A stretch of DNA of 64,000 bases from Thermomicrobiales bacterium (GTDB lineage: Bacteria; Chloroflexota; Chloroflexia; Thermomicrobiales; UBA6265), in NCBI GenBank assembly GCA_023957115.1, contig JAMLHN010000002.1:62001-126000 (forward strand), written 5' to 3'. This document shows positions 1-64,000 of the stretch, in pieces. Within the stretch, counting starts at the first letter, position 1. Each line of letters begins with the position of its first letter. A model generated the notes under the pieces. That model worked only from the letters and a program-made list of their open reading frames with translations. It was not told the origin of the DNA and searched no databases. The position numbers were made by a program, and so were the translations under genes.

Positions 1-339
1 GATGAGGCCGAGAACGAATTCCAGCGCAACAGCGACCGTCAGGAAGATGACCGTGACGCGGACCGAATCCCAGAAAAAAGGATCATGGAACAGGATGCGC
101 CGGTAGTTGTCGACGCCGACCCATTGCCACGACGCGTTGCGGTCCGCCAGGTTCCATTGGTGGAGACTGAGCCAGATGGAGTAGACAAAGGGAAAAATGG
201 CCATTGCCAGCAAGACCAGCATGGCCGGACCCAGAAAGATTACGAGCGGACGTCGGTCGATGAACTCGAGTGCGCGCTGGAGCAGATTGCCGCGTGCGCG
301 TTTCGAGGTCATCTGACTCAGGGAAGGTGAGATCGACAT
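1..339 (-). CDS. Sugar ABC transporter permease (MalF type), 3' end outside window
   Basis: The N-terminal 113 residues of an integral-membrane subunit of a carbohydrate importer; the gene runs off the left edge. After a basic cytoplasmic start there is a first membrane segment (about residues 32-55), then the family-typical stretch with YRRILFHDPFFWDSV followed by a second hydrophobic segment ending EFVLGL, as in MalF/UgpA proteins. It lies 69 bp downstream of the solute-binding protein gene on the same strand and should form a transporter with it. Start chosen at the upstream ATG (339); an internal ATG at 312 is possible. The ATPase and second permease are not in the window. Family confident, substrate unknown. 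Confidence 0.85.
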   Translation of the reverse strand, partial: MSISPSLSQMTSKRARGNLLQRALEFIDRRPLVIFLGPAMLVLLAMAIFPFVYSIWLSLHQWNLADRNASWQWVGVDNYRRILFHDPFFWDSVRVTVIFLTVAVALEFVLGLI

Positions 340-376
340 TGAGACCGGGTCGTTTCTGCTTCAAAAGGAAACAAGG

Positions 377-398
377 CGGGGACCGCAAACGGCCCCCG
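377..398 (-). terminator. Intercistronic hairpin between binding protein and permease
   Basis: On the minus strand a 9-bp stem (CGGGGGCCG / CGGTCCCCG, one G-U pair) closes a TTTG loop, followed by a pyrimidine-rich stretch. It sits just after the solute-binding-protein stop. Hairpins here often reduce read-through into permease genes or stabilise upstream mRNA; that role is inferred. Confidence 0.5.
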
Positions 399-408
399 CG
401 GTTGTGGA

Positions 409-1773
409 CTATTGCTGCAGACCAGCGGCCATAAGAATCTGGTCGACGAGGCTGTTTGCCTCGGAGAGCGCGTCTTCGGGCGAACTGTCGCCAGAGACGG
501 CCGCCGAAAGCGACGCTTCGATTGCATCGGCCATCTGCGGCCACTCGGGAATACGCGGCCGTCCCCAGCCCAGACCAAATGAGTCGAGCATGGCTGGATA
601 CTGTGGGAACTTGGCGACCATATCGGGATCGCTCAGCACCGACTCGCGGGCGGGAGGTTGCGCTTCGGCGAGTCGCGCTTCCATCTCCGGCGACGTCGCC
701 CAGAGCATGAATTCCCAAGCAGCATCCCGGTTCGGTGTGTCTGTCAGGATGCCGACATTCCAGCCCCCCAGCACGGGTGTCTGGAGGATCGCGCCATCGT
801 CCTGTGGTTGACCGGGCATCACAGCGACATCCCAGTCGTCGACGATCTTCGATCGCTCCGGATCGCCGTATGCTGGTATCGAGTCGTTCCACTGAATGAA
901 CATGGCCGCCTGGCCGCCGGAAAAGAAGGCATCACCTTCATCATAGTCCTGGGCAAGCGAGCCCGGGTTTGCCTGGCCAACCAGTGCAACCAGGGTTTCG
1001 AGCGCACTGACCGCAGCCGGTTCGGTCAGGGTCGATTTGAAGTTCTCATCGTAGAAGCGGCCGCCATAGGAGCCGAGCAGATTGGCATAGGTACACCCGA
1101 GCTGAACACCGCGTTTGGCCATCAGGGTGATGCCGTAAACATCGTTGCCCTGTTCACCGGCGGTGATTGCGGTTGCGGCGGCCAGCACATCGTCCCATGT
1201 TTGCGGGACTTCGAGGTTGTATTTCTCGAGCAGTGACGGTCGGTAGTAGAACATCATGACCGACGTATCGAACGGTAGACCATAGAGCTCGCCATCCCAT
1301 TCGGAAAGCTCGCTGACCAGTGCGGGCAGAAAATCGGGAAGATTCAATACCTCTGGATCGGTAGCGTCGACCAGATCCTGTACCGATCCGATCCAGCCGT
1401 TTCCGGCGTACTGTCCCATCCAGACCCCATCGACATGCACGATGTCATAGGTGTCACCGCCCTGGGTGAGTGCGGTGAGCTGTTTTTCCTGCAGGGTTGG
1501 ATAGGCCAGATCGTCGAATTCGACCTCGATCCCGGTCAGGTCAGTGAATTCACCGAGCAGGCTCTTGAGCATAACCGGCTTCGGCTCGGCCACCATGGCG
1601 ACCCGGAGCTTGGCGCCGGCGAACGGCTTGCCCTCTGCCGGGAACGTCGACTGGGCAAGCACCGAAGGGTGAACGGATGCCCCGCGGGCCAATGCGGCTG
1701 CTGCGATACCTGCGCTGGTTCCCTTTATTAGCGTGCGGCGATCGAAACGCGAGAATTGTGGACGGTTCTTCAT
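409..1773 (-). CDS. Extracellular solute-binding protein, family 1 (sugar ABC importer)
   Basis: A 454-residue secreted protein that would capture a sugar outside the membrane and deliver it to the adjacent permease. The N-terminus carries a Tat-like signal (DRRTLIKG followed by an Ala-rich hydrophobic segment). The mature part has family-1 hallmarks: a TGIEVEFDDLAYPTLQEK region, a DIVHVDGVWMGQYA segment, and a C-terminal NRDAAWEFMLWATSPE motif typical of MalE/UgpB-type proteins. A Shine-Dalgarno GAGAGGA precedes the ATG at 1773. It lies between the isomerase and the permease on the same strand, so it belongs to the GntR-headed operon. Ligand unknown; the enzymes nearby suggest a sugar or amino sugar. 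Confidence 0.9.
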   Translation of the reverse strand: MKNRPQFSRFDRRTLIKGTSAGIAAAALARGASVHPSVLAQSTFPAEGKPFAGAKLRVAMVAEPKPVMLKSLLGEFTDLTGIEVEFDDLAYPTLQEKQLTALTQGGDTYDIVHVDGVWMGQYAGNGWIGSVQDLVDATDPEVLNLPDFLPALVSELSEWDGELYGLPFDTSVMMFYYRPSLLEKYNLEVPQTWDDVLAAATAITAGEQGNDVYGITLMAKRGVQLGCTYANLLGSYGGRFYDENFKSTLTEPAAVSALETLVALVGQANPGSLAQDYDEGDAFFSGGQAAMFIQWNDSIPAYGDPERSKIVDDWDVAVMPGQPQDDGAILQTPVLGGWNVGILTDTPNRDAAWEFMLWATSPEMEARLAEAQPPARESVLSDPDMVAKFPQYPAMLDSFGLGWGRPRIPEWPQMADAIEASLSAAVSGDSSPEDALSEANSLVDQILMAAGLQQ

Positions 1774-1871
1774 CGATGTCCTCTCTTGCCAAAAGCGATG
1801 TCGTCGGTCGATCTGTTGTCGTCATTCCGGCCGGCCCTGGCCGGTTCGATCGGTTCCTCCTTCCGGTTCGC

Positions 1872-2810
1872 TCAGCTCGACAGTAATCGCGTCATTTCAG
1901 TGCGGGTGTCGCGCAGAAGACGTTCCGCGTTTTCGGGGAGCGCATAGGGGCCGAGGACGCTGAGCTCAGCCGAGATCCACCCCCGATAGCCATTGGCGAC
2001 GACCAGATTCATCATTGCCTGCAAGTCGATGACACCCTCTCCTGGAGCAAGGTGCGCATCGGTTTCCAGATTGTTGTCATCGAAATGGACATGCGCGATG
2101 CGGTCGCCAAAGGTCTCCAGATGGGCGCCGAGATAGGCGACTGGGTCGATGCCTTCTCGATGCGCGGTGACAGCGACATGTCCAAAATCGACCATCATCT
2201 GCAGATTGGGCGACGTGATCTGATCGAACACGATCTTTGCCTCTTCGAGTGTGGCGATGCCGTTGCTATCGTGGTAGACAAGCGGCTCGAAGAGGATGTC
2301 GACTCCGTGGGCAGTGGCGATCTCGACGAAGTGGCCGATGACCTCGACGGACGCTTCGAGGATCTCCTTGCGGGTCGTACGCCGGTAGTCGCCGTTTTCG
2401 GCCACCCAGAGCCACATCGGGACGATCAGCGCCATGCGCTTGCAACCGAGCTCAGATGCAACCTCGATGCAGAGCTCCAGATTGCGGAGGCTCCGTTGAC
2501 GCAGCGCCGGACCATCGAAGGGTGGGGCCTGATCGACCAGGGTATTGATGGGATAGAGAAGCTGCTCGGGCGTGTATCCGGCGATCTCCAGCCCGGCTTC
2601 GTCGCACATCGTCCGGATTGCGCGTACGCGGGTTGTATCGAGCTTTCCGTGGGAATCGACCATATCCCAGACATAGCCATGGTATTGGCCGCCCCAGAGC
2701 TCGACTCCGTCGTAACCAGCCTCTTTGATCAACCGCAGTGCGAGGTCGAGCGGGTAATAGCGCAGGAGCCCCGAGACGATTCCCAACTTGAAACGCTCTT
2801 GGTTCGACAT
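1872..2810 (-). CDS. Sugar phosphate isomerase/epimerase (AP-endonuclease-2 TIM barrel)
   Basis: A 312-residue protein of the xylose-isomerase-like TIM-barrel superfamily. Visible signatures are the N-terminal KEAGYDGVELWG strand, the central FEPLVYHDSNGIA segment with a likely metal-binding glutamate, MMVDFGHVAVTAHREG, HVHFDDNNLETDAHLAPGEG and the C-terminal GYRGWISAELSV; the Glu, Asp, His, Glu set fits a divalent-metal site. Start ATG at 2810 has AAAGGGGAA upstream. It is between a SIS-domain gene and a sugar-binding protein gene, so a role in converting the imported sugar is likely. The exact reaction (epimerase, isomerase or dehydratase) cannot be told from sequence. Confidence 0.85.
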   Translation of the reverse strand: MSNQERFKLGIVSGLLRYYPLDLALRLIKEAGYDGVELWGGQYHGYVWDMVDSHGKLDTTRVRAIRTMCDEAGLEIAGYTPEQLLYPINTLVDQAPPFDGPALRQRSLRNLELCIEVASELGCKRMALIVPMWLWVAENGDYRRTTRKEILEASVEVIGHFVEIATAHGVDILFEPLVYHDSNGIATLEEAKIVFDQITSPNLQMMVDFGHVAVTAHREGIDPVAYLGAHLETFGDRIAHVHFDDNNLETDAHLAPGEGVIDLQAMMNLVVANGYRGWISAELSVLGPYALPENAERLLRDTRTEMTRLLSS

Positions 2811-2843
2811 GACAAATGTTCCCCTTTGGGTGAACGCAACCGT

Positions 2844-3905
2844 CTAGGCGTATTCACCCCAGCGGGCGCCGATCTTGCCCATATAGCGGCGCTCGTCGAC
2901 ATCGTGGTTCTTCTGCGCTGCCATATGCATCACCCACCATTCAGTTGGGACGAAGAGTGCGAAGGGGGCAAAGAGCTCACCGAAATCGGGGTAGTCCTTC
3001 GCATCGAAGACCAGTTGGCGGGCGCCCTTCTTGGTGCAGAAATCGATTGCCTGCTGACTCACGGTGCGTGAAGCGTCGGTGCCGACGAGATGGAGAAAGG
3101 CGCGGCTGTTATCGAGTTTGGGATCGCCCGCGATGATCTCGATCGGTCCGTGATAGAACTCCCCGCTATCGACCGGGGCCGAGTCGAGCCAGAGGTTTTC
3201 GATAACCACACTCAGGGCGAGCTTGTACGCGAGGCCATAGTTGGGGCCTGTTCCGAGCACATAGAACATCCCGACATCCGGCACCTCGGCGGCCAGCTTT
3301 TGGGCGAGAGTGTTCGAAGGCTCGTTCAGCTTCGCGACGGCATCCGGCAGCTTGGCGATCCCGTCGAGGATCTGATTGCCGGGAGCCTTGGCTCCTTGCG
3401 CGAGGAGCACCTGACCGGCTACCTGATAGACGAGCGCCAGGGGAACGGTGAATACCGCCTTGTTGCGATAGTCGAGCACCCAGTCGGCACTTTTTGCCAG
3501 TGGTGTCTGATCGGTTTCGGTGATGGCGATGACCTTGGCGCCAGCGGCCTTGGCCATCTGCTGGGCTTCGAGAATTTCAGGTGTCTGGCCCGAATACGAG
3601 GTCAGGAAGAGAAAGCTGTTCTCATCGAGTGAGACCGGATTGCGGCTGACGAATTGCCAGCCAGTCTGAACGTCACTTGGTACATCACTGAAACGGTCGA
3701 GTAGGTACTTGAGACCATGCATGGCGGCATTGGAGGCGCCGCCGCCAAGCGCATAGACCCGCGGACGCGTGCTTCCAGCGATTGCCTTGCCAATCTCCTG
3801 CAAGGTTGACCCAAGCCGGGTCCGCGTCTCTTCGATTCCGTCCGCTGTCACCAGCGATGTGAAATAGAGGGCGTTGGTGTCCACTGCGTGTGTTTCAGTG
3901 CTCAC
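2844..3905 (-). CDS. SIS-domain sugar isomerase/deglycase (GlmS/FrlB/AgaS-like)
   Basis: A 353-residue cytoplasmic protein with two sugar-isomerase (SIS) domains. The first shows YALGGGASNAAMHGLKYLL and FLFLTSYSGQTPEI, the serine-rich phosphosugar loop; the second covers about residues 200-330 with VDSGEFYHGPIEII, as in GlmS, AgaS and fructoselysine-6-phosphate deglycase. There is no glutaminase domain, so it is not GlmS itself. It starts with GTG (3905), downstream of the GntR regulator, and is followed by the TIM-barrel isomerase. An amino-sugar or fructosamine phosphate substrate is the most likely reading. Confidence 0.85.
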   Translation of the reverse strand: MSTETHAVDTNALYFTSLVTADGIEETRTRLGSTLQEIGKAIAGSTRPRVYALGGGASNAAMHGLKYLLDRFSDVPSDVQTGWQFVSRNPVSLDENSFLFLTSYSGQTPEILEAQQMAKAAGAKVIAITETDQTPLAKSADWVLDYRNKAVFTVPLALVYQVAGQVLLAQGAKAPGNQILDGIAKLPDAVAKLNEPSNTLAQKLAAEVPDVGMFYVLGTGPNYGLAYKLALSVVIENLWLDSAPVDSGEFYHGPIEIIAGDPKLDNSRAFLHLVGTDASRTVSQQAIDFCTKKGARQLVFDAKDYPDFGELFAPFALFVPTEWWVMHMAAQKNHDVDERRYMGKIGARWGEYA

Positions 3906-3962
3906 AGTCGGTTGTGATCCTTCCTTTTCGATTCGACACGACCGCGCTCGGCCGCCTGCGGC

Positions 3963-4706
3963 TTATCGGCTGAAAAGCTCGACTCGGTGGGTGTAGCTGT
4001 CCGGGCGATAGATATCGAGCTCACAGAGCACCGGGCGATCGGTGGCGCGATCGAAGACCACGCGTTCGATCATTTGCACCAGTGCGTTCTCCTCGAGATC
4101 CAGGTGCGCGGCATGTTGCGCCGAAATCTGCCCGGGCGTGAACGTCTCGATGGCTCGGTAGAACTCGATACCGGTCGATTCGAGCATGCGATAGAGCGAG
4201 CCTCGGCTGAGTGCTTCGGACGTGAAGGCATCAGGCGTTCCCCGACTCACGATCCAGGGTGGAACATGCGAGCGGTGCACCCCGACCGGAGCGTCATCCG
4301 CCAGAAGGACGCGTTCCACCACGAATGCATGCGGGGTCGCAAGCTGCAGTGCGTGCTGCACCTCGGGAGTGACTTCGCGGATTCCGACGTCCAGCAGGCG
4401 ATAACCGGCGGTTCGCCCCGAAGCGGCTGCGTCTTCACTGAAGCTGGAAAGACGGGGAAGTCCCTCGATCTGCTTCGGTCGCTCTGCGACGAAGGTTCCC
4501 TTGCCGGGAACGCGTGTCACCAATCCTTCGCGTTCGAGCTCCCCGAGCGCCTGACGAATCGTGATCCGGCTGATGCCGAATGTCTCACCGAGTTGAGCTT
4601 CCGACGGAAGACGTTGGCTCGGCGCGAACTCTCCAGAGAGCACCTGCGATCGCAAGTGATCGGAGAGCTGGCGATAGAGCGGAATGGTGGAATCGATGTC
4701 GACCAC
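3963..4706 (-). CDS. GntR-family regulator (HutC/UTRA type)
   Basis: A 247-residue transcription factor. Residues 1-75 form the GntR winged helix (PLYRQLSDHLRSQVLSGEF, then LGETFGISRITIRQALGELE), and the rest is a UTRA effector domain ending in LCELDIYRPDSYTHRVELF. GTG start at 4706. It is the first gene of the sugar operon on this strand and probably represses it until a phosphosugar binds. An AT-rich dyad immediately upstream is a likely binding site. Confidence 0.9.
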   Translation of the reverse strand: MVDIDSTIPLYRQLSDHLRSQVLSGEFAPSQRLPSEAQLGETFGISRITIRQALGELEREGLVTRVPGKGTFVAERPKQIEGLPRLSSFSEDAAASGRTAGYRLLDVGIREVTPEVQHALQLATPHAFVVERVLLADDAPVGVHRSHVPPWIVSRGTPDAFTSEALSRGSLYRMLESTGIEFYRAIETFTPGQISAQHAAHLDLEENALVQMIERVVFDRATDRPVLCELDIYRPDSYTHRVELFSR

Positions 4707-4730
4707 AGTTTAGATCCGTTTCACATCATA

Positions 4731-4760
4731 ACCTAATATAACATATTATAACATGACCTA
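4731..4760 (-). promoter_or_regulatory. AT-rich promoter/operator of the GntR operon
   Basis: A sharply AT-rich patch in GC-rich DNA contains the dyad AATATAACATATT (4735-4747) and, on the minus strand, TATAAT- and TATATT-like -10 elements. Position 25-55 bp ahead of the GntR start fits an autoregulated promoter. The operator role is inferred. Confidence 0.55.
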
Positions 4761-4848
4761 ACAGATGGCAACCCCTCTGGAGTAAAAGCTCTCTGCGACA
4801 TGTCCTATTGACGATGGAGTGCTGGTCCGATACGCTTACGGGAAATAA

Positions 4849-4988
4849 GCCTTCGGGGTTAGGGTGAGGCCGCGTGCTATGTCGGCCAAGTCCCGACCGG
4901 CGGTGAAAGCCCGCGAGCGGCTGGTCGTACCAGTTGCACGATCCGGTGAAATTCCGGAGCCGACGGTAGAGTCCGGATGGGAGAAGGC
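4849..4988 (+). promoter_or_regulatory. FMN riboswitch (RFN element)
   Basis: Conserved RFN blocks occur in order: CTTCGGGG, then GGGTGA, CCGACCGGCGGT, AGCCCGCGAGC, GATCCGGTGAAATTCCGG, AGCCGACGGTAGAGT, CCGGATGGGAGAAGG. The terminal GCCTTC and GAAGGC can pair as P1. A rho-independent terminator lies about 60 bp downstream, so FMN binding would cut transcription of the following genes. RFN elements control riboflavin synthesis or uptake genes; here no rib gene follows but an ABC importer does. Confidence 0.95.
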
Positions 4989-5047
4989 GCAGAAGCGATC
5001 CGGCATTCGATGCTGGCTCGGCTTTGCGAATCCCTTGAAATCGTTCG

Positions 5048-5081
5048 ACGCCCGGTGGTCACCAGACACGGGCGTTTTTTT
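5048..5081 (+). terminator. Rho-independent terminator of the FMN riboswitch
   Basis: The stem ACGCCCG / CGGGCGT (5048-5054 with 5069-5075) is followed by a run of seven T. It sits between the RFN aptamer and the first downstream gene, the expected place for the riboswitch expression platform. Confidence 0.88.
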
Positions 5082-5189
5082 GTTGTCCGCAGATGGTCGA
5101 CCGCCACGCGTGGAGCGATTCCGAAGGCATCGTCCGATGCTGACGCCAGGAGCGCATGAGCTCCGGCGATTGACGGAATCGTTCGAACG

Positions 5190-6128
5190 ATGGCACGCGC
5201 GCTCGCAACTCGATTGATCTATACGATGCTGGTGGTCTTGACGGCTATGAGTGTCGTTTTTCTGTTGCTGCACCTCTCCGGCGATCCGGCCGACGCGCTC
5301 ATTCCCCCTGGCAGCAACCCGGACGATGTCGCAGCCTTGCGAGCGAAATTCGGACTCGATAAATCCCTGCCCGAGCAGTATCTCGACTACATGCGGAACG
5401 CTGCCCGTGGCGATTTCGGGGATTCCTGGCGGAGCGGCCAACCCGCCATGCATTTGGTGCTGGAGCGACTCGGCGCCACGTTGCTTCTGGCGATGACCGC
5501 ATTCCTGATTGCGTTGGCCGTTGCCCTGCCACTTGGGGTCGTTGCCGGAACCGGACGGTATCGTCTGGCCGGTTGGCTCGCCAGTGGGGTCGGGGTGCTG
5601 GGACAGGCACTTCCGGCGTTCTGGTTGGGCACCGTTCTCATCCTGTTCTTCAGCGTTCGGCTCGGATGGATGCCGTCGTCGGGGAGAGAGGGATTCCGGT
5701 CGTTGCTGCTTCCGGCAGTTGCGCTCGCGGCGTTTCCGGCGGCCACATTGCTGCGACTCGTGCGCGTTTCGGTGGCGGACGTCATGGGAGCCGACTATAT
5801 CCGTACCGCCAATGCCAAGGGGCTCCCGGGCCGGCTGGTGCTTTGGCGGCATATCGCACGAAACGCCATGTTGCCGGCTATCGCCTATGCCGGGGTGGTC
5901 GGCGGATTTCTGGTTGCCGGGGCGGTTGTCGTCGAATCGGTGTTTGCCTGGCCAGGGATCGGGCAATTGGCGCTCCAATCGGTGGCAAGTCGCGATCTTC
6001 CGGTGATTCAAGCGTTCGTCGCTGTCGTGGCGGTTCTGATCGTCCTGGCCAATCTCCTCTCTGAGCTCGTTGCCCTGTTGGCCGATCCGCGTTTGCGGGA
6101 AGCCTCGGCATCCGGTGCGGTGCGATGA
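5190..6128 (+). CDS. ABC transporter permease, peptide/nickel (DppB) type, FMN-riboswitch controlled
   Basis: A 312-residue membrane protein with six predicted segments and the DppB-type layout: an N-terminal TM, the periplasmic LHLSGDPADALIPPGSNP and LRAKFGLDKSLPEQYLDYM signatures, and the EAA loop TANAKGLPGRLVLWRHIARN that contacts the ATPase. It overlaps the next permease by 4 bp (ATGA). It is the first gene after the FMN riboswitch and terminator, so its expression should fall when FMN is high. By family it moves peptides, nickel or glycosides; by regulation a flavin or flavin precursor is a reasonable inference. Confidence 0.88.
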   Translation: MARALATRLIYTMLVVLTAMSVVFLLLHLSGDPADALIPPGSNPDDVAALRAKFGLDKSLPEQYLDYMRNAARGDFGDSWRSGQPAMHLVLERLGATLLLAMTAFLIALAVALPLGVVAGTGRYRLAGWLASGVGVLGQALPAFWLGTVLILFFSVRLGWMPSSGREGFRSLLLPAVALAAFPAATLLRLVRVSVADVMGADYIRTANAKGLPGRLVLWRHIARNAMLPAIAYAGVVGGFLVAGAVVVESVFAWPGIGQLALQSVASRDLPVIQAFVAVVAVLIVLANLLSELVALLADPRLREASASGAVR

Positions 6129-7030
6129 TGGCGTCTCGCATGCTGACCATGCCCGGCGCGTTCAGGCAATCGGAGGCGTCGCAACGTGTTTCACGCGGAC
6201 GCTGGAACCCTCGCTCCGCGACCCCCGCTGCCTGGTTGGGAGTCGGTATCGTGATCGCGCTGGCATTGATCGCGGCGATCGGTCCGATGCTGACTGGCGA
6301 CCCCGATAAGCAAGTGCTCCGAGACCGGTTGCTGCCGCCGGTCTTTTTCGGTGGGACCTGGGACCATCCGCTGGGCACCGATCAGCTCGGTCGCGATTTG
6401 CTGGCGCGTGCGGTCGTTGGCTGCCGGCTCACTCTGCTCCTTTCGCTGGCTGTGACTGTTGCTTCGACGGTGATGGGGAGTCTGCTCGGTTTGATCGGCG
6501 GGTTGCGTCCCGGACGGATCGACGGCGCCCTCCGTTTTCTGGTCGACGTACAGATCGCGTTGCCGGTGATCGTGATTGCCATCGCCGCATCGGTCCTGTT
6601 CGCGCCCGGCTTCGTCCTGGTCTTCCTGGTTCTCTTGTCGACCGGCTGGATTTCCTATCAACGCGTCGTGCGATTGCAGACACGATCGCTGTCACAAGCG
6701 CAGTTCGTCGAGGCCAGTCGTTCCATCGGAGCGGGTGAAGGCTGGATCGTGCGACGGCATCTGCTCCCTAATCTGGCCGGAACGATTGCGGTGCTGGCCA
6801 CGCAGCAAATGGCCGCGGTGATCCTCTTCGAGGCGGCGCTCAGTTACCTCGGACTCGGGATGCCGGCTGATGCGATTACCTGGGGACGCATGGTGGCGGA
6901 TGGCCGGGAATCGATGCTGAACGCCTGGTGGGTGTCGGTCATCCCCGGTCTGTGCATCGCGTTGGCAGTTCTTGGCTTCAATCTGATCGGTGAATGGTTT
7001 GGAACGCGACGACCCGGAGTGGCGTCGTAG
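6125..7030 (+). CDS. ABC transporter permease, peptide/nickel (DppC) type
   Basis: The 301-residue partner permease. It has a long basic N-terminal tail, a first TM near residues 35-55, the DppC-type HPLGTDQLGRDLLARAVVG signature, several further TMs and the EAA loop ASRSIGAGEGWIVRRHLLPN. Start ATG at 6125 overlaps the upstream stop. It heterodimerises with the DppB-type subunit. No DppD/DppF ATPase gene follows, so the transporter must borrow ATPases from elsewhere in the genome. Confidence 0.88.
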   Translation: MMASRMLTMPGAFRQSEASQRVSRGRWNPRSATPAAWLGVGIVIALALIAAIGPMLTGDPDKQVLRDRLLPPVFFGGTWDHPLGTDQLGRDLLARAVVGCRLTLLLSLAVTVASTVMGSLLGLIGGLRPGRIDGALRFLVDVQIALPVIVIAIAASVLFAPGFVLVFLVLLSTGWISYQRVVRLQTRSLSQAQFVEASRSIGAGEGWIVRRHLLPNLAGTIAVLATQQMAAVILFEAALSYLGLGMPADAITWGRMVADGRESMLNAWWVSVIPGLCIALAVLGFNLIGEWFGTRRPGVAS

Positions 7031-7049
7031 AAAACGTGGAGGAACTCTC

Positions 7050-8624
7050 GTGCGCGAGCATCGAATTCGAACGATCGACGATTGGAATCTCACCCGGCGT
7101 GCGCTGCTTGCGTCGCTTGGCGTTGGACTGGGCACCGTCGCGCTTCCACATCCGCACGCCGGAGCGCAAAGTCCGGAAGCCACCGCCGGCGCGCGGGCCG
7201 AATCGCTGACGATCGACTTGAGCAGTGAGCCGGATACGCTCGATCCCGCCTTGACCTATACCCCCGCCGGCTGGTCGGTCGTCCATTCGGTCTACGACTC
7301 GTTGCTGCAATACGACAATGACGGCAATCTCGAGCTCCTGCTCGCCGAAAGCTGGGAATGGACCACTCCAACGACGATCCAGGTCAAGCTCCGGCCCGAC
7401 ATCACCTTCCACAATGGGGAGCCGCTGACCAGCAATGCCGTGCAGTTCTCGCTGGCGCATATCACGGCCGAAGAGACGGCCTCGCAGGTCTCCGCGAATT
7501 TCGCCGTCATCGAGTCGTTCAATGAGATCGACGATTTGACGTTCGAGCTGGTGCTTTCGCAACCGGCGCCCTGGCTCCCGGCCCAGGTGGCGGCATGGTT
7601 GGCCATTCTTCCCCCGGAGTACGCCACCAGCAACGATTTTGCCCGGAATCCGATTGGAACCGGACCGTACAAATTCGAGGAATGGCGATCGGGTGAATCG
7701 ATCGCGCTCTCGATCAATGACGACTACTTTGCGGGGAGCCCCAAGGGAGCGCAGATTGCCGATGCGGTCACCTACCGTTTCGTACCCGATGCGACCACCC
7801 GGGTGGCCGATCTGCTGTCGGGGAGTGCGCAGCTGGTGCAGGGGGTTCCCATCGATCAAACAGGATCGATCGAAGACGGTGGACAGATGGTGATTGCGCA
7901 ACCGGTTTCCGGTACCGCGTTCGTACGGGTCCCAAATACCGTCGAGCCGTTCATCGATCCGCAGGTTCGTATCGCGCTCAATATGGCGGTCGACGTCGAG
8001 GGTATCGTCGAAGCGTTGGATGGCGGGTATGGGACTCGGCAGGCGAATCTTTTCGTCCCGAGCAGCATTGGTTATGACCCCGATATCGCTCCCTATGCCT
8101 ACGATCCCGAGATGGCCAGGGAATTGCTCGAAAGCGCCGGATATGCCGATGGGTTGTCGTTGAAGATGGATGTTTCGGCGCTCGAACGGCTCGATATCGC
8201 GCAAGCCATTGCCGCGCAACTGGGAGAGGTGGGTGTCGATGTCGCTGTTACTCAGAAGGAGCCGGCGCTCTTCAATGCCCCCGACCAGTGGACTGGTGTG
8301 GCGGAGGATGCTGCCGAATTGCGCGTGATCACCTGGCGCCCGCTGTTCGATCCTTACACCCTTCTCAGCCTGATGTTCTCCAATACCGGATTCCTGTCCC
8401 GCTTCGACGATCCGACGATTCAGGGATTGATCGACGCGTTCTCCACCGAATCCGATCCGGAGAGCCGGTCCGCTATCGGGCGCGAGCTTGGCAAGGAGAT
8501 GCACGATAATCCTGCGGCAATCTATCTCTACGACCTGACTGCGATCTACGGTCTGGCCGCGGATGCCCCGCCGTGGTCTCCCCGGGCGGACGAGTACGTG
8601 ATTGCGACGTATCGTGGGGAGTGA
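7050..8624 (+). CDS. ABC transporter solute-binding protein, family 5
   Basis: A 524-residue secreted binding protein. The GTG at 7050 is chosen because GTGGAGGAAC lies just upstream and it gives a clean Tat-like signal (LTRRALLASLGVGLGTVA). Family-5 signatures are the SEPDTLDPALTYTPAG start, LAESWEWTTPTTIQVKLRPD with FHNGEPLTSNAV, and RNPIGTGPYKFEEW. A further in-frame GTG at 6990 would overlap the permease. It completes an importer with the two preceding permeases under the FMN riboswitch. Family-5 proteins bind peptides but also nickel, sugars and other small molecules, so the ligand is open. Confidence 0.9.
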   Translation: MREHRIRTIDDWNLTRRALLASLGVGLGTVALPHPHAGAQSPEATAGARAESLTIDLSSEPDTLDPALTYTPAGWSVVHSVYDSLLQYDNDGNLELLLAESWEWTTPTTIQVKLRPDITFHNGEPLTSNAVQFSLAHITAEETASQVSANFAVIESFNEIDDLTFELVLSQPAPWLPAQVAAWLAILPPEYATSNDFARNPIGTGPYKFEEWRSGESIALSINDDYFAGSPKGAQIADAVTYRFVPDATTRVADLLSGSAQLVQGVPIDQTGSIEDGGQMVIAQPVSGTAFVRVPNTVEPFIDPQVRIALNMAVDVEGIVEALDGGYGTRQANLFVPSSIGYDPDIAPYAYDPEMARELLESAGYADGLSLKMDVSALERLDIAQAIAAQLGEVGVDVAVTQKEPALFNAPDQWTGVAEDAAELRVITWRPLFDPYTLLSLMFSNTGFLSRFDDPTIQGLIDAFSTESDPESRSAIGRELGKEMHDNPAAIYLYDLTAIYGLAADAPPWSPRADEYVIATYRGE

Positions 8625-8736
8625 GGAGTTGGGATTTAGGAGCGCACTCCGTCATCGCAGCCGCGGCGTACCGCACCTTCATTTCGACCCGAGCGAAGCA
8701 GAGCGTAACCTGGGGCGAACACCAAAGGAGTCTTCG

Positions 8737-8756
8737 CCCAGCGTTTCAACGTTGGG
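8737..8756. repeat. Dispersed 20-bp imperfect palindrome, copy 1
   Basis: CCCAGCGTTTCAACGTTGGG in the 185-bp gap between the binding protein and the PPOX fusion. It is repeated at 42443-42462 (one arm variant) and 59594-59613, each within about 45 bp of wider similarity (a GTCTT-like segment before, a GCG-rich segment after). It looks like a REP-type intergenic element. Confidence 0.75.
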
Positions 8757-8809
8757 GACGCGGCCGAATTGAACAGAGGCTGAATAGAGTTGGAACGAGT
8801 AAAGCAAGA

Positions 8810-9877
8810 ATGACGAAAAGACCGCCGGCGCAGGACGAGCTGGACTATGTGCAATCGCATCGATCGGGTCATCTGGCGACCGTGACGTCAGGCGGACAAC
8901 CGTTGGTCGTGCCCTGCTGCTTTGCCATCGCTGAACGCGATGGGCGACCGACCGTCGTTTCGGTGCTGGACACCAAACCGAAATCGGTTGACGTAAAGCA
9001 GCTGGCGCGGGTCCGCAATATCGAGGCGAATCCGTGCGTCTGCCTGACGGTCGACGATTATTCTGAGTCTTGGGATCGGCTCCGATTCGTGCAGCTTCGC
9101 GGTTCGGCGACTGTACTCGAAGCCGGTTCGACGGCAACTGTCTACGCCATCGAGCGATTGCGAGAGAAGTACGCACAGTATCGGGATATGCCTTTGGAGC
9201 ATGCTCCCGTCATCGAGATCGGTGAGCTCTCGGCGTTTTCGTGGAGTGCTGCTGGGACGTTCGATGGACGCGCGGACGATCTCGATTCGGTCATCCGCGG
9301 ACGGCGTTCAGTACGGGCGTTTCTGTCCGACCCGGTACCGGGCGACGTCATTCGCCGCTCGATCGAAGCGGCCGGATGGGCGCCGTCTCCGCATGGGCGG
9401 CAGCCGTGGCGATTTGCGGTCGTCGAGGACGCCGATCGCCGGCGTGGGCTTGCCGATGCGATGGCCTCGACCTGGGACGAGCAGCTTCGGATGGACGGTC
9501 AGGAGGAGAAGATCATCCGGATTCGGCTGGAGAAGAGCAGACAGCGGCTGATCGAGGCGCCGGTTCTGGTGGTCCCATGTCTCTATCTGGCCGATCTCGA
9601 TGTCTATCCCGATCCTGACCGGCAAGAAGCCGAGCGGATCATGGCGATACAAAGCATCGGATCGGCCATCCAGAACTTCCTGCTGACGATCTACGCGTCA
9701 GGATTCGATGCGGGGTGGATGTGCGCGCCCTTGTTCTGCCCGGAGATCGTAGCGGGATACCTGGGACTCGCAGAGGGCTTGATTCCCCATGCGCTGTTGC
9801 CCGTTGGGCGCGTCGCAAAGGATCCGGTGCGCCGTCCTCGCTTGCCGGTCGACGATCTGATCGTGCAATGGCAATAG
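8810..9877 (+). CDS. PPOX-domain / FbiB-C-like nitroreductase fusion flavoenzyme
   Basis: A 355-residue two-domain protein. Residues 1-140 form a pyridoxamine-oxidase-like split barrel (HLATVTSGGQPLVVPCCFA, then FVQLRGSATVLE) of the Rv0121-type probable F420-dependent group. Residues about 152-350 form a nitroreductase domain (IRGRRSVRAFLSDPV, SIEAAGWAPSPHGRQPWRFA, YPDPDRQEAERIMAIQSIGSA, PVGRVAKDPVRRP) resembling the C-terminal domain of F420 biosynthesis protein FbiB, which reduces dehydro-F420 using FMN. ATG 8810 has only a weak ribosome site. It follows the riboswitch-controlled transporter after a 185-bp gap with a repeat, so co-transcription is possible but unproven. An FMN- or F420-dependent oxidoreductase is the safe call. 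Confidence 0.85.
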   Translation: MTKRPPAQDELDYVQSHRSGHLATVTSGGQPLVVPCCFAIAERDGRPTVVSVLDTKPKSVDVKQLARVRNIEANPCVCLTVDDYSESWDRLRFVQLRGSATVLEAGSTATVYAIERLREKYAQYRDMPLEHAPVIEIGELSAFSWSAAGTFDGRADDLDSVIRGRRSVRAFLSDPVPGDVIRRSIEAAGWAPSPHGRQPWRFAVVEDADRRRGLADAMASTWDEQLRMDGQEEKIIRIRLEKSRQRLIEAPVLVVPCLYLADLDVYPDPDRQEAERIMAIQSIGSAIQNFLLTIYASGFDAGWMCAPLFCPEIVAGYLGLAEGLIPHALLPVGRVAKDPVRRPRLPVDDLIVQWQ

Positions 9878-9899
9878 AATCCGGCGAACTGGGAGACCG

Positions 9900-10367
9900 T
9901 TACCCACTCGGCTGAGATTCGACCAGTCGGGCGAGCTTGGCGATCGACTGCTGCGTACCGAGATCGTTGTCATCCGCCGAGACGCCTGCCGGCAGATTCT
10001 CGAAGGTGATCGTTATCCGGGATTCGACCCCGATTGCCTCGATCTCGACGGTCATGGTCATGTCGCCGGCCAAGTCTGGATCCGCAGAATCGAACTGGAT
10101 GACCTCAACGATCTTCCGCGGTGGAACGAGCTCGATGAACCGAGCCGTATACCGATCCTCGTTGTTCCCAGTTTTGCCCGGCGTGGTCGGGTCGTCATAG
10201 AAGAGCGACATCTCGTATCCGCCCCCGGGTCGCGGATCGAACCAATGCACCTGTGCGGTCATATGGTCGGGCGCTTGCCATTGGACCAGCAGGTCTGGGT
10301 CGACGAACGCTCGATAGACGGTGTCGGGACGTGCCGCGATGGTGCGTGTGGTGCTCGAGGTATGCAA
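9900..10367 (-). CDS. SRPBCC/AHSA1-like protein
   Basis: A 155-residue START-like (SRPBCC) protein. It begins TRTIAARPDTVYRAFVDPDL, followed by WFDPRPGGGYEM and FIELVPPRKIVEVIQF, and ends with the long C-terminal helix found in AHSA1-type proteins. Such proteins bind hydrophobic ligands; no specific role can be given. It starts 12 bp downstream of the vanS stop on the same strand, so it may be co-transcribed with vanRS, but nothing else links it to glycopeptide resistance. Confidence 0.85.
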   Translation of the reverse strand: MHTSSTTRTIAARPDTVYRAFVDPDLLVQWQAPDHMTAQVHWFDPRPGGGYEMSLFYDDPTTPGKTGNNEDRYTARFIELVPPRKIVEVIQFDSADPDLAGDMTMTVEIEAIGVESRITITFENLPAGVSADDNDLGTQQSIAKLARLVESQPSG

Positions 10368-10379
10368 GGTGCCTCTCAG

Positions 10380-11633
10380 TCAGCGATGCTCGACTCTGGG
10401 AGCGAGTATCGAGGGTGTCGGGGGCCGCACATGCGCCGGTCGATTTGGAGCATGACCCTCTCGCAATCGGGGCCGACCCGGCTCGGTGCGTGCCGCGATT
10501 CCCCTGGGCGCCCATTTGCGGGATTCGGCTGCTATCGGGAATTGCACCGTGACGTGGAGACCGCCCGCGGTTCGCGGGGTGAGTGTGAGCGTGCCATCGT
10601 GTGCCTGGGCGATGCTCTTGACGATCGCCAGTCCGAGGCCAACCCCCGCCTGGTCACTGCGTATGCGCTCGGTGCCGCGCCGAAATGGCTCGGTAATCGT
10701 CGAGACCGATTGGGGAGTGAGCGGCTCACCGGTGTTTTCGACGACAAGCATGACCGCCTCCGAGTGAGCGGTCGTGCTGAGCTGCACGGTGCCGTGTTCG
10801 GGGAGATTGTGAACGATGGCGTTGTGCAGGAGATTTGTGACCATCTGCAGCAGGAGCGCGTGTGAGCCGACCGTGGGCGCGATGTCGCCGGAAATCTCGA
10901 TGGCGACACCGTGCTTCTCCGCGAGTGGGAGAAGGGTCTCGGTCGCTTCTTCCGCGATGAGGGACAAATCGACGTGTTCCCGGGTGAACGATCGCTGGTC
11001 GGCACGGCTGAGCAGGAGCAGGGCTTCGGTGAGCTCGATTGCGCGGGCATTGACCGCGTGGAAACGTTCGACGAGCTCGCCGGTATCCTGGTTCGGATCG
11101 TGGCGGGCGACATCCAGCATCGTCTGGGTGATTGCCAGCGGCGTCCGGAGCTCGTGCGAGGCGTTGGCCGCAAACCTCCGCTGTTCGGCGACATGCGCTT
11201 CGAGCCGTGCAAGCATGGCGTCGAAGCTGTCGGCGAGCTCGCGGAACTCGTCCTGGCGGCCTGGTAATCGGATCCGATGGGTGAGCGAACCAGTTGTCGC
11301 CAAGCGTGTGGCGCCGGTGATGCGCGTCAGCGGGGCGAGCATTCGTCCGGCGAGCAGCCATCCGCCCAGAAGACCGAATACCAGTAGGAATGCCAGCACG
11401 ATGGCGGCAGCCGGAGCGAACTCCCGGAGGAAGAAGGCGTTGTTCCCGGGCACCACGCTGCCAATCGCGCTGATTACTCCATCGGGCACGTATCGCAGCA
11501 GGATCTCAGTGGATGCTCGACGTTGGCCGGCGGTCCACGCCGCGGCGAGCATCAAGGCGCCGGTGAGCATGAGAAAACCGGCATAGCTCAGCGTGAGTTT
11601 GAGGCGGACGCTCAACCCGGGAGCTCTATTCAC
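10380..11633 (-). CDS. vanS: VanS-like sensor histidine kinase
   Basis: A 417-residue membrane sensor. GTG at 11633 is chosen because it follows GAGGGAG and overlaps the vanR stop by 8 bp (GTGAATAG). There are two TM segments (about residues 13-32 and 70-92), a HAMP region, the HisKA motif FAANASHELRTPLA with phospho-acceptor His, and an HATPase domain with NLLHNAIVHN, GVGLGLAIVKSI and a terminal GGLHVTVQFP. About 45 Arg/Pro-rich residues extend beyond the usual end. It would sense glycopeptide or cell-wall damage and phosphorylate VanR. The VanS label rests on gene context; the sensor domain alone is not diagnostic. Confidence 0.85.
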   Translation of the reverse strand: MNRAPGLSVRLKLTLSYAGFLMLTGALMLAAAWTAGQRRASTEILLRYVPDGVISAIGSVVPGNNAFFLREFAPAAAIVLAFLLVFGLLGGWLLAGRMLAPLTRITGATRLATTGSLTHRIRLPGRQDEFRELADSFDAMLARLEAHVAEQRRFAANASHELRTPLAITQTMLDVARHDPNQDTGELVERFHAVNARAIELTEALLLLSRADQRSFTREHVDLSLIAEEATETLLPLAEKHGVAIEISGDIAPTVGSHALLLQMVTNLLHNAIVHNLPEHGTVQLSTTAHSEAVMLVVENTGEPLTPQSVSTITEPFRRGTERIRSDQAGVGLGLAIVKSIAQAHDGTLTLTPRTAGGLHVTVQFPIAAESRKWAPRGIAARTEPGRPRLREGHAPNRPAHVRPPTPSILAPRVEHR

Positions 11634-12321
11634 GGTTATCTCCCTCACGCTCGGAACTCGGTTGCGTGTCGATGCGGTACCCCACCCCGGGTACCGTGGC
11701 AATCAGCCAGGGCTCTCCGAGTCGCTTGCGCAGGGCCGAGACCGTGATGCGCACGGCGTTGGTGAACGGGTCCGCATTCTCATCCCATGCCCGTTCCAGG
11801 AGCTCTTCGGCGCTGATGACCCCGCCCTCCGCGGCGACGAGAACCTCGAGCACGGCGAACTGTTTCCTGGTCAGCGCCACATAGCGGCCGTCTCGGTAGA
11901 CCTCGCGTCGGAACGGATCCAGCCGCAGGCCGGCGACCTCGCGCACGGGTGGTCTGCTGTGGGCGCGCCGGCGGTCGAGTGCCCTGAGGCGGAGTACGAG
12001 CTCGCGCAGATCGAACGGTTTGGTGAGGTAGTCGTCGGCCCCCAGCTCGAACCCGGAGGCCTTGTCGTCGAGGCGGTCGGCAGCGGTAAGCATCAGAATC
12101 GGCATACCGCTGCCGGATACGACGATGCGTTTTGCGATCTCGTCACCGGACGGGCCGGGAATGTCGCGGTCGAGGACCGCGATGTCATAGGCGTTGATGC
12201 TGAGGAGCTCCAGCGCGGTGTCTCCGTCACCGGCGATGTCCGCCGCAATCGCTTCCAGACGCAGCCCATCGCGAATGGCCTCCGCCAGATAGGGTTCATC
12301 CTCGACAACCAACACACGCAT
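11626..12321 (-). CDS. vanR: VanR-like OmpR-family response regulator
   Basis: A 231-residue regulator. The receiver domain begins MRVLVVEDEPYLAEAI, the phospho-acceptor aspartate is in DIAVLDRDIPGPSGDEI (same spacing as VanR), and KPF marks the conserved lysine. A C-terminal OmpR-type winged helix follows (LTRKQFAVLEVLVAA, then FTNAVRITVSALRKRLGEP and VPGVGYRID). ATG at 12321 is 24 bp from a direct-repeat box that also faces vanA, suggesting both divergent activation and autoregulation. It is translationally coupled to vanS. Confidence 0.9.
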   Translation of the reverse strand: MRVLVVEDEPYLAEAIRDGLRLEAIAADIAGDGDTALELLSINAYDIAVLDRDIPGPSGDEIAKRIVVSGSGMPILMLTAADRLDDKASGFELGADDYLTKPFDLRELVLRLRALDRRRAHSRPPVREVAGLRLDPFRREVYRDGRYVALTRKQFAVLEVLVAAEGGVISAEELLERAWDENADPFTNAVRITVSALRKRLGEPWLIATVPGVGYRIDTQPSSEREGDNRE

Positions 12322-12344
12322 GTTCTCAATTCTACGAGCCGGCG

Positions 12345-12402
12345 CATATCGCTGACGTATCGAAAACCGCATACACACCGGCAACACCACGCTGTACAGG
12401 CT
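12345..12402 (+). promoter_or_regulatory. VanR-box promoter of vanA-vanX
   Basis: Direct repeats CATATCG (12345-12351) and CGTATCG (12356-12362) are 11 bp apart, followed by AAAACCGCATAC, GGCAACAC at offset 35 and a CAGGCT -10-like hexamer at offset 52. The same pieces at the same offsets precede vanH and vanY. One-turn direct repeats are typical of OmpR/PhoB-family regulators, so VanR is the likely binder. Confidence 0.78.
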
Positions 12403-12447
12403 GGAGACATGACTCATCGCGACCCAGTTCGAAAGGGGAAATGCAGC

Positions 12448-13488
12448 ATGGCTCGGTTGAGGATCGGAATTCTCTTTGGTGGTTGTTCCGAAGAACATCA
12501 AATCTCTGTCAAATCCGCGCAAGAGATTGCGAAGAACCTGGATACCGAAAAGTATGAGCCGGTCTATATCGGAATTACAAAGGCGGGAGCCTGGATGCTT
12601 TGCGACGCTCCCAAGGCAAACTGGGAACATGGTCACTGCCGTCCGGTTGTGCTGTCACCGGACAGGACCCTCCACGGATTGCTCGTTCTGGAGCGGGGAC
12701 AATACAAAGTAATCCGCCTAGACGTGGTGTTTCCTGTCCTGCACGGGAGACTTGGTGAAGACGGGGCCATCCAGGGGCTGTTGGAACTTTCCAGTATCCC
12801 CTACGTCGGCTGCGACGTCCCAAGCTCCGCGCTGTGCATGGACAAGTCCCTCACGTACCTCGTCGCCCAAAGCGTGGGAATTGCCACGCCGCGTTTCTGG
12901 ATCGTTGCGGCAAACGGACACCTCGATCCCGATCAGCTGACGTACCCTCTCGTGGTGAAACCGGCCCGATCGGGCTCATCGTTCGGCGTCACCAAAGTCG
13001 AGCGTAAAGAAGCGTTGCGCGGTGCGGTGGCCGCCGCACGTCAGTACGACTCGAAGGTATTGGTCGAAGAGGTTGTTGTCGGCGAGGAAGTGGGCTGCGC
13101 GATATTGGGCAACGACCTGGACTTGATTGCCGGTGAAGTGGACCGGATCTCGGTCGCTCACGGCATTTTCAGAATCCATCAGGAGCGCGAGCCTGAACGT
13201 GGTTCCGAGAACTCAACAGTAACCGTTCCCGCGGACATTCCGGCAGCGTCGCGAACGCGCGTTCAGGAGATAGCAAAAACGCTCTATCGTGCCCTGGGAT
13301 GCCGCGGGCTGGCGCGGGTGGATCTCTTTCTGGCGGGAGATGGGGCAGTCGTCTTCAACGAAGTCAACACGTTGCCGGGCATGACCTCCTATAGCCGCTA
13401 TCCCAGAATGATGGCTGCCGCGGGGTTGCCGTTGACCGGTGTGATCGACCAGATTGTGTCGCTGGCAATGTCCGGAGAACGACGATGA
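12448..13488 (+). CDS. vanA: D-alanine--D-lactate ligase, VanA type
   Basis: A 346-residue ATP-grasp ligase that makes D-Ala-D-Lac, the altered peptidoglycan terminus that glycopeptides bind poorly. It matches VanA throughout: ILFGGCSEEH, YEPVYIGITKAGAW, VGCDVPSSALCMDKSLTY, KPARSGSSFGVTK, EVNTLPGMTSYSRYPRMM. The lactate-selecting histidine in GIFRIHQE falls at residue 244, the same number as His244 of VanA. ATG at 12448 is preceded by GAAAGGGGAA; an in-frame ATG at 12409 near the predicted transcript start could give a 13-residue extension. It overlaps vanX by 4 bp. Base composition looks less GC-rich than neighbours, which fits transfer. Confidence 0.97.
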   Translation: MARLRIGILFGGCSEEHQISVKSAQEIAKNLDTEKYEPVYIGITKAGAWMLCDAPKANWEHGHCRPVVLSPDRTLHGLLVLERGQYKVIRLDVVFPVLHGRLGEDGAIQGLLELSSIPYVGCDVPSSALCMDKSLTYLVAQSVGIATPRFWIVAANGHLDPDQLTYPLVVKPARSGSSFGVTKVERKEALRGAVAAARQYDSKVLVEEVVVGEEVGCAILGNDLDLIAGEVDRISVAHGIFRIHQEREPERGSENSTVTVPADIPAASRTRVQEIAKTLYRALGCRGLARVDLFLAGDGAVVFNEVNTLPGMTSYSRYPRMMAAAGLPLTGVIDQIVSLAMSGERR

Positions 13489-14093
13489 ATCACGATTTTG
13501 TCTTTGTCGATGAGCTCCTGCCCGGCATTCGCTGGGATGCCAAGTACGCCACCTGGGACAACTTCACCGGCAAACCGGTGGACGGATACGTGGCAAATCG
13601 CATTGTCGGTACGAGTGCTTTATGCGTGGCTTTGGAACGAGCGCGGAAAAAGGCCGAAGCGATTGGTTTTGGGTTGCTGCTCTGGGACGGGTATCGTCCG
13701 CAACGCGCCGTCGATTGTTTTCTGCGTTGGTCAAGACAGCCGGAGGATGGCCGGACGAAACGACGGCACTATCCGAATATCGACCGATCCGAGATGATCG
13801 CAACAGGATACGTGGCTGCCAGATCGAGTCATAGCCGAGGCGGTGCTGTCGACTTGACGCTTTATCACTTGTCCACCGGCGAGCTTGCTTCGATGGGCGG
13901 TGACTTCGATCTGATGGACCCGATCTCACATCATGAAGCACAAGGCATCACGTACATCGAAGCGAGCAACCGACACGACCTTCGCTCCGTCATGGAGGGC
14001 AGCGGGTTCAACGCATTCGATTGCGAGTGGTGGCATTACACCCTGAAACACGAACCGTATCCAGACACGTACTTTGATTTTCCGATCGCCTAG
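13485..14093 (+). CDS. vanX: D-Ala-D-Ala dipeptidase VanX
   Basis: A 202-residue zinc dipeptidase, the same length as VanX. It hydrolyses D-Ala-D-Ala so that D-Ala-D-Lac prevails in precursors. VanX signatures are present throughout: RWDAKYATWDNFTGKPVDGY, LLLWDGYRPQRAV, the zinc motif SSHSRGGAVDLT and the second zinc/catalytic segment CEWWHY, ending PYPDTYFDFPIA. The start overlaps the vanA stop (ATGA), so the two are translationally coupled, as expected for the core van operon. Confidence 0.97.
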   Translation: MNHDFVFVDELLPGIRWDAKYATWDNFTGKPVDGYVANRIVGTSALCVALERARKKAEAIGFGLLLWDGYRPQRAVDCFLRWSRQPEDGRTKRRHYPNIDRSEMIATGYVAARSSHSRGGAVDLTLYHLSTGELASMGGDFDLMDPISHHEAQGITYIEASNRHDLRSVMEGSGFNAFDCEWWHYTLKHEPYPDTYFDFPIA

Positions 14094-14324
14094 CCGAGAC
14101 GGCAAGAGCACGCCCAGGCGCGGAGGCATCTTCGGCATGACTGAGATCCGTCCGGAGTCGGCCGCATGCTGGTGAATGCTGCCGAACAGTGGGTGTTACG
14201 GCGGGATCTTCATACCGTCGTGGTTCGGTCGAATGTCGCGCGCTCCGAGTCCCACGTGCTCGCTGAGGGAATTGGGTACCAGCGGACGAAAACATCGCAT
14301 ATGTATTGTAAAGAGCTGTAGCGC
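14094..14324. other. vanX-murG intergenic region, no gene recognised
   Basis: About 230 bp without a credible gene. A GAAAAC/CGCATATG stretch near 14288-14304 vaguely recalls the VanR-box promoters, but the direct repeats and spacing are missing. The murG promoter is not identified. Confidence 0.5.
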
Positions 14325-15440
14325 GTGTCTGGCAAGGAGGCGCCACGTGTCGTTGTCGCCGGCGGTCATTCGGCTGGGCACATCGAGCCCGCGATGAACT
14401 TCGCCGATGCGCTTTGCCGGTTGGAGCCGGCGGCCGCGATCACCGCTCTCGGCACCGTTCGCGGCCTCGATACCACGCTCATCCCGGCTCGCGGGTACCC
14501 CCTGGAGCTCATCCCACCGGTGCCGCTGCCGCGCGAAATGAATCTGGCCCTGTTGCGGACCCCGGGCAGGTTGCGGAGTGCGGTTCGAGTGGCCGGCACT
14601 GTGCTCGATCGCGTGCGGGCCGAGATCCTGGTGGGTTTTGGTGGCTACGTGGCCATGCCGGCCTATCTTGCCGCCCGCAGACGAGGGCTGCCGATCGTCG
14701 TCCACGAGGCGAATGCCCGCCCCGGTGTGGCCAACCGGTTGGCGGCTCGAATGACGCCCCATGTGTTCACGGCCACCCCGACTGTTCGGCTGGCGCACCC
14801 CACCGCGATCGGGATCCCGCTCCGGCCGGCGATCGCTGGACTCGACCGGCCTGCATTGCGCGACGCGGCCCGGCGACGGTTTGGGTTGCGGCCAGACGGA
14901 CCAGTGCTTCTGGTCACTGGCGGTTCGCAGGGAGCTGGGACAATCAATGCCGCGGTGTGCGGCGCAGCATCTGCGTTGCGGGCGAACGGCGTTCAGGTAC
15001 TGCACATCACCGGGCCGGAGCACGCAGTCGAAACACCGGTCGGAGATCCCGGCGCCCCGCCCTATGTCGTCATTCCCTATGTCACCGAGATGCACGATGC
15101 CTACGCCGCGGCTGACGTTGCGATCTGCCGCGCGGGGGCGATGACCTGTGCTGAGCTGGCCACCGTCGGTTTGCCGGCCGCCTATGTCCCGCTGCCATTA
15201 CGCGGGGGTGAGCAGCGGCTGAACGCCGAGCCGATTGCCGCAGCCGGTGGGGGATTACTCGTCAACGATGCCGACCTCGACCCGAGCTGGATCGAGACCA
15301 CGCTGATCCCGCTGCTTGCTGATTCCGACCGGATCACGGCGATGTCGGCCCGCGCGTCAGTGAGCGGCACCCCCGACGCCGGTCTGGTCCTGGCCCGGCA
15401 TGTGCTTATGCTGGTCGCCGAACGACGGAGCACGGCCTGA
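14325..15440 (+). CDS. murG: MurG-type UDP-GlcNAc transferase in the van cluster
   Basis: A 371-residue GT28-type glycosyltransferase of the lipid II pathway: it would transfer GlcNAc from UDP-GlcNAc to the lipid I precursor at the inner face of the membrane. Family motifs are GGHSAGHIEPA (first glycine loop), EILVGFGGYVAMPAYLAA, PIVVHEANARPGVANR, LLVTGGSQGAGTINA, VIPYVTEMHDAYAAADVAICRAGAMT and PLPLRGGEQRLNAEPI. GTG start at 14325 with only a weak ribosome site. A MurG inside a van cluster is unusual; it may be a copy suited to D-Lac-ended lipid I, but it could be the sole cellular murG. No other murein gene cluster surrounds it. Confidence 0.92.
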   Translation: MSGKEAPRVVVAGGHSAGHIEPAMNFADALCRLEPAAAITALGTVRGLDTTLIPARGYPLELIPPVPLPREMNLALLRTPGRLRSAVRVAGTVLDRVRAEILVGFGGYVAMPAYLAARRRGLPIVVHEANARPGVANRLAARMTPHVFTATPTVRLAHPTAIGIPLRPAIAGLDRPALRDAARRRFGLRPDGPVLLVTGGSQGAGTINAAVCGAASALRANGVQVLHITGPEHAVETPVGDPGAPPYVVIPYVTEMHDAYAAADVAICRAGAMTCAELATVGLPAAYVPLPLRGGEQRLNAEPIAAAGGGLLVNDADLDPSWIETTLIPLLADSDRITAMSARASVSGTPDAGLVLARHVLMLVAERRSTA

Positions 15441-15609
15441 CCCGAATCAACCGTGGAGCGACGCCAACCACTTCCCGCCGGGAGAGCGGCGCCTCGCTCG
15501 GACAGCGGTGGCCGCTTTGGAAGCTCGATGGTCGACGTTCGTGCCTGCCGTAGGGAAGCATGGATGTGAAGGTCTGCAACTACGAGGGAGTCCAAGTTCG
15601 CAAACGGAT

Positions 15610-16992
15610 TTAGCGAATGAGCTCCGCCACAACAGCGCCCAGAGCCATACCGCGTGAGGCTTTGATGAGCAGTGTGTCGTTCGGGCCGAGCGTGGCACGC
15701 AACGTATCGATGGCTTCTTCCTTCGTGTCGAAGTGGCGTACGCGGCGAGCGCCCGTTTCGTGGGCTGCCGTGGCGATCTGCGCGCCACGTGGTCCAATCG
15801 TGTACAGCGTATCGACGATGCCGGCGGCATGCTCGCCGACGGAGCGATGTCCGCCCGTCTCTGCTGAGCCAAGATCCAGCATGTCGCCGAGTAGGGCATG
15901 ACGGCGACCCGGCATCTCCCGGAGGACGTCCAATGCCGCCATCATCGAGACCGGATTGGCATTGTAGGAGTCGTCCAGAATCGTGGCGCCGCAGGCAGCG
16001 ATCTTCGCTTGAAGCCGAGGAGTCACCTGAGCGCCGGTCAGCGCTGCGGCTGCCTGCTCGATGCCAGCGCCGTCCGCCACCGCGACGGCTATTGCGGCAA
16101 GTGCGTTTGGGACGAGGCGGGCGCCGGGCAGCGGGCTCCGTACTCGAAGATCGTGGCCGGTGAAACTCAGCGTGAACTCGACACCGGCCAGACCGTGGCT
16201 CTGGATCTCGGATGCGCGGAAATCCGCGCCTGCGTGGAGTCCGAAGGTCAGCACCCGCGCGTGCGTTGTCGCCGCCATGGCCGCGACAACGGGATCGTCC
16301 GCGCTGAGGATGGCGTAACCCTCGGCTGGAAGATCCTGCACGGCCTCCTGCTTTGCCGCTGCAATCGCCTCCATGCTGCCCAGGCGTGCGAGATGTGTCG
16401 GACCGACATTGAGCACGACGCCGATCCGGGGCTGGGCGATTTGGCAGAGGCGACGGATTTCGCCGAGCTCGAACATTCCCACCTCCACCACAAGTCGGTC
16501 ATAGGCCCGGTTGAGTTGGAACAGCGTCATGGCCAGCCCGATCTCGTCATTGAAGTTCATCGGACTCTTCAGCACCGTGTGGCCGCAGTTCTGCAATACG
16601 GCCGCCGTCAGCTCCTTCGTCGTCGTCTTGCCGACATTGCCGGCGATGGCGATGGTCCGCGCGTCGAAGCGCGATCGCCAGGCTCGGCCCAGCTCACCGA
16701 TGGCGTGCTTCGTATCGGTCACCAGGAAGGCCCAGACGTGGTCCGGTCGTGAGATTTCCTCATGCTGGAGCATGAGGCCCGTCACGCCGCGTGCCACGGC
16801 ATCGCCGATGAAATCGTGGCCGTCCCGCACCTCGGGTGCATACCCAATTGGCGTGGTGAGTGCGACGAAGAGATCACCCGGCTTCGCCACCCGCGAGTCG
16901 TTGGTCACGCCGGTGAACTCGGTGGCAGCGCCGGGACGCTCGCTCCTCAGACAGTCGCCCAGCGCATTGCGTATGTCGTCGATTGTGAACAC
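15610..16992 (-). CDS. murF: MurF-type UDP-MurNAc-tripeptide ligase in the van cluster
   Basis: A 460-residue Mur ligase that joins a D-Ala dipeptide or depsipeptide to UDP-MurNAc-tripeptide. The N-terminal domain starts FTIDDIRNALG; the ATP loop is AIAGNVGKTTTKELTAAVL; the middle has SPMNFNDEIGLAMTLFQL, EVGMFELGEIRRLC and NVGPTHLARLGSMEAIA; the C-terminal domain has DDSYNANPVSMMAAL and LLGDMLDLG, all as in MurF. GTG at 16992 is chosen from GGGGAGG just upstream and the normal family length. It diverges from vanH over a 179-bp gap. MurF copies are known in several van clusters, where they use D-Ala-D-Lac; that preference is inferred here. Confidence 0.92.
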   Translation of the reverse strand: MFTIDDIRNALGDCLRSERPGAATEFTGVTNDSRVAKPGDLFVALTTPIGYAPEVRDGHDFIGDAVARGVTGLMLQHEEISRPDHVWAFLVTDTKHAIGELGRAWRSRFDARTIAIAGNVGKTTTKELTAAVLQNCGHTVLKSPMNFNDEIGLAMTLFQLNRAYDRLVVEVGMFELGEIRRLCQIAQPRIGVVLNVGPTHLARLGSMEAIAAAKQEAVQDLPAEGYAILSADDPVVAAMAATTHARVLTFGLHAGADFRASEIQSHGLAGVEFTLSFTGHDLRVRSPLPGARLVPNALAAIAVAVADGAGIEQAAAALTGAQVTPRLQAKIAACGATILDDSYNANPVSMMAALDVLREMPGRRHALLGDMLDLGSAETGGHRSVGEHAAGIVDTLYTIGPRGAQIATAAHETGARRVRHFDTKEEAIDTLRATLGPNDTLLIKASRGMALGAVVAELIR

Positions 16993-17079
16993 GTCGTCCT
17001 CCCCAATGTTCGTTGCAAGCGCGCAGCCGGTTGGTTCGCAACGCCCGTCACGCCGGTCAGGCCAAGGTAGGAACCGGGA

Positions 17080-17137
17080 CGTATCGTCAGGGTATGGAAA
17101 ATCGCATACGTGCCGGTAACACGGCGTTGCCAAGACT
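17080..17137 (+). promoter_or_regulatory. VanR-box promoter of vanH
   Basis: Direct repeats CGTATCG (17080-17086) and GGTATGG (17091-17097) 11 bp apart, then AAAAT at offset 18, CATAC at offset 25, GGTAACAC at offset 35 and AAGACT at offset 52, the layout seen at vanA and vanY. It lies in the divergent murF/vanH gap and may also affect murF. Confidence 0.75.
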
Positions 17138-17171
17138 GGAAGGACGACCGAGTGTGAACCAGGAGGGCATC

Positions 17172-18212
17172 GTGACGTACACAGACCAGGCACCAGCGGC
17201 GATCGACCGCCCCCCATCGCTGGCGTCCTTCTCATCCGCTGCCGTTGCGGACATCGGTATGACGGTCTATGGGTGTGGGCAGCACGAGGCGGCCCTTTTC
17301 CGTCAGATGGCGCCCCGCTTCGGCATCAGACCCACCATCACCGATGCCGCGCTCGCTCATGCAACGGTCGAGCTGGCATTGGGGACCCGATGCATCAGCG
17401 TTGGGCACAAGGAGCGCATTCCGAAAGCTGTTCTTTATGCGCTCAGCCAGGCCGGCGTCCGGTACATCTCCACTCGAAGCATTGGGTACGACCATATCGA
17501 TGTGGGATACGCGCGGCGGCTTGGAATGACCGTGGAAAACGTCGCCTACTCCCCCGATAGCGTGGCCGATTACACCGTCATGCTGATGCTGATGGCGGTG
17601 CGGCATGCAAGATCGACGCTCAGGCGCGCGGATATGCACGATTTCCGATCGAGCTCAGTCGCCGGGAGAGAACTGCGGGATCTGACCATTGGGATCGTCG
17701 GGACAGGCCGCATTGGCGCAGCCGTGATCGACCGATTGCGGGGCTTCGGCGGGCGTATCGTGGCCTATGACCCCTGTCCCAACACCACGGTCGAGTACGT
17801 TCCGCTCGAGGTCTTGGTGCGGCAGAGCGATCTCATCTCGCTCCACACACCCCTCGATGCGTCCACCCATCATCTGCTCGATCGGCGCCACATCGAGCAA
17901 ATGAAGTCCGGTGCGTTTGTTGTCAACACCGCGCGCGGCGCGCTGATCGATACCGAAGCGCTTGTGCTGGCATTGGAACAGGGTCGACTTGGTGGCGCCG
18001 CGCTGGATGTGCTCGAAGGCGAGGAGGGTGTGTTCTACACGGACTGCCGCAACAGCACGATCGAGCACCCCCTCCTGCTGCGGTTGCAACGTCTGCCGAA
18101 TGTGCTGATCACACCACATACCGCCTACTACACCGATCACGCTGTACGGGATATCGTCGAAAACAGCCTGATCAATTGCCTGGAATTCCTCATGAGATCG
18201 CAGCATGGATAG
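17172..18212 (+). CDS. vanH: D-lactate dehydrogenase VanH
   Basis: A 346-residue NAD-dependent 2-hydroxyacid dehydrogenase that reduces pyruvate to D-lactate for the VanA ligase. VanH-type features: GVRYISTRSIGYDHIDV, YSPDSVADYTVMLMLMA, the nucleotide loop IGIVGTGRIGAAV, NTARGALIDTEAL with the substrate arginine, the catalytic glutamate in LEGEEGVFY and catalytic histidine in ITPHTAYYTDHAVRD. GTG at 17172 is chosen because AGGAGGG lies 5 bp upstream; it gives about 25 extra N-terminal residues compared with classic VanH. In most van operons vanH precedes vanA; here it is 4 kb away under its own copy of the VanR box. Confidence 0.95.
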   Translation: MTYTDQAPAAIDRPPSLASFSSAAVADIGMTVYGCGQHEAALFRQMAPRFGIRPTITDAALAHATVELALGTRCISVGHKERIPKAVLYALSQAGVRYISTRSIGYDHIDVGYARRLGMTVENVAYSPDSVADYTVMLMLMAVRHARSTLRRADMHDFRSSSVAGRELRDLTIGIVGTGRIGAAVIDRLRGFGGRIVAYDPCPNTTVEYVPLEVLVRQSDLISLHTPLDASTHHLLDRRHIEQMKSGAFVVNTARGALIDTEALVLALEQGRLGGAALDVLEGEEGVFYTDCRNSTIEHPLLLRLQRLPNVLITPHTAYYTDHAVRDIVENSLINCLEFLMRSQHG

Positions 18213-18269
18213 CCTGCCGGCCGGCATCGTGCACGAGGTCTATCCCAGCTGCTCTGACCGGGCCATGCG

Positions 18270-19322
18270 GTGTATCCAGTGCAGCTGATCCGCTCCTTCC
18301 GACGGCCGGCGGCACCCTCGAGTTGGTCGCAATCCGTATGGGATGATGCGGCGCTCCGGCTCGACGGCCATCTCTTGCAGTCGTGGCGCTGGGGCGAATT
18401 CAAATCGCTCCACGGATGGTCGGTGGAACGGGTCGCGATTGGTGGCGACCCGCCGACCGCTATGGCACAGATCCTCTTTACCCGGCGTGGACCGTTCGAG
18501 ATCGCCTTCATTCCACGTGGACCCATCTATGCGCCCGGCGACGTCGATGCGCTGCGAGCGCTCTTGTCGAAGATCGACCAGGTATGCAGGCGGCGCGGAT
18601 CGCTCTGCCTGATCGTCGAGCCAGATACGCCGTTGCCGCCTGGGGACCGGATGGAACTGGAGGGGTTCGTCGATGGACCGGAGCGGGTCCTGCCGGGCCG
18701 GACCGTCAAGATCCCGCTTCTCGCGGATGACGCACTCCTGGCACAGATGCGGCCAAAGACACGCTATAGCGTGCGGCTCGCGTCGCGTCGCGGCGTTGTC
18801 GTACAGCAGTCCCGGGTTGATGGCGCCGGAGCCTTCTACCGGCTCTTGCGCGAGACGTCCAGCCGCAACGGATTCGGTATCCATACCGAGACGTATTACC
18901 GCGATTTCGTACGTGTTTTCGGTGAAGACGCGCTTCTGCTCTTTGCCACGATCGACGGCGAGAACGCAGCTGGTTTGATCGCGGCTCGATTCGGAAAGGA
19001 AGCAATCTACCTGTACGGCGGTTCCTCGACGGTGCACCGTGGCCATGGTGCGGCATTCGTCATCCAGTTCGAGGCCATGCGCTGGGCGAGAGAGCAGGGC
19101 TCGACGCACTACGACCTCTGGGGTATTCCCATGCAGGATCCACCCCCGAACGCCGAGAGCGGCGAGCATGTTCCCAGGAGCACGGGCGACGATTGGCGCG
19201 GGTTGTACAAATTCAAGACCGGTTTTGGCGGAGACATCGTGACCTCTCCCTCCAGCCTGGAACATTGCTATTCCCCGGTTCTCTGCTTCATTGCCCGGCG
19301 CGCAAGATCGTGGTTGGGATGA
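18270..19322 (+). CDS. vanK: FemAB/FemX-type aminoacyltransferase, VanK-like
   Basis: A 350-residue GNAT-fold transferase of the Fem family, which adds the first cross-bridge amino acid to peptidoglycan precursors using aminoacyl-tRNA. Visible signatures: LLQSWRWGEFKSLHGWSVER at the start, FIPRGPIYAPGD, LAQMRPKTRYSVRLASRRGV, LYGGSSTVHRGHGAAFVIQF and THYDLWGIP, then LYKFKTGFGGDIV. In Streptomyces coelicolor the Fem protein VanK is needed because the normal enzyme does not accept D-Lac precursors; position next to vanH suggests the same role. GTG start at 18270, 57 bp after vanH and no box of its own, so probably co-transcribed. Symbol assigned by context. Confidence 0.85.
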   Translation: MYPVQLIRSFRRPAAPSSWSQSVWDDAALRLDGHLLQSWRWGEFKSLHGWSVERVAIGGDPPTAMAQILFTRRGPFEIAFIPRGPIYAPGDVDALRALLSKIDQVCRRRGSLCLIVEPDTPLPPGDRMELEGFVDGPERVLPGRTVKIPLLADDALLAQMRPKTRYSVRLASRRGVVVQQSRVDGAGAFYRLLRETSSRNGFGIHTETYYRDFVRVFGEDALLLFATIDGENAAGLIAARFGKEAIYLYGGSSTVHRGHGAAFVIQFEAMRWAREQGSTHYDLWGIPMQDPPPNAESGEHVPRSTGDDWRGLYKFKTGFGGDIVTSPSSLEHCYSPVLCFIARRARSWLG

Positions 19323-19370
19323 GCTTCGTTCTCGACGATGAGGATGCACACTCGCTGGTACGAGCCGGTG

Positions 19371-19428
19371 CATATCGCCCGCATATCGAAAACTCCATAC
19401 ATGCCGGCAACACCGTGCTGTCTAGATT
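19371..19428 (+). promoter_or_regulatory. VanR-box promoter of vanY, apparently leaderless
   Basis: Perfect direct repeats CATATCG at 19371-19377 and 19382-19388 (11-bp period), AAAAC at offset 18, CATAC at 25, GGCAACAC at 35 and -10-like TAGATT at 52 (19423-19428). The vanY ATG lies 7 bp after the hexamer, where the transcript should start, so the mRNA is probably leaderless. Confidence 0.8.
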
Positions 19429-19434
19429 GGCAGC

Positions 19435-20151
19435 ATGAGACATACTGCACCATCAGGAACGAAAATCCGCAACACGCTCAGGTTTACTGCCGTCGCCGTG
19501 GTCGTCATGACCGCGGGGATCGCTGGAACCCTCGCCTATCATTCGGCGTCATCCACGACGCCCCTGCTCGGCGACGTTCTTCGATCGGATGGCACTGGCA
19601 TGACAACCGAGGCCCCTCCCGTTCAGGACCGCCCTGGCGCGCCGCCCCGTGAGGACGGCGATCCCGGCGACGCCGAGGACGATGGTGCGCGTGCCGTCAC
19701 CCGTGATGACGGTCTTCTCCCGGACGGCGTGACCGTGTTCGACAACAACTATCCCGGGGTTACCAACCTCGACCCCGATCTCCTTCGTGCTCTGCGCCGG
19801 GCTGCGACGGATGCCGCTGACGGCGGTATCGCGTTCTACGTCACCAGCGGATGGCGTTCTCCGGAATATCAGAACCAGCTCCTTCATGAGGCCATCGCCG
19901 AGTATGGCTCGGAAGAGGAAGCTGCCCGCTGGGTTGCCACCGCGAATACGTCCGCTCATGTATCGGGGGACGCGGTCGATATCGGTCCCTCCGATGCCAT
20001 GGCCTGGCTGTCGGAGTATGGCGCTGCGTACGGCTTGTGCCAGATCTATGGCAACGAACCGTGGCACTTCGAATTGCGACCCGAGGCCATCGAGCGCGGT
20101 TGTCCGCCCATGTACGCCGATCCGACGGAAGATCCGAGGATGCAACCGTGA
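19435..20151 (+). CDS. vanY: D,D-carboxypeptidase VanY (M15B)
   Basis: A 238-residue membrane-anchored or secreted zinc carboxypeptidase that removes the last D-Ala from precursors that escaped VanX. An N-terminal TM/signal (about residues 16-36) is followed by a roughly 50-residue acidic, Pro-rich linker and the VanY domain: TNLDPDLLRALRRAATDAAD, FYVTSGWRSPEYQNQLL, the zinc motif SAHVSGDAVDIGPSDAM and EPWHFEL. No ribosome site is visible and the ATG sits at the predicted transcript start. It closes the van cluster. Confidence 0.93.
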   Translation: MRHTAPSGTKIRNTLRFTAVAVVVMTAGIAGTLAYHSASSTTPLLGDVLRSDGTGMTTEAPPVQDRPGAPPREDGDPGDAEDDGARAVTRDDGLLPDGVTVFDNNYPGVTNLDPDLLRALRRAATDAADGGIAFYVTSGWRSPEYQNQLLHEAIAEYGSEEEAARWVATANTSAHVSGDAVDIGPSDAMAWLSEYGAAYGLCQIYGNEPWHFELRPEAIERGCPPMYADPTEDPRMQP

Positions 20152-20229
20152 TCGCCCCGATCTCCTCAGGACCTCTCCCGAGCATGTCCTGACCGGCAGA
20201 CATCGCGGCGACCCACGTCTCGGAACCCG

Positions 20230-21117
20230 TCAGTCCGCGGTGAGACCGCCGTCGATGTAGAGTGTCTGGCCATTGACGAAGCGTGCCGATTCGGAGCAGA
20301 GGAAGACTGCGGCGCCGACCAGATCTTCCGGGAGCCCAAACCGGCCGGTCGGAATTCGGCTAACCAACTTGGACTGTACGTGTGGGTCGGCCAGGATGTT
20401 CCTGGTCAGTTCGGTCTGGGTATAGGCGGGACCGATGGCATTGATCGTCACGCCATAGGGGGCCCATTCGGTCGCAAACGATTTGGTCATGATCGCGATT
20501 CCGCCCTTGGCGGCGGCGTACGGCTGGTTCTCCGGGTGTCCGAGCAGACTGGATACCGAACCGATCGAAAGGATGCGCCCGTACCCGCGTTGCAGCATTC
20601 CGCGACCGACCGCCTGGGTGACATAAAAGACGCCGGACAGATTGGTATTGATGACCGCCATCCAGTCCTCGGGCGTAAAGTCGATCGCCGGTTTGCGGAT
20701 TGTGATTCCGGCGCCGTTGAGCAGAATATCGATCCCGCCGGTTTGCGCCTCGATCTGCGCGACGACGTCCTCCACCATATCGGGATCGGTGACATCGAGC
20801 ATGGCCGCCATCGCGTCCGCACCGGGCCGGTCGCAGGCAGCCGCGGTGGTTTCGGCGTTCGCCAGGTTCATATCCGCAATCGCGATGCGGGCGCCGAAAT
20901 CCGCCATGGCGCAGGCAATTGCCCGCGAGAGACCGCCCCCGCCACCGACGATGAGCGCGGTCTTCCCGGTCAGGTCGAAGAGATTGGCGAAGATCCCCGG
21001 CGGATACGGAAACGGCATCCCCTGGTGGGACGACGGAGGAGGCGATGTGGCGCTGACTGGTGGCTCCTCACCGGGGCGTACGAGTCGCAATCGTCGTTTG
21101 GCATCGTCTTCGCTCAC
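20230..21117 (-). CDS. Short-chain dehydrogenase/reductase
   Basis: A 295-residue classical SDR with a 45-residue N-terminal tail before the Rossmann fold. The cofactor loop is ALIVGGGGGLSRAIACAMA, then LLNGAGITIRKPA, catalytic Ser in ILSIGSVSSLLG, and YAAAKGGI with the catalytic Tyr-x3-Lys; it ends RFVNGQTLYIDGGLTAD. It resembles gluconate or 2-deoxy-gluconate dehydrogenases. The start overlaps the cupin stop by 4 bp. The substrate is probably a sugar acid or polyol, judging by the aldolase and kinase genes nearby. Confidence 0.88.
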   Translation of the reverse strand: MSEDDAKRRLRLVRPGEEPPVSATSPPPSSHQGMPFPYPPGIFANLFDLTGKTALIVGGGGGLSRAIACAMADFGARIAIADMNLANAETTAAACDRPGADAMAAMLDVTDPDMVEDVVAQIEAQTGGIDILLNGAGITIRKPAIDFTPEDWMAVINTNLSGVFYVTQAVGRGMLQRGYGRILSIGSVSSLLGHPENQPYAAAKGGIAIMTKSFATEWAPYGVTINAIGPAYTQTELTRNILADPHVQSKLVSRIPTGRFGLPEDLVGAAVFLCSESARFVNGQTLYIDGGLTAD

Positions 21118-21506
21118 GCGGCACCTTCGTCTTCTGGTCCTGGCGTCATCGGGTCGATTCGTCGTCTGGGCGACATTGTATTCAATGTCTCGACCACGTC
21201 GGACCCGGTGACCGTCGCTCCATGTGGCACATCGGCCGGAATGAGGGCGGATTCACCGGCAGACAGGGTCAACGGGCGGCCATCGACCGTGAAATCGATC
21301 GAGCCGCTGAGCACGATGGTGACCTGCTCTTCTGGATGACGGTGCACTGGAAAGATCGAGCCCGGTTGGTAGATGTAGCGCACGATCGTCTGATTTTCGC
21401 CGTGCACGGTTTGCCGCTCGATTCCAGCGAACGGGTGCTCAGTGGAATGCTGGGCCCAGTCGATCGGGGAGGGATCGGACGGCTTGGCGCTCAGAAGACG
21501 AACCAT
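21114..21506 (-). CDS. Small cupin-domain protein
   Basis: A 130-residue single-domain cupin. The metal motif reads FPVHRHPEEQVTIVLSG and the second motif SAGESALIPADVPHGA. Start ATG at 21506 is chosen to give a compact protein; it overlaps the end of the upstream small membrane protein by 16 bp. It is translationally coupled to the SDR. Function unknown; such cupins are often isomerases or sugar-acid sensors. Confidence 0.8.
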   Translation of the reverse strand: MVRLLSAKPSDPSPIDWAQHSTEHPFAGIERQTVHGENQTIVRYIYQPGSIFPVHRHPEEQVTIVLSGSIDFTVDGRPLTLSAGESALIPADVPHGATVTGSDVVETLNTMSPRRRIDPMTPGPEDEGAA

Positions 21507-21784
21507 CCACAGAAGAGGGCCAGCGCCAGCAGAAAGAAGAAGACGCTGGAAACGCCGCCTCCGAAGACAAGATAGAGAATGATGGCGAGTGCGAGCAACG
21601 CCGCGAGGATCCCAAGATAGATCCACTGCGGGCTCGACATCGCTCCTTCTTCTTCATAGGAGACGTAGCGTTGCGGCGATCCCGGATAGCTCGCGGAGCT
21701 GGGAGGACGAATATCGCTCCCGGAGATCACCTGCCGGGCGCGCGAAGCACGTTGCTTCGCATTGTCGTTATAGGGACTCGCCAT
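21491..21784 (-). CDS. Small membrane protein, unknown
   Basis: A 97-residue protein with a polar N-terminal half (MASPYNDNAKQRASRARQ) and two C-terminal hydrophobic segments separated by a Gly-rich turn (LYLVFGGGVSSVF). GAAGGTG precedes ATG 21784. I recognise no family. It overlaps the cupin start, which supports a shared transcript. Confidence 0.6.
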   Translation of the reverse strand: MASPYNDNAKQRASRARQVISGSDIRPPSSASYPGSPQRYVSYEEEGAMSSPQWIYLGILAALLALAIILYLVFGGGVSSVFFFLLALALFCGWFVF

Positions 21785-21799
21785 GGCACACACCTTCCC

Positions 21800-22093
21800 T
21801 TACTTCGGTCCGCCTGGAGACGACGAACCATCGGATTGGGCGGGGGCTTCGACGGGGATCGAAAAGAATGACTTCCAGATCGCGACCATCGCGATCTTTA
21901 CAATTCCGGCCACGAAGAGGAGCATGCCGGTCACGGTCAACATCGGGCTGAGATCGGTGACGACCGCCGCCCCGATCAGGAGCAGACCGAGTATGGTCAT
22001 GGCTACTGAGATCGTTCGGGCATGGGCCACGGCGCTGGCTCGTTTCGTTTGGTGCAGAATCACGTACCCGATCTTTTCGATCGAGCCGCACAC
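21800..22093 (-). CDS. Small two-helix membrane protein, unknown
   Basis: A 97-residue protein with two predicted TM segments (about residues 29-46 and 52-72) and a polar Ser/Pro tail. It ends 15 bp before the next small membrane gene on the same strand, so the two are likely co-expressed. No family recognised; it could be an accessory membrane protein of the small operon leading to the SDR. Confidence 0.6.
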   Translation of the reverse strand: MCGSIEKIGYVILHQTKRASAVAHARTISVAMTILGLLLIGAAVVTDLSPMLTVTGMLLFVAGIVKIAMVAIWKSFFSIPVEAPAQSDGSSSPGGPK

Positions 22094-22200
22094 CTAATGC
22101 TAGCCCGGCGCTGGTGGTGGTGCAAACATCGCACGAAATGGCCGATGGCGCCGGTCGCCGGCGTCTTACGGTTTAGCGCAAAGGGACAGGGGAAGTTGAG

Positions 22201-22872
22201 ATGTTGCTGGAAGCACAACGGCGGCGAGTCGTCGAGGTCGGGCTGGAGGCGCTGCGGCGGGGAATCGTGCATGGCACGGCCGGCAACTTCAGCGAGCGCG
22301 AGCGCGAGACTGGATTGATCGCGATCTCTCCCAGTGGGATTCCCTATCCGGAGACGACCATCGACGATGTGGTCATCGTCGATGCGCAGGGGAACGTGGT
22401 CGAGGGGAAACGCCGGCCGAGCTCGGAAACGCCGATGCATACCATGGTGATGCGACAGTTCGACCATGTCGATGCCATCGTTCATACCCATTCGCATTTT
22501 GCCACCGTCGTGAGCACGATCCGCCCTTATCTTCCCCCGATCCTGACCGAAACGAGCCTTGTAGTGGGAGCGCGGATCCCGGTGACCCGCTACGGTTTGA
22601 CCGCGATGGAGGATATTGGCGAAAGCGTGGTCGAAGCGATGACGCCGGCCAGCCGTGCGGTCATCATGCGCAATCATGGGCTGATCACCTTCGGTCAGAA
22701 CTTCGATCAGGCGCTCCTCTATTCGATGCTCGTCGAGGAAGCTGCCGAGGTCTACGTGCAGGGACTGGCCGCCAACGGCGGCCGAGAACCGAACCTGGTG
22801 CCGGAAGAGCTGGTCGACGAGATGACCGTGCGATTCAATACCTCATACGGTCAACCAGCGGGTGAGAGATAA
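22201..22872 (+). CDS. Class II aldolase (fuculose-phosphate aldolase-like)
   Basis: A 223-residue zinc-dependent aldolase/epimerase family protein. Signatures: GIVHGTAGNFSER for phosphate binding, ISPSGIPYPETTIDD, the zinc histidines in HVDAIVHTHSHFATVVS, and IMRNHGLITFGQNFDQAL with the third histidine. A purine-rich AAAGGGACAGGGGAAG precedes the ATG. It would split a sugar-1-phosphate into dihydroxyacetone phosphate and an aldehyde. It converges with the FGGY kinase gene, which may supply the phosphorylated substrate. Confidence 0.9.
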   Translation: MLLEAQRRRVVEVGLEALRRGIVHGTAGNFSERERETGLIAISPSGIPYPETTIDDVVIVDAQGNVVEGKRRPSSETPMHTMVMRQFDHVDAIVHTHSHFATVVSTIRPYLPPILTETSLVVGARIPVTRYGLTAMEDIGESVVEAMTPASRAVIMRNHGLITFGQNFDQALLYSMLVEEAAEVYVQGLAANGGREPNLVPEELVDEMTVRFNTSYGQPAGER

Positions 22873-22933
22873 CGGCTCCGCGCCTGAGGGACTTCTCGTG
22901 AGTAGCCATGCGGCTTCAGCCCAGGGAGGGCGC

Positions 22934-24376
22934 TCACGACGAGAGCGCGGCCAGCTGGTCGGTGGCGAACTGGGCATAGAGCTCCTGATACCGCTCGGAT
23001 GTCGCCGGAACCGGCTGGATCTCCGCGCTCGGAGCAGTCCATGCCACATGGTCGTATTCGATCCCGGCCGCAATCATTCCGGCAATGACGGCGCCGCGCG
23101 CCGCAGTCTCCGGTTGCGGGGCGATATGCAGCGGCAGCCCGAGCACGTCGGCCAGGAGCTGGCGGAAGGCGGGCGCGCGTGAGCCGCCGCCGGTGAGGGT
23201 GACCACCCCAGGCGCCACTCCAGATGACGCCAGCGTGTAGCGCGCCTGCAATGCCAGCGCCTCGCACGCGGCGCGCGCCAGATCGTCCTTGCTGGATTCG
23301 GTCGTGAGCCCGAGGATGCTGCCGCGAACGTCGGGACGAACCGCTGGTGCGGTCTCCCCCGTCGTGGCGAACGACGGCAGGATCCGGACGCCGTTCGACC
23401 CGGCTGGAGTGCGCGCCAGCGCGGCATCGAGACCGGTGTACGTCACGCCAATGAGTGGCAAGAGCCAATCGAGCAGTGTCATTCCGCTGCCGGATGTCAA
23501 CATTCGCACCCAGCGGTCATAGCGTGGGAGGCAAACGTTCCGGCCGGTTGGCTCACCGGCCAGCTCGAGACGCTCGATCTGGATGCCGGTGACGAGCTGC
23601 GGTCCGAGCAGGATAAAAGCATCCCCCTTGCCCTGAAATCCGGCCGCAAGCCCGGCTGCAATCGAATCGAACGGACTGGCATGCACGGCCATACCGGAGG
23701 GAAGTCCGGTGAGCTCTGCCCCGGCGTCGCTCAAGGGCCAGAGCGAGCCGTTCGGGGTATCGATCTCCGGGAGGAGATGCCGCACCGGTCGTAACCGGAG
23801 GAGATCGATCAGCTCTTCGTCGTAGGTGCGGGAACGGATATCGAGGAAGGGGGCTGAGGCGTCGGTGATGTCGGTCGTACGCGCTCCGGTCAGCGCATGC
23901 AGAAGCGCGTCCTTAGAGGAAAAGCCGGTGGCCGCCCGATCGACGGACGCCGGCTCATGTTCGAGCAACCAGCGGTAGATCGCTGCCTGTGTTTGCGGCA
24001 GAAGCGCATATCCCGCACGTCGATAGACCGCATTGCCGATACCGTGAAGCTCCCATTCGCGGGAAAACGGAACGGCGCGTCGATCGGCCGGGAGAACAGC
24101 CGGACGAACCGGCTCACCGCGAGCATCGACCAACCAAAGACCATCGGTGGGGGCGGTCAGGCAGAGGAGCTCGGGCGGTTCCGGCAATTTGGGCAGCAGT
24201 TCGCGAATTGCCTGGCCGAGCGCTTTGACAACGACGTCCTGATCGAGCTCCACCCAGCCTGGTTCCGGACGCGACGGCTCGATCGATTTTGCCGCTGCGG
24301 CCACGATCGCGCCGGCTCGATCGAATGCCGTGGCTCGAATTGCGTTTGTACCGGCGTCCACTCCCAGAAGAATCAT
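22934..24376 (-). CDS. FGGY-family carbohydrate kinase (xylulokinase-like)
   Basis: A 480-residue sugar kinase. Start ATG 24376 gives the normal N-terminus MILLGVDAGTNAIRATAFD with the phosphate-1 loop. Other motifs: WVELDQDVVVKAL, AVYRRAGYALLPQTQAAIYRW, GFSSKDALLHALTG, the FGGY-type stretch GDAFILLGPQLVTG, and the C-terminal ADP loop VTLTGGGSRAPAFRQLLADVL. It phosphorylates an uncertain ketose or polyol. Together with the aldolase, SDR and cupin it forms a likely catabolic module. Confidence 0.9.
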   Translation of the reverse strand: MILLGVDAGTNAIRATAFDRAGAIVAAAAKSIEPSRPEPGWVELDQDVVVKALGQAIRELLPKLPEPPELLCLTAPTDGLWLVDARGEPVRPAVLPADRRAVPFSREWELHGIGNAVYRRAGYALLPQTQAAIYRWLLEHEPASVDRAATGFSSKDALLHALTGARTTDITDASAPFLDIRSRTYDEELIDLLRLRPVRHLLPEIDTPNGSLWPLSDAGAELTGLPSGMAVHASPFDSIAAGLAAGFQGKGDAFILLGPQLVTGIQIERLELAGEPTGRNVCLPRYDRWVRMLTSGSGMTLLDWLLPLIGVTYTGLDAALARTPAGSNGVRILPSFATTGETAPAVRPDVRGSILGLTTESSKDDLARAACEALALQARYTLASSGVAPGVVTLTGGGSRAPAFRQLLADVLGLPLHIAPQPETAARGAVIAGMIAAGIEYDHVAWTAPSAEIQPVPATSERYQELYAQFATDQLAALSS

Positions 24377-24584
24377 GCCGGAAGCATACGGTAGCAGGCG
24401 GCAGGCAGCCGGCAGAGCAATCGGGCACTGGACTCCCACGCGCGGGCATGTCAAAATAGGGCGTTCGCACTGCGGGAGCGGTGCGTTTTGGTTGTGCTCG
24501 CCTTCTCACGTGTAACTGCCACGGTCCCGGACGAGCCTCCTTTGTGAGATTGTTGATCTTTTCGATATCGAACTGGAGTCGTTC

Positions 24585-24878
24585 GTGATCAAACTGCGTC
24601 TTCGCCGAATGGGCGCCAAGAAGCGCCCGAGCTATCGCATCGTTGCGGCGGACAGCCGCTCGAAGCGGGATGGCCGCATCATCGAGCAGATCGGGTTCTA
24701 CGATCCGCTGACCGATCCGGTCACGCTCAAGGTGAACGAAGAGCGCGCCGCGTACTGGCTGAGTGTCGGCGCTCAGCCGACCGAGACCGTGCATATCCTG
24801 CTGCGCAACATCGGTCTGATCCCTGATGACCGGGCCGAACGCGCTGCCAAACATGCCAAGACGGCTGCGGCCAGCTAG
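24585..24878 (+). CDS. rpsP: 30S ribosomal protein S16
   Basis: A 97-residue S16: [37 protein letters not shown], then [17 protein letters not shown], with a short Ala/Lys-rich tail. GTG start at 24585 after CTGGAG. It assembles early into the 30S subunit. It heads the common rpsP-khpA-rimM group. Confidence 0.98.
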
Positions 24879-24883
24879 CATTC

Positions 24884-24907
24884 CACCGGGCGGCGCGAGC
24901 CGCCCGG
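24884..24907 (+). terminator. Hairpin after rpsP
   Basis: A perfect 10-bp GC-rich stem (ACCGGGCGGC / GCCGCCCGGT) with a GCGA tetraloop directly after the rpsP stop and only three T after it. It could be a partial attenuator or an mRNA-protecting structure between rpsP and khpA. Confidence 0.6.
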
Positions 24908-24944
24908 TTTCCCATCTCATTCGTTTTCGAAATCGGAGCGCACC

Positions 24945-25202
24945 ATGTCGGTCGTCACCCCCGAGCAGCAGCTACAGGGACTCATCGAATATATCGCGGG
25001 CGAGCTTGTCGATTCCCCCGATGACTTCGAAGTCATTTCCGAGCGCCGAGGCGGTTCGGTTCACGTGACACTGAAGGTGAAAGAAGAAGCTATGGGCCGG
25101 GTGATCGGCCGGCAAGGTCGTATTGCCAAGGCGATGCGTACCCTCGTCATGATCACCGGTTCGCGTAATAACGTCCGTGCCAGCCTCGACATCGAAGGGT
25201 AA
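24945..25202 (+). CDS. khpA: KH-domain RNA-binding protein KhpA
   Basis: An 85-residue single-KH protein. The GxxG RNA-binding loop is in MGRVIGRQGRIAKAMRTLV, preceded by GSVHVTLKVKEE. KhpA proteins bind many RNAs and affect cell division and ribosome-related regulation. ATG at 24945. It is followed by rimM, whose likely GTG start lies inside its last codons. Confidence 0.95.
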   Translation: MSVVTPEQQLQGLIEYIAGELVDSPDDFEVISERRGGSVHVTLKVKEEAMGRVIGRQGRIAKAMRTLVMITGSRNNVRASLDIEG

Positions 25203-25866
25203 TTCTCAGCATCCGCAGGCTTCCCGGCGTCGCAGCGCGCCGGTTGCGTCGCGTGCCGTCAAACCGGATCCCGATCCCGTATCGCGTCCATCGACGCGTC
25301 GTCGTCCTCCCCGGCCGGTTGGCCCCCTCATCGACAGCGCCGGTCCGAGCCCGGATACCCCGCTCGATCAGGTCTTTCTCACGATCGGCATCATCGTTGG
25401 CACCCATGGGATCGTCGGAGAGTTGAAGGTTCGTCCCGTTACCGACATTCCTGAGCAGTTCGAGGTTCTCGGCTCGGTCTATGTTGGCGACGAGGATCGT
25501 CCGCGCAAGATTCAGAACGTCCGCTTCCACGGCGGCAACGTGTTGCTCAAACTCCGCGGGATCGGCAATCCGGAAGACGGCGCCACCTTCCGCGGTCAGC
25601 CCATTCGGATCTCGGGCAAAGACGCGCTGCCGTTGGAAGACGGAGAGTATCTCCTCTTTCAGCTCATTGGACTCGATGCGTACGACGAAGCCGGGCAGAA
25701 GGTTGGGACGACCGTCGACCTGATCGAGACCGGCGCCCGCGATGTCTTCGTCATCCGTCCCGACGCCGGCGGCGCGGACCTGTTGCTCCCGAATACAGAG
25801 GAAGCGGTGCTGGAAATCGATCCGTCCGAGCGACGGATCGTCGTGCGCCCGCTCGAGTATTGGTAA
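25177..25866 (+). CDS. rimM: 16S rRNA processing protein RimM
   Basis: A 229-residue RimM with an unusual N-terminal extension of about 65 basic, Pro/Ser-rich residues. The core starts FLTIGIIVGTHGIVGELKV, followed by FHGGNVLLKLRGIGNPEDGA and the PRC-barrel half with LLFQLIGLDAYDEAGQKVGT and DLLLPNTEEAVLEIDPSERR. It binds S19 and helps 30S head maturation. The only upstream start I see is GTG 25177 inside khpA (26-bp overlap); a later start would remove the extension. trmD, which often follows rimM, is absent; a repeat element lies there instead. Confidence 0.9.
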   Translation: MPASTSKGNSQHPQASRRRSAPVASRAVKPDPDPVSRPSTRRRPPRPVGPLIDSAGPSPDTPLDQVFLTIGIIVGTHGIVGELKVRPVTDIPEQFEVLGSVYVGDEDRPRKIQNVRFHGGNVLLKLRGIGNPEDGATFRGQPIRISGKDALPLEDGEYLLFQLIGLDAYDEAGQKVGTTVDLIETGARDVFVIRPDAGGADLLLPNTEEAVLEIDPSERRIVVRPLEYW

Positions 25867-25931
25867 GGATTGCGGTTATCGGCCCGCGGTCGATCGCAAG
25901 GGCACAGCGGCATGTGTCTGTTCGAAGGACT

Positions 25932-26063
25932 GATACGGAATCCGGGTAAAGACACAAGGATGTCTACCCCCGTGTCTGTCGCCGCCGGCCCGGTGCCGGC
26001 GAAGCACGAGCCGGCAGCTACCCCATACCTGGTATCCCCAAGCAATCACGCGGATTTCGTATG
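25932..26063. mobile_element. MITE-like repeat with terminal inverted repeats, copy 1
   Basis: About 132 bp bounded by ATACGGAATCCG (25933-25944) and CGGATTTCGTAT (26051-26062), inverted with one mismatch. A closely similar element is at 56638-56769; shared internal blocks are GGTAAAGACACAAGGATGTC, TACCCCCGTGTCT and TATCCCCAAGCAA. It has no coding capacity. It lies just after rimM. Confidence 0.8.
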
Positions 26064-26161
26064 AGCCGTGGGTTCGATAGTGTCTTGACCGCCTCGCAAA
26101 CCGCTGACCAAGGCGAGATCAGTGCGTTCCCAACTCCTCGACCCCAACACCGAACTCCCTA

Positions 26162-26938
26162 CTAGACCAGTGCAATCGTCTGGGCAAGCAGGGTCGCGGC
26201 GCGTTTGCCGACTTCAGCGATTGGAAAGTCGGAGAACGAGGCCAGATCGCTTTCGCGCAGGTATTCGTTGTTCGAGATGTCCTTGATGGCCAGAAATGGA
26301 ATCCCATGGAGCCCGGCGATGCGTCCGATGGCGGCGGCTTCCATTTCCTCGCAGAGCGAACCGTGGCGTTCGTGCAGAATGTCGAGACGGAAGTGCGCCT
26401 GCGTCCAGGTGTCGGCGGAGACTACCGGTCCGACGTGCACCTCCGGCAACCGATAGGGGATCGACGCCGGCCAGAAGAGCGATGGCGGCCACGGCTGAGG
26501 CGGATTCGCGGTGGCTGCGGTCTGCGCCAGCTCCACCAGCTTTGGATCGGACTCCAGCTCGAACCCGTGTTGATGCTCTCCGTTGGATTCAGTTGCGTAG
26601 CCCGTGTAGCGTTCGGTTCCATCCGGAAAGATCTGCATCAGACTGTGGTTGATCACCTCGCTGGCGATGACGACATCGCCGGGGAGCAAATCGCGCCGGT
26701 GCGCGCCGGCACAGCCGAAATTCATGATGAGATCGGGGCGTTCCGTTTGGATCAGGAACTCTGTCCCGGCGGCCGCATTGGCCATCCCGATCCCCGATGT
26801 GACGGCTGCCACGTGCTTCCCGGCGATCGTCAGGCAATCGACCCGCCAGGGGCCGTGCCGCTCGGTCGTTTGTACGGATGCGTATGGATCGAGATGAACG
26901 CGCTCACTCGACATGGCCACGACAATGCCGATTTTCAT
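26162..26938 (-). CDS. mtnN: 5'-methylthioadenosine/S-adenosylhomocysteine nucleosidase-like phosphorylase
   Basis: A 258-residue PNP/UDP-phosphorylase-superfamily enzyme. Signatures: MKIGIVVAMSSE, AGKHVAAVTSGIGMANAAAG, LIMNFGCAGAHRRDLLPGDV, then SLCEEMEAAAIGRIAGLHG (catalytic Met-Glu region) and FLAIKDISNNE. It would cleave adenine from MTA or SAH. The start (26938) overlaps the DUF1634 stop by 4 bp. The family is clear; with its long middle insert the exact nucleoside is less sure. Confidence 0.85.
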   Translation of the reverse strand: MKIGIVVAMSSERVHLDPYASVQTTERHGPWRVDCLTIAGKHVAAVTSGIGMANAAAGTEFLIQTERPDLIMNFGCAGAHRRDLLPGDVVIASEVINHSLMQIFPDGTERYTGYATESNGEHQHGFELESDPKLVELAQTAATANPPQPWPPSLFWPASIPYRLPEVHVGPVVSADTWTQAHFRLDILHERHGSLCEEMEAAAIGRIAGLHGIPFLAIKDISNNEYLRESDLASFSDFPIAEVGKRAATLLAQTIALV

Positions 26939-27240
26939 CGAAGCAGCGAGATCGCGATGGAGGTCGCCAGAATGGCGAGCACGCCAAGGGTGATTGTGAC
27001 GAATTTCCGCTCGCCGAGGCGGGAAAAATTCAGCGCGATCGAAAGCGCCGTGACGACTGGCGTCAGCATCATGATCAGGATGCCCAGGTCGATGAGCGCG
27101 GAGGGATTCCGATCGAGAATGGCGCCAGGGATTTCCTGAAACGGAAGCACCGTGGGCGAAAGAGGATGCCGGTCGATGAGCGACCAAATCGCACCCACGG
27201 CCAGCACCACGGCTGAGAGATAGAACTCATACCGCAGCAC
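26935..27240 (-). CDS. DUF1634-family membrane protein
   Basis: A 101-residue protein with three TM segments (about 8-22, 50-67 and 80-98) and the SALIDLGILIMMLTPVVTAL core seen in DUF1634 proteins. These usually stand next to TauE/SafE (DUF81) transporters and may be a partner subunit, as here: the transporter gene lies 52 bp upstream on the same strand. It is translationally coupled to the nucleosidase gene. Confidence 0.85.
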   Translation of the reverse strand: MLRYEFYLSAVVLAVGAIWSLIDRHPLSPTVLPFQEIPGAILDRNPSALIDLGILIMMLTPVVTALSIALNFSRLGERKFVTITLGVLAILATSIAISLLR

Positions 27241-27292
27241 CTTGATGGCACTGTCATAACACGTCTTCGCGCGGAATTCCCGTGCTCGGTCA

Positions 27293-28138
27293 TCAGCGTA
27301 TGCTCGGGAGGTCGATATTCAATGCCTCCAAGATGAGGCGGAATCCAAGGTAGAGGAGGATGAGCACGAACAAGATGATCAGCCGGTCGGTGCGGACCTT
27401 GCGCGTGAGGCGCGATCCGACTTGCGCGCCCGCAAAGATACCGATCATGGCCGGCAACACGACCTGCGGGTCGATCTTGTTGTCGGCATAGAAGACGAAT
27501 GATGTCGCGACGGCCGTCATCCCGACCATCAGCGCGCTCGTGCCCGCCGCCGCTTTGACCGGGATACTCATGACCAGGTTCATCGCCGGTACCTGGATCA
27601 CGCCTCCGCCGACGCCAAGCATGCCGGACAGCATGCCCGCCAACCCGCTGATGCCGAGCCCCCGCCGCACATGCCGGGGAACGTAGATGATCTCTTTTTG
27701 GGACGCAGGGTCATGGTAGACGCCCCCCAGCATCATCGGGTCGGGATCCTGACTGGTGTCGACATGAGAGACCTTGCGGCGCAGGAACATCGAGACGGCC
27801 GCGTAGGTCAGGACCGCGCCAAACAGCCCGTTGAGTATTCGGTCCGGTGCGCGCACCGCCAGCAACGCGCCAACCAGCGCGCCAGCCGCGGTTGGTATCT
27901 GCAGCAACATGGCAAGCCGCAGGTTCGTGAATCTCGAATCGAGGTGGACGGTCGAGCCAACGACCGAGTTGGTGACGACAGCGATTGCACTGGCGCCAAT
28001 GGCGAGCTTGGGATCGATTCCGAAAAAGAGGGTGAAAATCGGAACGAGGAAGACACCGCCTCCAAGCCCCAACATGGATCCAAGTACCGCGGCGCCTATG
28101 GAGACCATGCCGAGTTCGATCGCTTGCGTCCAGTCCAC
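27293..28138 (-). CDS. TauE/SafE-family anion exporter
   Basis: A 281-residue membrane protein with about eight TM segments and two copies of the family glycine motif: LGSMLGLGGGVFLVPIFTLF near the start and LSGMLGVGGGVIQVPAMNLV in the second half. Such proteins move sulfite, sulfoacetate or other organosulfur anions. GTG 28138 preceded by AAAGGGA is chosen; ATG 28207 would add 23 residues. It is divergent from the cobalamin-riboswitch operon and forms a transporter unit with DUF1634. Confidence 0.85.
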   Translation of the reverse strand: MDWTQAIELGMVSIGAAVLGSMLGLGGGVFLVPIFTLFFGIDPKLAIGASAIAVVTNSVVGSTVHLDSRFTNLRLAMLLQIPTAAGALVGALLAVRAPDRILNGLFGAVLTYAAVSMFLRRKVSHVDTSQDPDPMMLGGVYHDPASQKEIIYVPRHVRRGLGISGLAGMLSGMLGVGGGVIQVPAMNLVMSIPVKAAAGTSALMVGMTAVATSFVFYADNKIDPQVVLPAMIGIFAGAQVGSRLTRKVRTDRLIILFVLILLYLGFRLILEALNIDLPSIR

Positions 28139-28249
28139 GAGATACGGGTCCCTTTCCACTTCGTACGAATTTATCGCACGAAGTTCACCCTTGTGTTTGG
28201 CGACCATCCGGAATTTGACGAGGCACCGCCCGGAGAGGATACTGCGGGA

Positions 28250-28410
28250 ATCGCCATCTGTTGGCGAGATCAACAATCGAGACCGTGCGATTCGGGGCAC
28301 TCGGCCACGAGCGCAGCAGGGGGAAGCCGGTGTGAGTCCGGCGCTGATCCGCAACTGTGACATTCGGCGAACACGCGGTCGAATGGAGCCAGATTACCTG
28401 CCCGATTTCG
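28250..28410 (+). promoter_or_regulatory. Cobalamin riboswitch
   Basis: The conserved core reads GGGGAAGCCGGTG, TGAGTCCGGCGCTG, ATCCGCAACTGTGA (about 28320-28362), followed by the B12-box-like AGCCAGATTACCTGCC (about 28388-28403). The ribosome site GAAGGAGAGG of the next gene is about 25 bp further on and no terminator is seen, which suggests translational control. Exact 5' limit is uncertain. B12 would reduce expression of the downstream uptake operon. Confidence 0.92.
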
Positions 28411-28445
28411 CTCCGGCGCCCTTCGTGAAGGAGAGGGAGGACGGA

Positions 28446-29507
28446 ATGCAGCACGCGCAATTGACGTTCCCAAACGTCGACGTTCCAGAAAATCCAACGA
28501 ATCATGCGAACAGGCAGCTCTTTGTGTCCCGGCAGGTTCGCCGGCTGACCGCGACCGGAATGCTCATCGTCGCGCTGGCGCTGAGTGCGTTCAGTGCGCC
28601 GGTTGCGGCGCAGGACCAGGTCGTCGCGGTCGAATCGGCGGTCCAATGGTTGCTCAAGCAGCAGATGGACGACGGCGGATTTGCCGGATTCTCGGGCGAG
28701 AGCGACCCCGGCGCGACGGCTGACGCCGTCCTGGCGCTGGCATCGGCCAACGCCGTCGGTATCGAGATCGATCTCGAGCTGGCGATGAAGTATCTCGAAG
28801 CGAACGCGCTGGTCTTCGCCCAGACGAACCCGGGTTCGGCGGCCAAGCTGTCGATGGCGGCGGTGGCCACCGGGTGGGACCCGCACAATATCGACAACAT
28901 CAATCCGATGTCGATCGTCGAGGTGGCTTCCGGTATGGGCATGATCGGGCAAGGTCCATTCGAGCATGCGCTCGGTCTGCAGGCGCTGGCGGCCACAGGA
29001 ACGGTCGTGCCGGAGGCCGCGATCGAAGCAGCGCGCGGCAGCCAGGCGGAAGATGGCTCCTGGGCGTGGGATGGTTCGCTCGAGCCTGGTGTCGGCGACA
29101 CTAATACCACCGCCATGATGGTCCAGGGATTGATCGCGGTTGGCGTGCGCGACGAAATGGTCGACCGCGCGATGGCGTATCTGACCGGCGCCGTGAACGA
29201 GGACGGTGGATATCCCTACCAGCCCGGCGCTGAGACCGATTCAAATTCGACCGCGATGGTCCTGCAGGCACTCATCGCCGCGGCCGATCCCACCCTGGAC
29301 GAGGCGCGCGATGCCGCGCTGGCGGCGCTGCTCGGCCTGCAGAACGAAAGCGGCGCGTTCGCCTATATGGCGTCGGTTCCCGACGACAATGCGTTCGCGA
29401 CCGTGCAGGCGATCTCGGCGGCCTCTGGTGTGGCCTTTCCGATTCCCGCCGTTATGACGGTGCTGGCGACCCCGCCTGCCGATCCGGAGGCGACTCCGGC
29501 GGGCTAG
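28446..29507 (+). CDS. Secreted alpha/alpha-toroid protein, intrinsic factor/transcobalamin N-domain-like
   Basis: A 353-residue secreted protein; ATG 28446 follows GAAGGAGAGGGAGGACG. A signal/anchor segment spans about residues 36-56 with AAQ cleavage-like end. The rest is a string of prenyltransferase/squalene-cyclase-type repeats: AVQWLLKQQMDDGGFAGF, AARGSQAEDGSWAWDG, AMAYLTGAVNEDGGYPY, LAALLGLQNESGAFAYM. Human intrinsic factor and transcobalamin have such an alpha6/alpha6 barrel as N-terminal domain. Position directly after a cobalamin riboswitch and before a DUF4430 protein makes cobalamin capture the best inference. Alternative: an unrelated toroid lectin or enzyme. Confidence 0.85.
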   Translation: MQHAQLTFPNVDVPENPTNHANRQLFVSRQVRRLTATGMLIVALALSAFSAPVAAQDQVVAVESAVQWLLKQQMDDGGFAGFSGESDPGATADAVLALASANAVGIEIDLELAMKYLEANALVFAQTNPGSAAKLSMAAVATGWDPHNIDNINPMSIVEVASGMGMIGQGPFEHALGLQALAATGTVVPEAAIEAARGSQAEDGSWAWDGSLEPGVGDTNTTAMMVQGLIAVGVRDEMVDRAMAYLTGAVNEDGGYPYQPGAETDSNSTAMVLQALIAAADPTLDEARDAALAALLGLQNESGAFAYMASVPDDNAFATVQAISAASGVAFPIPAVMTVLATPPADPEATPAG

Positions 29508-29528
29508 CCGTTGGGTCCGTAAGAGACC

Positions 29529-30263
29529 TTGGTCAAGAAATCCGAGCCGCGCTCGCCCTCGAGGCGGGCGTGGCCGAACCGTTTGTCGAGTCAACGATGC
29601 TATGGGGCCAGATTCTTCCTCCGGCTCCTCATTGTGTTGCTCCCGGTCATCGGATCGTTCCTCCCGATCGATCTCGTGGCCCAGGAGCCGGTCTCATACG
29701 CCGGAATCGTGATCCGGCCCGGCGACGGCACCATCACCTACGTCTACGTTCCGCTCGATGAACCGGTCTCCGGGATCGAGCTCTTGCGACGGTCAGGCGT
29801 CTCGCTGGTCACGATCGGGTTTGGGGCATTTGGCGAGGGCGTTTGTCAGATCCAGGAGACTGGTTGCGATGTCGGGACCTGCCGCAAGAACGTCTGTCAG
29901 ACCGGTGGTCGTGAATCTCCCTACTGGCGGTATTTCCAGGTGAACGAAACTGGCGCATGGGCGGCATCACCATTGGGCGCGAGCGGCTCCAGAGTCGAAC
30001 CGGGTGACATCGACGGATGGTCCTGGTCCCCGGATGAGCCGTTGTTACCCGAGATCGAGATCTCGGAGATCCCCATGCTTGCCCGTGCCGGCGATGAGCT
30101 CGATACCGCGCATGTTGCCCGGTACGATGCCAATGGAAGTCTGATTGGAGGGGCGCCCTCGGAGGGGGTAGAGCTCACATCGTATCTGGCCGTCACGGTG
30201 GTGTTGAGTGGAGTTGCCGTCTTGGCGCTGGTTTTGCGGTTTCGGCGGCAGGCGTCGATATGA
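29529..30263 (+). CDS. Membrane-anchored DUF4430-type protein, transcobalamin C-domain-like
   Basis: A 244-residue protein with an N-terminal TM/signal (about residues 30-51), an extracellular domain and a C-terminal TM (about 220-238) with a basic tail. The domain has a four-cysteine stretch (GVCQIQETGCDVGTC and KNVCQ), then YWRYFQVNETGAWAASPLGA and RVEPGDIDGWSW, matching the W-x-Y / G-A-S / G-D-x-x-x-W pattern of DUF4430 and of the beta domain of intrinsic factor. TTG start at 29529 is tentative. With the preceding toroid protein it would form a two-piece cobalamin binder. Its stop overlaps the ecfT start by 4 bp. Confidence 0.8.
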   Translation: MVKKSEPRSPSRRAWPNRLSSQRCYGARFFLRLLIVLLPVIGSFLPIDLVAQEPVSYAGIVIRPGDGTITYVYVPLDEPVSGIELLRRSGVSLVTIGFGAFGEGVCQIQETGCDVGTCRKNVCQTGGRESPYWRYFQVNETGAWAASPLGASGSRVEPGDIDGWSWSPDEPLLPEIEISEIPMLARAGDELDTAHVARYDANGSLIGGAPSEGVELTSYLAVTVVLSGVAVLALVLRFRRQASI

Positions 30264-31288
30264 GTTCTCAAGCGGGCATCGATCCTCGCGCCTGGCTTTG
30301 CTGGGCCGGCGCCGCGCTCCTGGTTCCCCTTATGGGGCGCAATCCGTTTGCCCTGGCGTCGGTCCTGCTGGCCGTGCTTGCGGTTCGGGAGGCGTTGCCG
30401 CCCGAGGCGCGGGCCGGGTGGAGCTGGGTGATCCGACTGGGTCTCGTCTTTGGCGCGATCTCGGTTCTCTTCAACCTGCTGACCGTACGGGCGGGGAATC
30501 GAGTGATCGTCTCGATTCCGGAATCGGTTCCCGTGCTGGGAGGCGATCTGACGGTCAACTCCGTTGTTTTCGGGCTGCTCGGCGGCCTCGCGGTGCTGAC
30601 CCTGGTCCTCATTGGAATCACCCTCTCCGCCGTGCTCGATTGGAGCGCGATGCTGCGATTGCTGCCGCAGTCGCTCACCGGCGCCGGCGTAGCCGGTTCG
30701 GTTGCGTTTTCGTTCTTTCCCCAGATGGTCGCGACCTATCGTGAAGTCGTCGATGCACAAGCCGTGCGGGGGGAGGAGCTGCGGGGACCGCGCGACTACC
30801 TGGGATTGGCTCCGTTGCTCCTCTCCGGGGGAATCGAGCGTGCGGTGACGATGTCCGAGCTGCTCGAATCCCGCGGTTTTGGCGGGGCTCCCCCGCGGAG
30901 GCGGTCTGCCTGGATCAAGCTTTGCCCGGCCTCCGGGCTTGCGGCGATCTGTGTTGCCGTCTATGGCTTCGCCGCAGGCGAGCTCGTGCAGGCGCTCGTG
31001 GCCGGCGCGGCCGGGATGGGATTGTTGGTCGTGACGGTGCTGGCGAGTCGCGGGTCGGATGTGCGCCGCACGCGGTACCGATCCCTGGTCTGGCAGCGGA
31101 CCGACTGGATCGTCCTACTCGGCGCATTGCTTGCGGTTGGAACGGTCATCCTCACTGGACGGGATGCGCTGCGATACGAACCGTATCCCGTCCTTGTCTG
31201 GCCGGACGCGAGTCTGCCATTGACGATCGGCCTGCTCTGTCTCCTGGGACCGGTTGTTGCCATCCTCTGGCGGGAGCGCGCCCGATGA
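30260..31288 (+). CDS. ecfT: ECF transporter transmembrane subunit EcfT
   Basis: A 342-residue membrane protein of the CbiQ/EcfT family. The coupling motifs are visible in the cytoplasmic loop: DAQAVRGEELRGPRDYLG and MSELLESRGFGGAPPRRR, the two Ala/Ser-Arg-Gly boxes that touch the ATPases. It is longer than usual (about 260 residues), with two or three additional C-terminal TM segments. It is coupled by ATGA overlaps to both neighbours. It would energise uptake of the vitamin recognised by an S component; none is encoded in this operon. Confidence 0.88.
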   Translation: MSSQAGIDPRAWLCWAGAALLVPLMGRNPFALASVLLAVLAVREALPPEARAGWSWVIRLGLVFGAISVLFNLLTVRAGNRVIVSIPESVPVLGGDLTVNSVVFGLLGGLAVLTLVLIGITLSAVLDWSAMLRLLPQSLTGAGVAGSVAFSFFPQMVATYREVVDAQAVRGEELRGPRDYLGLAPLLLSGGIERAVTMSELLESRGFGGAPPRRRSAWIKLCPASGLAAICVAVYGFAAGELVQALVAGAAGMGLLVVTVLASRGSDVRRTRYRSLVWQRTDWIVLLGALLAVGTVILTGRDALRYEPYPVLVWPDASLPLTIGLLCLLGPVVAILWRERAR

Positions 31289-32958
31289 CTGCCGGAGTGC
31301 CCGACATCCGATTCGAAGACGTGTCGTTTCGGTATCCAAATGCCGACCGTGCGGTGCTTCGCGAATTCGATTGGGAGATCGCCGAGTCGGAGCTGGTTGT
31401 TCTGGCCGGGGAATCGGGAAGCGGCAAATCGACCATTCTCCGGTGCCTGAATGGGCTCGTGCCCCATTTCTCCGGTGGGGAGTTTGGCGGTCGGGTGCTC
31501 GTTCGTGGCGAAGACACGCGATTCCTGCCGACGCGCGCATTGGCACGGTCAGTCGGGTTCGTGTTTCAGGATCCCGGCGCGCATTCCGTCTCCACCACGG
31601 TCGAGGATGAGATTGCCTTCGGCCTCGAACAGCTCGGGGTACCGGTACCGGCAATGCGCCGAAGGGTCGAAGAAGCGCTCGACCTGACCGGAACCGAACG
31701 ACTGCGCAAGCGCTCGCTCGATACGCTCTCCGGGGGAGAGCGGCAGCGGGTGGCGCTTGCGGCGGCGTTGGCATTGCAGCCCAGAATCCTGGCGCTCGAC
31801 GAACCGACCAGCCAGCTCGATCCGGCCGGCGCCGAAGATGTGCTCGACGCCGTGCGACGTCTGAACGAAGAGCTTGGCATCACTGTGATAATGGCGGAGC
31901 AGCGGTTGGAACGCGTGATCGGGATGACCGACCGGCTGCGTATCCTGCAACCGGGCTGGCACGACCTCGATGGCCATCCAGATGAGGTGCTGCGACGGTG
32001 CGACCCTCGTTTGGCGCCGCCGGTTGCCCTGCTCGGCCGCACCGCCTCGTGGTCTCCCTTGCCGCTGACCGTCAAGGACGCCCGGCAGATGGTGCGCAAG
32101 ACGGTATTCGAACCGGGGCCGGCGCCGGTCGATCCACCGCGGCCAGAGACCGAACCCGCGATCGTCGTCGATCGCTTGGCTGTTGGATATCAGCGCGAGC
32201 GGGTACTGGAATCCGCATCGTTCGATGTCCGGCCGGGTGAGCTGGTTGCCCTCATGGGACGGAACGGCACCGGGAAATCGACCCTGCTGCGTACGTTGAT
32301 GGGATTGCATGCTGTCGATTCCGGCCGGATCGCGATTGCAGGGCTCGATCCGTCGCATGACCGGACGCAGGCGATCGGCCGGCGGGTCGGATTCCTCCCG
32401 CAACGGGCATCCAGTCTTCTTTTTCACGAGACGATTGGCGATGACGTCCGCGCTGCGCTCGAAAGCCGGGGCGCTGCTGTGGAGGGGCTCGACGCCCTGT
32501 TGGACCGGTTTGCACTCGCGCATCTGAGCGATCGTTCCCCGCTCGATCTGAGCGCCGGCGAACAGGAACGTGCCGCGCTGGCAGTTGCGCTGGCCGGTCA
32601 TCCGCCGGTGCTCCTGCTCGATGAGCCGACGCGTGGTATGGATGCCATACGCAAAGCCGAGCTTGCCGAGCTCTTCGAAGAGCTGCGTGCGGCAGGAATC
32701 GCCATGCTGATGGCAACGCACGATGTGGAATTGGTGGCGCACGTTGCCACGCGGGTGATCCTGCTCGGCGATGGGGGGATCGTGGCGCAGGGTGGTACGC
32801 GAGAAGTGCTCGCCGGCTCGCTGAGTTTTGGCACGCAGATGAATCGGATCTTCGGCAATGGATGGCTGACGGTGGATGACGTCCTGCGTGACCGGTTGCC
32901 GGACTGGGACAATGCGGGGAGTGACGCGCGCTTGGTCGGATGGGGTCGAATCGAATGA
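31285..32958 (+). CDS. ecfA: ECF transporter ATPase, fused EcfA-EcfA' pair
   Basis: A 557-residue protein with two full ABC ATPase domains. Domain 1 (about residues 1-240): VVLAGESGSGKSTILRC, FVFQDPGAHS, LSGGERQRVALAAALAL and ILALDEPTSQLD. Domain 2 (about 290-530): ALMGRNGTGKSTLLRTL, FLPQRASSLLF, LSAGEQERAALAVALA and LLLDEPTRGMD. A short linker joins them. Such fusions replace the EcfA/EcfA' heterodimer. ATG 31285 overlaps the ecfT stop. It powers the ECF module and ends overlapping pdxH. Confidence 0.93.
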   Translation: MTAGVPDIRFEDVSFRYPNADRAVLREFDWEIAESELVVLAGESGSGKSTILRCLNGLVPHFSGGEFGGRVLVRGEDTRFLPTRALARSVGFVFQDPGAHSVSTTVEDEIAFGLEQLGVPVPAMRRRVEEALDLTGTERLRKRSLDTLSGGERQRVALAAALALQPRILALDEPTSQLDPAGAEDVLDAVRRLNEELGITVIMAEQRLERVIGMTDRLRILQPGWHDLDGHPDEVLRRCDPRLAPPVALLGRTASWSPLPLTVKDARQMVRKTVFEPGPAPVDPPRPETEPAIVVDRLAVGYQRERVLESASFDVRPGELVALMGRNGTGKSTLLRTLMGLHAVDSGRIAIAGLDPSHDRTQAIGRRVGFLPQRASSLLFHETIGDDVRAALESRGAAVEGLDALLDRFALAHLSDRSPLDLSAGEQERAALAVALAGHPPVLLLDEPTRGMDAIRKAELAELFEELRAAGIAMLMATHDVELVAHVATRVILLGDGGIVAQGGTREVLAGSLSFGTQMNRIFGNGWLTVDDVLRDRLPDWDNAGSDARLVGWGRIE

Positions 32959-33596
32959 GCATGAACCAGGGTGATTTACGAAAGGACTACACGCGGGCCT
33001 CGCTCGACCCGGAGGATGTCGACCCCAATCCGCTGGAGCAGTTTCGCCGGTGGTATGACGAGCAACGATCGGTGACCGCCGGCGAGCCGAACGCGATGAC
33101 CGTTGCGACCGCGACCGCCGATGGACGCCCATCGGCGCGGATGGTGCTGCTCAAACACTGGGACGAGGCGGGTTTCGTCTTTTTCTCGGCGTACAACAGC
33201 CCCAAAGGGATCGAGCTTGGCGAGAATCCCCGAGCGGCGCTCCTCTTCTACTGGCCGGAGACCGAGCGACAGGTTCGTATCGAAGGAACCGTTTCCCCGA
33301 CCAATCGCCAGGAAGCCGCGGACTATTTCCATAGTCGCCCGCACGGCAGTCAGGTTGCCGCAAACATCGCCCGGCAGAGTCAGATCATCTCCAGTCGAAC
33401 GGCGCTGGAACAGGAGATGGCGGAGCTGACCGCCGCGTTCGATGGCCGCAAGGTTCCGATGCCCGATACCTGGGGCGGGTTTCGCGTCTTTCCGGAGCGG
33501 ATCGAGTTCTGGCAGGGACGACCGAGCCGGCTGCACGATCGAGTGCAATACACGCGCGACGCGAGCTGCTGGCAGATCGTCCGCCTGGCTCCGTAG
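32955..33596 (+). CDS. pdxH: Pyridoxine/pyridoxamine 5'-phosphate oxidase
   Basis: A 213-residue FMN enzyme that makes pyridoxal 5'-phosphate. Diagnostic motifs: DLRKDYTRASLDPEDVDPNP, MTVATATADGRPSARMVLLK, FFSAYNSPKGIELGENPRAA, FYWPETERQVRIEGTV, YFHSRPHGSQVAA, and the end FWQGRPSRLHDRV. ATG 32955 overlaps the ecfA stop (ATGA). Being the last gene of a cobalamin-riboswitch operon is unexpected; it may be an accident of operon merging or couple B6 supply to B12 status. Confidence 0.95.
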   Translation: MSMNQGDLRKDYTRASLDPEDVDPNPLEQFRRWYDEQRSVTAGEPNAMTVATATADGRPSARMVLLKHWDEAGFVFFSAYNSPKGIELGENPRAALLFYWPETERQVRIEGTVSPTNRQEAADYFHSRPHGSQVAANIARQSQIISSRTALEQEMAELTAAFDGRKVPMPDTWGGFRVFPERIEFWQGRPSRLHDRVQYTRDASCWQIVRLAP

Positions 33597-33717
33597 CGCG
33601 CAACCCCAACGGGTGACGACGCCCTCCGGGTGGAACAGCCCGCAAGAATTGTCGTGTGTGGGGGAGCCGAGATTCACCCCGTAGTCTTCTCAGGCCTCAG
33701 GGCTCAGGCGCGTTCGG

Positions 33718-34275
33718 TTATTCCAGATTGAAGTGCCGGGCGCGCACGTCATCGAGCGACTGGCCGGTCGATTCCCGGATCTGGACGGCCACGAGATCGA
33801 CGAAGATCAACATGGCGATTTCGTAGACCGTGCCCATCGGCAGGATCGAGCTGCTGCCGGCATCGTTCGCCATCGTCTGCGCGGGAATGACGTAGACGGA
33901 ATCGGCCGCGCGCGGCACCGCGCCTTGTGGCTGGGCGGTGATGACCGCGAGGCGGGCGCCAGCCTTACGGACGAGACCAGCCATAGCTTCGGCCATGGTC
34001 AGATCGCCCGGTCCGGCCGAGATGATGACCAGATCTCCGGTCGTGACGGGCAAGGCAGTGACATCTCCGGCGATATGCGCATCGAGTCCGTGATGGACCA
34101 GGCGCATCCCGAACGCACGAAGCGACAGCAGCTCTCGCCCCATCGCATAGATGACGATTCGGCGCGCGGCGAGGACCTCTGCCGCGAGGCGGCTGACCGC
34201 GTCCTCGTCCATTGCCATCAATGGAGCCTTGATCTCGGAGATCGCTTGCTCGATGCGGTCATGCTGCTGCGACAT
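33718..34275 (-). CDS. SIS-domain protein (6-phospho-3-hexuloisomerase-like)
   Basis: A 185-residue single SIS-domain protein. Signatures: RRIVIYAMGRELLSLRAFGM, DLVIISAGPGDLTMAEAM, ARLAVITAQPQGAVPRAADS and the C-terminal helical FVDLVAVQIRE. This matches the short PHI-type SIS proteins that isomerise hexulose-6-phosphate. ATG at 34275 overlaps the histidine kinase stop by 17 bp, so it is co-transcribed with the two-component system. No hexulose-phosphate synthase is nearby, so a regulatory or other sugar-phosphate role is possible. Confidence 0.82.
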   Translation of the reverse strand: MSQQHDRIEQAISEIKAPLMAMDEDAVSRLAAEVLAARRIVIYAMGRELLSLRAFGMRLVHHGLDAHIAGDVTALPVTTGDLVIISAGPGDLTMAEAMAGLVRKAGARLAVITAQPQGAVPRAADSVYVIPAQTMANDAGSSSILPMGTVYEIAMLIFVDLVAVQIRESTGQSLDDVRARHFNLE

Positions 34276-35698
34276 TGCCAGCCCCCTTGGTGGTTGCGCG
34301 ATTTTCGATGGGGACAGTATCGCGGATTGCACACCGCTCCGGCGTGGCCGGCAACCGGATGGTGAAGGTCGTGCCGCTGTCCGGGGTCGTGTCGAGGGCG
34401 ATTGAGCCATGATGCGCATCGACGATCGATTTCGCAATCGACAACCCGAGTCCGGACCCACCGCTTGCACTCCGCTTGCGGGACGCCTCGCCGCGCCAGA
34501 AGCGGTCGAAGGCGTGCGCGGCCGATTCGGAATCGAGGCCGGGACCCGAATCAGAAATCGTGATCAGCGCGTTCTGCCGCTCACGACTGACTCGTAACAC
34601 CAGGGCGGCATCGACGGGCGTGTGATGGAGCGCGTTCGAAACGAGGATGCTCACCAGTTGCACGATCAGACCTTCGTCCGCACAGATCATGGGACCGTCA
34701 TCGGGGGTATCGGCGGCGATCGGGCGGGTCGGTTGCACGGCGCGCGCGTCCTGTGCCGAGTCTCGCAGGATGCGCCCCAGATCGATCCGGTCGTAGCGGA
34801 GCGGTCGTCCTTCGTCCAGACTGGCCAATGCGAGCAGATCCTTGACCAGATCGGTCATGCGGGCTGTTTCGGATGACATACGCCGGAGGACATCGTCCAA
34901 CTGGCCAACTTCCCGAAAGGCGCCCTGTTTATAGAGATCGAGATACCCCCGCATCGAGGTAAGCGGAGTTCGCAGCTCGTGGGACGCATCGGCAATGAAC
35001 TGGCGCAGGCGCGCTTCTGCCTCGTCCCGTTCGTCGAGCATGGCATTGAAGGCAATCCCGAGCTTTCCGGCTTCGGTTCGAGGATCGACATCGACCGCGC
35101 GCTGGGTATGATCGCCGACGGTGACCGCGTCCGCCGTTCGCGCCAGGCGTGCGATGGGCGCAATCCCGAGGCGTTGGATCCAGACGTAGAGTGCCATCAG
35201 TATCAGGAACACCAGTACCCCTGCCACGATAAGCGTGCGCTCCAGCCGCGAAATGGCATCGTTGACCTCTTGCAGGGGGAGCGCGGTGATCATCACGCCC
35301 TGGTTCCCGGGAGCGGGCTGAAAATAGGCGCGGAATTCCTGGCCGGTGCCTGCGTCCGTGATCGTGCGAAACGCCATTGGTTCGATGTCGGTATCAGACG
35401 CGATCGCAAAGGATGGGGTCGAATCGAGGAGCGAGCCGACCACCCGAGGTTCGAGCGCGCCATCCTGATCGACGAGTCCGATGAACGTGTCCGAGAACGA
35501 ATCGGCCGGTCCAGCGGGAGGCAATTCCGGCGCGCCGGTGGGAGCAGCGGTCACCCGAAACGGCGGAATCGAGACGAGCCGCCGGTCGACCTGCTCGATG
35601 AGCAACGATCGTTGGTTCTGAACCACCAGAACCGCTGTGATGCCGTAGGTCGTCAGCAGGATGGCGGTGACAATGAGCAAACGTGCTCGCAGGCTCAC
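34259..35698 (-). CDS. Sensor histidine kinase (HAMP type)
   Basis: A 479-residue sensor with TM1 near residues 6-28, an extracellular domain of about 135 residues, TM2 near 163-185, a HAMP domain, the HisKA box FIADASHELRTPLTSMRGYL and HATPase motifs (LVSILVSNALHHTP, DSGPGLD, GGSGLGLSIAKSIVDAH). It is coupled to the upstream response regulator (ATGA). The signal is unknown; neighbours suggest cell-surface or sugar-phosphate sensing. Confidence 0.92.
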   Translation of the reverse strand: MSLRARLLIVTAILLTTYGITAVLVVQNQRSLLIEQVDRRLVSIPPFRVTAAPTGAPELPPAGPADSFSDTFIGLVDQDGALEPRVVGSLLDSTPSFAIASDTDIEPMAFRTITDAGTGQEFRAYFQPAPGNQGVMITALPLQEVNDAISRLERTLIVAGVLVFLILMALYVWIQRLGIAPIARLARTADAVTVGDHTQRAVDVDPRTEAGKLGIAFNAMLDERDEAEARLRQFIADASHELRTPLTSMRGYLDLYKQGAFREVGQLDDVLRRMSSETARMTDLVKDLLALASLDEGRPLRYDRIDLGRILRDSAQDARAVQPTRPIAADTPDDGPMICADEGLIVQLVSILVSNALHHTPVDAALVLRVSRERQNALITISDSGPGLDSESAAHAFDRFWRGEASRKRSASGGSGLGLSIAKSIVDAHHGSIALDTTPDSGTTFTIRLPATPERCAIRDTVPIENRATTKGAGNVAAA

Positions 35699-36384
35699 GA
35701 ATCGACTCGAAGCGTGAATCCAATTCCCCGAACGGTGTGGATGAGCTTTGGTTCGGTCTGGTCGATCTTCTTGCGAAGATAGCTGATATACGTGTCGACG
35801 ACCGCTTGATCGACATCGACCTCATAGGACCAGACATGCTGTAGGATCTGCGAGCGATTCAGCACCCGCCCCACATTCGTCAGGAGATAGTGCAGCAGCT
35901 TGTATTCGGTGGGAGAGAGATAAATTGTCGCTCCACCCCGGAAAACCTGGTGGAGATCGGTGTCCATCTCCAGATCGGCGCAGCGTAGCCGCCGGTTGGC
36001 GCCGGCTTTGTCCGATTTCCGCAGGCGGAGCTGCACACGCGCGACCAGCTCGGCGACGTCGAAGGGTTTGACGATGTAGTCATCACCGCCTTCACTAAGC
36101 CCCTTCACTCGATCGACCGATTGGTCGCGCGCGGTGAGGAAGATGATGGGCGTTTCGTTGCCCTGATCGCGCAACCGCCGGAGGAGCGCAAAGCCGTCGA
36201 GATCGGGCAGCATCACATCGAGCACGATGAGATCGGGACGCTCGCGGTAGATCTGGTCGAGGGCTTCGAAGCCAGATGCCGCGGTGACGGTGTCTATTCC
36301 AGCAAGGGAAAGGGCGGTGGTCACCAGAAAGCGAATATTCTCTTCATCGTCTACGACGAGAATGCGCGGCTGTTCATCGGTCAT
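35695..36384 (-). CDS. OmpR-family response regulator
   Basis: A 229-residue regulator: receiver domain with LVVDDEENIRFLV, phospho-acceptor Asp in LIVLDVMLPDLDGFAL, TARDQSVDRVKGL and KPFDVAELVARV; winged-helix DNA-binding domain with LSPTEYKLLHYLLTNVGRV and VDTYISYLRKKID. It overlaps CotH upstream and the kinase downstream by 4 bp each, forming one translationally coupled operon. Confidence 0.94.
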   Translation of the reverse strand: MTDEQPRILVVDDEENIRFLVTTALSLAGIDTVTAASGFEALDQIYRERPDLIVLDVMLPDLDGFALLRRLRDQGNETPIIFLTARDQSVDRVKGLSEGGDDYIVKPFDVAELVARVQLRLRKSDKAGANRRLRCADLEMDTDLHQVFRGGATIYLSPTEYKLLHYLLTNVGRVLNRSQILQHVWSYEVDVDQAVVDTYISYLRKKIDQTEPKLIHTVRGIGFTLRVDS

Positions 36385-37931
36385 GCGGCGTCGATCTGTC
36401 CCTGCAGGCTTTGCGATTCACGGTCGATGGTCGACTGATCGACCAAGTCGGTGGCTTGAGTTTCCAACACGGAAACCCATCGCGCCAGGATGTTCGTCGC
36501 GGTTCCGCTCTCGAACAACTCGCTGCGCAGCCGGTCTTGCGTTTCGCTTTGCAGCGTGGCGAACTCGGTATTCGCATCCCAGCGACGGGCAAGCGGGTTG
36601 CTCATTCCCCCGAAGCCACCGCGACCGCCCATGCCGCCGTCTTGGATGAAGTCGCTCTCAGGTCCCATAGGCATGTCGCCGGCTGCGATCGGCGTGCCGT
36701 TGATCATGAGCGTTTCACCATCCATCGGAAACTGGCCTTGCCCAGGCGTGCCCTGCGGGCGTCCGCCCATATTCCCGCCGGGACCCATTCCAGTCCCGCC
36801 GCCGAATCCGCCCATACCGCCGAAAGCGAGGTTCATATCCCAGGGCGCCACCGTGAACATACTCGTTGCGGGATCGTAGTAGAGATACGAGTTGTTCCCC
36901 GGTCCGTCGATGGCATCGTCGTTCTGGATCAGGTCCATCATGGCCATGTAGACCGCGAATTGCTCGATGTCGAGCCGGGCGGGAAGATCGGTGGTGAAGG
37001 CCGCGTCATCGCTGTTGTTCAGGAAGTCCAGGAACGAGATCAGCGGAGCGTAATCTTCCGCGTCGTCATCGCTGCCCCCAGCTTCCAGATCAAACGCCTC
37101 GACGTAGGATTCCCAGTTCTCATCCCGGTAGCTCCAGTTTCCCTCCGCCTCGGACTTGAACAACGTGCCTTCCAGGGAGAAATGCTTCTCCAGCCAGACA
37201 TCGTCCGGATTCTCGATGGCGATGCGAAGCCGGGGATCGCTGCCGTTGGTCGAGAAGTGAATGAAGGCGGCCGCTTGCGAAGCCAATCCGGCTTCGGTCA
37301 GGAGGTTGAGCGCCAGCGCCTCATTGAGGGCGGTTTCCGAATTGTTCGACCGGATGACGAATTCATACAGCCCGTTGTAGTTCTGACCATCGATATTCCG
37401 ATCGAGTCGTACCAGCCATGGGAGCCCCTGCGGCTCGTCCGCTGAGACATTCCCGCCCATCCCACCGCCGAATTCGACTCGCGGCTCGAAGGTCCCATCG
37501 CCGGGCACGGCAACCGGCGTTCCTTCTGCATTGGTCACGGTTTGTGGCAGCAGGAAGTCCTCTGCCTCTTGGAAGTCGAACCCGCCGTTGTCTCCACGCA
37601 ATCCCATCAGGGAGGAATTCCCCTTGAGACGCAGACCGGTCTGTTCGAACACCTGACCGTCGATGGTCACGGTTGCGGACAGCCATTCCTTGTCGCCGGT
37701 TTCTGCAAATGTGGCGATCATTGCATCGTACTCATCCTGATCGAACGTCGCCATGACATCGTGGAGCACCGACGGATCGAGAAACACGCCGGTGGACGTC
37801 GCGGGTGTTTGCGCGCCGAGGGCAGGCATGGCCCGGTTGGGCATCGCCAGCAGCGCCGCTGCCGATGCAGACGAAATAAGGAGCGACCGGCGCGTCAGGC
37901 GCGACGCCGGCTCCGAGATCGAGAGAAGCAT
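36381..37931 (-). CDS. CotH-kinase-family secreted protein
   Basis: A 516-residue protein starting at ATG 37931 (GGAGG upstream). A Tat-like signal (LTRRSLLISSASAAALLAMP) precedes a CotH domain: FDQDEYDAMIATFAETGDKE, GLRLKGNSSLMG, WLVRLDRNIDGQNYNGLYE, LFKSEAEGNWSYRDEN, then SYLYYDPATSMFTVAPWDMN with the Asp-Asn metal-site region. A Gly/Met-rich low-complexity stretch (about residues 380-445) follows. CotH proteins are atypical kinases of coat or surface proteins; export suggests an outside role. It is divergent from DUF4956/VTC genes, with which CotH genes often group. Confidence 0.85.
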   Translation of the reverse strand: MLLSISEPASRLTRRSLLISSASAAALLAMPNRAMPALGAQTPATSTGVFLDPSVLHDVMATFDQDEYDAMIATFAETGDKEWLSATVTIDGQVFEQTGLRLKGNSSLMGLRGDNGGFDFQEAEDFLLPQTVTNAEGTPVAVPGDGTFEPRVEFGGGMGGNVSADEPQGLPWLVRLDRNIDGQNYNGLYEFVIRSNNSETALNEALALNLLTEAGLASQAAAFIHFSTNGSDPRLRIAIENPDDVWLEKHFSLEGTLFKSEAEGNWSYRDENWESYVEAFDLEAGGSDDDAEDYAPLISFLDFLNNSDDAAFTTDLPARLDIEQFAVYMAMMDLIQNDDAIDGPGNNSYLYYDPATSMFTVAPWDMNLAFGGMGGFGGGTGMGPGGNMGGRPQGTPGQGQFPMDGETLMINGTPIAAGDMPMGPESDFIQDGGMGGRGGFGGMSNPLARRWDANTEFATLQSETQDRLRSELFESGTATNILARWVSVLETQATDLVDQSTIDRESQSLQGQIDAA

Positions 37932-38106
37932 ATGGTCCTCCAGTCGAGACACGTCATCGTGCGGCAGCAATCGCCGCAACTGGTGTACGAGTCTGGAAGG
38001 TCACTTTTGGAGTTTTCTGTGAAAAGTGGGGTAAGCAATCTCAAGAATTTCACAAAGTCTTAGCATTCAATAGCCTCCAGGACGATTCCACGTGCAGGAG
38101 GTTCGC

Positions 38107-38715
38107 GTGTCACATCAATTCGCGCCGATCGTCGCAAACTTTGTGGCGATCATCATTCTTATCTTTGCGGTCTACTTTCCGCGCCATCGCCGGCGGGACA
38201 TGATCGTTGCCTATCTCGCCATCAATACCGGCGTACTGGCGATTGCCACCGTTCTCTCATCGGTCGACGCATCGGTCGGATTGGGAGTCGGGCTTTTCGG
38301 TGTGCTCTCGATTATCCGGCTCCGCTCCGATGAGCTCACCCAGCGCGAGGTTTCCTACTATTTCGCATCACTGGCCCTCGGGTTGCTCGGCGGTACCCGG
38401 GTCGATGCACAGCTCCTGCAGCTCACACTCATGGCAATCATCGTCATTGCGCTCTGGTTTGGGGATAACCCACGCCTGCTGGGACGCTATCACACGCGGC
38501 TGATGACACTGGACCGGGCGTTCGTCGATGAGGATCAACTCGTTGCCTACCTGGGTGCGCTGCTCCGTGCGGAGATTCGCCAGGTGGCCGTGCACCAGAT
38601 CGACCTCGTCAACGACACGACCCGGGTCGAGGTGCGCTATGAGCTGCCTGTGGTCAAGACGACCAACCAGGATGTCGTCGAGGTTCGGCCGGTCGCGGGG
38701 ACTGCCTGGTCATGA
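38107..38715 (+). CDS. DUF4956 membrane protein
   Basis: A 202-residue protein with about four N-terminal TM segments and a cytoplasmic C-terminal domain. The family core is LGVGLFGVLSIIRLRSDELT, EVSYYFASLALGLLGG, and a C-terminal QIDLVNDTTRVEVRYELP. GTG 38107 is preferred because GGAGG is 5 bp upstream. DUF4956 genes usually stand next to VTC-domain and CotH genes, as here. The function is unknown, perhaps linked to polyphosphate or cell-surface modification. Confidence 0.85.
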   Translation: MSHQFAPIVANFVAIIILIFAVYFPRHRRRDMIVAYLAINTGVLAIATVLSSVDASVGLGVGLFGVLSIIRLRSDELTQREVSYYFASLALGLLGGTRVDAQLLQLTLMAIIVIALWFGDNPRLLGRYHTRLMTLDRAFVDEDQLVAYLGALLRAEIRQVAVHQIDLVNDTTRVEVRYELPVVKTTNQDVVEVRPVAGTAWS

Positions 38716-39495
38716 CGATTCCAGGTCTCGAGCTGGTCGCACTCGAACCCATCCGCCTGCTCCCGGCGATCTCGCTGTCTCAAGTCCAGAATGAAGCCGC
38801 ATTTTGACACGCAAGGATCGCAAGTACATCGTGGCTACTGATGAGCTTGCCGACCTGCTACAGAGTGTCGAGTCGGGAACCCGCGCATTGGAGATCGACG
38901 GGCGGCGTATCTTTGGCTACACGACTCGCTACTTCGACGATGCGCATACGGCCTACTATCGGGTGCGCGCAGACGACCCAACCGGTTCAAGGTCCGCACC
39001 CGCCTCTATGACGATAGCGGCGAATGCCAGCTGGAAGTCAAGCTGCTGGATGGGCGGGGCCGGACGGTGAAATCGCGCTTCCCACATGAGAGTGGCGATT
39101 TGGAATCGCTGTCGGCGCTCGATCGAGCGTGGCTCGGATCCTTCGATGCCGTGCGACAGGTGGCGGGGCGACTCCAGCCGAGCGTGGCTACACACTATCG
39201 CCGGTCGACGCTCGTTTTTCCGAACGGTTCCGGCCGGATGACGATCGACCAGGGCTTGACCTTCATCGGCCGGAACGGCGCCTGGCGGCAATTGGACGGG
39301 TATTGCGTGATCGAAACTAAAGGGACCGGCCATCCCGTGCCATTCGACCGCCTGCTTTGGTCCGCGGGACATCGTCCGGTTCCGGCGAGCAAATTCGCGC
39401 TCGGCGTTTGCCTGTCGCATCCAGAGCTGCCGGCCAACCGCTGGCACCGATTGCGTGGTCGTTTGGCGCCGTCATTGCTGCAGATCGACGCGTAG
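38712..39495 (+). pseudogene. VTC-domain (polyphosphate polymerase-like) gene with two frameshifts
   Basis: The conserved VTC sequence runs through three reading frames. Segment 1 from ATG 38712 ends NEAAF at a stop; segment 2 continues LTRKDRKYIVATDELADLL to YYRVRADDP; segment 3 resumes RFKVRTRLYDDSGECQLEVK through HYRRSTLVF, DGYCVIETKG and PASKFALGVC. Both breaks fit loss of one base in a short homopolymer (TTTT near 38805, CCAACC near 38980). The Lys/Arg and Glu residues of the VTC tunnel are retained. It may be a real gene with sequencing errors or a recent pseudogene. It overlaps DUF4956 by 4 bp. Confidence 0.8.
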
Positions 39496-39547
39496 TCGCC
39501 GGGACCGACGACCGTTGCGCTAAACCGACCCAAGAACGCTCACCGTG

Positions 39548-39575
39548 CTAGCCCGGTCCAAACGGATCGGGCTAG
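39548..39575. other. Inverted repeat upstream of lon
   Basis: CTAGCCCG (39548-39555) and CGGGCTAG (39568-39575) form an 8-bp perfect inverted repeat with a 12-bp spacer in the 205-bp gap before lon. No T-run follows, so a terminator is less likely than an operator or mRNA hairpin. It does not match CIRCE. Confidence 0.5.
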
Positions 39576-39700
39576 AATTGTGGATTGGACGAGCGCGTGC
39601 AGCCACGTTGTAGACAGCCCGTTCTTCGTTTTTGACGTTCCACCGTTGCCACGATGACGAGCGTGTCCAGCCTGTGGCCTAGACGCATCGGATAGCCGTA

Positions 39701-42277
39701 ATGCCCTCCAAATCTACCGCCAGCGACGAGCAGGTCATTCCCAGCGAGGACGCTCCCGTTCCACCGAGCAAACCGAAACGGACGCGTACTTCCGCTGCCA
39801 AGCCGGCGCGCCGCCGCCCGATAGCGCTTCCAGTGCTCGTGGTCGATGAAACGTTCCTGTTGCCCCACATGTCGATTCCGTATCCAATCGAGGATGACGA
39901 GTCGGCCATGGTCATCGAGAGCGCGCTCCGAACGCCATTGCGGCAGGTTCTCGTGCTCACCGAGCGGATCGTGCAGGATCTGGGGACAGCCCAGACACTC
40001 GAATCGGAGTTTGCGCCGCTCTTTTCGGATCTTCTGATCGGCGAGCAGTCCAACGAACCCGACAGTGACGAGCCTGGTGGGTGGACGCCCGAGCATCAGC
40101 AAGAGGGGATGCAGTTCGAGCTTTGCACCGTCGGCATCATTGCCGAGGTCGGGCAACGGATCTCTCCTCCGGGCAGCACCTCCCATGTCATTCTCCAAGG
40201 GCTGGCCCGAGGGGCAGTCAAGGAGCTGGTCCAGGAGGAGCCATACCTGGTCGCTCGCGTGACCCGCTATGACGACCCAGTGACCGGATCGAGCGATTCC
40301 GAAGCCGCGATGTCGGCTGTGCTGGAGCAGATCGAGCACTATATCGCGATGCTCCCGAATGTGCCGGAAGAGGTTCTGGCAATGGTGCGCAGCGTCGAGG
40401 AGCCGGGCTGGCTTGCCGACCTGATCGCATTCTCACCGGAGTTCAGTTCTGCCCAGCGGCAGGAGCTACTCGAAGTGCTCGACCCGGTCGAGCGCTTGCG
40501 CCGTCTGTCGGTCATGATCCAGAAACGGCTCAATGTCCTCAACCTGCGTCAGCAGATCGCCTCCGAAGCACAGGCCGGTATGGACCGCCAGCAGCGGGAT
40601 TACTTCCTGCGCGAGCAGATCCGGGCGATCCAGAAGGAGCTGGGCGAGGGGTCCGCCGAGGAGACCCTGGCCGGCGAGCTGCGGGCCAAAATCGAAGAAG
40701 CCGGCATGCCCGAAGAGACCAAGCAGAAGGCATTGGTCCAGGTCGAGCGGCTCGAACAGCAGCACCCGTTCTCGCCCGAGATCGGCGTCATTCGTGGCTA
40801 TCTCGAATGGCTGATCGAGCTCCCCTGGGCGATCGAAACCGAAGACCGGCTTGATCTGAACGAGGCCAAAGAGATCCTCGAGGCCGATCACTATGGGCTC
40901 GAAAAGGTCAAGGATCGGATCATCGAATACATTGCCGTGCGCAAGCTGGCGGGCGATAAGCAGAAGACACCCATCATCTGCTTTGTCGGCCCTCCGGGTG
41001 TCGGCAAGACGAGCCTGGGCCGTTCGATAGCCCATGCCATCGGCCGCAACTATGTGCGGATGTCACTGGGCGGCGTGCGGGACGAAGCCGAGATCCGTGG
41101 TCACCGGCGTACCTATGTGGGCGCCATGCCGGGCCGGGTCATCAAAGCGCTCCGCGATGCAAAAAGCCGCAATCCGGTCATCGTTTTGGACGAGATCGAC
41201 AAGGTCGGTTCGGATGCGTTCCGGGGCGATCCGTCGTCCGCTTTGCTGGAAGTGCTCGATCCCGAGCAAAATTCCACCTTCTCCGATCACTATCTGGAAG
41301 TGCCGTTCGATCTTTCCAAGGTGATCTTCATCACCACCGCCAATATGCTGGAGCCGATCCCTCCGGCGTTACGCGACCGTATGGAGGTGATCGAGGTCCC
41401 GGGGTATACCGAAGTCGAGAAGATGGAGATCGCCAAGCGGTATCTCGTTCCCAAGACGATGGAATCGCACGGCGTGTCGGACGAGCAGCTGACGCTGACC
41501 GAAGATGCGCTCAAGCGGGTCATTCGCGAGTACACCAGCGAATCGGGTGTCCGAAACCTGGAGCGCGAGATTGGCTCGCTTTGCCGGAAGGCCGCCCGCC
41601 AACTGGCCGGAGACGACCCGCCGGACCATATCACGGTCGACTACGATGCGGTCGAAACCTTCCTTGGCATTCCAAAGTACGAATTCGGGCTGGCCGAGGA
41701 AAACGACGAGGTGGGGGTGGCAACCGGCGCCGCGGTGACAAGCGTTGGGGGCGATTTGCTCTCGATCGAAGTCACCGTCATGGAAGGCAAGGGCGACCTG
41801 ATCCTGACCGGGCAGCTTGGCGACGTGATGCAGGAGTCGGGCCGGGCGGCGATCAGCTATGCGCGCGCGCATGCCAGCGAATTTGGTCTGGAGCCTGGCT
41901 TCTTCGACAAACACAACATTCACGTCCATATCCCGGCCGGCGCGATTCCGAAAGATGGACCGTCCGCCGGTATCACCATCGCGACGGCGCTCATTTCAGC
42001 CCTGACCGGCCGCAAGGTGCGCAAGGATGTGGCGATGACGGGCGAGATCACCCTGCGCGGCAAGGTGCTCCCGATCGGCGGCTTGCGGGAGAAGACGCTG
42101 GCCGCGCATCGGGGCGGCATCAAGACTTTTCTCCTGCCGAAGCGCAACGCGAAGGACCTTTCCGAGCTGCCGGATGTCGTCAAGTCAGATATCGAGCTGA
42201 TCCAGGTGGCCTCGCTCGACGACGTGCTCGATGCCGCCCTCCTACCGAAACCCGACCGCACCTTGCAGGTCGCGTAG
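39701..42277 (+). CDS. lon: ATP-dependent Lon protease
   Basis: An 858-residue Lon. After a 45-residue Ser/Lys/Pro-rich N-terminus come the LON substrate domain (about 46-250, LPVLVVDETFLLPHMSIPYP), the coiled linker (RDYFLREQIRAIQKELGEG), the AAA domain (Walker A CFVGPPGVGKTSLGRSI; HRRTYVGAMPGR; Walker B VIVLDEIDKVG), and the protease domain with catalytic Ser in PKDGPSAGITIATAL and Lys in GRKVRKDVAMTGEITL. It degrades misfolded and regulatory proteins. It is monocistronic, with a tandem repeat right after the stop. Confidence 0.97.
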   Translation: MPSKSTASDEQVIPSEDAPVPPSKPKRTRTSAAKPARRRPIALPVLVVDETFLLPHMSIPYPIEDDESAMVIESALRTPLRQVLVLTERIVQDLGTAQTLESEFAPLFSDLLIGEQSNEPDSDEPGGWTPEHQQEGMQFELCTVGIIAEVGQRISPPGSTSHVILQGLARGAVKELVQEEPYLVARVTRYDDPVTGSSDSEAAMSAVLEQIEHYIAMLPNVPEEVLAMVRSVEEPGWLADLIAFSPEFSSAQRQELLEVLDPVERLRRLSVMIQKRLNVLNLRQQIASEAQAGMDRQQRDYFLREQIRAIQKELGEGSAEETLAGELRAKIEEAGMPEETKQKALVQVERLEQQHPFSPEIGVIRGYLEWLIELPWAIETEDRLDLNEAKEILEADHYGLEKVKDRIIEYIAVRKLAGDKQKTPIICFVGPPGVGKTSLGRSIAHAIGRNYVRMSLGGVRDEAEIRGHRRTYVGAMPGRVIKALRDAKSRNPVIVLDEIDKVGSDAFRGDPSSALLEVLDPEQNSTFSDHYLEVPFDLSKVIFITTANMLEPIPPALRDRMEVIEVPGYTEVEKMEIAKRYLVPKTMESHGVSDEQLTLTEDALKRVIREYTSESGVRNLEREIGSLCRKAARQLAGDDPPDHITVDYDAVETFLGIPKYEFGLAEENDEVGVATGAAVTSVGGDLLSIEVTVMEGKGDLILTGQLGDVMQESGRAAISYARAHASEFGLEPGFFDKHNIHVHIPAGAIPKDGPSAGITIATALISALTGRKVRKDVAMTGEITLRGKVLPIGGLREKTLAAHRGGIKTFLLPKRNAKDLSELPDVVKSDIELIQVASLDDVLDAALLPKPDRTLQVA

Positions 42278-42346
42278 ATTCTGGGAGCTGGGGCTGGGAG
42301 CTGGGAGCTGGGAGCTGGGCTGGAGCTGGGAGCTGGGGCTGGGAAA
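42278..42346. repeat. Degenerate GGGAGCT heptamer tandem repeat
   Basis: About nine units of GGGAGCT and variants (GGGGCT, GGAGCT) immediately after the lon stop. Single or double units also occur in gaps at 56525 and 62968. Slippage-prone simple repeat; no function assigned. Confidence 0.85.
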
Positions 42347-42382
42347 CGACTCTGTCGTCCTGAGTGAAATCGACAGTCGTCC

Positions 42383-42993
42383 TCACCACGGAGACCTGAA
42401 CGCCTTGTACGGAATCCGGAGTTGATTGCAAGGCGTCTTGGCCCTGCGTTTCAACGTTGGGAGCGTCGCTTCTGAAACGCATCGAGTCCCGAGCTCCAGG
42501 CACGATCGAGATCGGCGTCTGGAGGAACCGGCGATCGATCTCCATGATTGCCATTCCGTGCATGAATGCCCAGAATGCGCGCGCGCTGTCGGGATCGGTG
42601 AAGAGTGCCCCCAGCGGTTCACCCGACCAATCCTCCAATCCGGGAGTGAGCCTGGCGCGATCCAGCGTTCCCTTCGGTTACCAACCGATAGACATGCGGA
42701 TGTTCGTTGGCTAGCTTTCGGTATGCCCGAGCCAACGTTCGTCAGTGCGTCGCCGGGATCCACCAGCGCCTGTCGTCCCATTTCCCCAAGGTGGAACCCC
42801 CGGTCGATGAGCGCGTGCCTCGACCGCGCTTTTGTCCGGGAAGTGCTAGGAAGCGAGGGCGCCTTGATCCCCAATTCAGCCGCGAGCCGCCGCATGGTGA
42901 CCGCCTCCTGCCCCTCGGTTTCGAGGGTGTGCCAGGCGGCATCGACGATCTGCTGGCGCCGCGCGGAGAGACGATTAGGAACGCTGGAATCCA
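42383..42993 (-). pseudogene. TetR-family regulator with several frameshifts
   Basis: The N-terminal DNA-binding part is intact (RLSARRQQIVDAAWHTLETE, then VTMRRLAAELGIKAPSL). After that the family sequence jumps between frames: ALIDRGFHLGEMGRQALVDP in frame one, YRKLANEHPHVYRLVTEG in another, then DWSGEPLGALFTDPDSARAF and FMHGMAIMEIDRRF in the frame of the tail. At least three indels are needed. The true C-terminus is unclear because repeats abut it. Start ATG 42993, overlapping DUF4260. It likely was, or is, the repressor for the double operator at 43398. End coordinate is approximate. Confidence 0.75.
42408..42470. repeat. Partial copy of the ATACGGAATCCG/palindrome element
   Basis: TACGGAATCCGG (42408-42419) is followed by a shortened interior and the palindrome CCTGCGTTTCAACGTTGGG (42444-42462). 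The right terminal repeat is not seen. The same combination occurs in full at 59466-59667. It abuts the 3' end of the damaged TetR gene. Confidence 0.65.
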
Positions 42994-43385
42994 TCGTTGC
43001 CTCGAAGCCCATAGCCGACCGCGCGATCGATCGAGATATGAAGCGCCCAACCGAGCGCGGCCGCGAGCCAAACGGCGGGAATGACGCCGGACAGCGCCAG
43101 TGCGGCAACGAGGGCTGGGCCGATGAACCGATGCAAGGCGTTGTAGATTGGCACCGCACGGGGAGCGAGCTGCCCCTTCGCCAGTCCGCGATCGATCCCG
43201 GCGATGAGTCCGAGATCCGGCATGAGCGCAAACCCGAGTGCCAACCATCCGCCGCCGTGGTCCTGGACCTGCAGAACGGTTCCGGCCAGAAGGGCGATTG
43301 CGGCGGCGCCCCAGCCGATCCGGGAGAATGTGTGGCGATTGGGCGCCGCCTGCGAGAGGAAGGACGTGGTTTGGTTGCAGAACAT
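42975..43385 (-). CDS. DUF4260-family membrane protein
   Basis: A 136-residue membrane protein with about four hydrophobic segments. The family core is ALGFALMPDLGLIAGIDRG, VPIYNALHRFIGPALVAALA and ALGWALHISIDRAVGYGLR. GGAGG precedes ATG 43385. Function unknown. It shares a transcript with the TetR gene (19-bp overlap) and lies directly behind the operator pair, so it is the probable target of that repressor. Confidence 0.85.
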   Translation of the reverse strand: MFCNQTTSFLSQAAPNRHTFSRIGWGAAAIALLAGTVLQVQDHGGGWLALGFALMPDLGLIAGIDRGLAKGQLAPRAVPIYNALHRFIGPALVAALALSGVIPAVWLAAALGWALHISIDRAVGYGLRGNDGFQRS

Positions 43386-43397
43386 GATTGCCTCCAG

Positions 43398-43437
43398 GCT
43401 AACATCGTTAGCACGAGTGTAGGCTAACGATGTTAGC
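43398..43437. promoter_or_regulatory. Paired palindromic operators (TetR-type)
   Basis: Two perfect 15-bp palindromes of type GCTAAC-N3-GTTAGC: GCTAACATCGTTAGC (43398-43412) and GCTAACGATGTTAGC (43423-43437), spaced 25 bp centre to centre, in front of the DUF4260-TetR pair. This form and position fit TetR autoregulation. Confidence 0.85.
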
Positions 43438-43473
43438 CTGTCAAGTCGCCATCGTGGAGTGGGGTTCGAGCCG

Positions 43474-44289
43474 ATGACTCTGCTCCAATGCGTCGAACTG
43501 CGCGTCCCGCCGGCTGACCTCCGCAATCGCTTTCCGTTCACGATTCCCTCCCTGGCGTCACGGCTTGGCGATGAGCTGCCGTTCGATGCGCCGGTGACCT
43601 TCCTGGTCGGAGAGAACGGCAGCGGAAAGTCGACCTTTCTGGAAGGAATCGCTTGTGCCGTTCGATTGCCCGGGATCGGTTCCGACGACCCCGATACGGA
43701 TCCCACGCTCGTTTATGGCAGATTGCTGGCCGAACGCATGGGGCTACGTTGGAGGCTGCGTCACCCACACCGGGGCTATTTCTTTCGCGCCGAGGACTTC
43801 TTTGGGTTCACCAGGCGAATGGACCGACTCAAGGAGGAGCTGGTTGCCGAGGCCGAGGTCATACGCAACGATCTGGACCGGTCGGCCTATGCCCGCAACC
43901 TGGGCGCGGGTGCGGTACTCGGGCAGGCGCGCGCGATCGAGGCACGCTATGGCGCCAGTGGACTCGATGCCATGTCACATGGCGAGCAGTTTCTCGATCT
44001 CTTCTCGACGCGTTGCAGGCCAAATGGGATCTATCTATTGGACGAACCGGAAGCGCCCCTGTCACCGGCGCGGCAGCTGACGTTCCTTTCGATGCTCAAG
44101 GCAATGGTCGATGCCGGCGCGCAGTTCATCATCGCCACCCATTCACCGATTCTGCTGGCCCTGCCGGGTGCGGCAATTTTGAGCTTCGATGGGGGAACGA
44201 TTCGGCCGGCGGTCTACGAGACGCTCGAACATGTGCAGATCATGCGGAGCTTTCTCGATGACCCGGAGGCGTATCTCCGCTACCTCTGA
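43474..44289 (+). CDS. AAA/ABC-type ATPase, RecF/SbcC-like
   Basis: A 271-residue cytoplasmic ATPase: Walker A FLVGENGSGKSTFLEGIA (about residues 42-59), signature-like MSHGEQFLDLF, Walker B GIYLLDEPEAPLSP and the switch histidine in FIIATHSPILLALPGA. It ends EAYLRYL, as in the AAA_23/AAA_21 family of stand-alone ATPases. ATG 43474 or GTG 43459 may start it. Substrate and partner are unknown; no nuclease or transporter gene is next to it. Confidence 0.88.
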   Translation: MTLLQCVELRVPPADLRNRFPFTIPSLASRLGDELPFDAPVTFLVGENGSGKSTFLEGIACAVRLPGIGSDDPDTDPTLVYGRLLAERMGLRWRLRHPHRGYFFRAEDFFGFTRRMDRLKEELVAEAEVIRNDLDRSAYARNLGAGAVLGQARAIEARYGASGLDAMSHGEQFLDLFSTRCRPNGIYLLDEPEAPLSPARQLTFLSMLKAMVDAGAQFIIATHSPILLALPGAAILSFDGGTIRPAVYETLEHVQIMRSFLDDPEAYLRYL

Positions 44290-44339
44290 GCGCCCGGCCG
44301 GTTGCCGGATATCGCCCGCGGTCTGGTAGGCTTGCTGGC

Positions 44340-45569
44340 ATGACATCGCATGGTTCTTCCCCCCGTTCGAGCTCCAGCGCTCCTTCTCCCTATGCCCCCC
44401 GGACGGGAAGGGCCCGCTCGGCGGTGGGGATCCATCAGAACTGGCGCCAGGCGCTCGATATGGCGCTGGGCGGAATTTCCGGGCTCGCCCCCGACGTGAT
44501 CGTGGTCTTCGTCTCCGCGCATTTCGAGTCCGATCTTCCGGCCATCTCGGAGGCTATTTGGCACCACGGCGGTTCGATGATCGTAATCGGCTGTACCAGC
44601 AGCGGAGTCATCGGCCGGGGGGCGGAGATGGAGTGGGAACCGGCGATCTCGATCCTGTCGTTGGAGCTTCCCGGTGCGATTCTTCGGCCCGTTCGGTTTA
44701 CCCAGGGGCTGCTGGAAGCAACGGCCGACGGAGGGTTCGCCGAGCGGCTCGGTGTCGAGCCCGCGGTCGTCAACGGTTGGTTCGTGCTGGCCGATCCCTT
44801 CCGCATGGACGGCGCATTGCTGGTCGATCGGTTGAACGCCTCCTATCCCGGACTGCCGGTCATGGGTGGATTGCTGGCTCCGGGAGAGGGGCAACGGCAA
44901 ACCTGGGTTTTGTTCAACGGCCAAACCTACAACGACGGTGGCGTTGGCCTCTCGATCGGAGGCGCCTTCGACGTTCTGCCAATCGTCTCGCAGGGATGTG
45001 AGCCGATTGGAGAAACCTGGACGATCACCTCGGTCGAGGACAAGTGGATCGAGACGATCTCCAACCGGCCGGCGTTGCAGATGCTGAGTGAAACGCTGAT
45101 GACGTTGCCCATCGACATGCAGCAGGAAGCGCACAAGCACATGGTCGCAGGACTGGCGGCCAACGAGTACCGGGAGACGTTTGCGCGGGGCGACTTCCTG
45201 ATTCGCAACATCATCGGAGTTCGCCGGGAGACGGGCGCAATTGCGCTTGGCGCGCGGCCCCGGGTGGGACAGACGATCCAGTTTCAGTTGCGAGATGCAG
45301 CCACCGCGGATCTCGACCTGAAAGCGACATTATTGGAAGCGCAGCTGACCCTGGCCGGCCGCGAGCCGGTGGGCGGCTTGGTCGCATGCTGCAACGGACG
45401 TGGAACCGCCCTCTTCGATACACCTCATCACGACGCCGCGGAGATCGAGCGTCGTTTCCCCGGGTTACCGCTTGCCGGTCTGATCGCGTCTGGGGAGATC
45501 GGCCCGGTTGGCGCCAAGTCGTTCATCCACGGGTTTTCCAATAGCTTGGGTCTGATCGTTCCAGCCTGA
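44340..45569 (+). CDS. FIST-domain sensory protein
   Basis: A 409-residue protein with FIST_N (about residues 45-240; VIVVFVSAHFES, IGCTSSGVIGRGAEME, YPGLPVMGGLLAPGEG) and FIST_C (about 245-390; LVACCNGRGTALFDTPHHDA, RRFPGLPLAGLIASGEIGPV, ending FIHGFSNSLGLI). FIST domains are predicted to sense small molecules such as amino acids. No kinase domain is attached. ATG 44340. Confidence 0.9.
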   Translation: MTSHGSSPRSSSSAPSPYAPRTGRARSAVGIHQNWRQALDMALGGISGLAPDVIVVFVSAHFESDLPAISEAIWHHGGSMIVIGCTSSGVIGRGAEMEWEPAISILSLELPGAILRPVRFTQGLLEATADGGFAERLGVEPAVVNGWFVLADPFRMDGALLVDRLNASYPGLPVMGGLLAPGEGQRQTWVLFNGQTYNDGGVGLSIGGAFDVLPIVSQGCEPIGETWTITSVEDKWIETISNRPALQMLSETLMTLPIDMQQEAHKHMVAGLAANEYRETFARGDFLIRNIIGVRRETGAIALGARPRVGQTIQFQLRDAATADLDLKATLLEAQLTLAGREPVGGLVACCNGRGTALFDTPHHDAAEIERRFPGLPLAGLIASGEIGPVGAKSFIHGFSNSLGLIVPA

Positions 45570-45582
45570 TGGCGGAAGAGGA

Positions 45583-46323
45583 ATGGGCGCGAATAAGATG
45601 ACGAAGGTCCGGCTGGAATCAGATTTTCTCGAGCTCTTCCCGGATGCCACGATTGCGATTGCCGTGGTGCGCGGCGTCGACAATCGTGTCGAGGATCCAG
45701 AAATCTGGCCGATGCTGCAGGTCGAGATCGAACGAGCGGCTGCCATGGTTTCCGGCGCCGAGATTGCGCAGCTTCCATCGGTTGCGCCTTGGCGGGGGGC
45801 GTTCGCGACGTTTGGCGTGAAGCCGTCCAAATATCGATCCTCGATCGAGGCGATGCTTCGGTCAGCGCAGTCGGGCCGGCTCCGTTCGATCAACCCGCTT
45901 GTCGATCTCTACAATACGATTTCATTGCGCCATCAACTGCCGGTCGGTGGGGAGGATCTCGCCAAGGTCGACGGAGATATTCGGCTTACGCGCGCGCATG
46001 GCGATGAGCTGTTCACCCCATTGGGGGCAGCGGGCCCGGAGTCCCCGCCGCCGGGTGCCGTGATTTATCGGGACGACGATTCGGTGATTTGCTCGTGCTG
46101 GAACTGGCGGGAGGCCGAACGAACGATGCTGAGCGAATCGACCACCGACGCGGTGCTTGTCATCGAGTCGCTACCGCCCCTCGACCCGGACGCGGCGCGC
46201 GTCGCAATCGACGATCTTGCTGCGTTGGTGACCCGGCATCTGGGCGGTGCGTCCAGGGTCGAGCTCTTGAACGCAGCAAACCCGGTCGTCGACATCTCGG
46301 CCGCCCGGGACATGTTCTCGTAG
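45583..46323 (+). CDS. B3/B4 domain protein (PheT-like tRNA-editing fold)
   Basis: A 246-residue stand-alone B3/B4 domain, the fold of the editing region of phenylalanyl-tRNA synthetase beta. Signatures: WRGAFATFGVKPSKYRSSIE, SINPLVDLYNTISLRHQLPV, VIYRDDDSVICSCWNWREAE and the C-terminal DAVLVIESLPPLD. Such proteins may edit mischarged tRNA or free aminoacyl compounds. ATG 45583 follows GGAAGAGG; ATG 45598 is an alternative. Confidence 0.88.
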   Translation: MGANKMTKVRLESDFLELFPDATIAIAVVRGVDNRVEDPEIWPMLQVEIERAAAMVSGAEIAQLPSVAPWRGAFATFGVKPSKYRSSIEAMLRSAQSGRLRSINPLVDLYNTISLRHQLPVGGEDLAKVDGDIRLTRAHGDELFTPLGAAGPESPPPGAVIYRDDDSVICSCWNWREAERTMLSESTTDAVLVIESLPPLDPDAARVAIDDLAALVTRHLGGASRVELLNAANPVVDISAARDMFS

Positions 46324-46386
46324 CCGAGATCCAGGGGCCAGAGCGTATCGACTCCGTCTCCTCTGGACCGAAGACCCAGGACGTCG

Positions 46387-46968
46387 TCAGGACGCGGCTC
46401 GATCACCAGCCGGCTTTTCTGGCGCCTTGGCCAGCTCACGCTCCTCACGCTCCTCACGAAGTAGATGTACTTCCTCCTGGATCGAATCGTCGACCGCTTT
46501 CAACAAGAAGACGAGCGCAAGCAGCACGATACCAATCGCGATCCCGAGGTAGAGAATGTCCGTGCCGCCGCTCCACTCCGAGACGTTGCTGAGAAAGTTG
46601 ACGCCGAGGACGACGCAGATAACTCCGATAAGCCGGTGTTTCAGCTCATCCAGCGTGCGGATCCTCAGCCACGATGGCAGGGTCGTTTTCTCATCGACGA
46701 AGAGCTGATAGAGACCCAACGCCACGATGAGGAGAATGACGCCGATCAGGAAGACATCGATCAGCTCGATGAACTCGATCGAGAGATGTCCTTCCTGCTT
46801 GTCGGAGAGATCGCGTTCCGACACCAGCTCCCAGATCACATAGAGAACGCGCAAGAAGCCGTAGATGATCAGGGTGAAGGCAGCCAGAAGCGAACCCATG
46901 ACCGCCACGATGATCATCGACGGCGAGAGATCGAAGAGACGGGACATCCAGGAGCGGACGACGTTCAT
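46387..46968 (-). CDS. YqhA-family (UPF0114) membrane protein
   Basis: A 193-residue protein with four TM segments (about 16-36, 64-84, 108-128 and 136-156) and a charged, coiled C-terminal tail rich in Glu/Arg. The core DLSDKQEGHLSIEFIELIDV, LGLYQLFVD and DELKHRLIGVICVVLGVNFL matches the YqhA family. Function unknown. Confidence 0.85.
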   Translation of the reverse strand: MNVVRSWMSRLFDLSPSMIIVAVMGSLLAAFTLIIYGFLRVLYVIWELVSERDLSDKQEGHLSIEFIELIDVFLIGVILLIVALGLYQLFVDEKTTLPSWLRIRTLDELKHRLIGVICVVLGVNFLSNVSEWSGGTDILYLGIAIGIVLLALVFLLKAVDDSIQEEVHLLREEREERELAKAPEKPAGDRAAS

Positions 46969-47045
46969 TGCGTTCCTTCCAGATCCGGAGGAGCGGCTGA
47001 CGGTCGGTTGACGCGGTATCGCGGCAGAATACGCACATCATACGA

Positions 47046-48230
47046 TCAAACCGCGATGTGCTCTCCCGCGGCCACCGCTCGCATGATATCGATGAGGGCG
47101 CCTTTTTCTTCGAACCCGATGCCGGGGCTTTCCGGCAACCCAACCGTCCCCTGCTGGACGCGAATGCCATCGGCGAACCCCCCGAAGGGTTGGAAGACAC
47201 CCGGATAGCTCTCATTGCCGCCAAGCCCAAGCCCCGCTGCCATGTTGAGCGACATCTGGTGTCCCCCATGCGGAACGACGCGCCTACGCGACCAACCGTT
47301 CTGTTCCAGCATCTCGATGGTGCGCAAGTATTCGACCAATCCATAGGAGAGCGCACAGTCGAACTGGAGCCAATCGGTCTCCGGATGCAGTCCGCCGTAC
47401 CGAATGAGATTGCGCGCGTCCTGCATCGAGAAGAGATTCTCGCCGGTCGCCATCGCGTGCGGGTACTGCTGCGACAGCTCGGCCTGCAACGCGAAATCGA
47501 GCGGGTCGCCGGCCTCTTCGTACCAAAAGAGCTGGTAGGGGGCGAGCGCGTCGCCGTAGGCAAGCGCGGTCGGAAGATCGAACCGGCCATTGGCATCGAC
47601 CGCCAGATGCGCGCCGTCGCCAACCACCGCCAGCACCGCCTCGATGCGCGCGAGGTCATCCGCCAGCGTAGTTCCGCCGATCTTCATCTTGACGACCTCG
47701 TAGCCAAGATCGAGATAATCGCGCATCTCCTCCTGGAGTTCCCGCAGACCCTTGCCCGGCGCGTAGTAGCCACCGGCGGCATAGACCCAGACCGGGTCGT
47801 GCACCATGCCGTCGTTGTACCGGTCGGCAAGGAGTCGATAGAGGGGGACCTCCTCGATCTTAGCGACCGCGTCCCAGATCGCCATGTCGAGGGTGCCGAC
47901 CGCGACCGAGCGCTCCCCGTGCCCGCCCGGTTTCTCGGCGGTCATGAGCGTGGCCCAGATCTTGTGCGGATCGAGATTGTCCCCGGATGAATCGAGCAGG
48001 CTGACCGGATCGGCCTCGAGCAATCGGGGGACGAAACGTTCCCGCAGGAGCCCGATCGGCGCATAGCGACCGTTCGAGTTGAAGCCATAGCCGACCACGG
48101 GTGAGCCGTCACGAACCACATCGGTGATGACCGCGACCACCGCCGCATCCATCTTGCTGAAGTCGATATAGGCATTGGCAATCGGTGAGCTGATGGGAAC
48201 CGATGCGACGCGGATGTCGGTGATGCGCAT
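47046..48230 (-). CDS. tarD: D(-)-tartrate dehydratase (enolase superfamily)
   Basis: A 394-residue enolase-superfamily enzyme that resembles D-tartrate dehydratase along its whole length as I recall the family: SSPIANAYIDFSKM, VVGYGFNSNGRY, EKPGGHGERSVAVGTLDMAI, YEVVKMKIGG (KxK base), LAVDANGRFD, FWYEEAGDPLD and ATGENLF (metal Asp/Glu/Glu), and VPHGGHQMSLNMAAGLGLGG with the catalytic His. It would dehydrate D-tartrate to oxaloacetate. The start codon directly abuts the HepT-like stop (TAAATG). Confidence 0.92.
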   Translation of the reverse strand: MRITDIRVASVPISSPIANAYIDFSKMDAAVVAVITDVVRDGSPVVGYGFNSNGRYAPIGLLRERFVPRLLEADPVSLLDSSGDNLDPHKIWATLMTAEKPGGHGERSVAVGTLDMAIWDAVAKIEEVPLYRLLADRYNDGMVHDPVWVYAAGGYYAPGKGLRELQEEMRDYLDLGYEVVKMKIGGTTLADDLARIEAVLAVVGDGAHLAVDANGRFDLPTALAYGDALAPYQLFWYEEAGDPLDFALQAELSQQYPHAMATGENLFSMQDARNLIRYGGLHPETDWLQFDCALSYGLVEYLRTIEMLEQNGWSRRRVVPHGGHQMSLNMAAGLGLGGNESYPGVFQPFGGFADGIRVQQGTVGLPESPGIGFEEKGALIDIMRAVAAGEHIAV

Positions 48231-48521
48231 TTACAGGTTCATCTCCTCCGGATGATCTGCGATCGACGCGTCGATGACTGCACGTAGTCCGGGAATCGAA
48301 TGGTTCCGTGTCCAATGAACACGATCACATTCGAGCTCGTAGTACTCGTGTGCAATCATGTTTCGTTGATCGATAGCTTGACGAATGCCAGGTATCAGTG
48401 TCGCGATGTTCGGATCGCGGTTGCCGAGTCGGCGAAGGGTTTCACCGAATCGCTCGAGCCCATACTCCTCGCAGATCGCGATGATCTGGTCCCGGTGCTG
48501 TTCGATTTCTGGGATCATCAC
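48231..48521 (-). CDS. HepT-like (DUF86) protein without partner
   Basis: A 96-residue HEPN-family protein resembling the HepT toxin of MntA/HepT systems: IEQHRDQIIAICEEYGLERF, IRQAIDQRNMIAHEYYELEC with the RN-x4-H ribonuclease motif and a Tyr cluster next to it (the AMPylation site of HepT). The MNT-type antitoxin normally upstream is not present on this strand. It touches tarD directly downstream. Confidence 0.82.
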   Translation of the reverse strand: MMIPEIEQHRDQIIAICEEYGLERFGETLRRLGNRDPNIATLIPGIRQAIDQRNMIAHEYYELECDRVHWTRNHSIPGLRAVIDASIADHPEEMNL

Positions 48522-48616
48522 ACGGTTGCCTCATCCCTATCGAAGGGCTATGGTGCGCAACTTGAGTGTATCGCAGCCGCTGACGGCGCACTGTGAGACG
48601 AAGGAGTTTGGTTCGA

Positions 48617-50212
48617 TTGTCTGCTGATGTCATCTTTCGCAATGGTCCAATCATCTCGATCGATCCTGCCAACCCGAATCCGGACGCGGTAGCGGTGCAC
48701 GGCAACCGGATTACCCGGGCTGGCGCGCTCGGCGATGTGCTCGCCGAAGCGGGACCAAGCACCAGAACGATCGACCTCGGCGGTCGTGCGCTCCTGCCCG
48801 GACTGAACGACAATCACAACCACCCAATTTCGTTCGGTCAGGGATTGAGTCAGATCGATGCATCGCCAGGGGCTGCTCCCACCTTAGCGTCGTTGCAAGC
48901 TGCCGTTCGCCAGCGGGCGGCCGAGCAACCTATGGGGTGGCTCATCGGCCGTGGATATGACGATTCCCGGCTCGACATTCACCGGCATCCGACTCGATAT
49001 GAGCTGGATGAGGCGACCGGTGACCGACCGGCAATTTTGGTGCGGACCTGCGGGCACCTGCTGGTGGCCAATTCCGCGGCGTTGCGGGCAGGGGGAGTAA
49101 CCGCCTCGACTCCCGATCCACAAGGCGGTCAGATCGACCGTGACGCGCACGGCGAACCGGTCGGTCTCCTCCGTGAAACGGCGATGAAGCTGGTTCAGGA
49201 CCAGATCGCGCCGCCGACCACGGCCGATATGAAGGACTATCTCCGCGCGGCCGGCAAGCGATTCAACGAGTACGGCATCACCAGCGTTGGCGAGGCGGCG
49301 ATCAGCAATTCCCGGCAGTTTTCCGCCTACCAGGAGCTGGCTCGGGACGGTGAGCTACCGATGCGGACCTTCTCCATGATGTTGATCGACGACACGCTCG
49401 ACGATCTGGCGTCATTGGGACTGCAAACGGGATTCGGGGACGCGTGGTTCCGGCTCGGTCCGGCAAAGGTGTTCCAGGATGGTTCCGGAGGTGGACGAAC
49501 CGCGGCCATGACGGTCGACTACCGGAATGACCCAGGCAACCGCGGTATCACGATCTACACGCAGGAGGAGCTCGATCAGCGGTTTACCCGCGCCAACGCC
49601 GCGGGGTTCCAAATGGCCGCCCATGCGATCGGGGATTTGGCCATCTCGATGATTCTCACTGCGTACGAACGGGCACTCCAGGCAAACCCACGACCAGATG
49701 CCCGCCCTCGAATCGAGCATTGTGGGATGTGCACCCAGGACCACCTCGACCGTATGAAGGCGATTGGCGCTTTGGCCATTCCCCAGCCGTCGTTCATCTA
49801 CTATCTGGGCGATTCCTATATCGAGAATTTCACCGAGGAGCAGCTGGCAATGTCCTATCCGGCTCGATCCTGGTTCGATCAGGGAATCACGGCGGTGGGA
49901 AGCTCGGATGTACCGGTCGTGTCCTGCGACCCGTTCGTCAATCTCCGTTCGGCGGTCACGCGTCTGACCCAGGATGGGCAGTCCATGGGCCCGAATCAGG
50001 GCGTCACGATCGATGAGGCGCTGCAGATGTTCACCATCAACGGCGCATACGCGTCCTTCGAGGAATCGATCAAGGGGAGCATTACCGAGGGGAAACTTGC
50101 CGACCTGACCGTTCTCAGCGCCGACCCGCGTTCGGTCGAGCCTGCGCAGCTGAACACACTGCAGGCCGATCTGACAATGATCGACGGCCGCATCGTCTTC
50201 GAACGGTCCTGA
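48617..50212 (+). CDS. YtcJ-like metal-dependent amidohydrolase
   Basis: A 531-residue amidohydrolase (amidohydrolase_3 family): MSADVIFRNGPIISID, GRALLPGLNDNHNHPISF (metal His pair), GWLIGRGYDDSRLD, KVFQDGSGGGRTAAM, MAAHAIGDLAISMIL, RIEHCGMC, AVGSSDVPVVSCDPF and the C-terminal GSITEGKLADLTVLSADP. TTG 48617 is chosen because AAGGAG lies 10 bp upstream; GTG 48593 is possible. Substrate unknown; relatives hydrolyse amides, imines or cyclic ureides. Confidence 0.88.
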   Translation: MSADVIFRNGPIISIDPANPNPDAVAVHGNRITRAGALGDVLAEAGPSTRTIDLGGRALLPGLNDNHNHPISFGQGLSQIDASPGAAPTLASLQAAVRQRAAEQPMGWLIGRGYDDSRLDIHRHPTRYELDEATGDRPAILVRTCGHLLVANSAALRAGGVTASTPDPQGGQIDRDAHGEPVGLLRETAMKLVQDQIAPPTTADMKDYLRAAGKRFNEYGITSVGEAAISNSRQFSAYQELARDGELPMRTFSMMLIDDTLDDLASLGLQTGFGDAWFRLGPAKVFQDGSGGGRTAAMTVDYRNDPGNRGITIYTQEELDQRFTRANAAGFQMAAHAIGDLAISMILTAYERALQANPRPDARPRIEHCGMCTQDHLDRMKAIGALAIPQPSFIYYLGDSYIENFTEEQLAMSYPARSWFDQGITAVGSSDVPVVSCDPFVNLRSAVTRLTQDGQSMGPNQGVTIDEALQMFTINGAYASFEESIKGSITEGKLADLTVLSADPRSVEPAQLNTLQADLTMIDGRIVFERS

Positions 50213-50414
50213 CCGCCACGCCCGCGTCCGAGATCACGGTTGACTCGATGCCCCGCACCTGGGGCGTGTTCGAAAACTCGCCGGTTTGCCTCCACCCGCC
50301 CTGGACTGGCCCGAAATCAAGTCGCTCACGCCCCGACAGCAGCCCCCCGGACCGTCGCAGGACCCAGGACTCAGGCCGCAGGACCGTTTCAAACGCGCCC
50401 GAACTCCTCAACAT

Positions 50415-51200
50415 CTACCGCGTCGTCCAGCCGCCGTCGACCGGAAGAACGACCCCGGTCACGAATCGGGATTCATTCGAAAGCAGGTAGCGTGCAGCCG
50501 AGGCGACATCCTCGGCCGCGCCAAAGTCGCCGGTCAGCGGTTGCAATCGGGGGAGATCCGCCATGATCTCCTCATCGCTTTGCGCCCGCAGGCTCATGTT
50601 CGTCCGGATCAACCCAGGCGCAACGACATTGGCGCGGATTCCTCGCTCCGCGTAATAGGACGCGACCGCACGGGTAAAGGAGATGATTCCGCCCTTGCTC
50701 GCCGCATAGGCATGCGTCGCGAAATGCTCGTCTCCCCCCACCATTCCAAGCACTGAGGCCAGATTGACGATCGAGCCGGCCGAGCGTGGCAGCATCGCGC
50801 GTAGGGCGTATTTTGTACAGAGGAAGATACTGGCCAGGTTGGCGGTCAGAACGGTATTCCAACCGTCGAGGGTGCAATCCGCGGCCGGGCCGTCACCGAA
50901 CCGCCGCCCGCTGATCCCGGCGGCATTGAATACTCCGTCGAGCTGCCCCCAGGTCGCAACTGCCTCTTCGAACGCGGTCGCCACCTGAGACTCCTCGGTG
51001 ACATCGGTGGACCGGAAACGAACCCGAGCGTTGCCGCTCGCTTCGGTGACCGCGTGCGCGGCTTCCCGCCCCTCCTGCTCTCTCCGGGCGAGCATCAGCA
51101 CCGATGCGCCGTCCATGGCGAGCAGATGTGCCGCGGCCAGGCCGATTCCGCTACTGGCTCCGGTAACGACGATTACCTTGTCTTCGAGTCGATGTGTCAC
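50415..51200 (-). CDS. Short-chain dehydrogenase/reductase
   Basis: A 261-residue classical SDR: VIVVTGASSGIGLAAAHLLA, LDGVFNAAGISGRR, SIVNLASVLGMVG with catalytic Ser, YAASKGGIISFTRAVAS with Tyr-x3-Lys, NVVAPGLIRTNMSL, ending FVTGVVLPVDGGWTTR. GTG 51200 with GGTGAGG upstream is preferred over ATG 51224. It is divergent from the MetE-like gene. Substrate unknown. Confidence 0.88.
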   Translation of the reverse strand: MTHRLEDKVIVVTGASSGIGLAAAHLLAMDGASVLMLARREQEGREAAHAVTEASGNARVRFRSTDVTEESQVATAFEEAVATWGQLDGVFNAAGISGRRFGDGPAADCTLDGWNTVLTANLASIFLCTKYALRAMLPRSAGSIVNLASVLGMVGGDEHFATHAYAASKGGIISFTRAVASYYAERGIRANVVAPGLIRTNMSLRAQSDEEIMADLPRLQPLTGDFGAAEDVASAARYLLSNESRFVTGVVLPVDGGWTTR

Positions 51201-51304
51201 GTCATCCTCACCGTCCGACCTCATGCCGTGTCATCGACAATACTGACTGTCGCGTATCCTGTCGACTATCCACACGGGCTGCATTCGGGGAAGGACTACG
51301 TGCA

Positions 51305-52339
51305 ATGAAGAAAACGCTCGATGATTTGCCATTGTTGCCGGCAAGCGCGGTCGGCAGCCATGCTCCGACCGGTTGGCTCCTGACCGCGATCGACGCGATC
51401 GCTCGCGGTGAGATGGGACAGGACGATATCGATGAGCTGATGCGTGATGCCACCGATATCGCGGTGCTCGATATGGAACGGGCCGGGCTCGACGTGCTGG
51501 TCGACGGAGAAATGCGCCGGAACGATTTCAATCTCGGCTTTTACGTGCGGATTGCCGGGATCGAGCCGATGGCACCCGCGCGCTTGCTTGGACCGGAGGG
51601 GCATGACCAGCGGGGCAAATGGCGTGTCTCTGAGGACATTTCCGCGCCGAATGGGCTCGGCTGCGTCGAGGATTGGTCCTATGTTCAGCAGGTCTCGGAC
51701 CGTCCGGTCAAAGCCTGTGTACCCGGGCCGTTCACGCTCTCCGGTCGATTGCAGACCGGCGGGATCTACAAGGACCGAGTCGACGCCGCCTGGGCGCTTG
51801 TCCCAATCGTGAATGCCGAGTGCCGGGCGTTGCAGGCGGCGGGCGCAACTTTTATCCAGGTGGACGAGCCGTCGGCGGCGGTCTATCCCGACAAGATGCA
51901 CGAATACGTCCGGATCTTCAATGCCGCGGTCGAGGGCATCGACGCCAGGATCGGCTCCCATATCTGCTTTGGAAATTTTCGCGGGCGGCCGGTCGCGCAT
52001 CGCACCTATCGCCCAATCTTTCCCACCCTCTTCGATATGCATTGCAACCAGTACCTCCTCGAGTTTGCCAATCGGGAGATGGCCGAGATCGAGCTTTGGC
52101 AGGAATTCCCGAACGATCGTGAGCTCGGCTGTGGTGTGATCGATGTCAAGAACTATTGGTGCGAAACGCCGGAGGTGGTGGCTGCCCGGATTCGTACCGC
52201 GTTGCGCTTCGTCGCGCCGGAAAAACTCTGGATCGTACCGGATTGCGGGTTCAGCCAGACGGCCCGCTGGGCAACCAAACGAAAGCTGGCCGCGATGGTG
52301 CAAGGAGCCGAAATCGTGCGCAAGGAGCTGGCCGGATGA
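51305..52339 (+). CDS. MetE C-terminal-like methyltransferase (cobalamin-independent type)
   Basis: A 344-residue protein of the UROD/MetE superfamily. Visible features: SAVGSHAPTGWLLTAIDAIA, GLDVLVDGEMRRNDFNLGFY, PGPFTLSGRL, FIQVDEPSAAVYP, GSHICFGNFRG (zinc-site His-x-Cys), and WIVPDCGFSQTARW with the second zinc cysteine. It lacks the MetE N-terminal half. It may transfer a methyl group from a simple donor to a thiol; the true substrate is uncertain. Its stop overlaps the phosphotriesterase start (ATGA). Confidence 0.82.
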   Translation: MKKTLDDLPLLPASAVGSHAPTGWLLTAIDAIARGEMGQDDIDELMRDATDIAVLDMERAGLDVLVDGEMRRNDFNLGFYVRIAGIEPMAPARLLGPEGHDQRGKWRVSEDISAPNGLGCVEDWSYVQQVSDRPVKACVPGPFTLSGRLQTGGIYKDRVDAAWALVPIVNAECRALQAAGATFIQVDEPSAAVYPDKMHEYVRIFNAAVEGIDARIGSHICFGNFRGRPVAHRTYRPIFPTLFDMHCNQYLLEFANREMAEIELWQEFPNDRELGCGVIDVKNYWCETPEVVAARIRTALRFVAPEKLWIVPDCGFSQTARWATKRKLAAMVQGAEIVRKELAG

Positions 52340-53346
52340 CCGAGAACGACTACGATTGGGGACTGGCTCCGGGAGAAACGTTCGAACCGAACGAGCTGGA
52401 AGACGACATAACAACCAGTCAGCCGCACATCATGACCGCGCTTGGTCCCATCGCCCCTAGCAATCTGGATCTGACGCTTCATCACGAGCATGTCGTCGCC
52501 AAACCGATGGATGTGGGACGCGACGATCCCGATCTTTTGCTCGATTCGGTCGATGCCGCGGTCGCCGAGCTGGAAGATGCCTTCCATCACGGTTTGCGCG
52601 GTATCGTCGATATGACGCCGGTCGACTACGGCCGCGATCCAGCGGCCATTCTCTGGGTTGCGCAACGCGTTCCCGTGCATGTGATCGTCATTACGGGGCA
52701 CCACAAGCATGTTCACGCCGCGCCGTGGGTAGGGGAGAAGTCCGTTGCGGAGATCGCGGCCCGCAGTATCGACGAGATCCGAGGCGGCATCGAGGGCACC
52801 GCGCTACGTGCTGGTGTCGTCAAAGCGGGTACTAGTCTGAACGAGATCACCGAGGTCGAGGGGCGAGTTCTCCGCGCGGGGGCGCATGCCCACCTGGCCA
52901 CGGGGGTCCCGATCTCCACGCATACCGACAAGGGCACCATGGCGCTGGAGCAGATTGCGATCCTGCGGGCGGAAGGCGTCGATCCTGCCCGCGTGATCGT
53001 CGGGCATCTCGATTTTGCGCTGGAGGAGGACTATCTCCTGCGCGTGCTCGATACCGGCGCGTTCGTCTCCTTCGATCAGATCTCAAAAACGAAATATGCT
53101 GCCGATGAGGACCGCGCCGCGATGCTGGCGAGACTGGCATCACGCGGATACATCGACCAGCTCCTGATCTCAGGCGATCTTGCTCGAAAATCCTACTGGC
53201 TCGCCTATGAAGGCGGACCCGGGTTTCGCTACCTGATCGAGTCGTTTCCCGTCATGTTGATGGAAGCTGGTTTGTCTGCAGTGGAAGTGCGCGCCATTTT
53301 GGTCGACAATCCAGGCCGGGCGCTGACGATTCGACCCCCAGGATAG
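52336..53346 (+). CDS. Phosphotriesterase-family metal hydrolase
   Basis: A 336-residue TIM-barrel amidohydrolase of the PTE/Php family: MTALGPIAPSNLDLTLHHEH (metal HxH), GIVDMTPVDYGRDP, VVKAGTSLNEITEVEGRVL with the bridging Lys, GVPISTHTDKGTMALEQ, ARVIVGHLDFALEEDYL and LLISGDLARKSYW with the metal Asp. A 30-residue acidic N-terminal extension is extra. Relatives are lactonases or esterases. It is coupled to the MetE-like gene, so the two may act on one organosulfur or lactone compound. Confidence 0.85.
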   Translation: MTENDYDWGLAPGETFEPNELEDDITTSQPHIMTALGPIAPSNLDLTLHHEHVVAKPMDVGRDDPDLLLDSVDAAVAELEDAFHHGLRGIVDMTPVDYGRDPAAILWVAQRVPVHVIVITGHHKHVHAAPWVGEKSVAEIAARSIDEIRGGIEGTALRAGVVKAGTSLNEITEVEGRVLRAGAHAHLATGVPISTHTDKGTMALEQIAILRAEGVDPARVIVGHLDFALEEDYLLRVLDTGAFVSFDQISKTKYAADEDRAAMLARLASRGYIDQLLISGDLARKSYWLAYEGGPGFRYLIESFPVMLMEAGLSAVEVRAILVDNPGRALTIRPPG

Positions 53347-53518
53347 TTGCGCCATCGGTGAGCGCGTTGGTGCGATATCCGGCGCGAAAGCGTTGCTGGT
53401 ATTCACCGGTGACGTGTAAAACCCGCGCCGAATCTTAAGCCATACGGCGTACAATCACGGTAGACAACAAGGTGCATGTCGTTGTGACATGTACTCGCAT
53501 TGAACGGGAGGAATGCAT

Positions 53519-54013
53519 ATGGCGACATTGAGCGCGTGGCTTTTTGACACGCCGGACGGCGCGGCCAAGGCCGAGAATCTCTTGCTCGATTTGCAGAAGC
53601 AGCGGGTGCTTGTCGTGCAGGACGCCGCAACGGTGAGCTGGCCCGAAGGCGCCAAGAAGCCAAAGACCAAGGAGCTTACCAGCGCGGGCTGGGTGGGCGC
53701 CGGTATGGGGGGGCTCTGGGGCCTGCTCTTCGGGCTGATCTTCTTTGTTCCGCTGCTGGGCGTTGCCATCGGCGCCGGCATCGGCGCGCTGATGGGACGC
53801 TTTTCCGACTATGGCATCAGCAAAGACTTTATCGACCGGTAAAGGACAAAGGTGGTTCCGGAGCACGTCCGCCCTTTCCTCATGTCGTCGAATGCCAACA
53901 CCGAGGTGGCCGAGGAGATCAAGCGGGCCGGGCTCGAGGCTGAGCTGATCCAGTCGAACCTGAGCGATGAGCAGGCCGACGAGCTGCGCAAGACCTTCAG
54001 CGACGCGGAGTAG
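53519..54013 (+). pseudogene. DUF1269 membrane protein interrupted by a stop
   Basis: The first 108 codons encode the DUF1269 N-terminal part (MATLSAWLFDTPDGAAKAEN), a Gly-rich double TM (GWVGAGMGGLWGLLFGL) and GISKDFID, then TAA at 53840. In the same frame the normal C-terminal half continues: VVPEHVRPFLMSSNANTEVA and LIQSNLSDEQADELRKTF to a stop at 54013. The expected junction (DRVKDKVVPEH) would be restored by adding one G before the TAA and removing one G a few bases later. Total length (164 residues) is then normal. Either compensating base errors or a broken gene. ATG 53519 sits 7 bp from GGGAGG. Confidence 0.8.
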
Positions 54014-54086
54014 ACCGCACCAGATCGGTACAATGACGAGCGTGGCCGAACCCCGGCCGCGCTCGTTTGCTTTCGGGAGCCTGGAA

Positions 54087-54773
54087 ATGGAGCGAACCCA
54101 ACCTGCGCGCGCGCTGATCTTCGATATGGACGGTTTGCTGGTCGACAGCGAGGGGTTGGCCGCAGAGGCGATGGACCGTTTGCTGGCCGAGTACCGGCTC
54201 GAACGCGATCCCGACATTCAGCCGCGTCTGTTGGGCCGCCGTCTCGTCGAGGCACTAGCCATTGTGCGCGACGGCTACGGCATCGACGATGAGCTCGATG
54301 TGCTGATTGCCCGCTATAGCGTTTTGCGTACCGAGGCGCTTCGCGGATCGGTGCGACCCATGCCGGGAGCACGCGAAATCGTCGAGCGGGCACGGCTGGC
54401 GGGGTATCCGCTTGCACTGGCGACCTCGGGAATGCGCATCCATGTCGACGTGTCATTGGGGGAAACTGGGCTGGCCGGTCGCTTCGATTCGGAAACGACC
54501 GGAGATGAGGTTACGCGGGGCAAACCCGCGCCCGATCTCTTCCTGACGGCTGCCAATCGGCTTGGCTTGGAACCTGCCGAGCTGATCGTTCTCGAAGATT
54601 CTCCGTTGGGTATCGAAGCGGCCACGGCAGCCGGCATGCGCTCGATCGCCGTGATCGGGCATCCCGGCCGGCAGGCGGTCTTTCCGGTCGAACCGACAGT
54701 GGTCGTCGATACGCTCTTCGACGCAGCCGGCTGGCTGGGACTTCCCGCGCTGGCCGAAACAGTTGCCTTGTGA
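54087..54773 (+). CDS. HAD-superfamily hydrolase (beta-phosphoglucomutase-like)
   Basis: A 228-residue HAD subfamily IA protein: nucleophile motif ALIFDMDGLLVDSEGLAAEA, helical cap, motif II LALATSGM, GKPAPDLFLTAANRLGL with the Lys, and LVLEDSPLGIEAATAAGMRS. It acts on a phosphosugar or other small phosphate ester. ATG 54087 has GGGAGCC upstream; ATG 54034 is an alternative with 18 more residues. Confidence 0.9.
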   Translation: MERTQPARALIFDMDGLLVDSEGLAAEAMDRLLAEYRLERDPDIQPRLLGRRLVEALAIVRDGYGIDDELDVLIARYSVLRTEALRGSVRPMPGAREIVERARLAGYPLALATSGMRIHVDVSLGETGLAGRFDSETTGDEVTRGKPAPDLFLTAANRLGLEPAELIVLEDSPLGIEAATAAGMRSIAVIGHPGRQAVFPVEPTVVVDTLFDAAGWLGLPALAETVAL

Positions 54774-54788
54774 GTTTCGGGAAACCGT

Positions 54789-54816
54789 GGAGCGTCGCCA
54801 TCGATGGCAACGCTCC
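54789..54816 (+). terminator. Strong hairpin after the HAD gene
   Basis: GGAGCGTCGCCAT / ATGGCAACGCTCC pair over 12 of 13 positions with almost no loop, 15 bp after the HAD stop. No T-run follows, so it may act with Rho or as an mRNA end-protecting structure. Confidence 0.55.
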
Positions 54817-54926
54817 GGAACACGTGGCGCCGGGTACGGGTTCGGATTACGCTCCAGGACGGCGTCTCAGGTAAGATTCGGCATCGATTGGTCGCCGCGA
54901 GCGGCCATTACCGCGGGTCACCGTAG

Positions 54927-55172
54927 ATGGCAGTACGGGTATTTCTCCAGTCTGGCCGGCTCTTGCCGGGTCCACCTCAACCGGGCGATCTTCCTGCAGA
55001 GCGCGTGTTCATTCATGCGTCCGACGTTCCAGAGGTTTGGGTCGAAACCGAGAGTGAAGCCGTTCCGCCCACCGGACGGGTGGTTTCGTTTGCGCTGTCA
55101 CGCCCGCTCGATATTGGCTTCGAGCGGATCGTTGGCACCGTCGAGCGCAAGCTCAACAAGAGCAGCCGGTGA
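54927..55172 (+). CDS. Small protein, unknown
   Basis: An 81-residue protein with no TM segment: MAVRVFLQSGRLLPGPPQPG, then VPEVWVETESEAVPPTGRVV and FERIVGTVERKLNKSSR. Codon use looks like the neighbours, but no clear ribosome site precedes the ATG. It lies alone between the HAD and amine oxidase genes. No family recognised. Confidence 0.45.
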   Translation: MAVRVFLQSGRLLPGPPQPGDLPAERVFIHASDVPEVWVETESEAVPPTGRVVSFALSRPLDIGFERIVGTVERKLNKSSR

Positions 55173-55259
55173 GCGCGGTGCTCCGCGCCCTGGCCCCGGC
55201 GGCCTGAGCAAGGGGGTTCGCTTGCGCCGATGGCGATAGTGGTTTGACGGGGAGGTGAC

Positions 55260-56513
55260 ATGTCAGTTGGCAAGAGCGGGAATGTGGATGTCGTGGTTAT
55301 CGGGGCTGGGGCGGCTGGGCTCGGAGCTGCGAAGGCGCTTCAGACAGCAGGTAAGCGATTTGTCGTCCTGGAAGCGATGGACCGTGCCGGCGGGCGCGCC
55401 TGGACCGATAGCAGCACCTTTGGGGTTCCCGTCGACTGGGGATGTCACTGGCTCCACTCTGCTTCGATCAACCCCATGCGCCAGTATGCCGATGAGCTCG
55501 GTATTGCCTATCTCGATCGTCACGTGCCGTGGAAGGCGGCCGAGGCCGGCGGGCGATTGTTCTCCGAGTCCGAGCGTGACGCCCTGATGGTCGAGTTCGA
55601 TGCGCTCTACCGGGCCGGCATGAGCGCGGGAGAGCGGGGGATCGATGTACCGCTGAGCGATGTCGTCGATGCGTCGTCGCCCGCGTATGGGCTCTTCGAA
55701 TCATCGGTGCAGGCGGAATGGGGATTCATGCCGGCGGAGGTCTCGACCCTCGACGCAGTTCGCTACCGGGATACCGATGAGAATTTCGCTGTCCGGGACG
55801 GGTATGGCGCGCTGCTCCTGGCGGTCGCGTCTGGCATACCGACCGAGCTGAATACGCCGGTAAAGCAGGTCATCCTCGATGGAAACGGGGTGCGGGTCGT
55901 GACCGATCGAGGTGCGATCGAGGCGGACTCGGTCATCGTCTCGGTGTCGACCAACGTTCTCTCCCGCGGGCTGATCGACTTCCAACCCGGACTTCCCGAC
56001 TGGAAGCTCGCGGCAGCCGCCGCGGTGCCGCTGGGATCCGACAATAAGGTCGTCTTGCAGGTCGATAGCAGGCATTTTGGTATCGACGAGCATTGCAGTC
56101 TGCGGATACCGTATCCGGGTGCCCCCTGGTTCAACGTTCAGGTACGGCCGTTCGGCCGGGAAATCGTCTCGATCTACATGGGTGGTCCGATCAGCGCGGA
56201 GCTCGAAGCTGCCGGCGCGGATGCAGCCATCGAAGCTGGTCGGCAGGCACTGATCGATACCTTTGGCACTGGACTTGCCGGACACATTGGCAAAGGCGCC
56301 GCATCCGCCTGGGGACTGGAACCGTCGATTCTTGGCGCGTATGGGGCGGCGCGTCCAGGGCAGGCGAACCTGCGGGGCGACCTCGCCAAACCGGTCGAGG
56401 ACCGCATCTTCTTTTGCGGTGAGGCGACGCATCCGTACTTTTTCTCCACCTGCCACGGCGCCTGGATGTCTGGCGAACGCGCTGCCGCGGAGGCCCTTGC
56501 GATCCTGAGTTGA
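55260..56513 (+). CDS. Flavin monoamine oxidase-family protein
   Basis: A 417-residue FAD oxidase. The dinucleotide fold VVVIGAGAAGLGAAKALQTA and GG-doublet DRAGGRAWTDS are at the N-terminus; RYRDTDENFAVRDGYGALLL lies mid-protein; the C-terminal FAD motif is RIFFCGEATHPYFFSTCHGA. GGGGAGGTGAC precedes ATG 55260. It would oxidise an amine or related compound using oxygen. Substrate unknown. Confidence 0.9.
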   Translation: MSVGKSGNVDVVVIGAGAAGLGAAKALQTAGKRFVVLEAMDRAGGRAWTDSSTFGVPVDWGCHWLHSASINPMRQYADELGIAYLDRHVPWKAAEAGGRLFSESERDALMVEFDALYRAGMSAGERGIDVPLSDVVDASSPAYGLFESSVQAEWGFMPAEVSTLDAVRYRDTDENFAVRDGYGALLLAVASGIPTELNTPVKQVILDGNGVRVVTDRGAIEADSVIVSVSTNVLSRGLIDFQPGLPDWKLAAAAAVPLGSDNKVVLQVDSRHFGIDEHCSLRIPYPGAPWFNVQVRPFGREIVSIYMGGPISAELEAAGADAAIEAGRQALIDTFGTGLAGHIGKGAASAWGLEPSILGAYGAARPGQANLRGDLAKPVEDRIFFCGEATHPYFFSTCHGAWMSGERAAAEALAILS

Positions 56514-56637
56514 TCGGGAATCGAGGAGCTGGGAGCGAGCATATCGGAGCTGGAACGGGCTCCCCGAGCTCAGTCGAAGCATGTCCGCTCCGCTTCGAGC
56601 CGATTCGACATGATATTCACAATTCAGTTCGTCCCAA

Positions 56638-56769
56638 TTACGGAAGCCGGGTAAAGACACAAGGATGTCTACCCCCGTGTCTTGTAGCCGCCGGCGAAGC
56701 ACCGCCGACACCGGGCCGGCGGCTACCCCATACCTTGTATCCCCAAGCAATTACGCGGATTCCGTATAA
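56638..56769. mobile_element. MITE-like repeat with terminal inverted repeats, copy 2
   Basis: Bounded by TTACGGAAGCCG and CGGATTCCGTAT (56756-56767). It shares most of its sequence with 25932-26063, including GGTAAAGACACAAGGATGTC and TATCCCCAAGCAATTACGCG. The inside can fold (GCCGCCGGC / GCCGGCGGC). No coding capacity. It stops about 30 bp ahead of the copA promoter. Confidence 0.8.
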
Positions 56770-56797
56770 ACGCCCGAGAATCCCCTTGCCCACTTCC

Positions 56798-56826
56798 TTG
56801 CATTAAATACCCCCTGGGGGTATAAT
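56798..56826 (+). promoter_or_regulatory. copA promoter with CsoR-type operator
   Basis: TTGCAT (56798-56803) and TATAAT (56821-56826) are spaced 17 bp. The palindrome ATACCCCCTGGGGGTAT (56807-56823) fills the spacer and overlaps the -10 box. It matches the TACCCC-N-GGGGTA pattern of CsoR copper repressor sites. Copper would release the repressor and turn on copA. No csoR gene is in the window. Confidence 0.88.
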
Positions 56827-56861
56827 GGCCTCATGAATGCATCCTCGAAAGGAGTGTGCCC

Positions 56862-59438
56862 ATGAGCGCCACGCTCGACCCCAACAAGACAGTATCCGCC
56901 CCTGACGATCGCCAGGTGACGCTGGCGATCGAGGGGATGACCTGCGCGTCGTGTGTGCGGCGTCGAAAACGCGTTGGCCGGCCAAGACCGGATGGCGTCA
57001 GCAGTGCATCGGTCAATCTCGCCACTGAAGAGGCCACAGTCCAGTTCGATCCGGCGGTTGTCTCGCTGGATACCCTGGAACAGGCGGTCACCGATGCCGG
57101 ATATGGTGTCGCGACGAGGGAGCTTGCGCTGCCGGTCGAAGGGATGACCTGCGCGTCGTGTGTGCGGCGTGTCGAACGGGCGCTCGAAGCGGTCACCGGG
57201 GTGGAATCGGTCAATGTGAATTTGGCCACCGAAACCGCGACCGTTCGGTATCTCCCCGGTACGGCAACCCGGGCCGATATGGTTTCGGCGGTCGAGTACG
57301 CAGGGTATTCCGTCGCGCAACAGGCCGATTCCTCCGACGTGGAAGATCTGGAAGCCGAGCGTGAGGCTACCCGGGCGAAAGAGCTTCGCTCGCTCGGTAT
57401 CAAGGCGGTGGTCAGCCTGGCCGCATCGGCCATCATGATGCTGCTCATGTACTGGCCCGAATCGATCCTGGGCGCCCAACCGTTTGGCAGCATGGAAAAC
57501 ATGAACAGATTCATGTTCGTGCTGGCGACGCCAATACAGTTCTGGGCCGGATGGCGGTTCTACAAGACGGCGATTGCCGCGGCCCGGCATGGTTCAGCCA
57601 ATATGTCGACGCTGGTGGCGCTGGGTACATCGGCGGCGTATTTCTATTCGGTCGTCGCGACCTTCTGGCCAGAGCGTCTGATGCGCAACCATATGGAGAT
57701 GCCGGAGGTCTACTACGAAACCGCAACGGTCATTATCGGACTGGTTCTGCTCGGTCGCTGGCTCGAGGCTCGTGCCCGCCTGCAAACCGGCGTAGCGATC
57801 AAGTCGCTGATGGGACTGGCGCCCAAGACGGCCCATGTCCTGCGCGATGGTGTCGAAACCGAAGTTCCGGTCGATGAGCTACAACGGGGAGATTTGATTC
57901 GCGTCCGACCTGGCGAGCGGGTGCCGACCGACGGCGTGATTGTCGAGGGCGCTTCGGCGGTCGACGAGAGTATGCTGACCGGCGAGAGCATTCCCATCGA
58001 AAAGGGGACTGGGGATCAGGTCATTGGCGCGACCGCGAATACCACCGGATCGTTCGTCTTTCGCGCGACCAATGTCGGCAAGGACACTGCGCTAGCGCAG
58101 ATCGTCAAACTGGTCAGCGATGCCCAGGGCTCGAAAGCGCCAATCCAGCGCCTGGCCGACCAGATCTCTGCCTATTTCGTCCCGGTGGTGCTTGGCCTGG
58201 CAGCGTTGACGTTTGCGATCTGGTACCTCGTCGGACCTGAGCCAAAAACGACCTTTGCCCTGGTTTCGGCGATCTCTGTGCTCATCATCGCCTGCCCCTG
58301 CGCCATGGGATTGGCAACGCCGACCGCAATCATGGTTGGCACGGGCCGAGCCGCGCAGCTGGGCGTGTTGATCAAGAACGCTGAAGCATTGGAACAGGCG
58401 CACTCGGTCGATACCGTCTTGCTCGATAAGACCGGTACGATCACCCGCGGCAGGCCGTCCCTGACCGATGTCATCGTGACGGGTGACGTCCACCGGTCGG
58501 AGGCGTTGCGCCTGGCGGCTTCGGCCGAGGTGGGATCCGAACACCCAATTGCCAAGGCCATCGTGGCGTCGGCTCGGGAAAGCGGAGCGAACCTGGCGAA
58601 TATCGAGACATTCCAGGCGATTTCCGGTCACGGCGTCGAGGCGCGCATCGACGGCAAACGCATCTTGCTCGGCAACGAGGCCCTGATGACCCGCGAATCG
58701 ATCGATGTCACTCCGTTGCGCGTCGAACAGGCCCAGTTGTCGTCCAACGGGAAGACGGCCATGTATCTTGCCGTCGATGGCGAGCTCGCCGCGCTGCTTG
58801 GTGTCGCGGATACCGTCAAGACCGAGTCGCGCAATGCGATTCGGCAGATGGAAGCGCTTGGATTGCAGGTCTGGATGGTCACCGGCGACAGTCGCCCGAC
58901 CGCCGAGGCGATCGGCGCGGAGGTGGGTATCCCCTCCGAGCGGATTCTGGCCGAGACGCGGCCCGATCAGAAAGCCGAACGGGTCTCCACCCTGCAGGCC
59001 GAAGGCAAAACGGTGGCGATGGTCGGTGACGGCATCAACGACGCTCCGGCGTTGGCGCAGGCCAATCTTGGCATTGCGATTGGGACGGGCGCGGATATTG
59101 CCATGGAAGCGAGCGATGTCACGCTGGTCGGTGGCGATCTCCATGGTGTCTCCACTGCGGTCGAGCTTTCGCGGCGTACGATGCGCACCATTCGCCAGAA
59201 TCTCTTCTGGGCGTTTGGCTACAACGTGGTGCTGATTCCGGTGGCCATGGGGATCCTCTATCCGCTTACCGGGCATCTGCTCAATCCGGCGTTTGCCGCC
59301 GCGGCCATGGCGTTGTCCAGCGTCTCGGTGGTGACCAACTCGTTGCGGCTGCGATCGTTCGAGCCGTCTCCCGACGAGCCATCTGGTCGTGGAGGACGCC
59401 CGGTTTCCCAGTTGCATCGGCAACCTGCCGGCAACTGA
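56862..59438 (+). CDS. copA: Copper-exporting P1B-type ATPase
   Basis: An 858-residue heavy-metal ATPase that pumps Cu(I) out of the cytoplasm. It has two N-terminal HMA domains, each with [10 protein letters not shown], eight TM segments, the actuator [10 protein letters not shown], the CPC ion motif [14 protein letters not shown], phosphorylation motif [20 protein letters not shown], and [20 protein letters not shown], with the final TM stretch [22 protein letters not shown]1 is damaged: just after CVRR about a dozen residues are out of frame ([11 protein letters not shown] instead of a [10 protein letters not shown]-like run) owing to a 2-bp loss and 5-bp gain. AAAGGAG precedes ATG 56862. 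It is under the CsoR-type operator. Confidence 0.95.
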
Positions 59439-59465
59439 CGATGGCGGATGTCCTGAGCCCTGATT

Positions 59466-59667
59466 GATACGGAATCCGGATGAGTACGAAGGGATAGTCG
59501 AACGACGTGCCAATAGGCGCTGACAACGAGCGCTGGATGGTCACGGAGAATCACGTCGTTCGGTCGCGTACGTCTGCACCGAAGAGGTTCTAGCCCAGCG
59601 TTTCAACGTTGGGAGCGCGGCGAATCGACGCCACGCCGTCTCGGAGCGTTCAGACGGATTCCGTATC
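59466..59667. mobile_element. Repeat element with terminal inverted repeats and internal palindrome
   Basis: Perfect ends GATACGGAATCCG (59466-59478) and CGGATTCCGTATC (59655-59667) enclose about 200 bp containing CCCAGCGTTTCAACGTTGGG (59594-59613). It occupies much of the 411-bp gap between copA and the PAP2 gene; I see no gene in the gap. The ends are those of the 132-bp elements, but the interior differs. Confidence 0.78.
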
Positions 59668-59849
59668 ATGCGGAATCTGCGTGGTTGCATGATGCGGCTA
59701 CGGGTTCCAGAGGTGACATCCTGGTACATCCACCCGGAACCTGTACCAGACCCCGGGCCTTCGTTGCACCCTGCTGCATTCGTTGACGCCGTGGACCCTT
59801 TGGTATGATCGGTAGGTCCTTGCCCGCTTTGACTCCGCAGGGAGCAACA

Positions 59850-61454
59850 ATGGAGCTATTTGGCCGATCGCCCACACATCCCACAACAGGTCTCGAATGG
59901 TTGGTGCTCGCTGGTTTGCTGGGGGTCATCGTTCTCAGTGTTCTGCGAGCGGCTGATCTGCCGGCAGCCCTTCTGACGAGTGGAGCCGCTTTGGCGGCGT
60001 ATATCTTCGATCGCTCGTTCGCCATACCGTTCGCGGTGGCAGTCGCTGGGTTGGCGGCGTTCGTGTTTCGGAAACGGACCGTTCATCGTGAGCCGGAACA
60101 ACGTGCACTGCGGGAAGGGACCGTCTTCGTCGCGATCGTTGCCCTCTACGCGTTGGGAAGCCAGGTGGTCCATGAATCTTGGGAGATTGCGCAGCAGAAC
60201 AGCATCGCAATCATTGATTTCGAGCAGACCTTGCGTATTGGACACGAGCTGGCGCTGCAACGCTGGCTTCTCGACCATGATCGCTACCTGCCGCTGATCG
60301 ATACCGCCTATTCCTGGCTCTTTCTCCCCTTCGTTGGCGGCACGCTCGCCTGGCTTTATCTGACCCAGGATCGCCTCTACCGGCAATATCGGACGGCGTT
60401 GGCGATCTCGGCCCTCCTCGCGGTGATCGTCGTCGCCTTGCATCCAGTCGCGCCCCCGCGGTCGACTTCCGGGAGCGGCTTGATCGGCACGCACGCGCTT
60501 GTTGGAGGATCGGACGGCATGATCGGACCGTTCGATGCGGTGCCGAGTCTTCACGTCGGCTGGGCGGCGCTCAGCGGGATGGCACTGTATTTCGGCGTTC
60601 GGAGCCGGTTGCGCTGGGTCTGGCTCATCGCGCCGCCGGTTGCCATGCTCTTCATGGCCATGGCGACGGGCGAGCACTATCTCGTCGATTGCGTCGTTGG
60701 GTTGGTCATCGCGCTCATCCCCTTCCTGACCATTCAATGGGTCGATCGACGACTCGGCGGACCGTATTACTTTTCGCTCTCGTTGCTCTCGCCGCGCACC
60801 ATCGGGCGGGCGCTCAATGCGGCCGCCCGCGAGATTGCCGACGACCCGCGCCTGCGGGGCACGGTCTATCTGCTCGGTCTGTTACTCACGTATCTGCTCG
60901 TACGGGAGGCAGTCGATTCGGGATTCACCGAGTACTGGGGCTATATGGTGGCCCAGATTGCCTTGACCATCCTCATCCTCGTGACGCTCAGCGTGCATTT
61001 TTCCGAGCAAGGTGGCTTCTCGCTCCTGACACATGCCATCGTGATCGTCACCACCTACGCCGATACCTTTGGCACGGCCGGTCATCTGTACGATCGCTTT
61101 TCCTCCTATGACAAGATCACCCATTTCCTCGGATGCGCGGCGGTCGCTTCGGCCATGGGCGATCTTCTCATCAACATGTCCCGCAAAGGGACGATCAGCT
61201 GGGCGCCGAGCAAGCTGTTGATGGTTGCTGTTGCGCTGGCCCTGACCGGTGGAATCGCCTGGGAAATCTACGAGTACGTTGGCGATAAGCTGCTCGACAC
61301 CGGGCGGCACAATGGAGCGGAAGATACGATCTACGATCATCTCCGACACAGTCGGCGCGGTCACGGCGGCGTCGTTCCTCTATTGGTGGCATTTCATGTC
61401 GTCGAACGAACCCGCTTCGGACCGGAGACAGCCAGCCGTGGTCACGACCGATGA
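59850..61454 (+). CDS. PAP2-family membrane phosphatase with C-terminal membrane domain, 3' frameshift likely
   Basis: A 534-residue protein with 11-12 TM segments; ATG 59850 has GGGAG upstream. The N-terminal half carries a PAP2/inositol-phosphorylceramide-synthase-like active site: FDAVPSLHVGWAALSG and ATGEHYLVDCVVGLVIAL with the catalytic histidines. The C-terminal half resembles DUF2238-type proteins (YDKITHFLGCAAVASAMGD, GIAWEIYEYVGDKLLDTG, EDTIYD). After EDTIYD the frame shifts: a one-base gain near 61339 would restore IISDTVGAVTAASFLYWWHF and move the stop to 61488, overlapping manA by ATGA. It probably dephosphorylates an undecaprenyl or other lipid phosphate. Confidence 0.82.
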   Translation: MELFGRSPTHPTTGLEWLVLAGLLGVIVLSVLRAADLPAALLTSGAALAAYIFDRSFAIPFAVAVAGLAAFVFRKRTVHREPEQRALREGTVFVAIVALYALGSQVVHESWEIAQQNSIAIIDFEQTLRIGHELALQRWLLDHDRYLPLIDTAYSWLFLPFVGGTLAWLYLTQDRLYRQYRTALAISALLAVIVVALHPVAPPRSTSGSGLIGTHALVGGSDGMIGPFDAVPSLHVGWAALSGMALYFGVRSRLRWVWLIAPPVAMLFMAMATGEHYLVDCVVGLVIALIPFLTIQWVDRRLGGPYYFSLSLLSPRTIGRALNAAAREIADDPRLRGTVYLLGLLLTYLLVREAVDSGFTEYWGYMVAQIALTILILVTLSVHFSEQGGFSLLTHAIVIVTTYADTFGTAGHLYDRFSSYDKITHFLGCAAVASAMGDLLINMSRKGTISWAPSKLLMVAVALALTGGIAWEIYEYVGDKLLDTGRHNGAEDTIYDHLRHSRRGHGGVVPLLVAFHVVERTRFGPETASRGHDR

Positions 61455-61484
61455 TGAAATGCAACGTCTGGATCTTCACCAACG

Positions 61485-62432
61485 ATGACGGTCCTGAAAC
61501 CGTTTCGCATCGAGCCTGCCCTCGAGGAGCGGGTCTGGGGCGGCACGCGGTTGGGCGAGCACCAGCCCCCCTACGGTGAAGCGTGGATCGTATGCGACCA
61601 GAACGTCATCGTCAGTGGCTCTTTCGCCGGGCAGAGGCTTGCCGATGTGGTGGGCGCACATCCGGTCGAGCTTCTGGGCAAGCCGGTCTTCGAATCGGAA
61701 GGGGCGGTCTTTCCGCTGCTGATCAAACTGCTCGATCCGGCCGACTGGCTCTCCATCCAGGTGCATCCCGATGATGTCCTGGCGGCGGAGATCGAAGGAT
61801 CGGGTTTCCGTGGCAAGACCGAGGCCTGGTATGTGCTCGAGGCCGAACCGGGGGCAGAGCTGATTGCGGGAATCCGGCCGGGAATCACCCCGGACGATGT
61901 GGCAGATGTGATTCGCCATGGCGCGCTGGACGTGTTGCTGGAGCGCCATCCCGTCAGGGCCGGGGATGCATTGCTGGTGGAAGCGGGCCTGATCCACGCG
62001 CTCGGACCCGGGGTGTTCATCTACGAAGTGCAACAGAGCTCCGATCTGACCTATCGCGTGTCGGACTGGGGACGTCCCGCCAGCGCTGGCCGTGCGCTGC
62101 ATATCGAGCAATCGGTTCGGGCGGCAAAACCGGAGCTGCGCCCCCAATTCGCGCCGATGTTGCAACGCGACGAGAGCGGTTCCTTTCGCGTGCTGGGGTG
62201 CCGGTATTTCGAGTTGGAGCTGGTCGATTCCGATGGAACGCCGGTCGGGCGGGACACCCACGGACGCTCATTTGCGGCCATTACGCTCATCGAGGGCGGG
62301 GCCGACCTCGTTTCCGGCAACGATCGGCTGGAGCTGCGGACATATGAATCCGCCATCGTTCCCGCGTTGGTTGGCTCGTATCGCCTGGACGGCAGCGGGC
62401 CGTTTCGGGCACTGGTTTCAACGGTTCCGTAG
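61485..62432 (+). CDS. manA: Mannose-6-phosphate isomerase, class I type
   Basis: A 315-residue zinc cupin enzyme converting mannose-6-P and fructose-6-P. Motifs: EPALEERVWGGTRLGEH, GAVFPLLIKLLDPADWLSIQ followed by VHPDDVLA (zinc His), RGKTEAWYVLEAEPGAELI (zinc Glu) and LIHALGPGVFIYEVQQSSD (zinc His and active-site region). The short form (about 315 residues) is typical of Gram-positive and Chloroflexota enzymes. ATG 61485. It ends in a 15-bp convergent overlap with the next gene. Confidence 0.92.
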   Translation: MTVLKPFRIEPALEERVWGGTRLGEHQPPYGEAWIVCDQNVIVSGSFAGQRLADVVGAHPVELLGKPVFESEGAVFPLLIKLLDPADWLSIQVHPDDVLAAEIEGSGFRGKTEAWYVLEAEPGAELIAGIRPGITPDDVADVIRHGALDVLLERHPVRAGDALLVEAGLIHALGPGVFIYEVQQSSDLTYRVSDWGRPASAGRALHIEQSVRAAKPELRPQFAPMLQRDESGSFRVLGCRYFELELVDSDGTPVGRDTHGRSFAAITLIEGGADLVSGNDRLELRTYESAIVPALVGSYRLDGSGPFRALVSTVP

Positions 62433-62897
62433 CCGAGGAAGAACCCAGCCAAGCACTGCGCCATAGGCAACGTGACGCGGCCAGTTCCAGAGAAAGCTCT
62501 TCCATGTCCAGTACGGGCCGATCTCGTCCGCGGCGACCGCCGGATGGTGTTCTTCCAGTGCGAGGATAGGGTAGAGGACTGTTCCTTCGATCGTCACGAA
62601 GGTCAACCCCTTGATTACAGGAGGCCCGGGAAGTCGCGGTTCGGCAACGATGCCGTAGAGCGCGCCCAGGCCAGCGGAGTTGCCGGCGTGAAGCAGGAGG
62701 CCAAGCATGTTGGCGCGGCGTGGTGACGAGACGAATGGCCGCCCGAGCAGCAGCAGATCGTAGAGCCGCCGGCCCGAGACTCGATTGTCGATTCCGGCGG
62801 CAACGAGATAGGCAATCCCGGCAAGCGCGCCCGCAATCGAACCGGTCACGAGTCTGGCGAGGAGGCCCGACCGCCTCGCCGTGACATCGGCGCTCAC
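62418..62897 (-). CDS. Membrane protein of unknown function
   Basis: A 159-residue protein with three or four hydrophobic segments. It begins RSGLLARLVTGSIAGALAGI; a loop SGRRLYDLLLLGRPFVSSP and a histidine-bearing NMLGLLLHAGNSAGLGALYG follow, ending in NWPRHVAYGAVLGWVLPRLR. I do not recognise the family with certainty. It converges on manA (15-bp overlap). Confidence 0.7.
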   Translation of the reverse strand: MSADVTARRSGLLARLVTGSIAGALAGIAYLVAAGIDNRVSGRRLYDLLLLGRPFVSSPRRANMLGLLLHAGNSAGLGALYGIVAEPRLPGPPVIKGLTFVTIEGTVLYPILALEEHHPAVAADEIGPYWTWKSFLWNWPRHVAYGAVLGWVLPRLRNR

Positions 62898-63004
62898 CGG
62901 GAGGGTTTCTCTACGGCGTCACGAGTGCCCAATCGATCTGGAATCCTCCTGGACACGACGCCGGGTACATTCCGAGCTCCCAAGTCCCAGCTCCTGACTC
63001 CTCG

Positions 63005-63889
63005 CTAGGCAATCATGACGTTCTTGAGCGCACCGAGCTTTTCGACCTCGACCACGACCTCATCGCCTGGCTTGAGCCACGGCTTGTCCTCGCGGCCCAT
63101 GGCCACGCCTTCCGGCGTTCCGGTGACGATGATGTCGCCCGGCTCGAGCGTAAAGTACCGACTGATGTACGAAATGATCTCGGCGACCGAGAAGATCATG
63201 TCCCCGGTGTGCGAATCCTGGCGAATCTCTCCGTTGACCCAGGTCTTGATTGCCAGCGTCTGCGGATCGCCAACCTCATCGGCGGTTACCAGGTAGGGAC
63301 CAACCGGCAGGAAGTTGTCCAGCGTTTTGCCCAGCAACCACTGGCTGGTGCGTGTCTGGAGATCGCGGACGCTGACGTCGTTCGAGGTGACATACCCGAG
63401 AGCATAGTCGAGCGCCTCTGCCTCGCTGACATTGCGGGCCGATTTACCGATGACGACGCCCAGCTCGACTTCGTAGTCGTATTCGGTCGCGACTGGCGGC
63501 AGCGAGACGCTGTCTCCATAGGCGGCAATGGAATTGTTGAACTTGGAGAACAGCACCGGTGTCTCGGGAACTGGCATGCCGGTCTCGGCGGCGTGCCGGC
63601 GATAGTTGAGTCCGACACAGATCACCTTACCCGGATCGGCAATCGCCGGTCCGTATTGGATACCCATTTCGTCGAGCGTCCAATCGGATGCGTTGCTTGC
63701 GCCGGAGGCGGCGTCGACCAGTGACTGGAGCGCATCGAGTGCAGGCTGCCCGACCTCGATGGTTTCGATCAGCGATGTCGGCGTCTCGATGCCCAACGCC
63801 TCGCCGGCTGCTGCCACGTCGATGATGCCGTGCTCGGTTTTCACACCGAGCTTCAGTCCGTCCCCACCCTGAAACTGGAGCAATTTCAT
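63005..63889 (-). CDS. Fumarylacetoacetate hydrolase-family protein
   Basis: A 294-residue FAH-family enzyme (hydrolase, decarboxylase or hydratase/isomerase on 2-oxo acids). Signatures: [56 protein letters not shown] (metal Glu pair), [37 protein letters not shown] and [20 protein letters not shown]. Start ATG 63889 gives the usual short N-terminal domain ([20 protein letters not shown]). Stand-alone gene here; substrate not determined. Confidence 0.9.
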
Positions 63890-64000
63890 GTATTGCGGTT
63901 CCTTCCTCTTGTTGCAGTCGTTGCGATCAGTCGCATAACCGAAGTAGGGTACCAAAATGGGAACCACTCGAACCCGGAGGGCGTTCTACTGACATGATGA

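Follow-up and report, generated by a model that had tools for sequence, protein, structure and literature searches.

Nine families of bacterial riboflavin importers are counted in a 2026 review (PMC12855090) that cites a survey from 2015 (PMC4418817), and the Opp/Dpp type is absent among the importer families named in that survey. RibXY is a ThiXY-like importer without an ATPase gene (PMC3766115) whose transport of riboflavin has been shown (PMC4418817). The operon reported here resembles RibXY of Chloroflexi in several respects: an FMN riboswitch lies upstream, the permease and binding protein are encoded in one operon that usually has no ATPase gene, and both systems occur where riboflavin synthesis is missing, within the same bacterial order, with the same FbiE-like gene downstream of RibXY in genomes G005 and G006. 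They differ in that RibX and RibY are of the ThiX/ThiY (NMT1) type with one permease, whereas here a family-5 binding protein is paired with two permeases of the Opp/Dpp type.

RfuABCD consists of four genes, including one for an ATPase of its own, and has a binding protein of a different family. This system of Treponema and Spirochaeta compares with our candidate as a multi-component ABC riboflavin importer linked to an RFN element (in Spirochaeta, PMC4418817), and differs from it in that the operon described here has a binding protein of the family-5 type and no ATPase gene. Importers of the Opp/Dpp/Nik group share their permease families and their binding-protein family and fold with the operon, which is unlike them in having no ATPase genes, an FMN riboswitch, no aspartate to contact a peptide amine, and scores below the peptide and nickel equivalog cut-offs.

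A further comparison concerns coenzyme F420. Thermomicrobia carry CofC, CofD, CofE and a stand-alone FbiE, and the genomes considered here likewise have cofD-cofC-cofE and an FbiE-like reductase. They differ in that Fo synthase is absent family-wide and in that the reductase belongs to a transport operon under RFN control and, in the genome of the window, is fused to a PPOX domain. In Thermomicrobium roseum a stand-alone FbiE homologue reduces dehydro-F420 during F420 synthesis (Braga 2020, as reported in PMC8498797), and another paper states that F420 producers release Fo into culture supernatants (PMC11917521). None of the words “uptake”, “salvage” and “scavenge” is used in the F420 review PMC8498797. 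The literature searched gave no Opp/Dpp-type flavin importer, no Fo importer of any kind, and nothing that joins FMN riboswitches with Fo uptake.

Genomes Analyzed

The window is a stretch of 64,000 nucleotides (C12:62001-126000) of G000, a 4.26 Mb draft genome in 89 contigs that is 90.9% complete and that its relatives place among uncultured Thermomicrobiales (Chloroflexota). The comparison set comprised 61 genomes of the order, most of them drafts, of which 32 belong to the window's own family (hereafter the family).

The Operon and Its FMN Riboswitch

An earlier note on this DNA had described a full RFN element and terminator ahead of DppB/DppC-type permeases and a family-5 binding protein, and matches to RF00050, RNA folding and Pfam confirmed that arrangement, in which the expression platform precedes the regulated gene dppB and a reductase gene comes last (Table 1).

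Table 1. Features of the RFN-controlled operon, in window positions.
Feature	Position	Strand	Evidence
FMN riboswitch aptamer (RFN element)	4845..4992	+	RF00050, full length
Probable intrinsic terminator of the expression platform, GC-rich hairpin then U7	5047..5081	+	RNA fold
DppB/OppB-type ABC permease	5190..6128	+	PF00528 E 1.1e-31, PF19300
DppC/OppC-type ABC permease, 4-base overlap with dppB	6125..7030	+	PF00528 E 1e-20, PF12911
Family-5 (SBP_bac_5-type) solute-binding protein, twin-arginine signal TRRALLASLGVG	6990..8624	+	PF00496 E 5.4e-72
PPOX-class domain + FbiB-C-terminal-like (FbiE-like) nitroreductase fusion	8810..9877	+	ORF open from 8573

The aptamer scored 92.9 bits (gathering score 66.2; E 4.6e-20), with model positions 1-138 all covered, and it is the sole FMN riboswitch of the G000 draft. 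The downstream hairpin with its U7 tract folds at -16.6 kcal/mol (z -1.98; 8 of 200 shuffles were equally good) and is probably a terminator; of 19 dpp-type RFN leaders, 10 had a comparably spaced hairpin followed by at least U5.

When 34 RFN elements from the order were aligned, 60 columns were invariant. An altered FMN site in the riboswitch was rejected because no conserved core column varies, although there are differences in the L2 arm. That arm is longer, with an inserted hairpin, in the family's 19 dpp-type elements. AGUCC was observed in 17 of these 19, and AUUCC in nearly all rib- and RibXY-linked elements.

Conservation among Relatives

The order RFN-dppBC-SBP, which the earlier note proposed seeking in related genomes, is conserved across the family. 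The transporter was found in 28 of the 32 family genomes (a binding protein or fragment of one in 27, plus G034, where the contig ends in dppB), and wherever the contig reaches, in all of ~19 family genomes, the RFN element directly precedes dppB, followed by dppC and the binding protein. A chance neighborhood was ruled out, the gene order recurring in ~20 other genomes. Among the 61 genomes, close relatives of the binding protein (E ~1e-100 or better) occurred only in the window's family, and a pattern-based scan of 84,980 species genomes, a method that could miss distant relatives, matched solely Thermomicrobiales/Chloroflexota MAGs.

The claim that the operon lacks an ATPase gene also held, as the surroundings of the operon in the window and at 11 related loci contain no ORF for an ABC ATPase. 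G000 has ten OppDF-type ATPase pairs, most of which adjoin permeases and binding proteins. Two are orphan pairs with no such neighbors (C20 ~46.3-48.4 kb and C12 ~25.7-27.9 kb), so a shared ATPase for the importer is plausible, and these two pairs may be the ones that serve it.

The Permeases and the Binding Protein

Both permeases and the binding protein scored below every NCBIfam equivalog cut-off for peptide or nickel transport, the best scores being 276.9 against a cut-off of 350 for a permease and 160 against 600 for the binding protein. The nearest families by sequence are Opp2B/Opp2C (nickel) for the permeases and NikA/GsiB-like proteins for the binding protein. An AF2 model of the binding protein (pLDDT 88) has the family-5 fold and matched many family-5 structures, with DppA, GsiB and NikA as the nearest solved folds. 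No flavin complex was among the listed family-5 structures that matched the model, and it speaks against the importer reading that family-5 proteins bind many ligands, with a flavin in none of the solved set found.

DppA grips dipeptides via Arg383 and Asp436, the latter being the contact to the peptide amine. At the position of Asp436, all 26 RFN-linked binding proteins have proline (one has a gap), within the motif W-[R/S]-P-x-[F/Y/H]-[D/E]-P, and in these 26 proteins the Arg383 loop is shorter by six residues. Both DppA residues are named in the title of PDB entry 8z1z. In the same alignment just one of nine other family-5 paralogs has an aligned aspartate at this position, so its absence marks a protein as not DppA-like rather than as flavin-binding; it speaks against DppA-like peptide binding and not by itself for flavins.

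The RFN-linked binding proteins group in a single separate clade, within which the b copies of tandem pairs make up a subclade. Two tandem binding proteins are present in five family members (L114, L116, L121, L127, L128), the upstream copy having the WRP motif and the downstream copy WSP. That subclade of WSP downstream copies also includes the only binding protein of G060, in which both ribH and ribB were found. The tandem proteins may possibly represent a split between riboflavin and Fo. A clean split according to riboflavin-pathway status was rejected and stays a lead, as the b type alone is present in G060 whereas both types are present in G039 (ribB found, ribH not).

Riboflavin Synthesis and RibXY

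Loss of riboflavin synthesis is widespread in the family. Lumazine synthase (ribH) is missing in 27 of the 32 genomes and DHBP synthase (ribB) in 26, and riboflavin kinase (RibF) is kept in nearly all. G000 lacks ribH and ribB and has the kinase, and the loss extends to eight others with a completeness of 90% or more (G030, G033, G035, G038, G042, G051, G058, G059). Both genes were found in 14 of 14 control genomes. Draft gaps were ruled out as the cause of the missing ribH, ribB and Fo synthase (CofH) genes, which are also absent in G051 (30 contigs, 96%), G058 (98%) and G042 (98%). Where family members keep riboflavin genes, these form a separate second RFN operon; on small contigs they could partly be contamination. 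Riboflavin need alone does not explain the Dpp-type operon, because five or six family genomes that keep riboflavin synthesis (ribH and/or ribB) also have it.

In sister families (G001, G002, G005, G006, G008, G009, G017) the RFN element precedes RibX and RibY. These RFN-linked RibY proteins scored 414-597 bits with a RibY profile, and family members reached at most ~173 bits, with the exception of G053 at 315. The best match in G000, away from the operon, had 144 bits, by which a RibXY system besides the Dpp-type operon was ruled out there. The prediction that other riboflavin transporters would be absent was thus borne out for the RibXY type, RFN-linked RibXY being missing from the family with G053 as a partial exception. 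The operon's own transporter is likewise, as had been stated, unlike RibU, RibM, RibN, ImpX, RfnT, RibZ and RibV, its only Pfam domains being those of ABC permeases and family-5 proteins, and it is not of the RibXY type, its binding protein belonging to PF00496 and not to the NMT1/THI5-like proteins such as RibY. The two RFN transporter types never occur together in a genome of the order, and in G005 and G006 the FbiE-like gene that comes after the Dpp-type transporter genes also comes after RibXY. From this genomic pattern it looks like one flavin importer has been replaced by another in the same regulatory slot.

Two individual cases were noted. The 315-bit protein of G053, the family's only strong RibY-like one, is encoded on a 3.5 kb contig (G053:C6:1163-2215, L214) besides a dpp-type RFN operon. 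In G003, of the same order and 94% complete, no ribH, ribB, FMN riboswitch or RFN-type RibY was found.

F420 Genes without Fo Synthase

The fourth gene of the operon likely starts at the ATG at ~8810 rather than at 8573, and Pfam assigned it PPOX (PNPOx_N) and nitroreductase/FbiB-like domains. The reductase scored 122.5 bits with TIGR03668 (cut-off 119.15) and 144.7 bits with the FbiB C-terminal model TIGR03553 (cut-off 249.55). The FbiE-like gene is single copy per genome, sits in the RFN operon of this family and is the sole one in G000. It was not found in G035, G039 and G057-G060, and cofE was found in all six; these genomes may use 2-phospholactate instead of PEP, have lost a functional F420 pathway, or have the gene in an assembly gap.

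CofH was found in 0 of the 32 family genomes, in comparison to eleven sister-family genomes with matches of ~480-496 bits and a partial copy in G023. Every one of the 28 high-quality genomes retains the F420 ligase CofE. In eight relatives (G034, G035, G042, G044, G045, G046, G051, G054), contig permitting, cofD-cofC-cofE-fgd directly adjoins the RFN element on its upstream side and shares its strand, with the end of fgd ~100 bases before the element in G045 and G046. The upstream cofD, cofC and cofE score above their NCBIfam equivalog cut-offs. The fgd-like gene passes TIGR03557 and has a higher score, below cut-off, with an FMN-dependent LLM family. In G000 the cluster (C12:53480-57396) lies 9.4 kb upstream of the RFN element, outside the window, and the genes in between include sugar-metabolism genes. 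Those at window 409-4706 (-) encode a sugar ABC binding protein, a fructoselysine-type epimerase-like protein, a SIS-domain deglycase-like protein and a GntR regulator. They are an apparent insertion or rearrangement, cluster and operon being contiguous in the eight relatives.

Because cofD, cofC, cofE and the FbiE-like gene are kept and Fo synthase is absent, the family's cells appear, judging by gene content, capable of converting Fo to F420 yet incapable of Fo synthesis. Since the operon is tied to an F420 gene cluster without Fo synthase, Fo is a serious second candidate ligand.

To relate the operon to both pathways, 28 high-quality, mutually related genomes were compared by Fisher tests, with an RFN-linked transporter defined as either RibXY or the Dpp type. 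Such a transporter was present in 11 of 12 genomes without riboflavin genes and in 5 of 16 with them (p 0.002), in 16 of 20 without Fo synthase and 0 of 8 with it (p 0.0002), and, among genomes with riboflavin genes, in 5 of 8 without Fo synthase and 0 of 8 with it (p 0.026); kinship is ignored in all three p values, which overstate the evidence because the genomes are related. Fo need alone does not predict the operon, because an RFN transporter is missing from five genomes that carry riboflavin genes but no Fo synthase.

Proposed Function and Alternatives

The earlier reading of the operon as a candidate flavin uptake system is supported by the conserved gene order, the pathway loss and the absence of RibXY, which together make it a strong candidate on genomic grounds. 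We consider it likely that the operon imports riboflavin and/or a close deazaflavin under FMN control. Riboflavin is a probable ligand by this genomic evidence, and for Fo the same kind of evidence suggests a chance somewhat short of even. We infer the identity of the ligand, the direction of transport, the sharing of an ATPase and the OFF response to FMN. At low FMN, the RFN leader would let transcription pass the terminator, and the DppB/DppC-type permeases and a Tat-exported family-5 binding protein would be produced, the permeases sharing an OppD/OppF-type ATPase encoded elsewhere. Riboflavin would most likely be imported and converted by RibF to FMN and FAD. Fo, the deazaflavin precursor of F420, would quite possibly be taken in by the same system, because Fo synthase is absent while cofD, cofC, cofE and the operon's FbiE-like reductase are kept.

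We tentatively hypothesize, further, that the operon is a first Fo uptake system: F420 would be made by salvage with Fo as a family-wide vitamin, one importer would supply FMN/FAD as well as F420, and tandem binding proteins, where present, would split riboflavin and Fo between them. If flavin import is true, an Opp/Dpp-type member joins the bacterial riboflavin importers and family-5 binding proteins gain a flavin ligand. If Fo is taken up, this would explain late F420 genes in bacteria without Fo synthase and make F420 a shared community cofactor, and the system would be the first of its kind found in the literature searched.

That the operon imports riboflavin only, with the F420 genes adjoining because FbiE is an FMN enzyme or because of an old gene order, and with Fo arriving by another route or no F420 being made, is somewhat less likely than not. 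It agrees with a riboswitch class that senses FMN, with the operon taking the place of RibXY, a proven riboflavin transporter (PMC4418817), and with most members lacking ribH and ribB. It accounts less well for the operon being kept in six family genomes with ribH and/or ribB, for the reductase in it being the sole FbiE-like copy, and for the retention of cofE in near-complete genomes when Fo synthase is missing from the whole family.

A dedicated Fo (deazaflavin) importer, with riboflavin entering via another transporter and FMN as a mere proxy signal, is unlikely. The contiguous cofD-cofC-cofE-fgd of the eight relatives, the family-wide lack of Fo synthase and the distribution of RFN transporters among riboflavin-making high-quality genomes (5/8 vs 0/8) all argue for it, but FMN control would be odd regulation for Fo uptake, and most members need riboflavin too, with no other FMN riboswitch in G000.

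We regard import of another flavin-related compound (F420 itself, F420-0, FMN, lumichrome or a flavin breakdown product) as very unlikely. The same genomic evidence (sole FMN riboswitch, conserved order, F420 clustering) would fit it, and family-5 ligands vary in size, but imported finished F420 would make CofD, CofC and CofE needless, and the retention of RibF in nearly all genomes points to riboflavin as the substrate.

A peptide, glutathione or nickel-chelate importer that is under FMN control for other reasons is the least probable of all, its likeness to Opp2B/Opp2C, NikA and GsiB in sequence and to DppA, GsiB and NikA in fold being outweighed by the FMN control and riboflavin-synthesis loss that it leaves unexplained, by the altered Arg383 loop, and by the sub-cut-off equivalog scores and absent DppA aspartate, on which an ordinary peptide or nickel importer was ruled out.

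Another Riboswitch in the Window

Elsewhere in the window, at 28276-32958, a cobalamin riboswitch (39.9 bits) was observed ahead of genes whose products, judged by eye, resemble transcobalamin, a membrane protein of the ECF T type and a double ECF ATPase. This region is probably a B12 uptake system.
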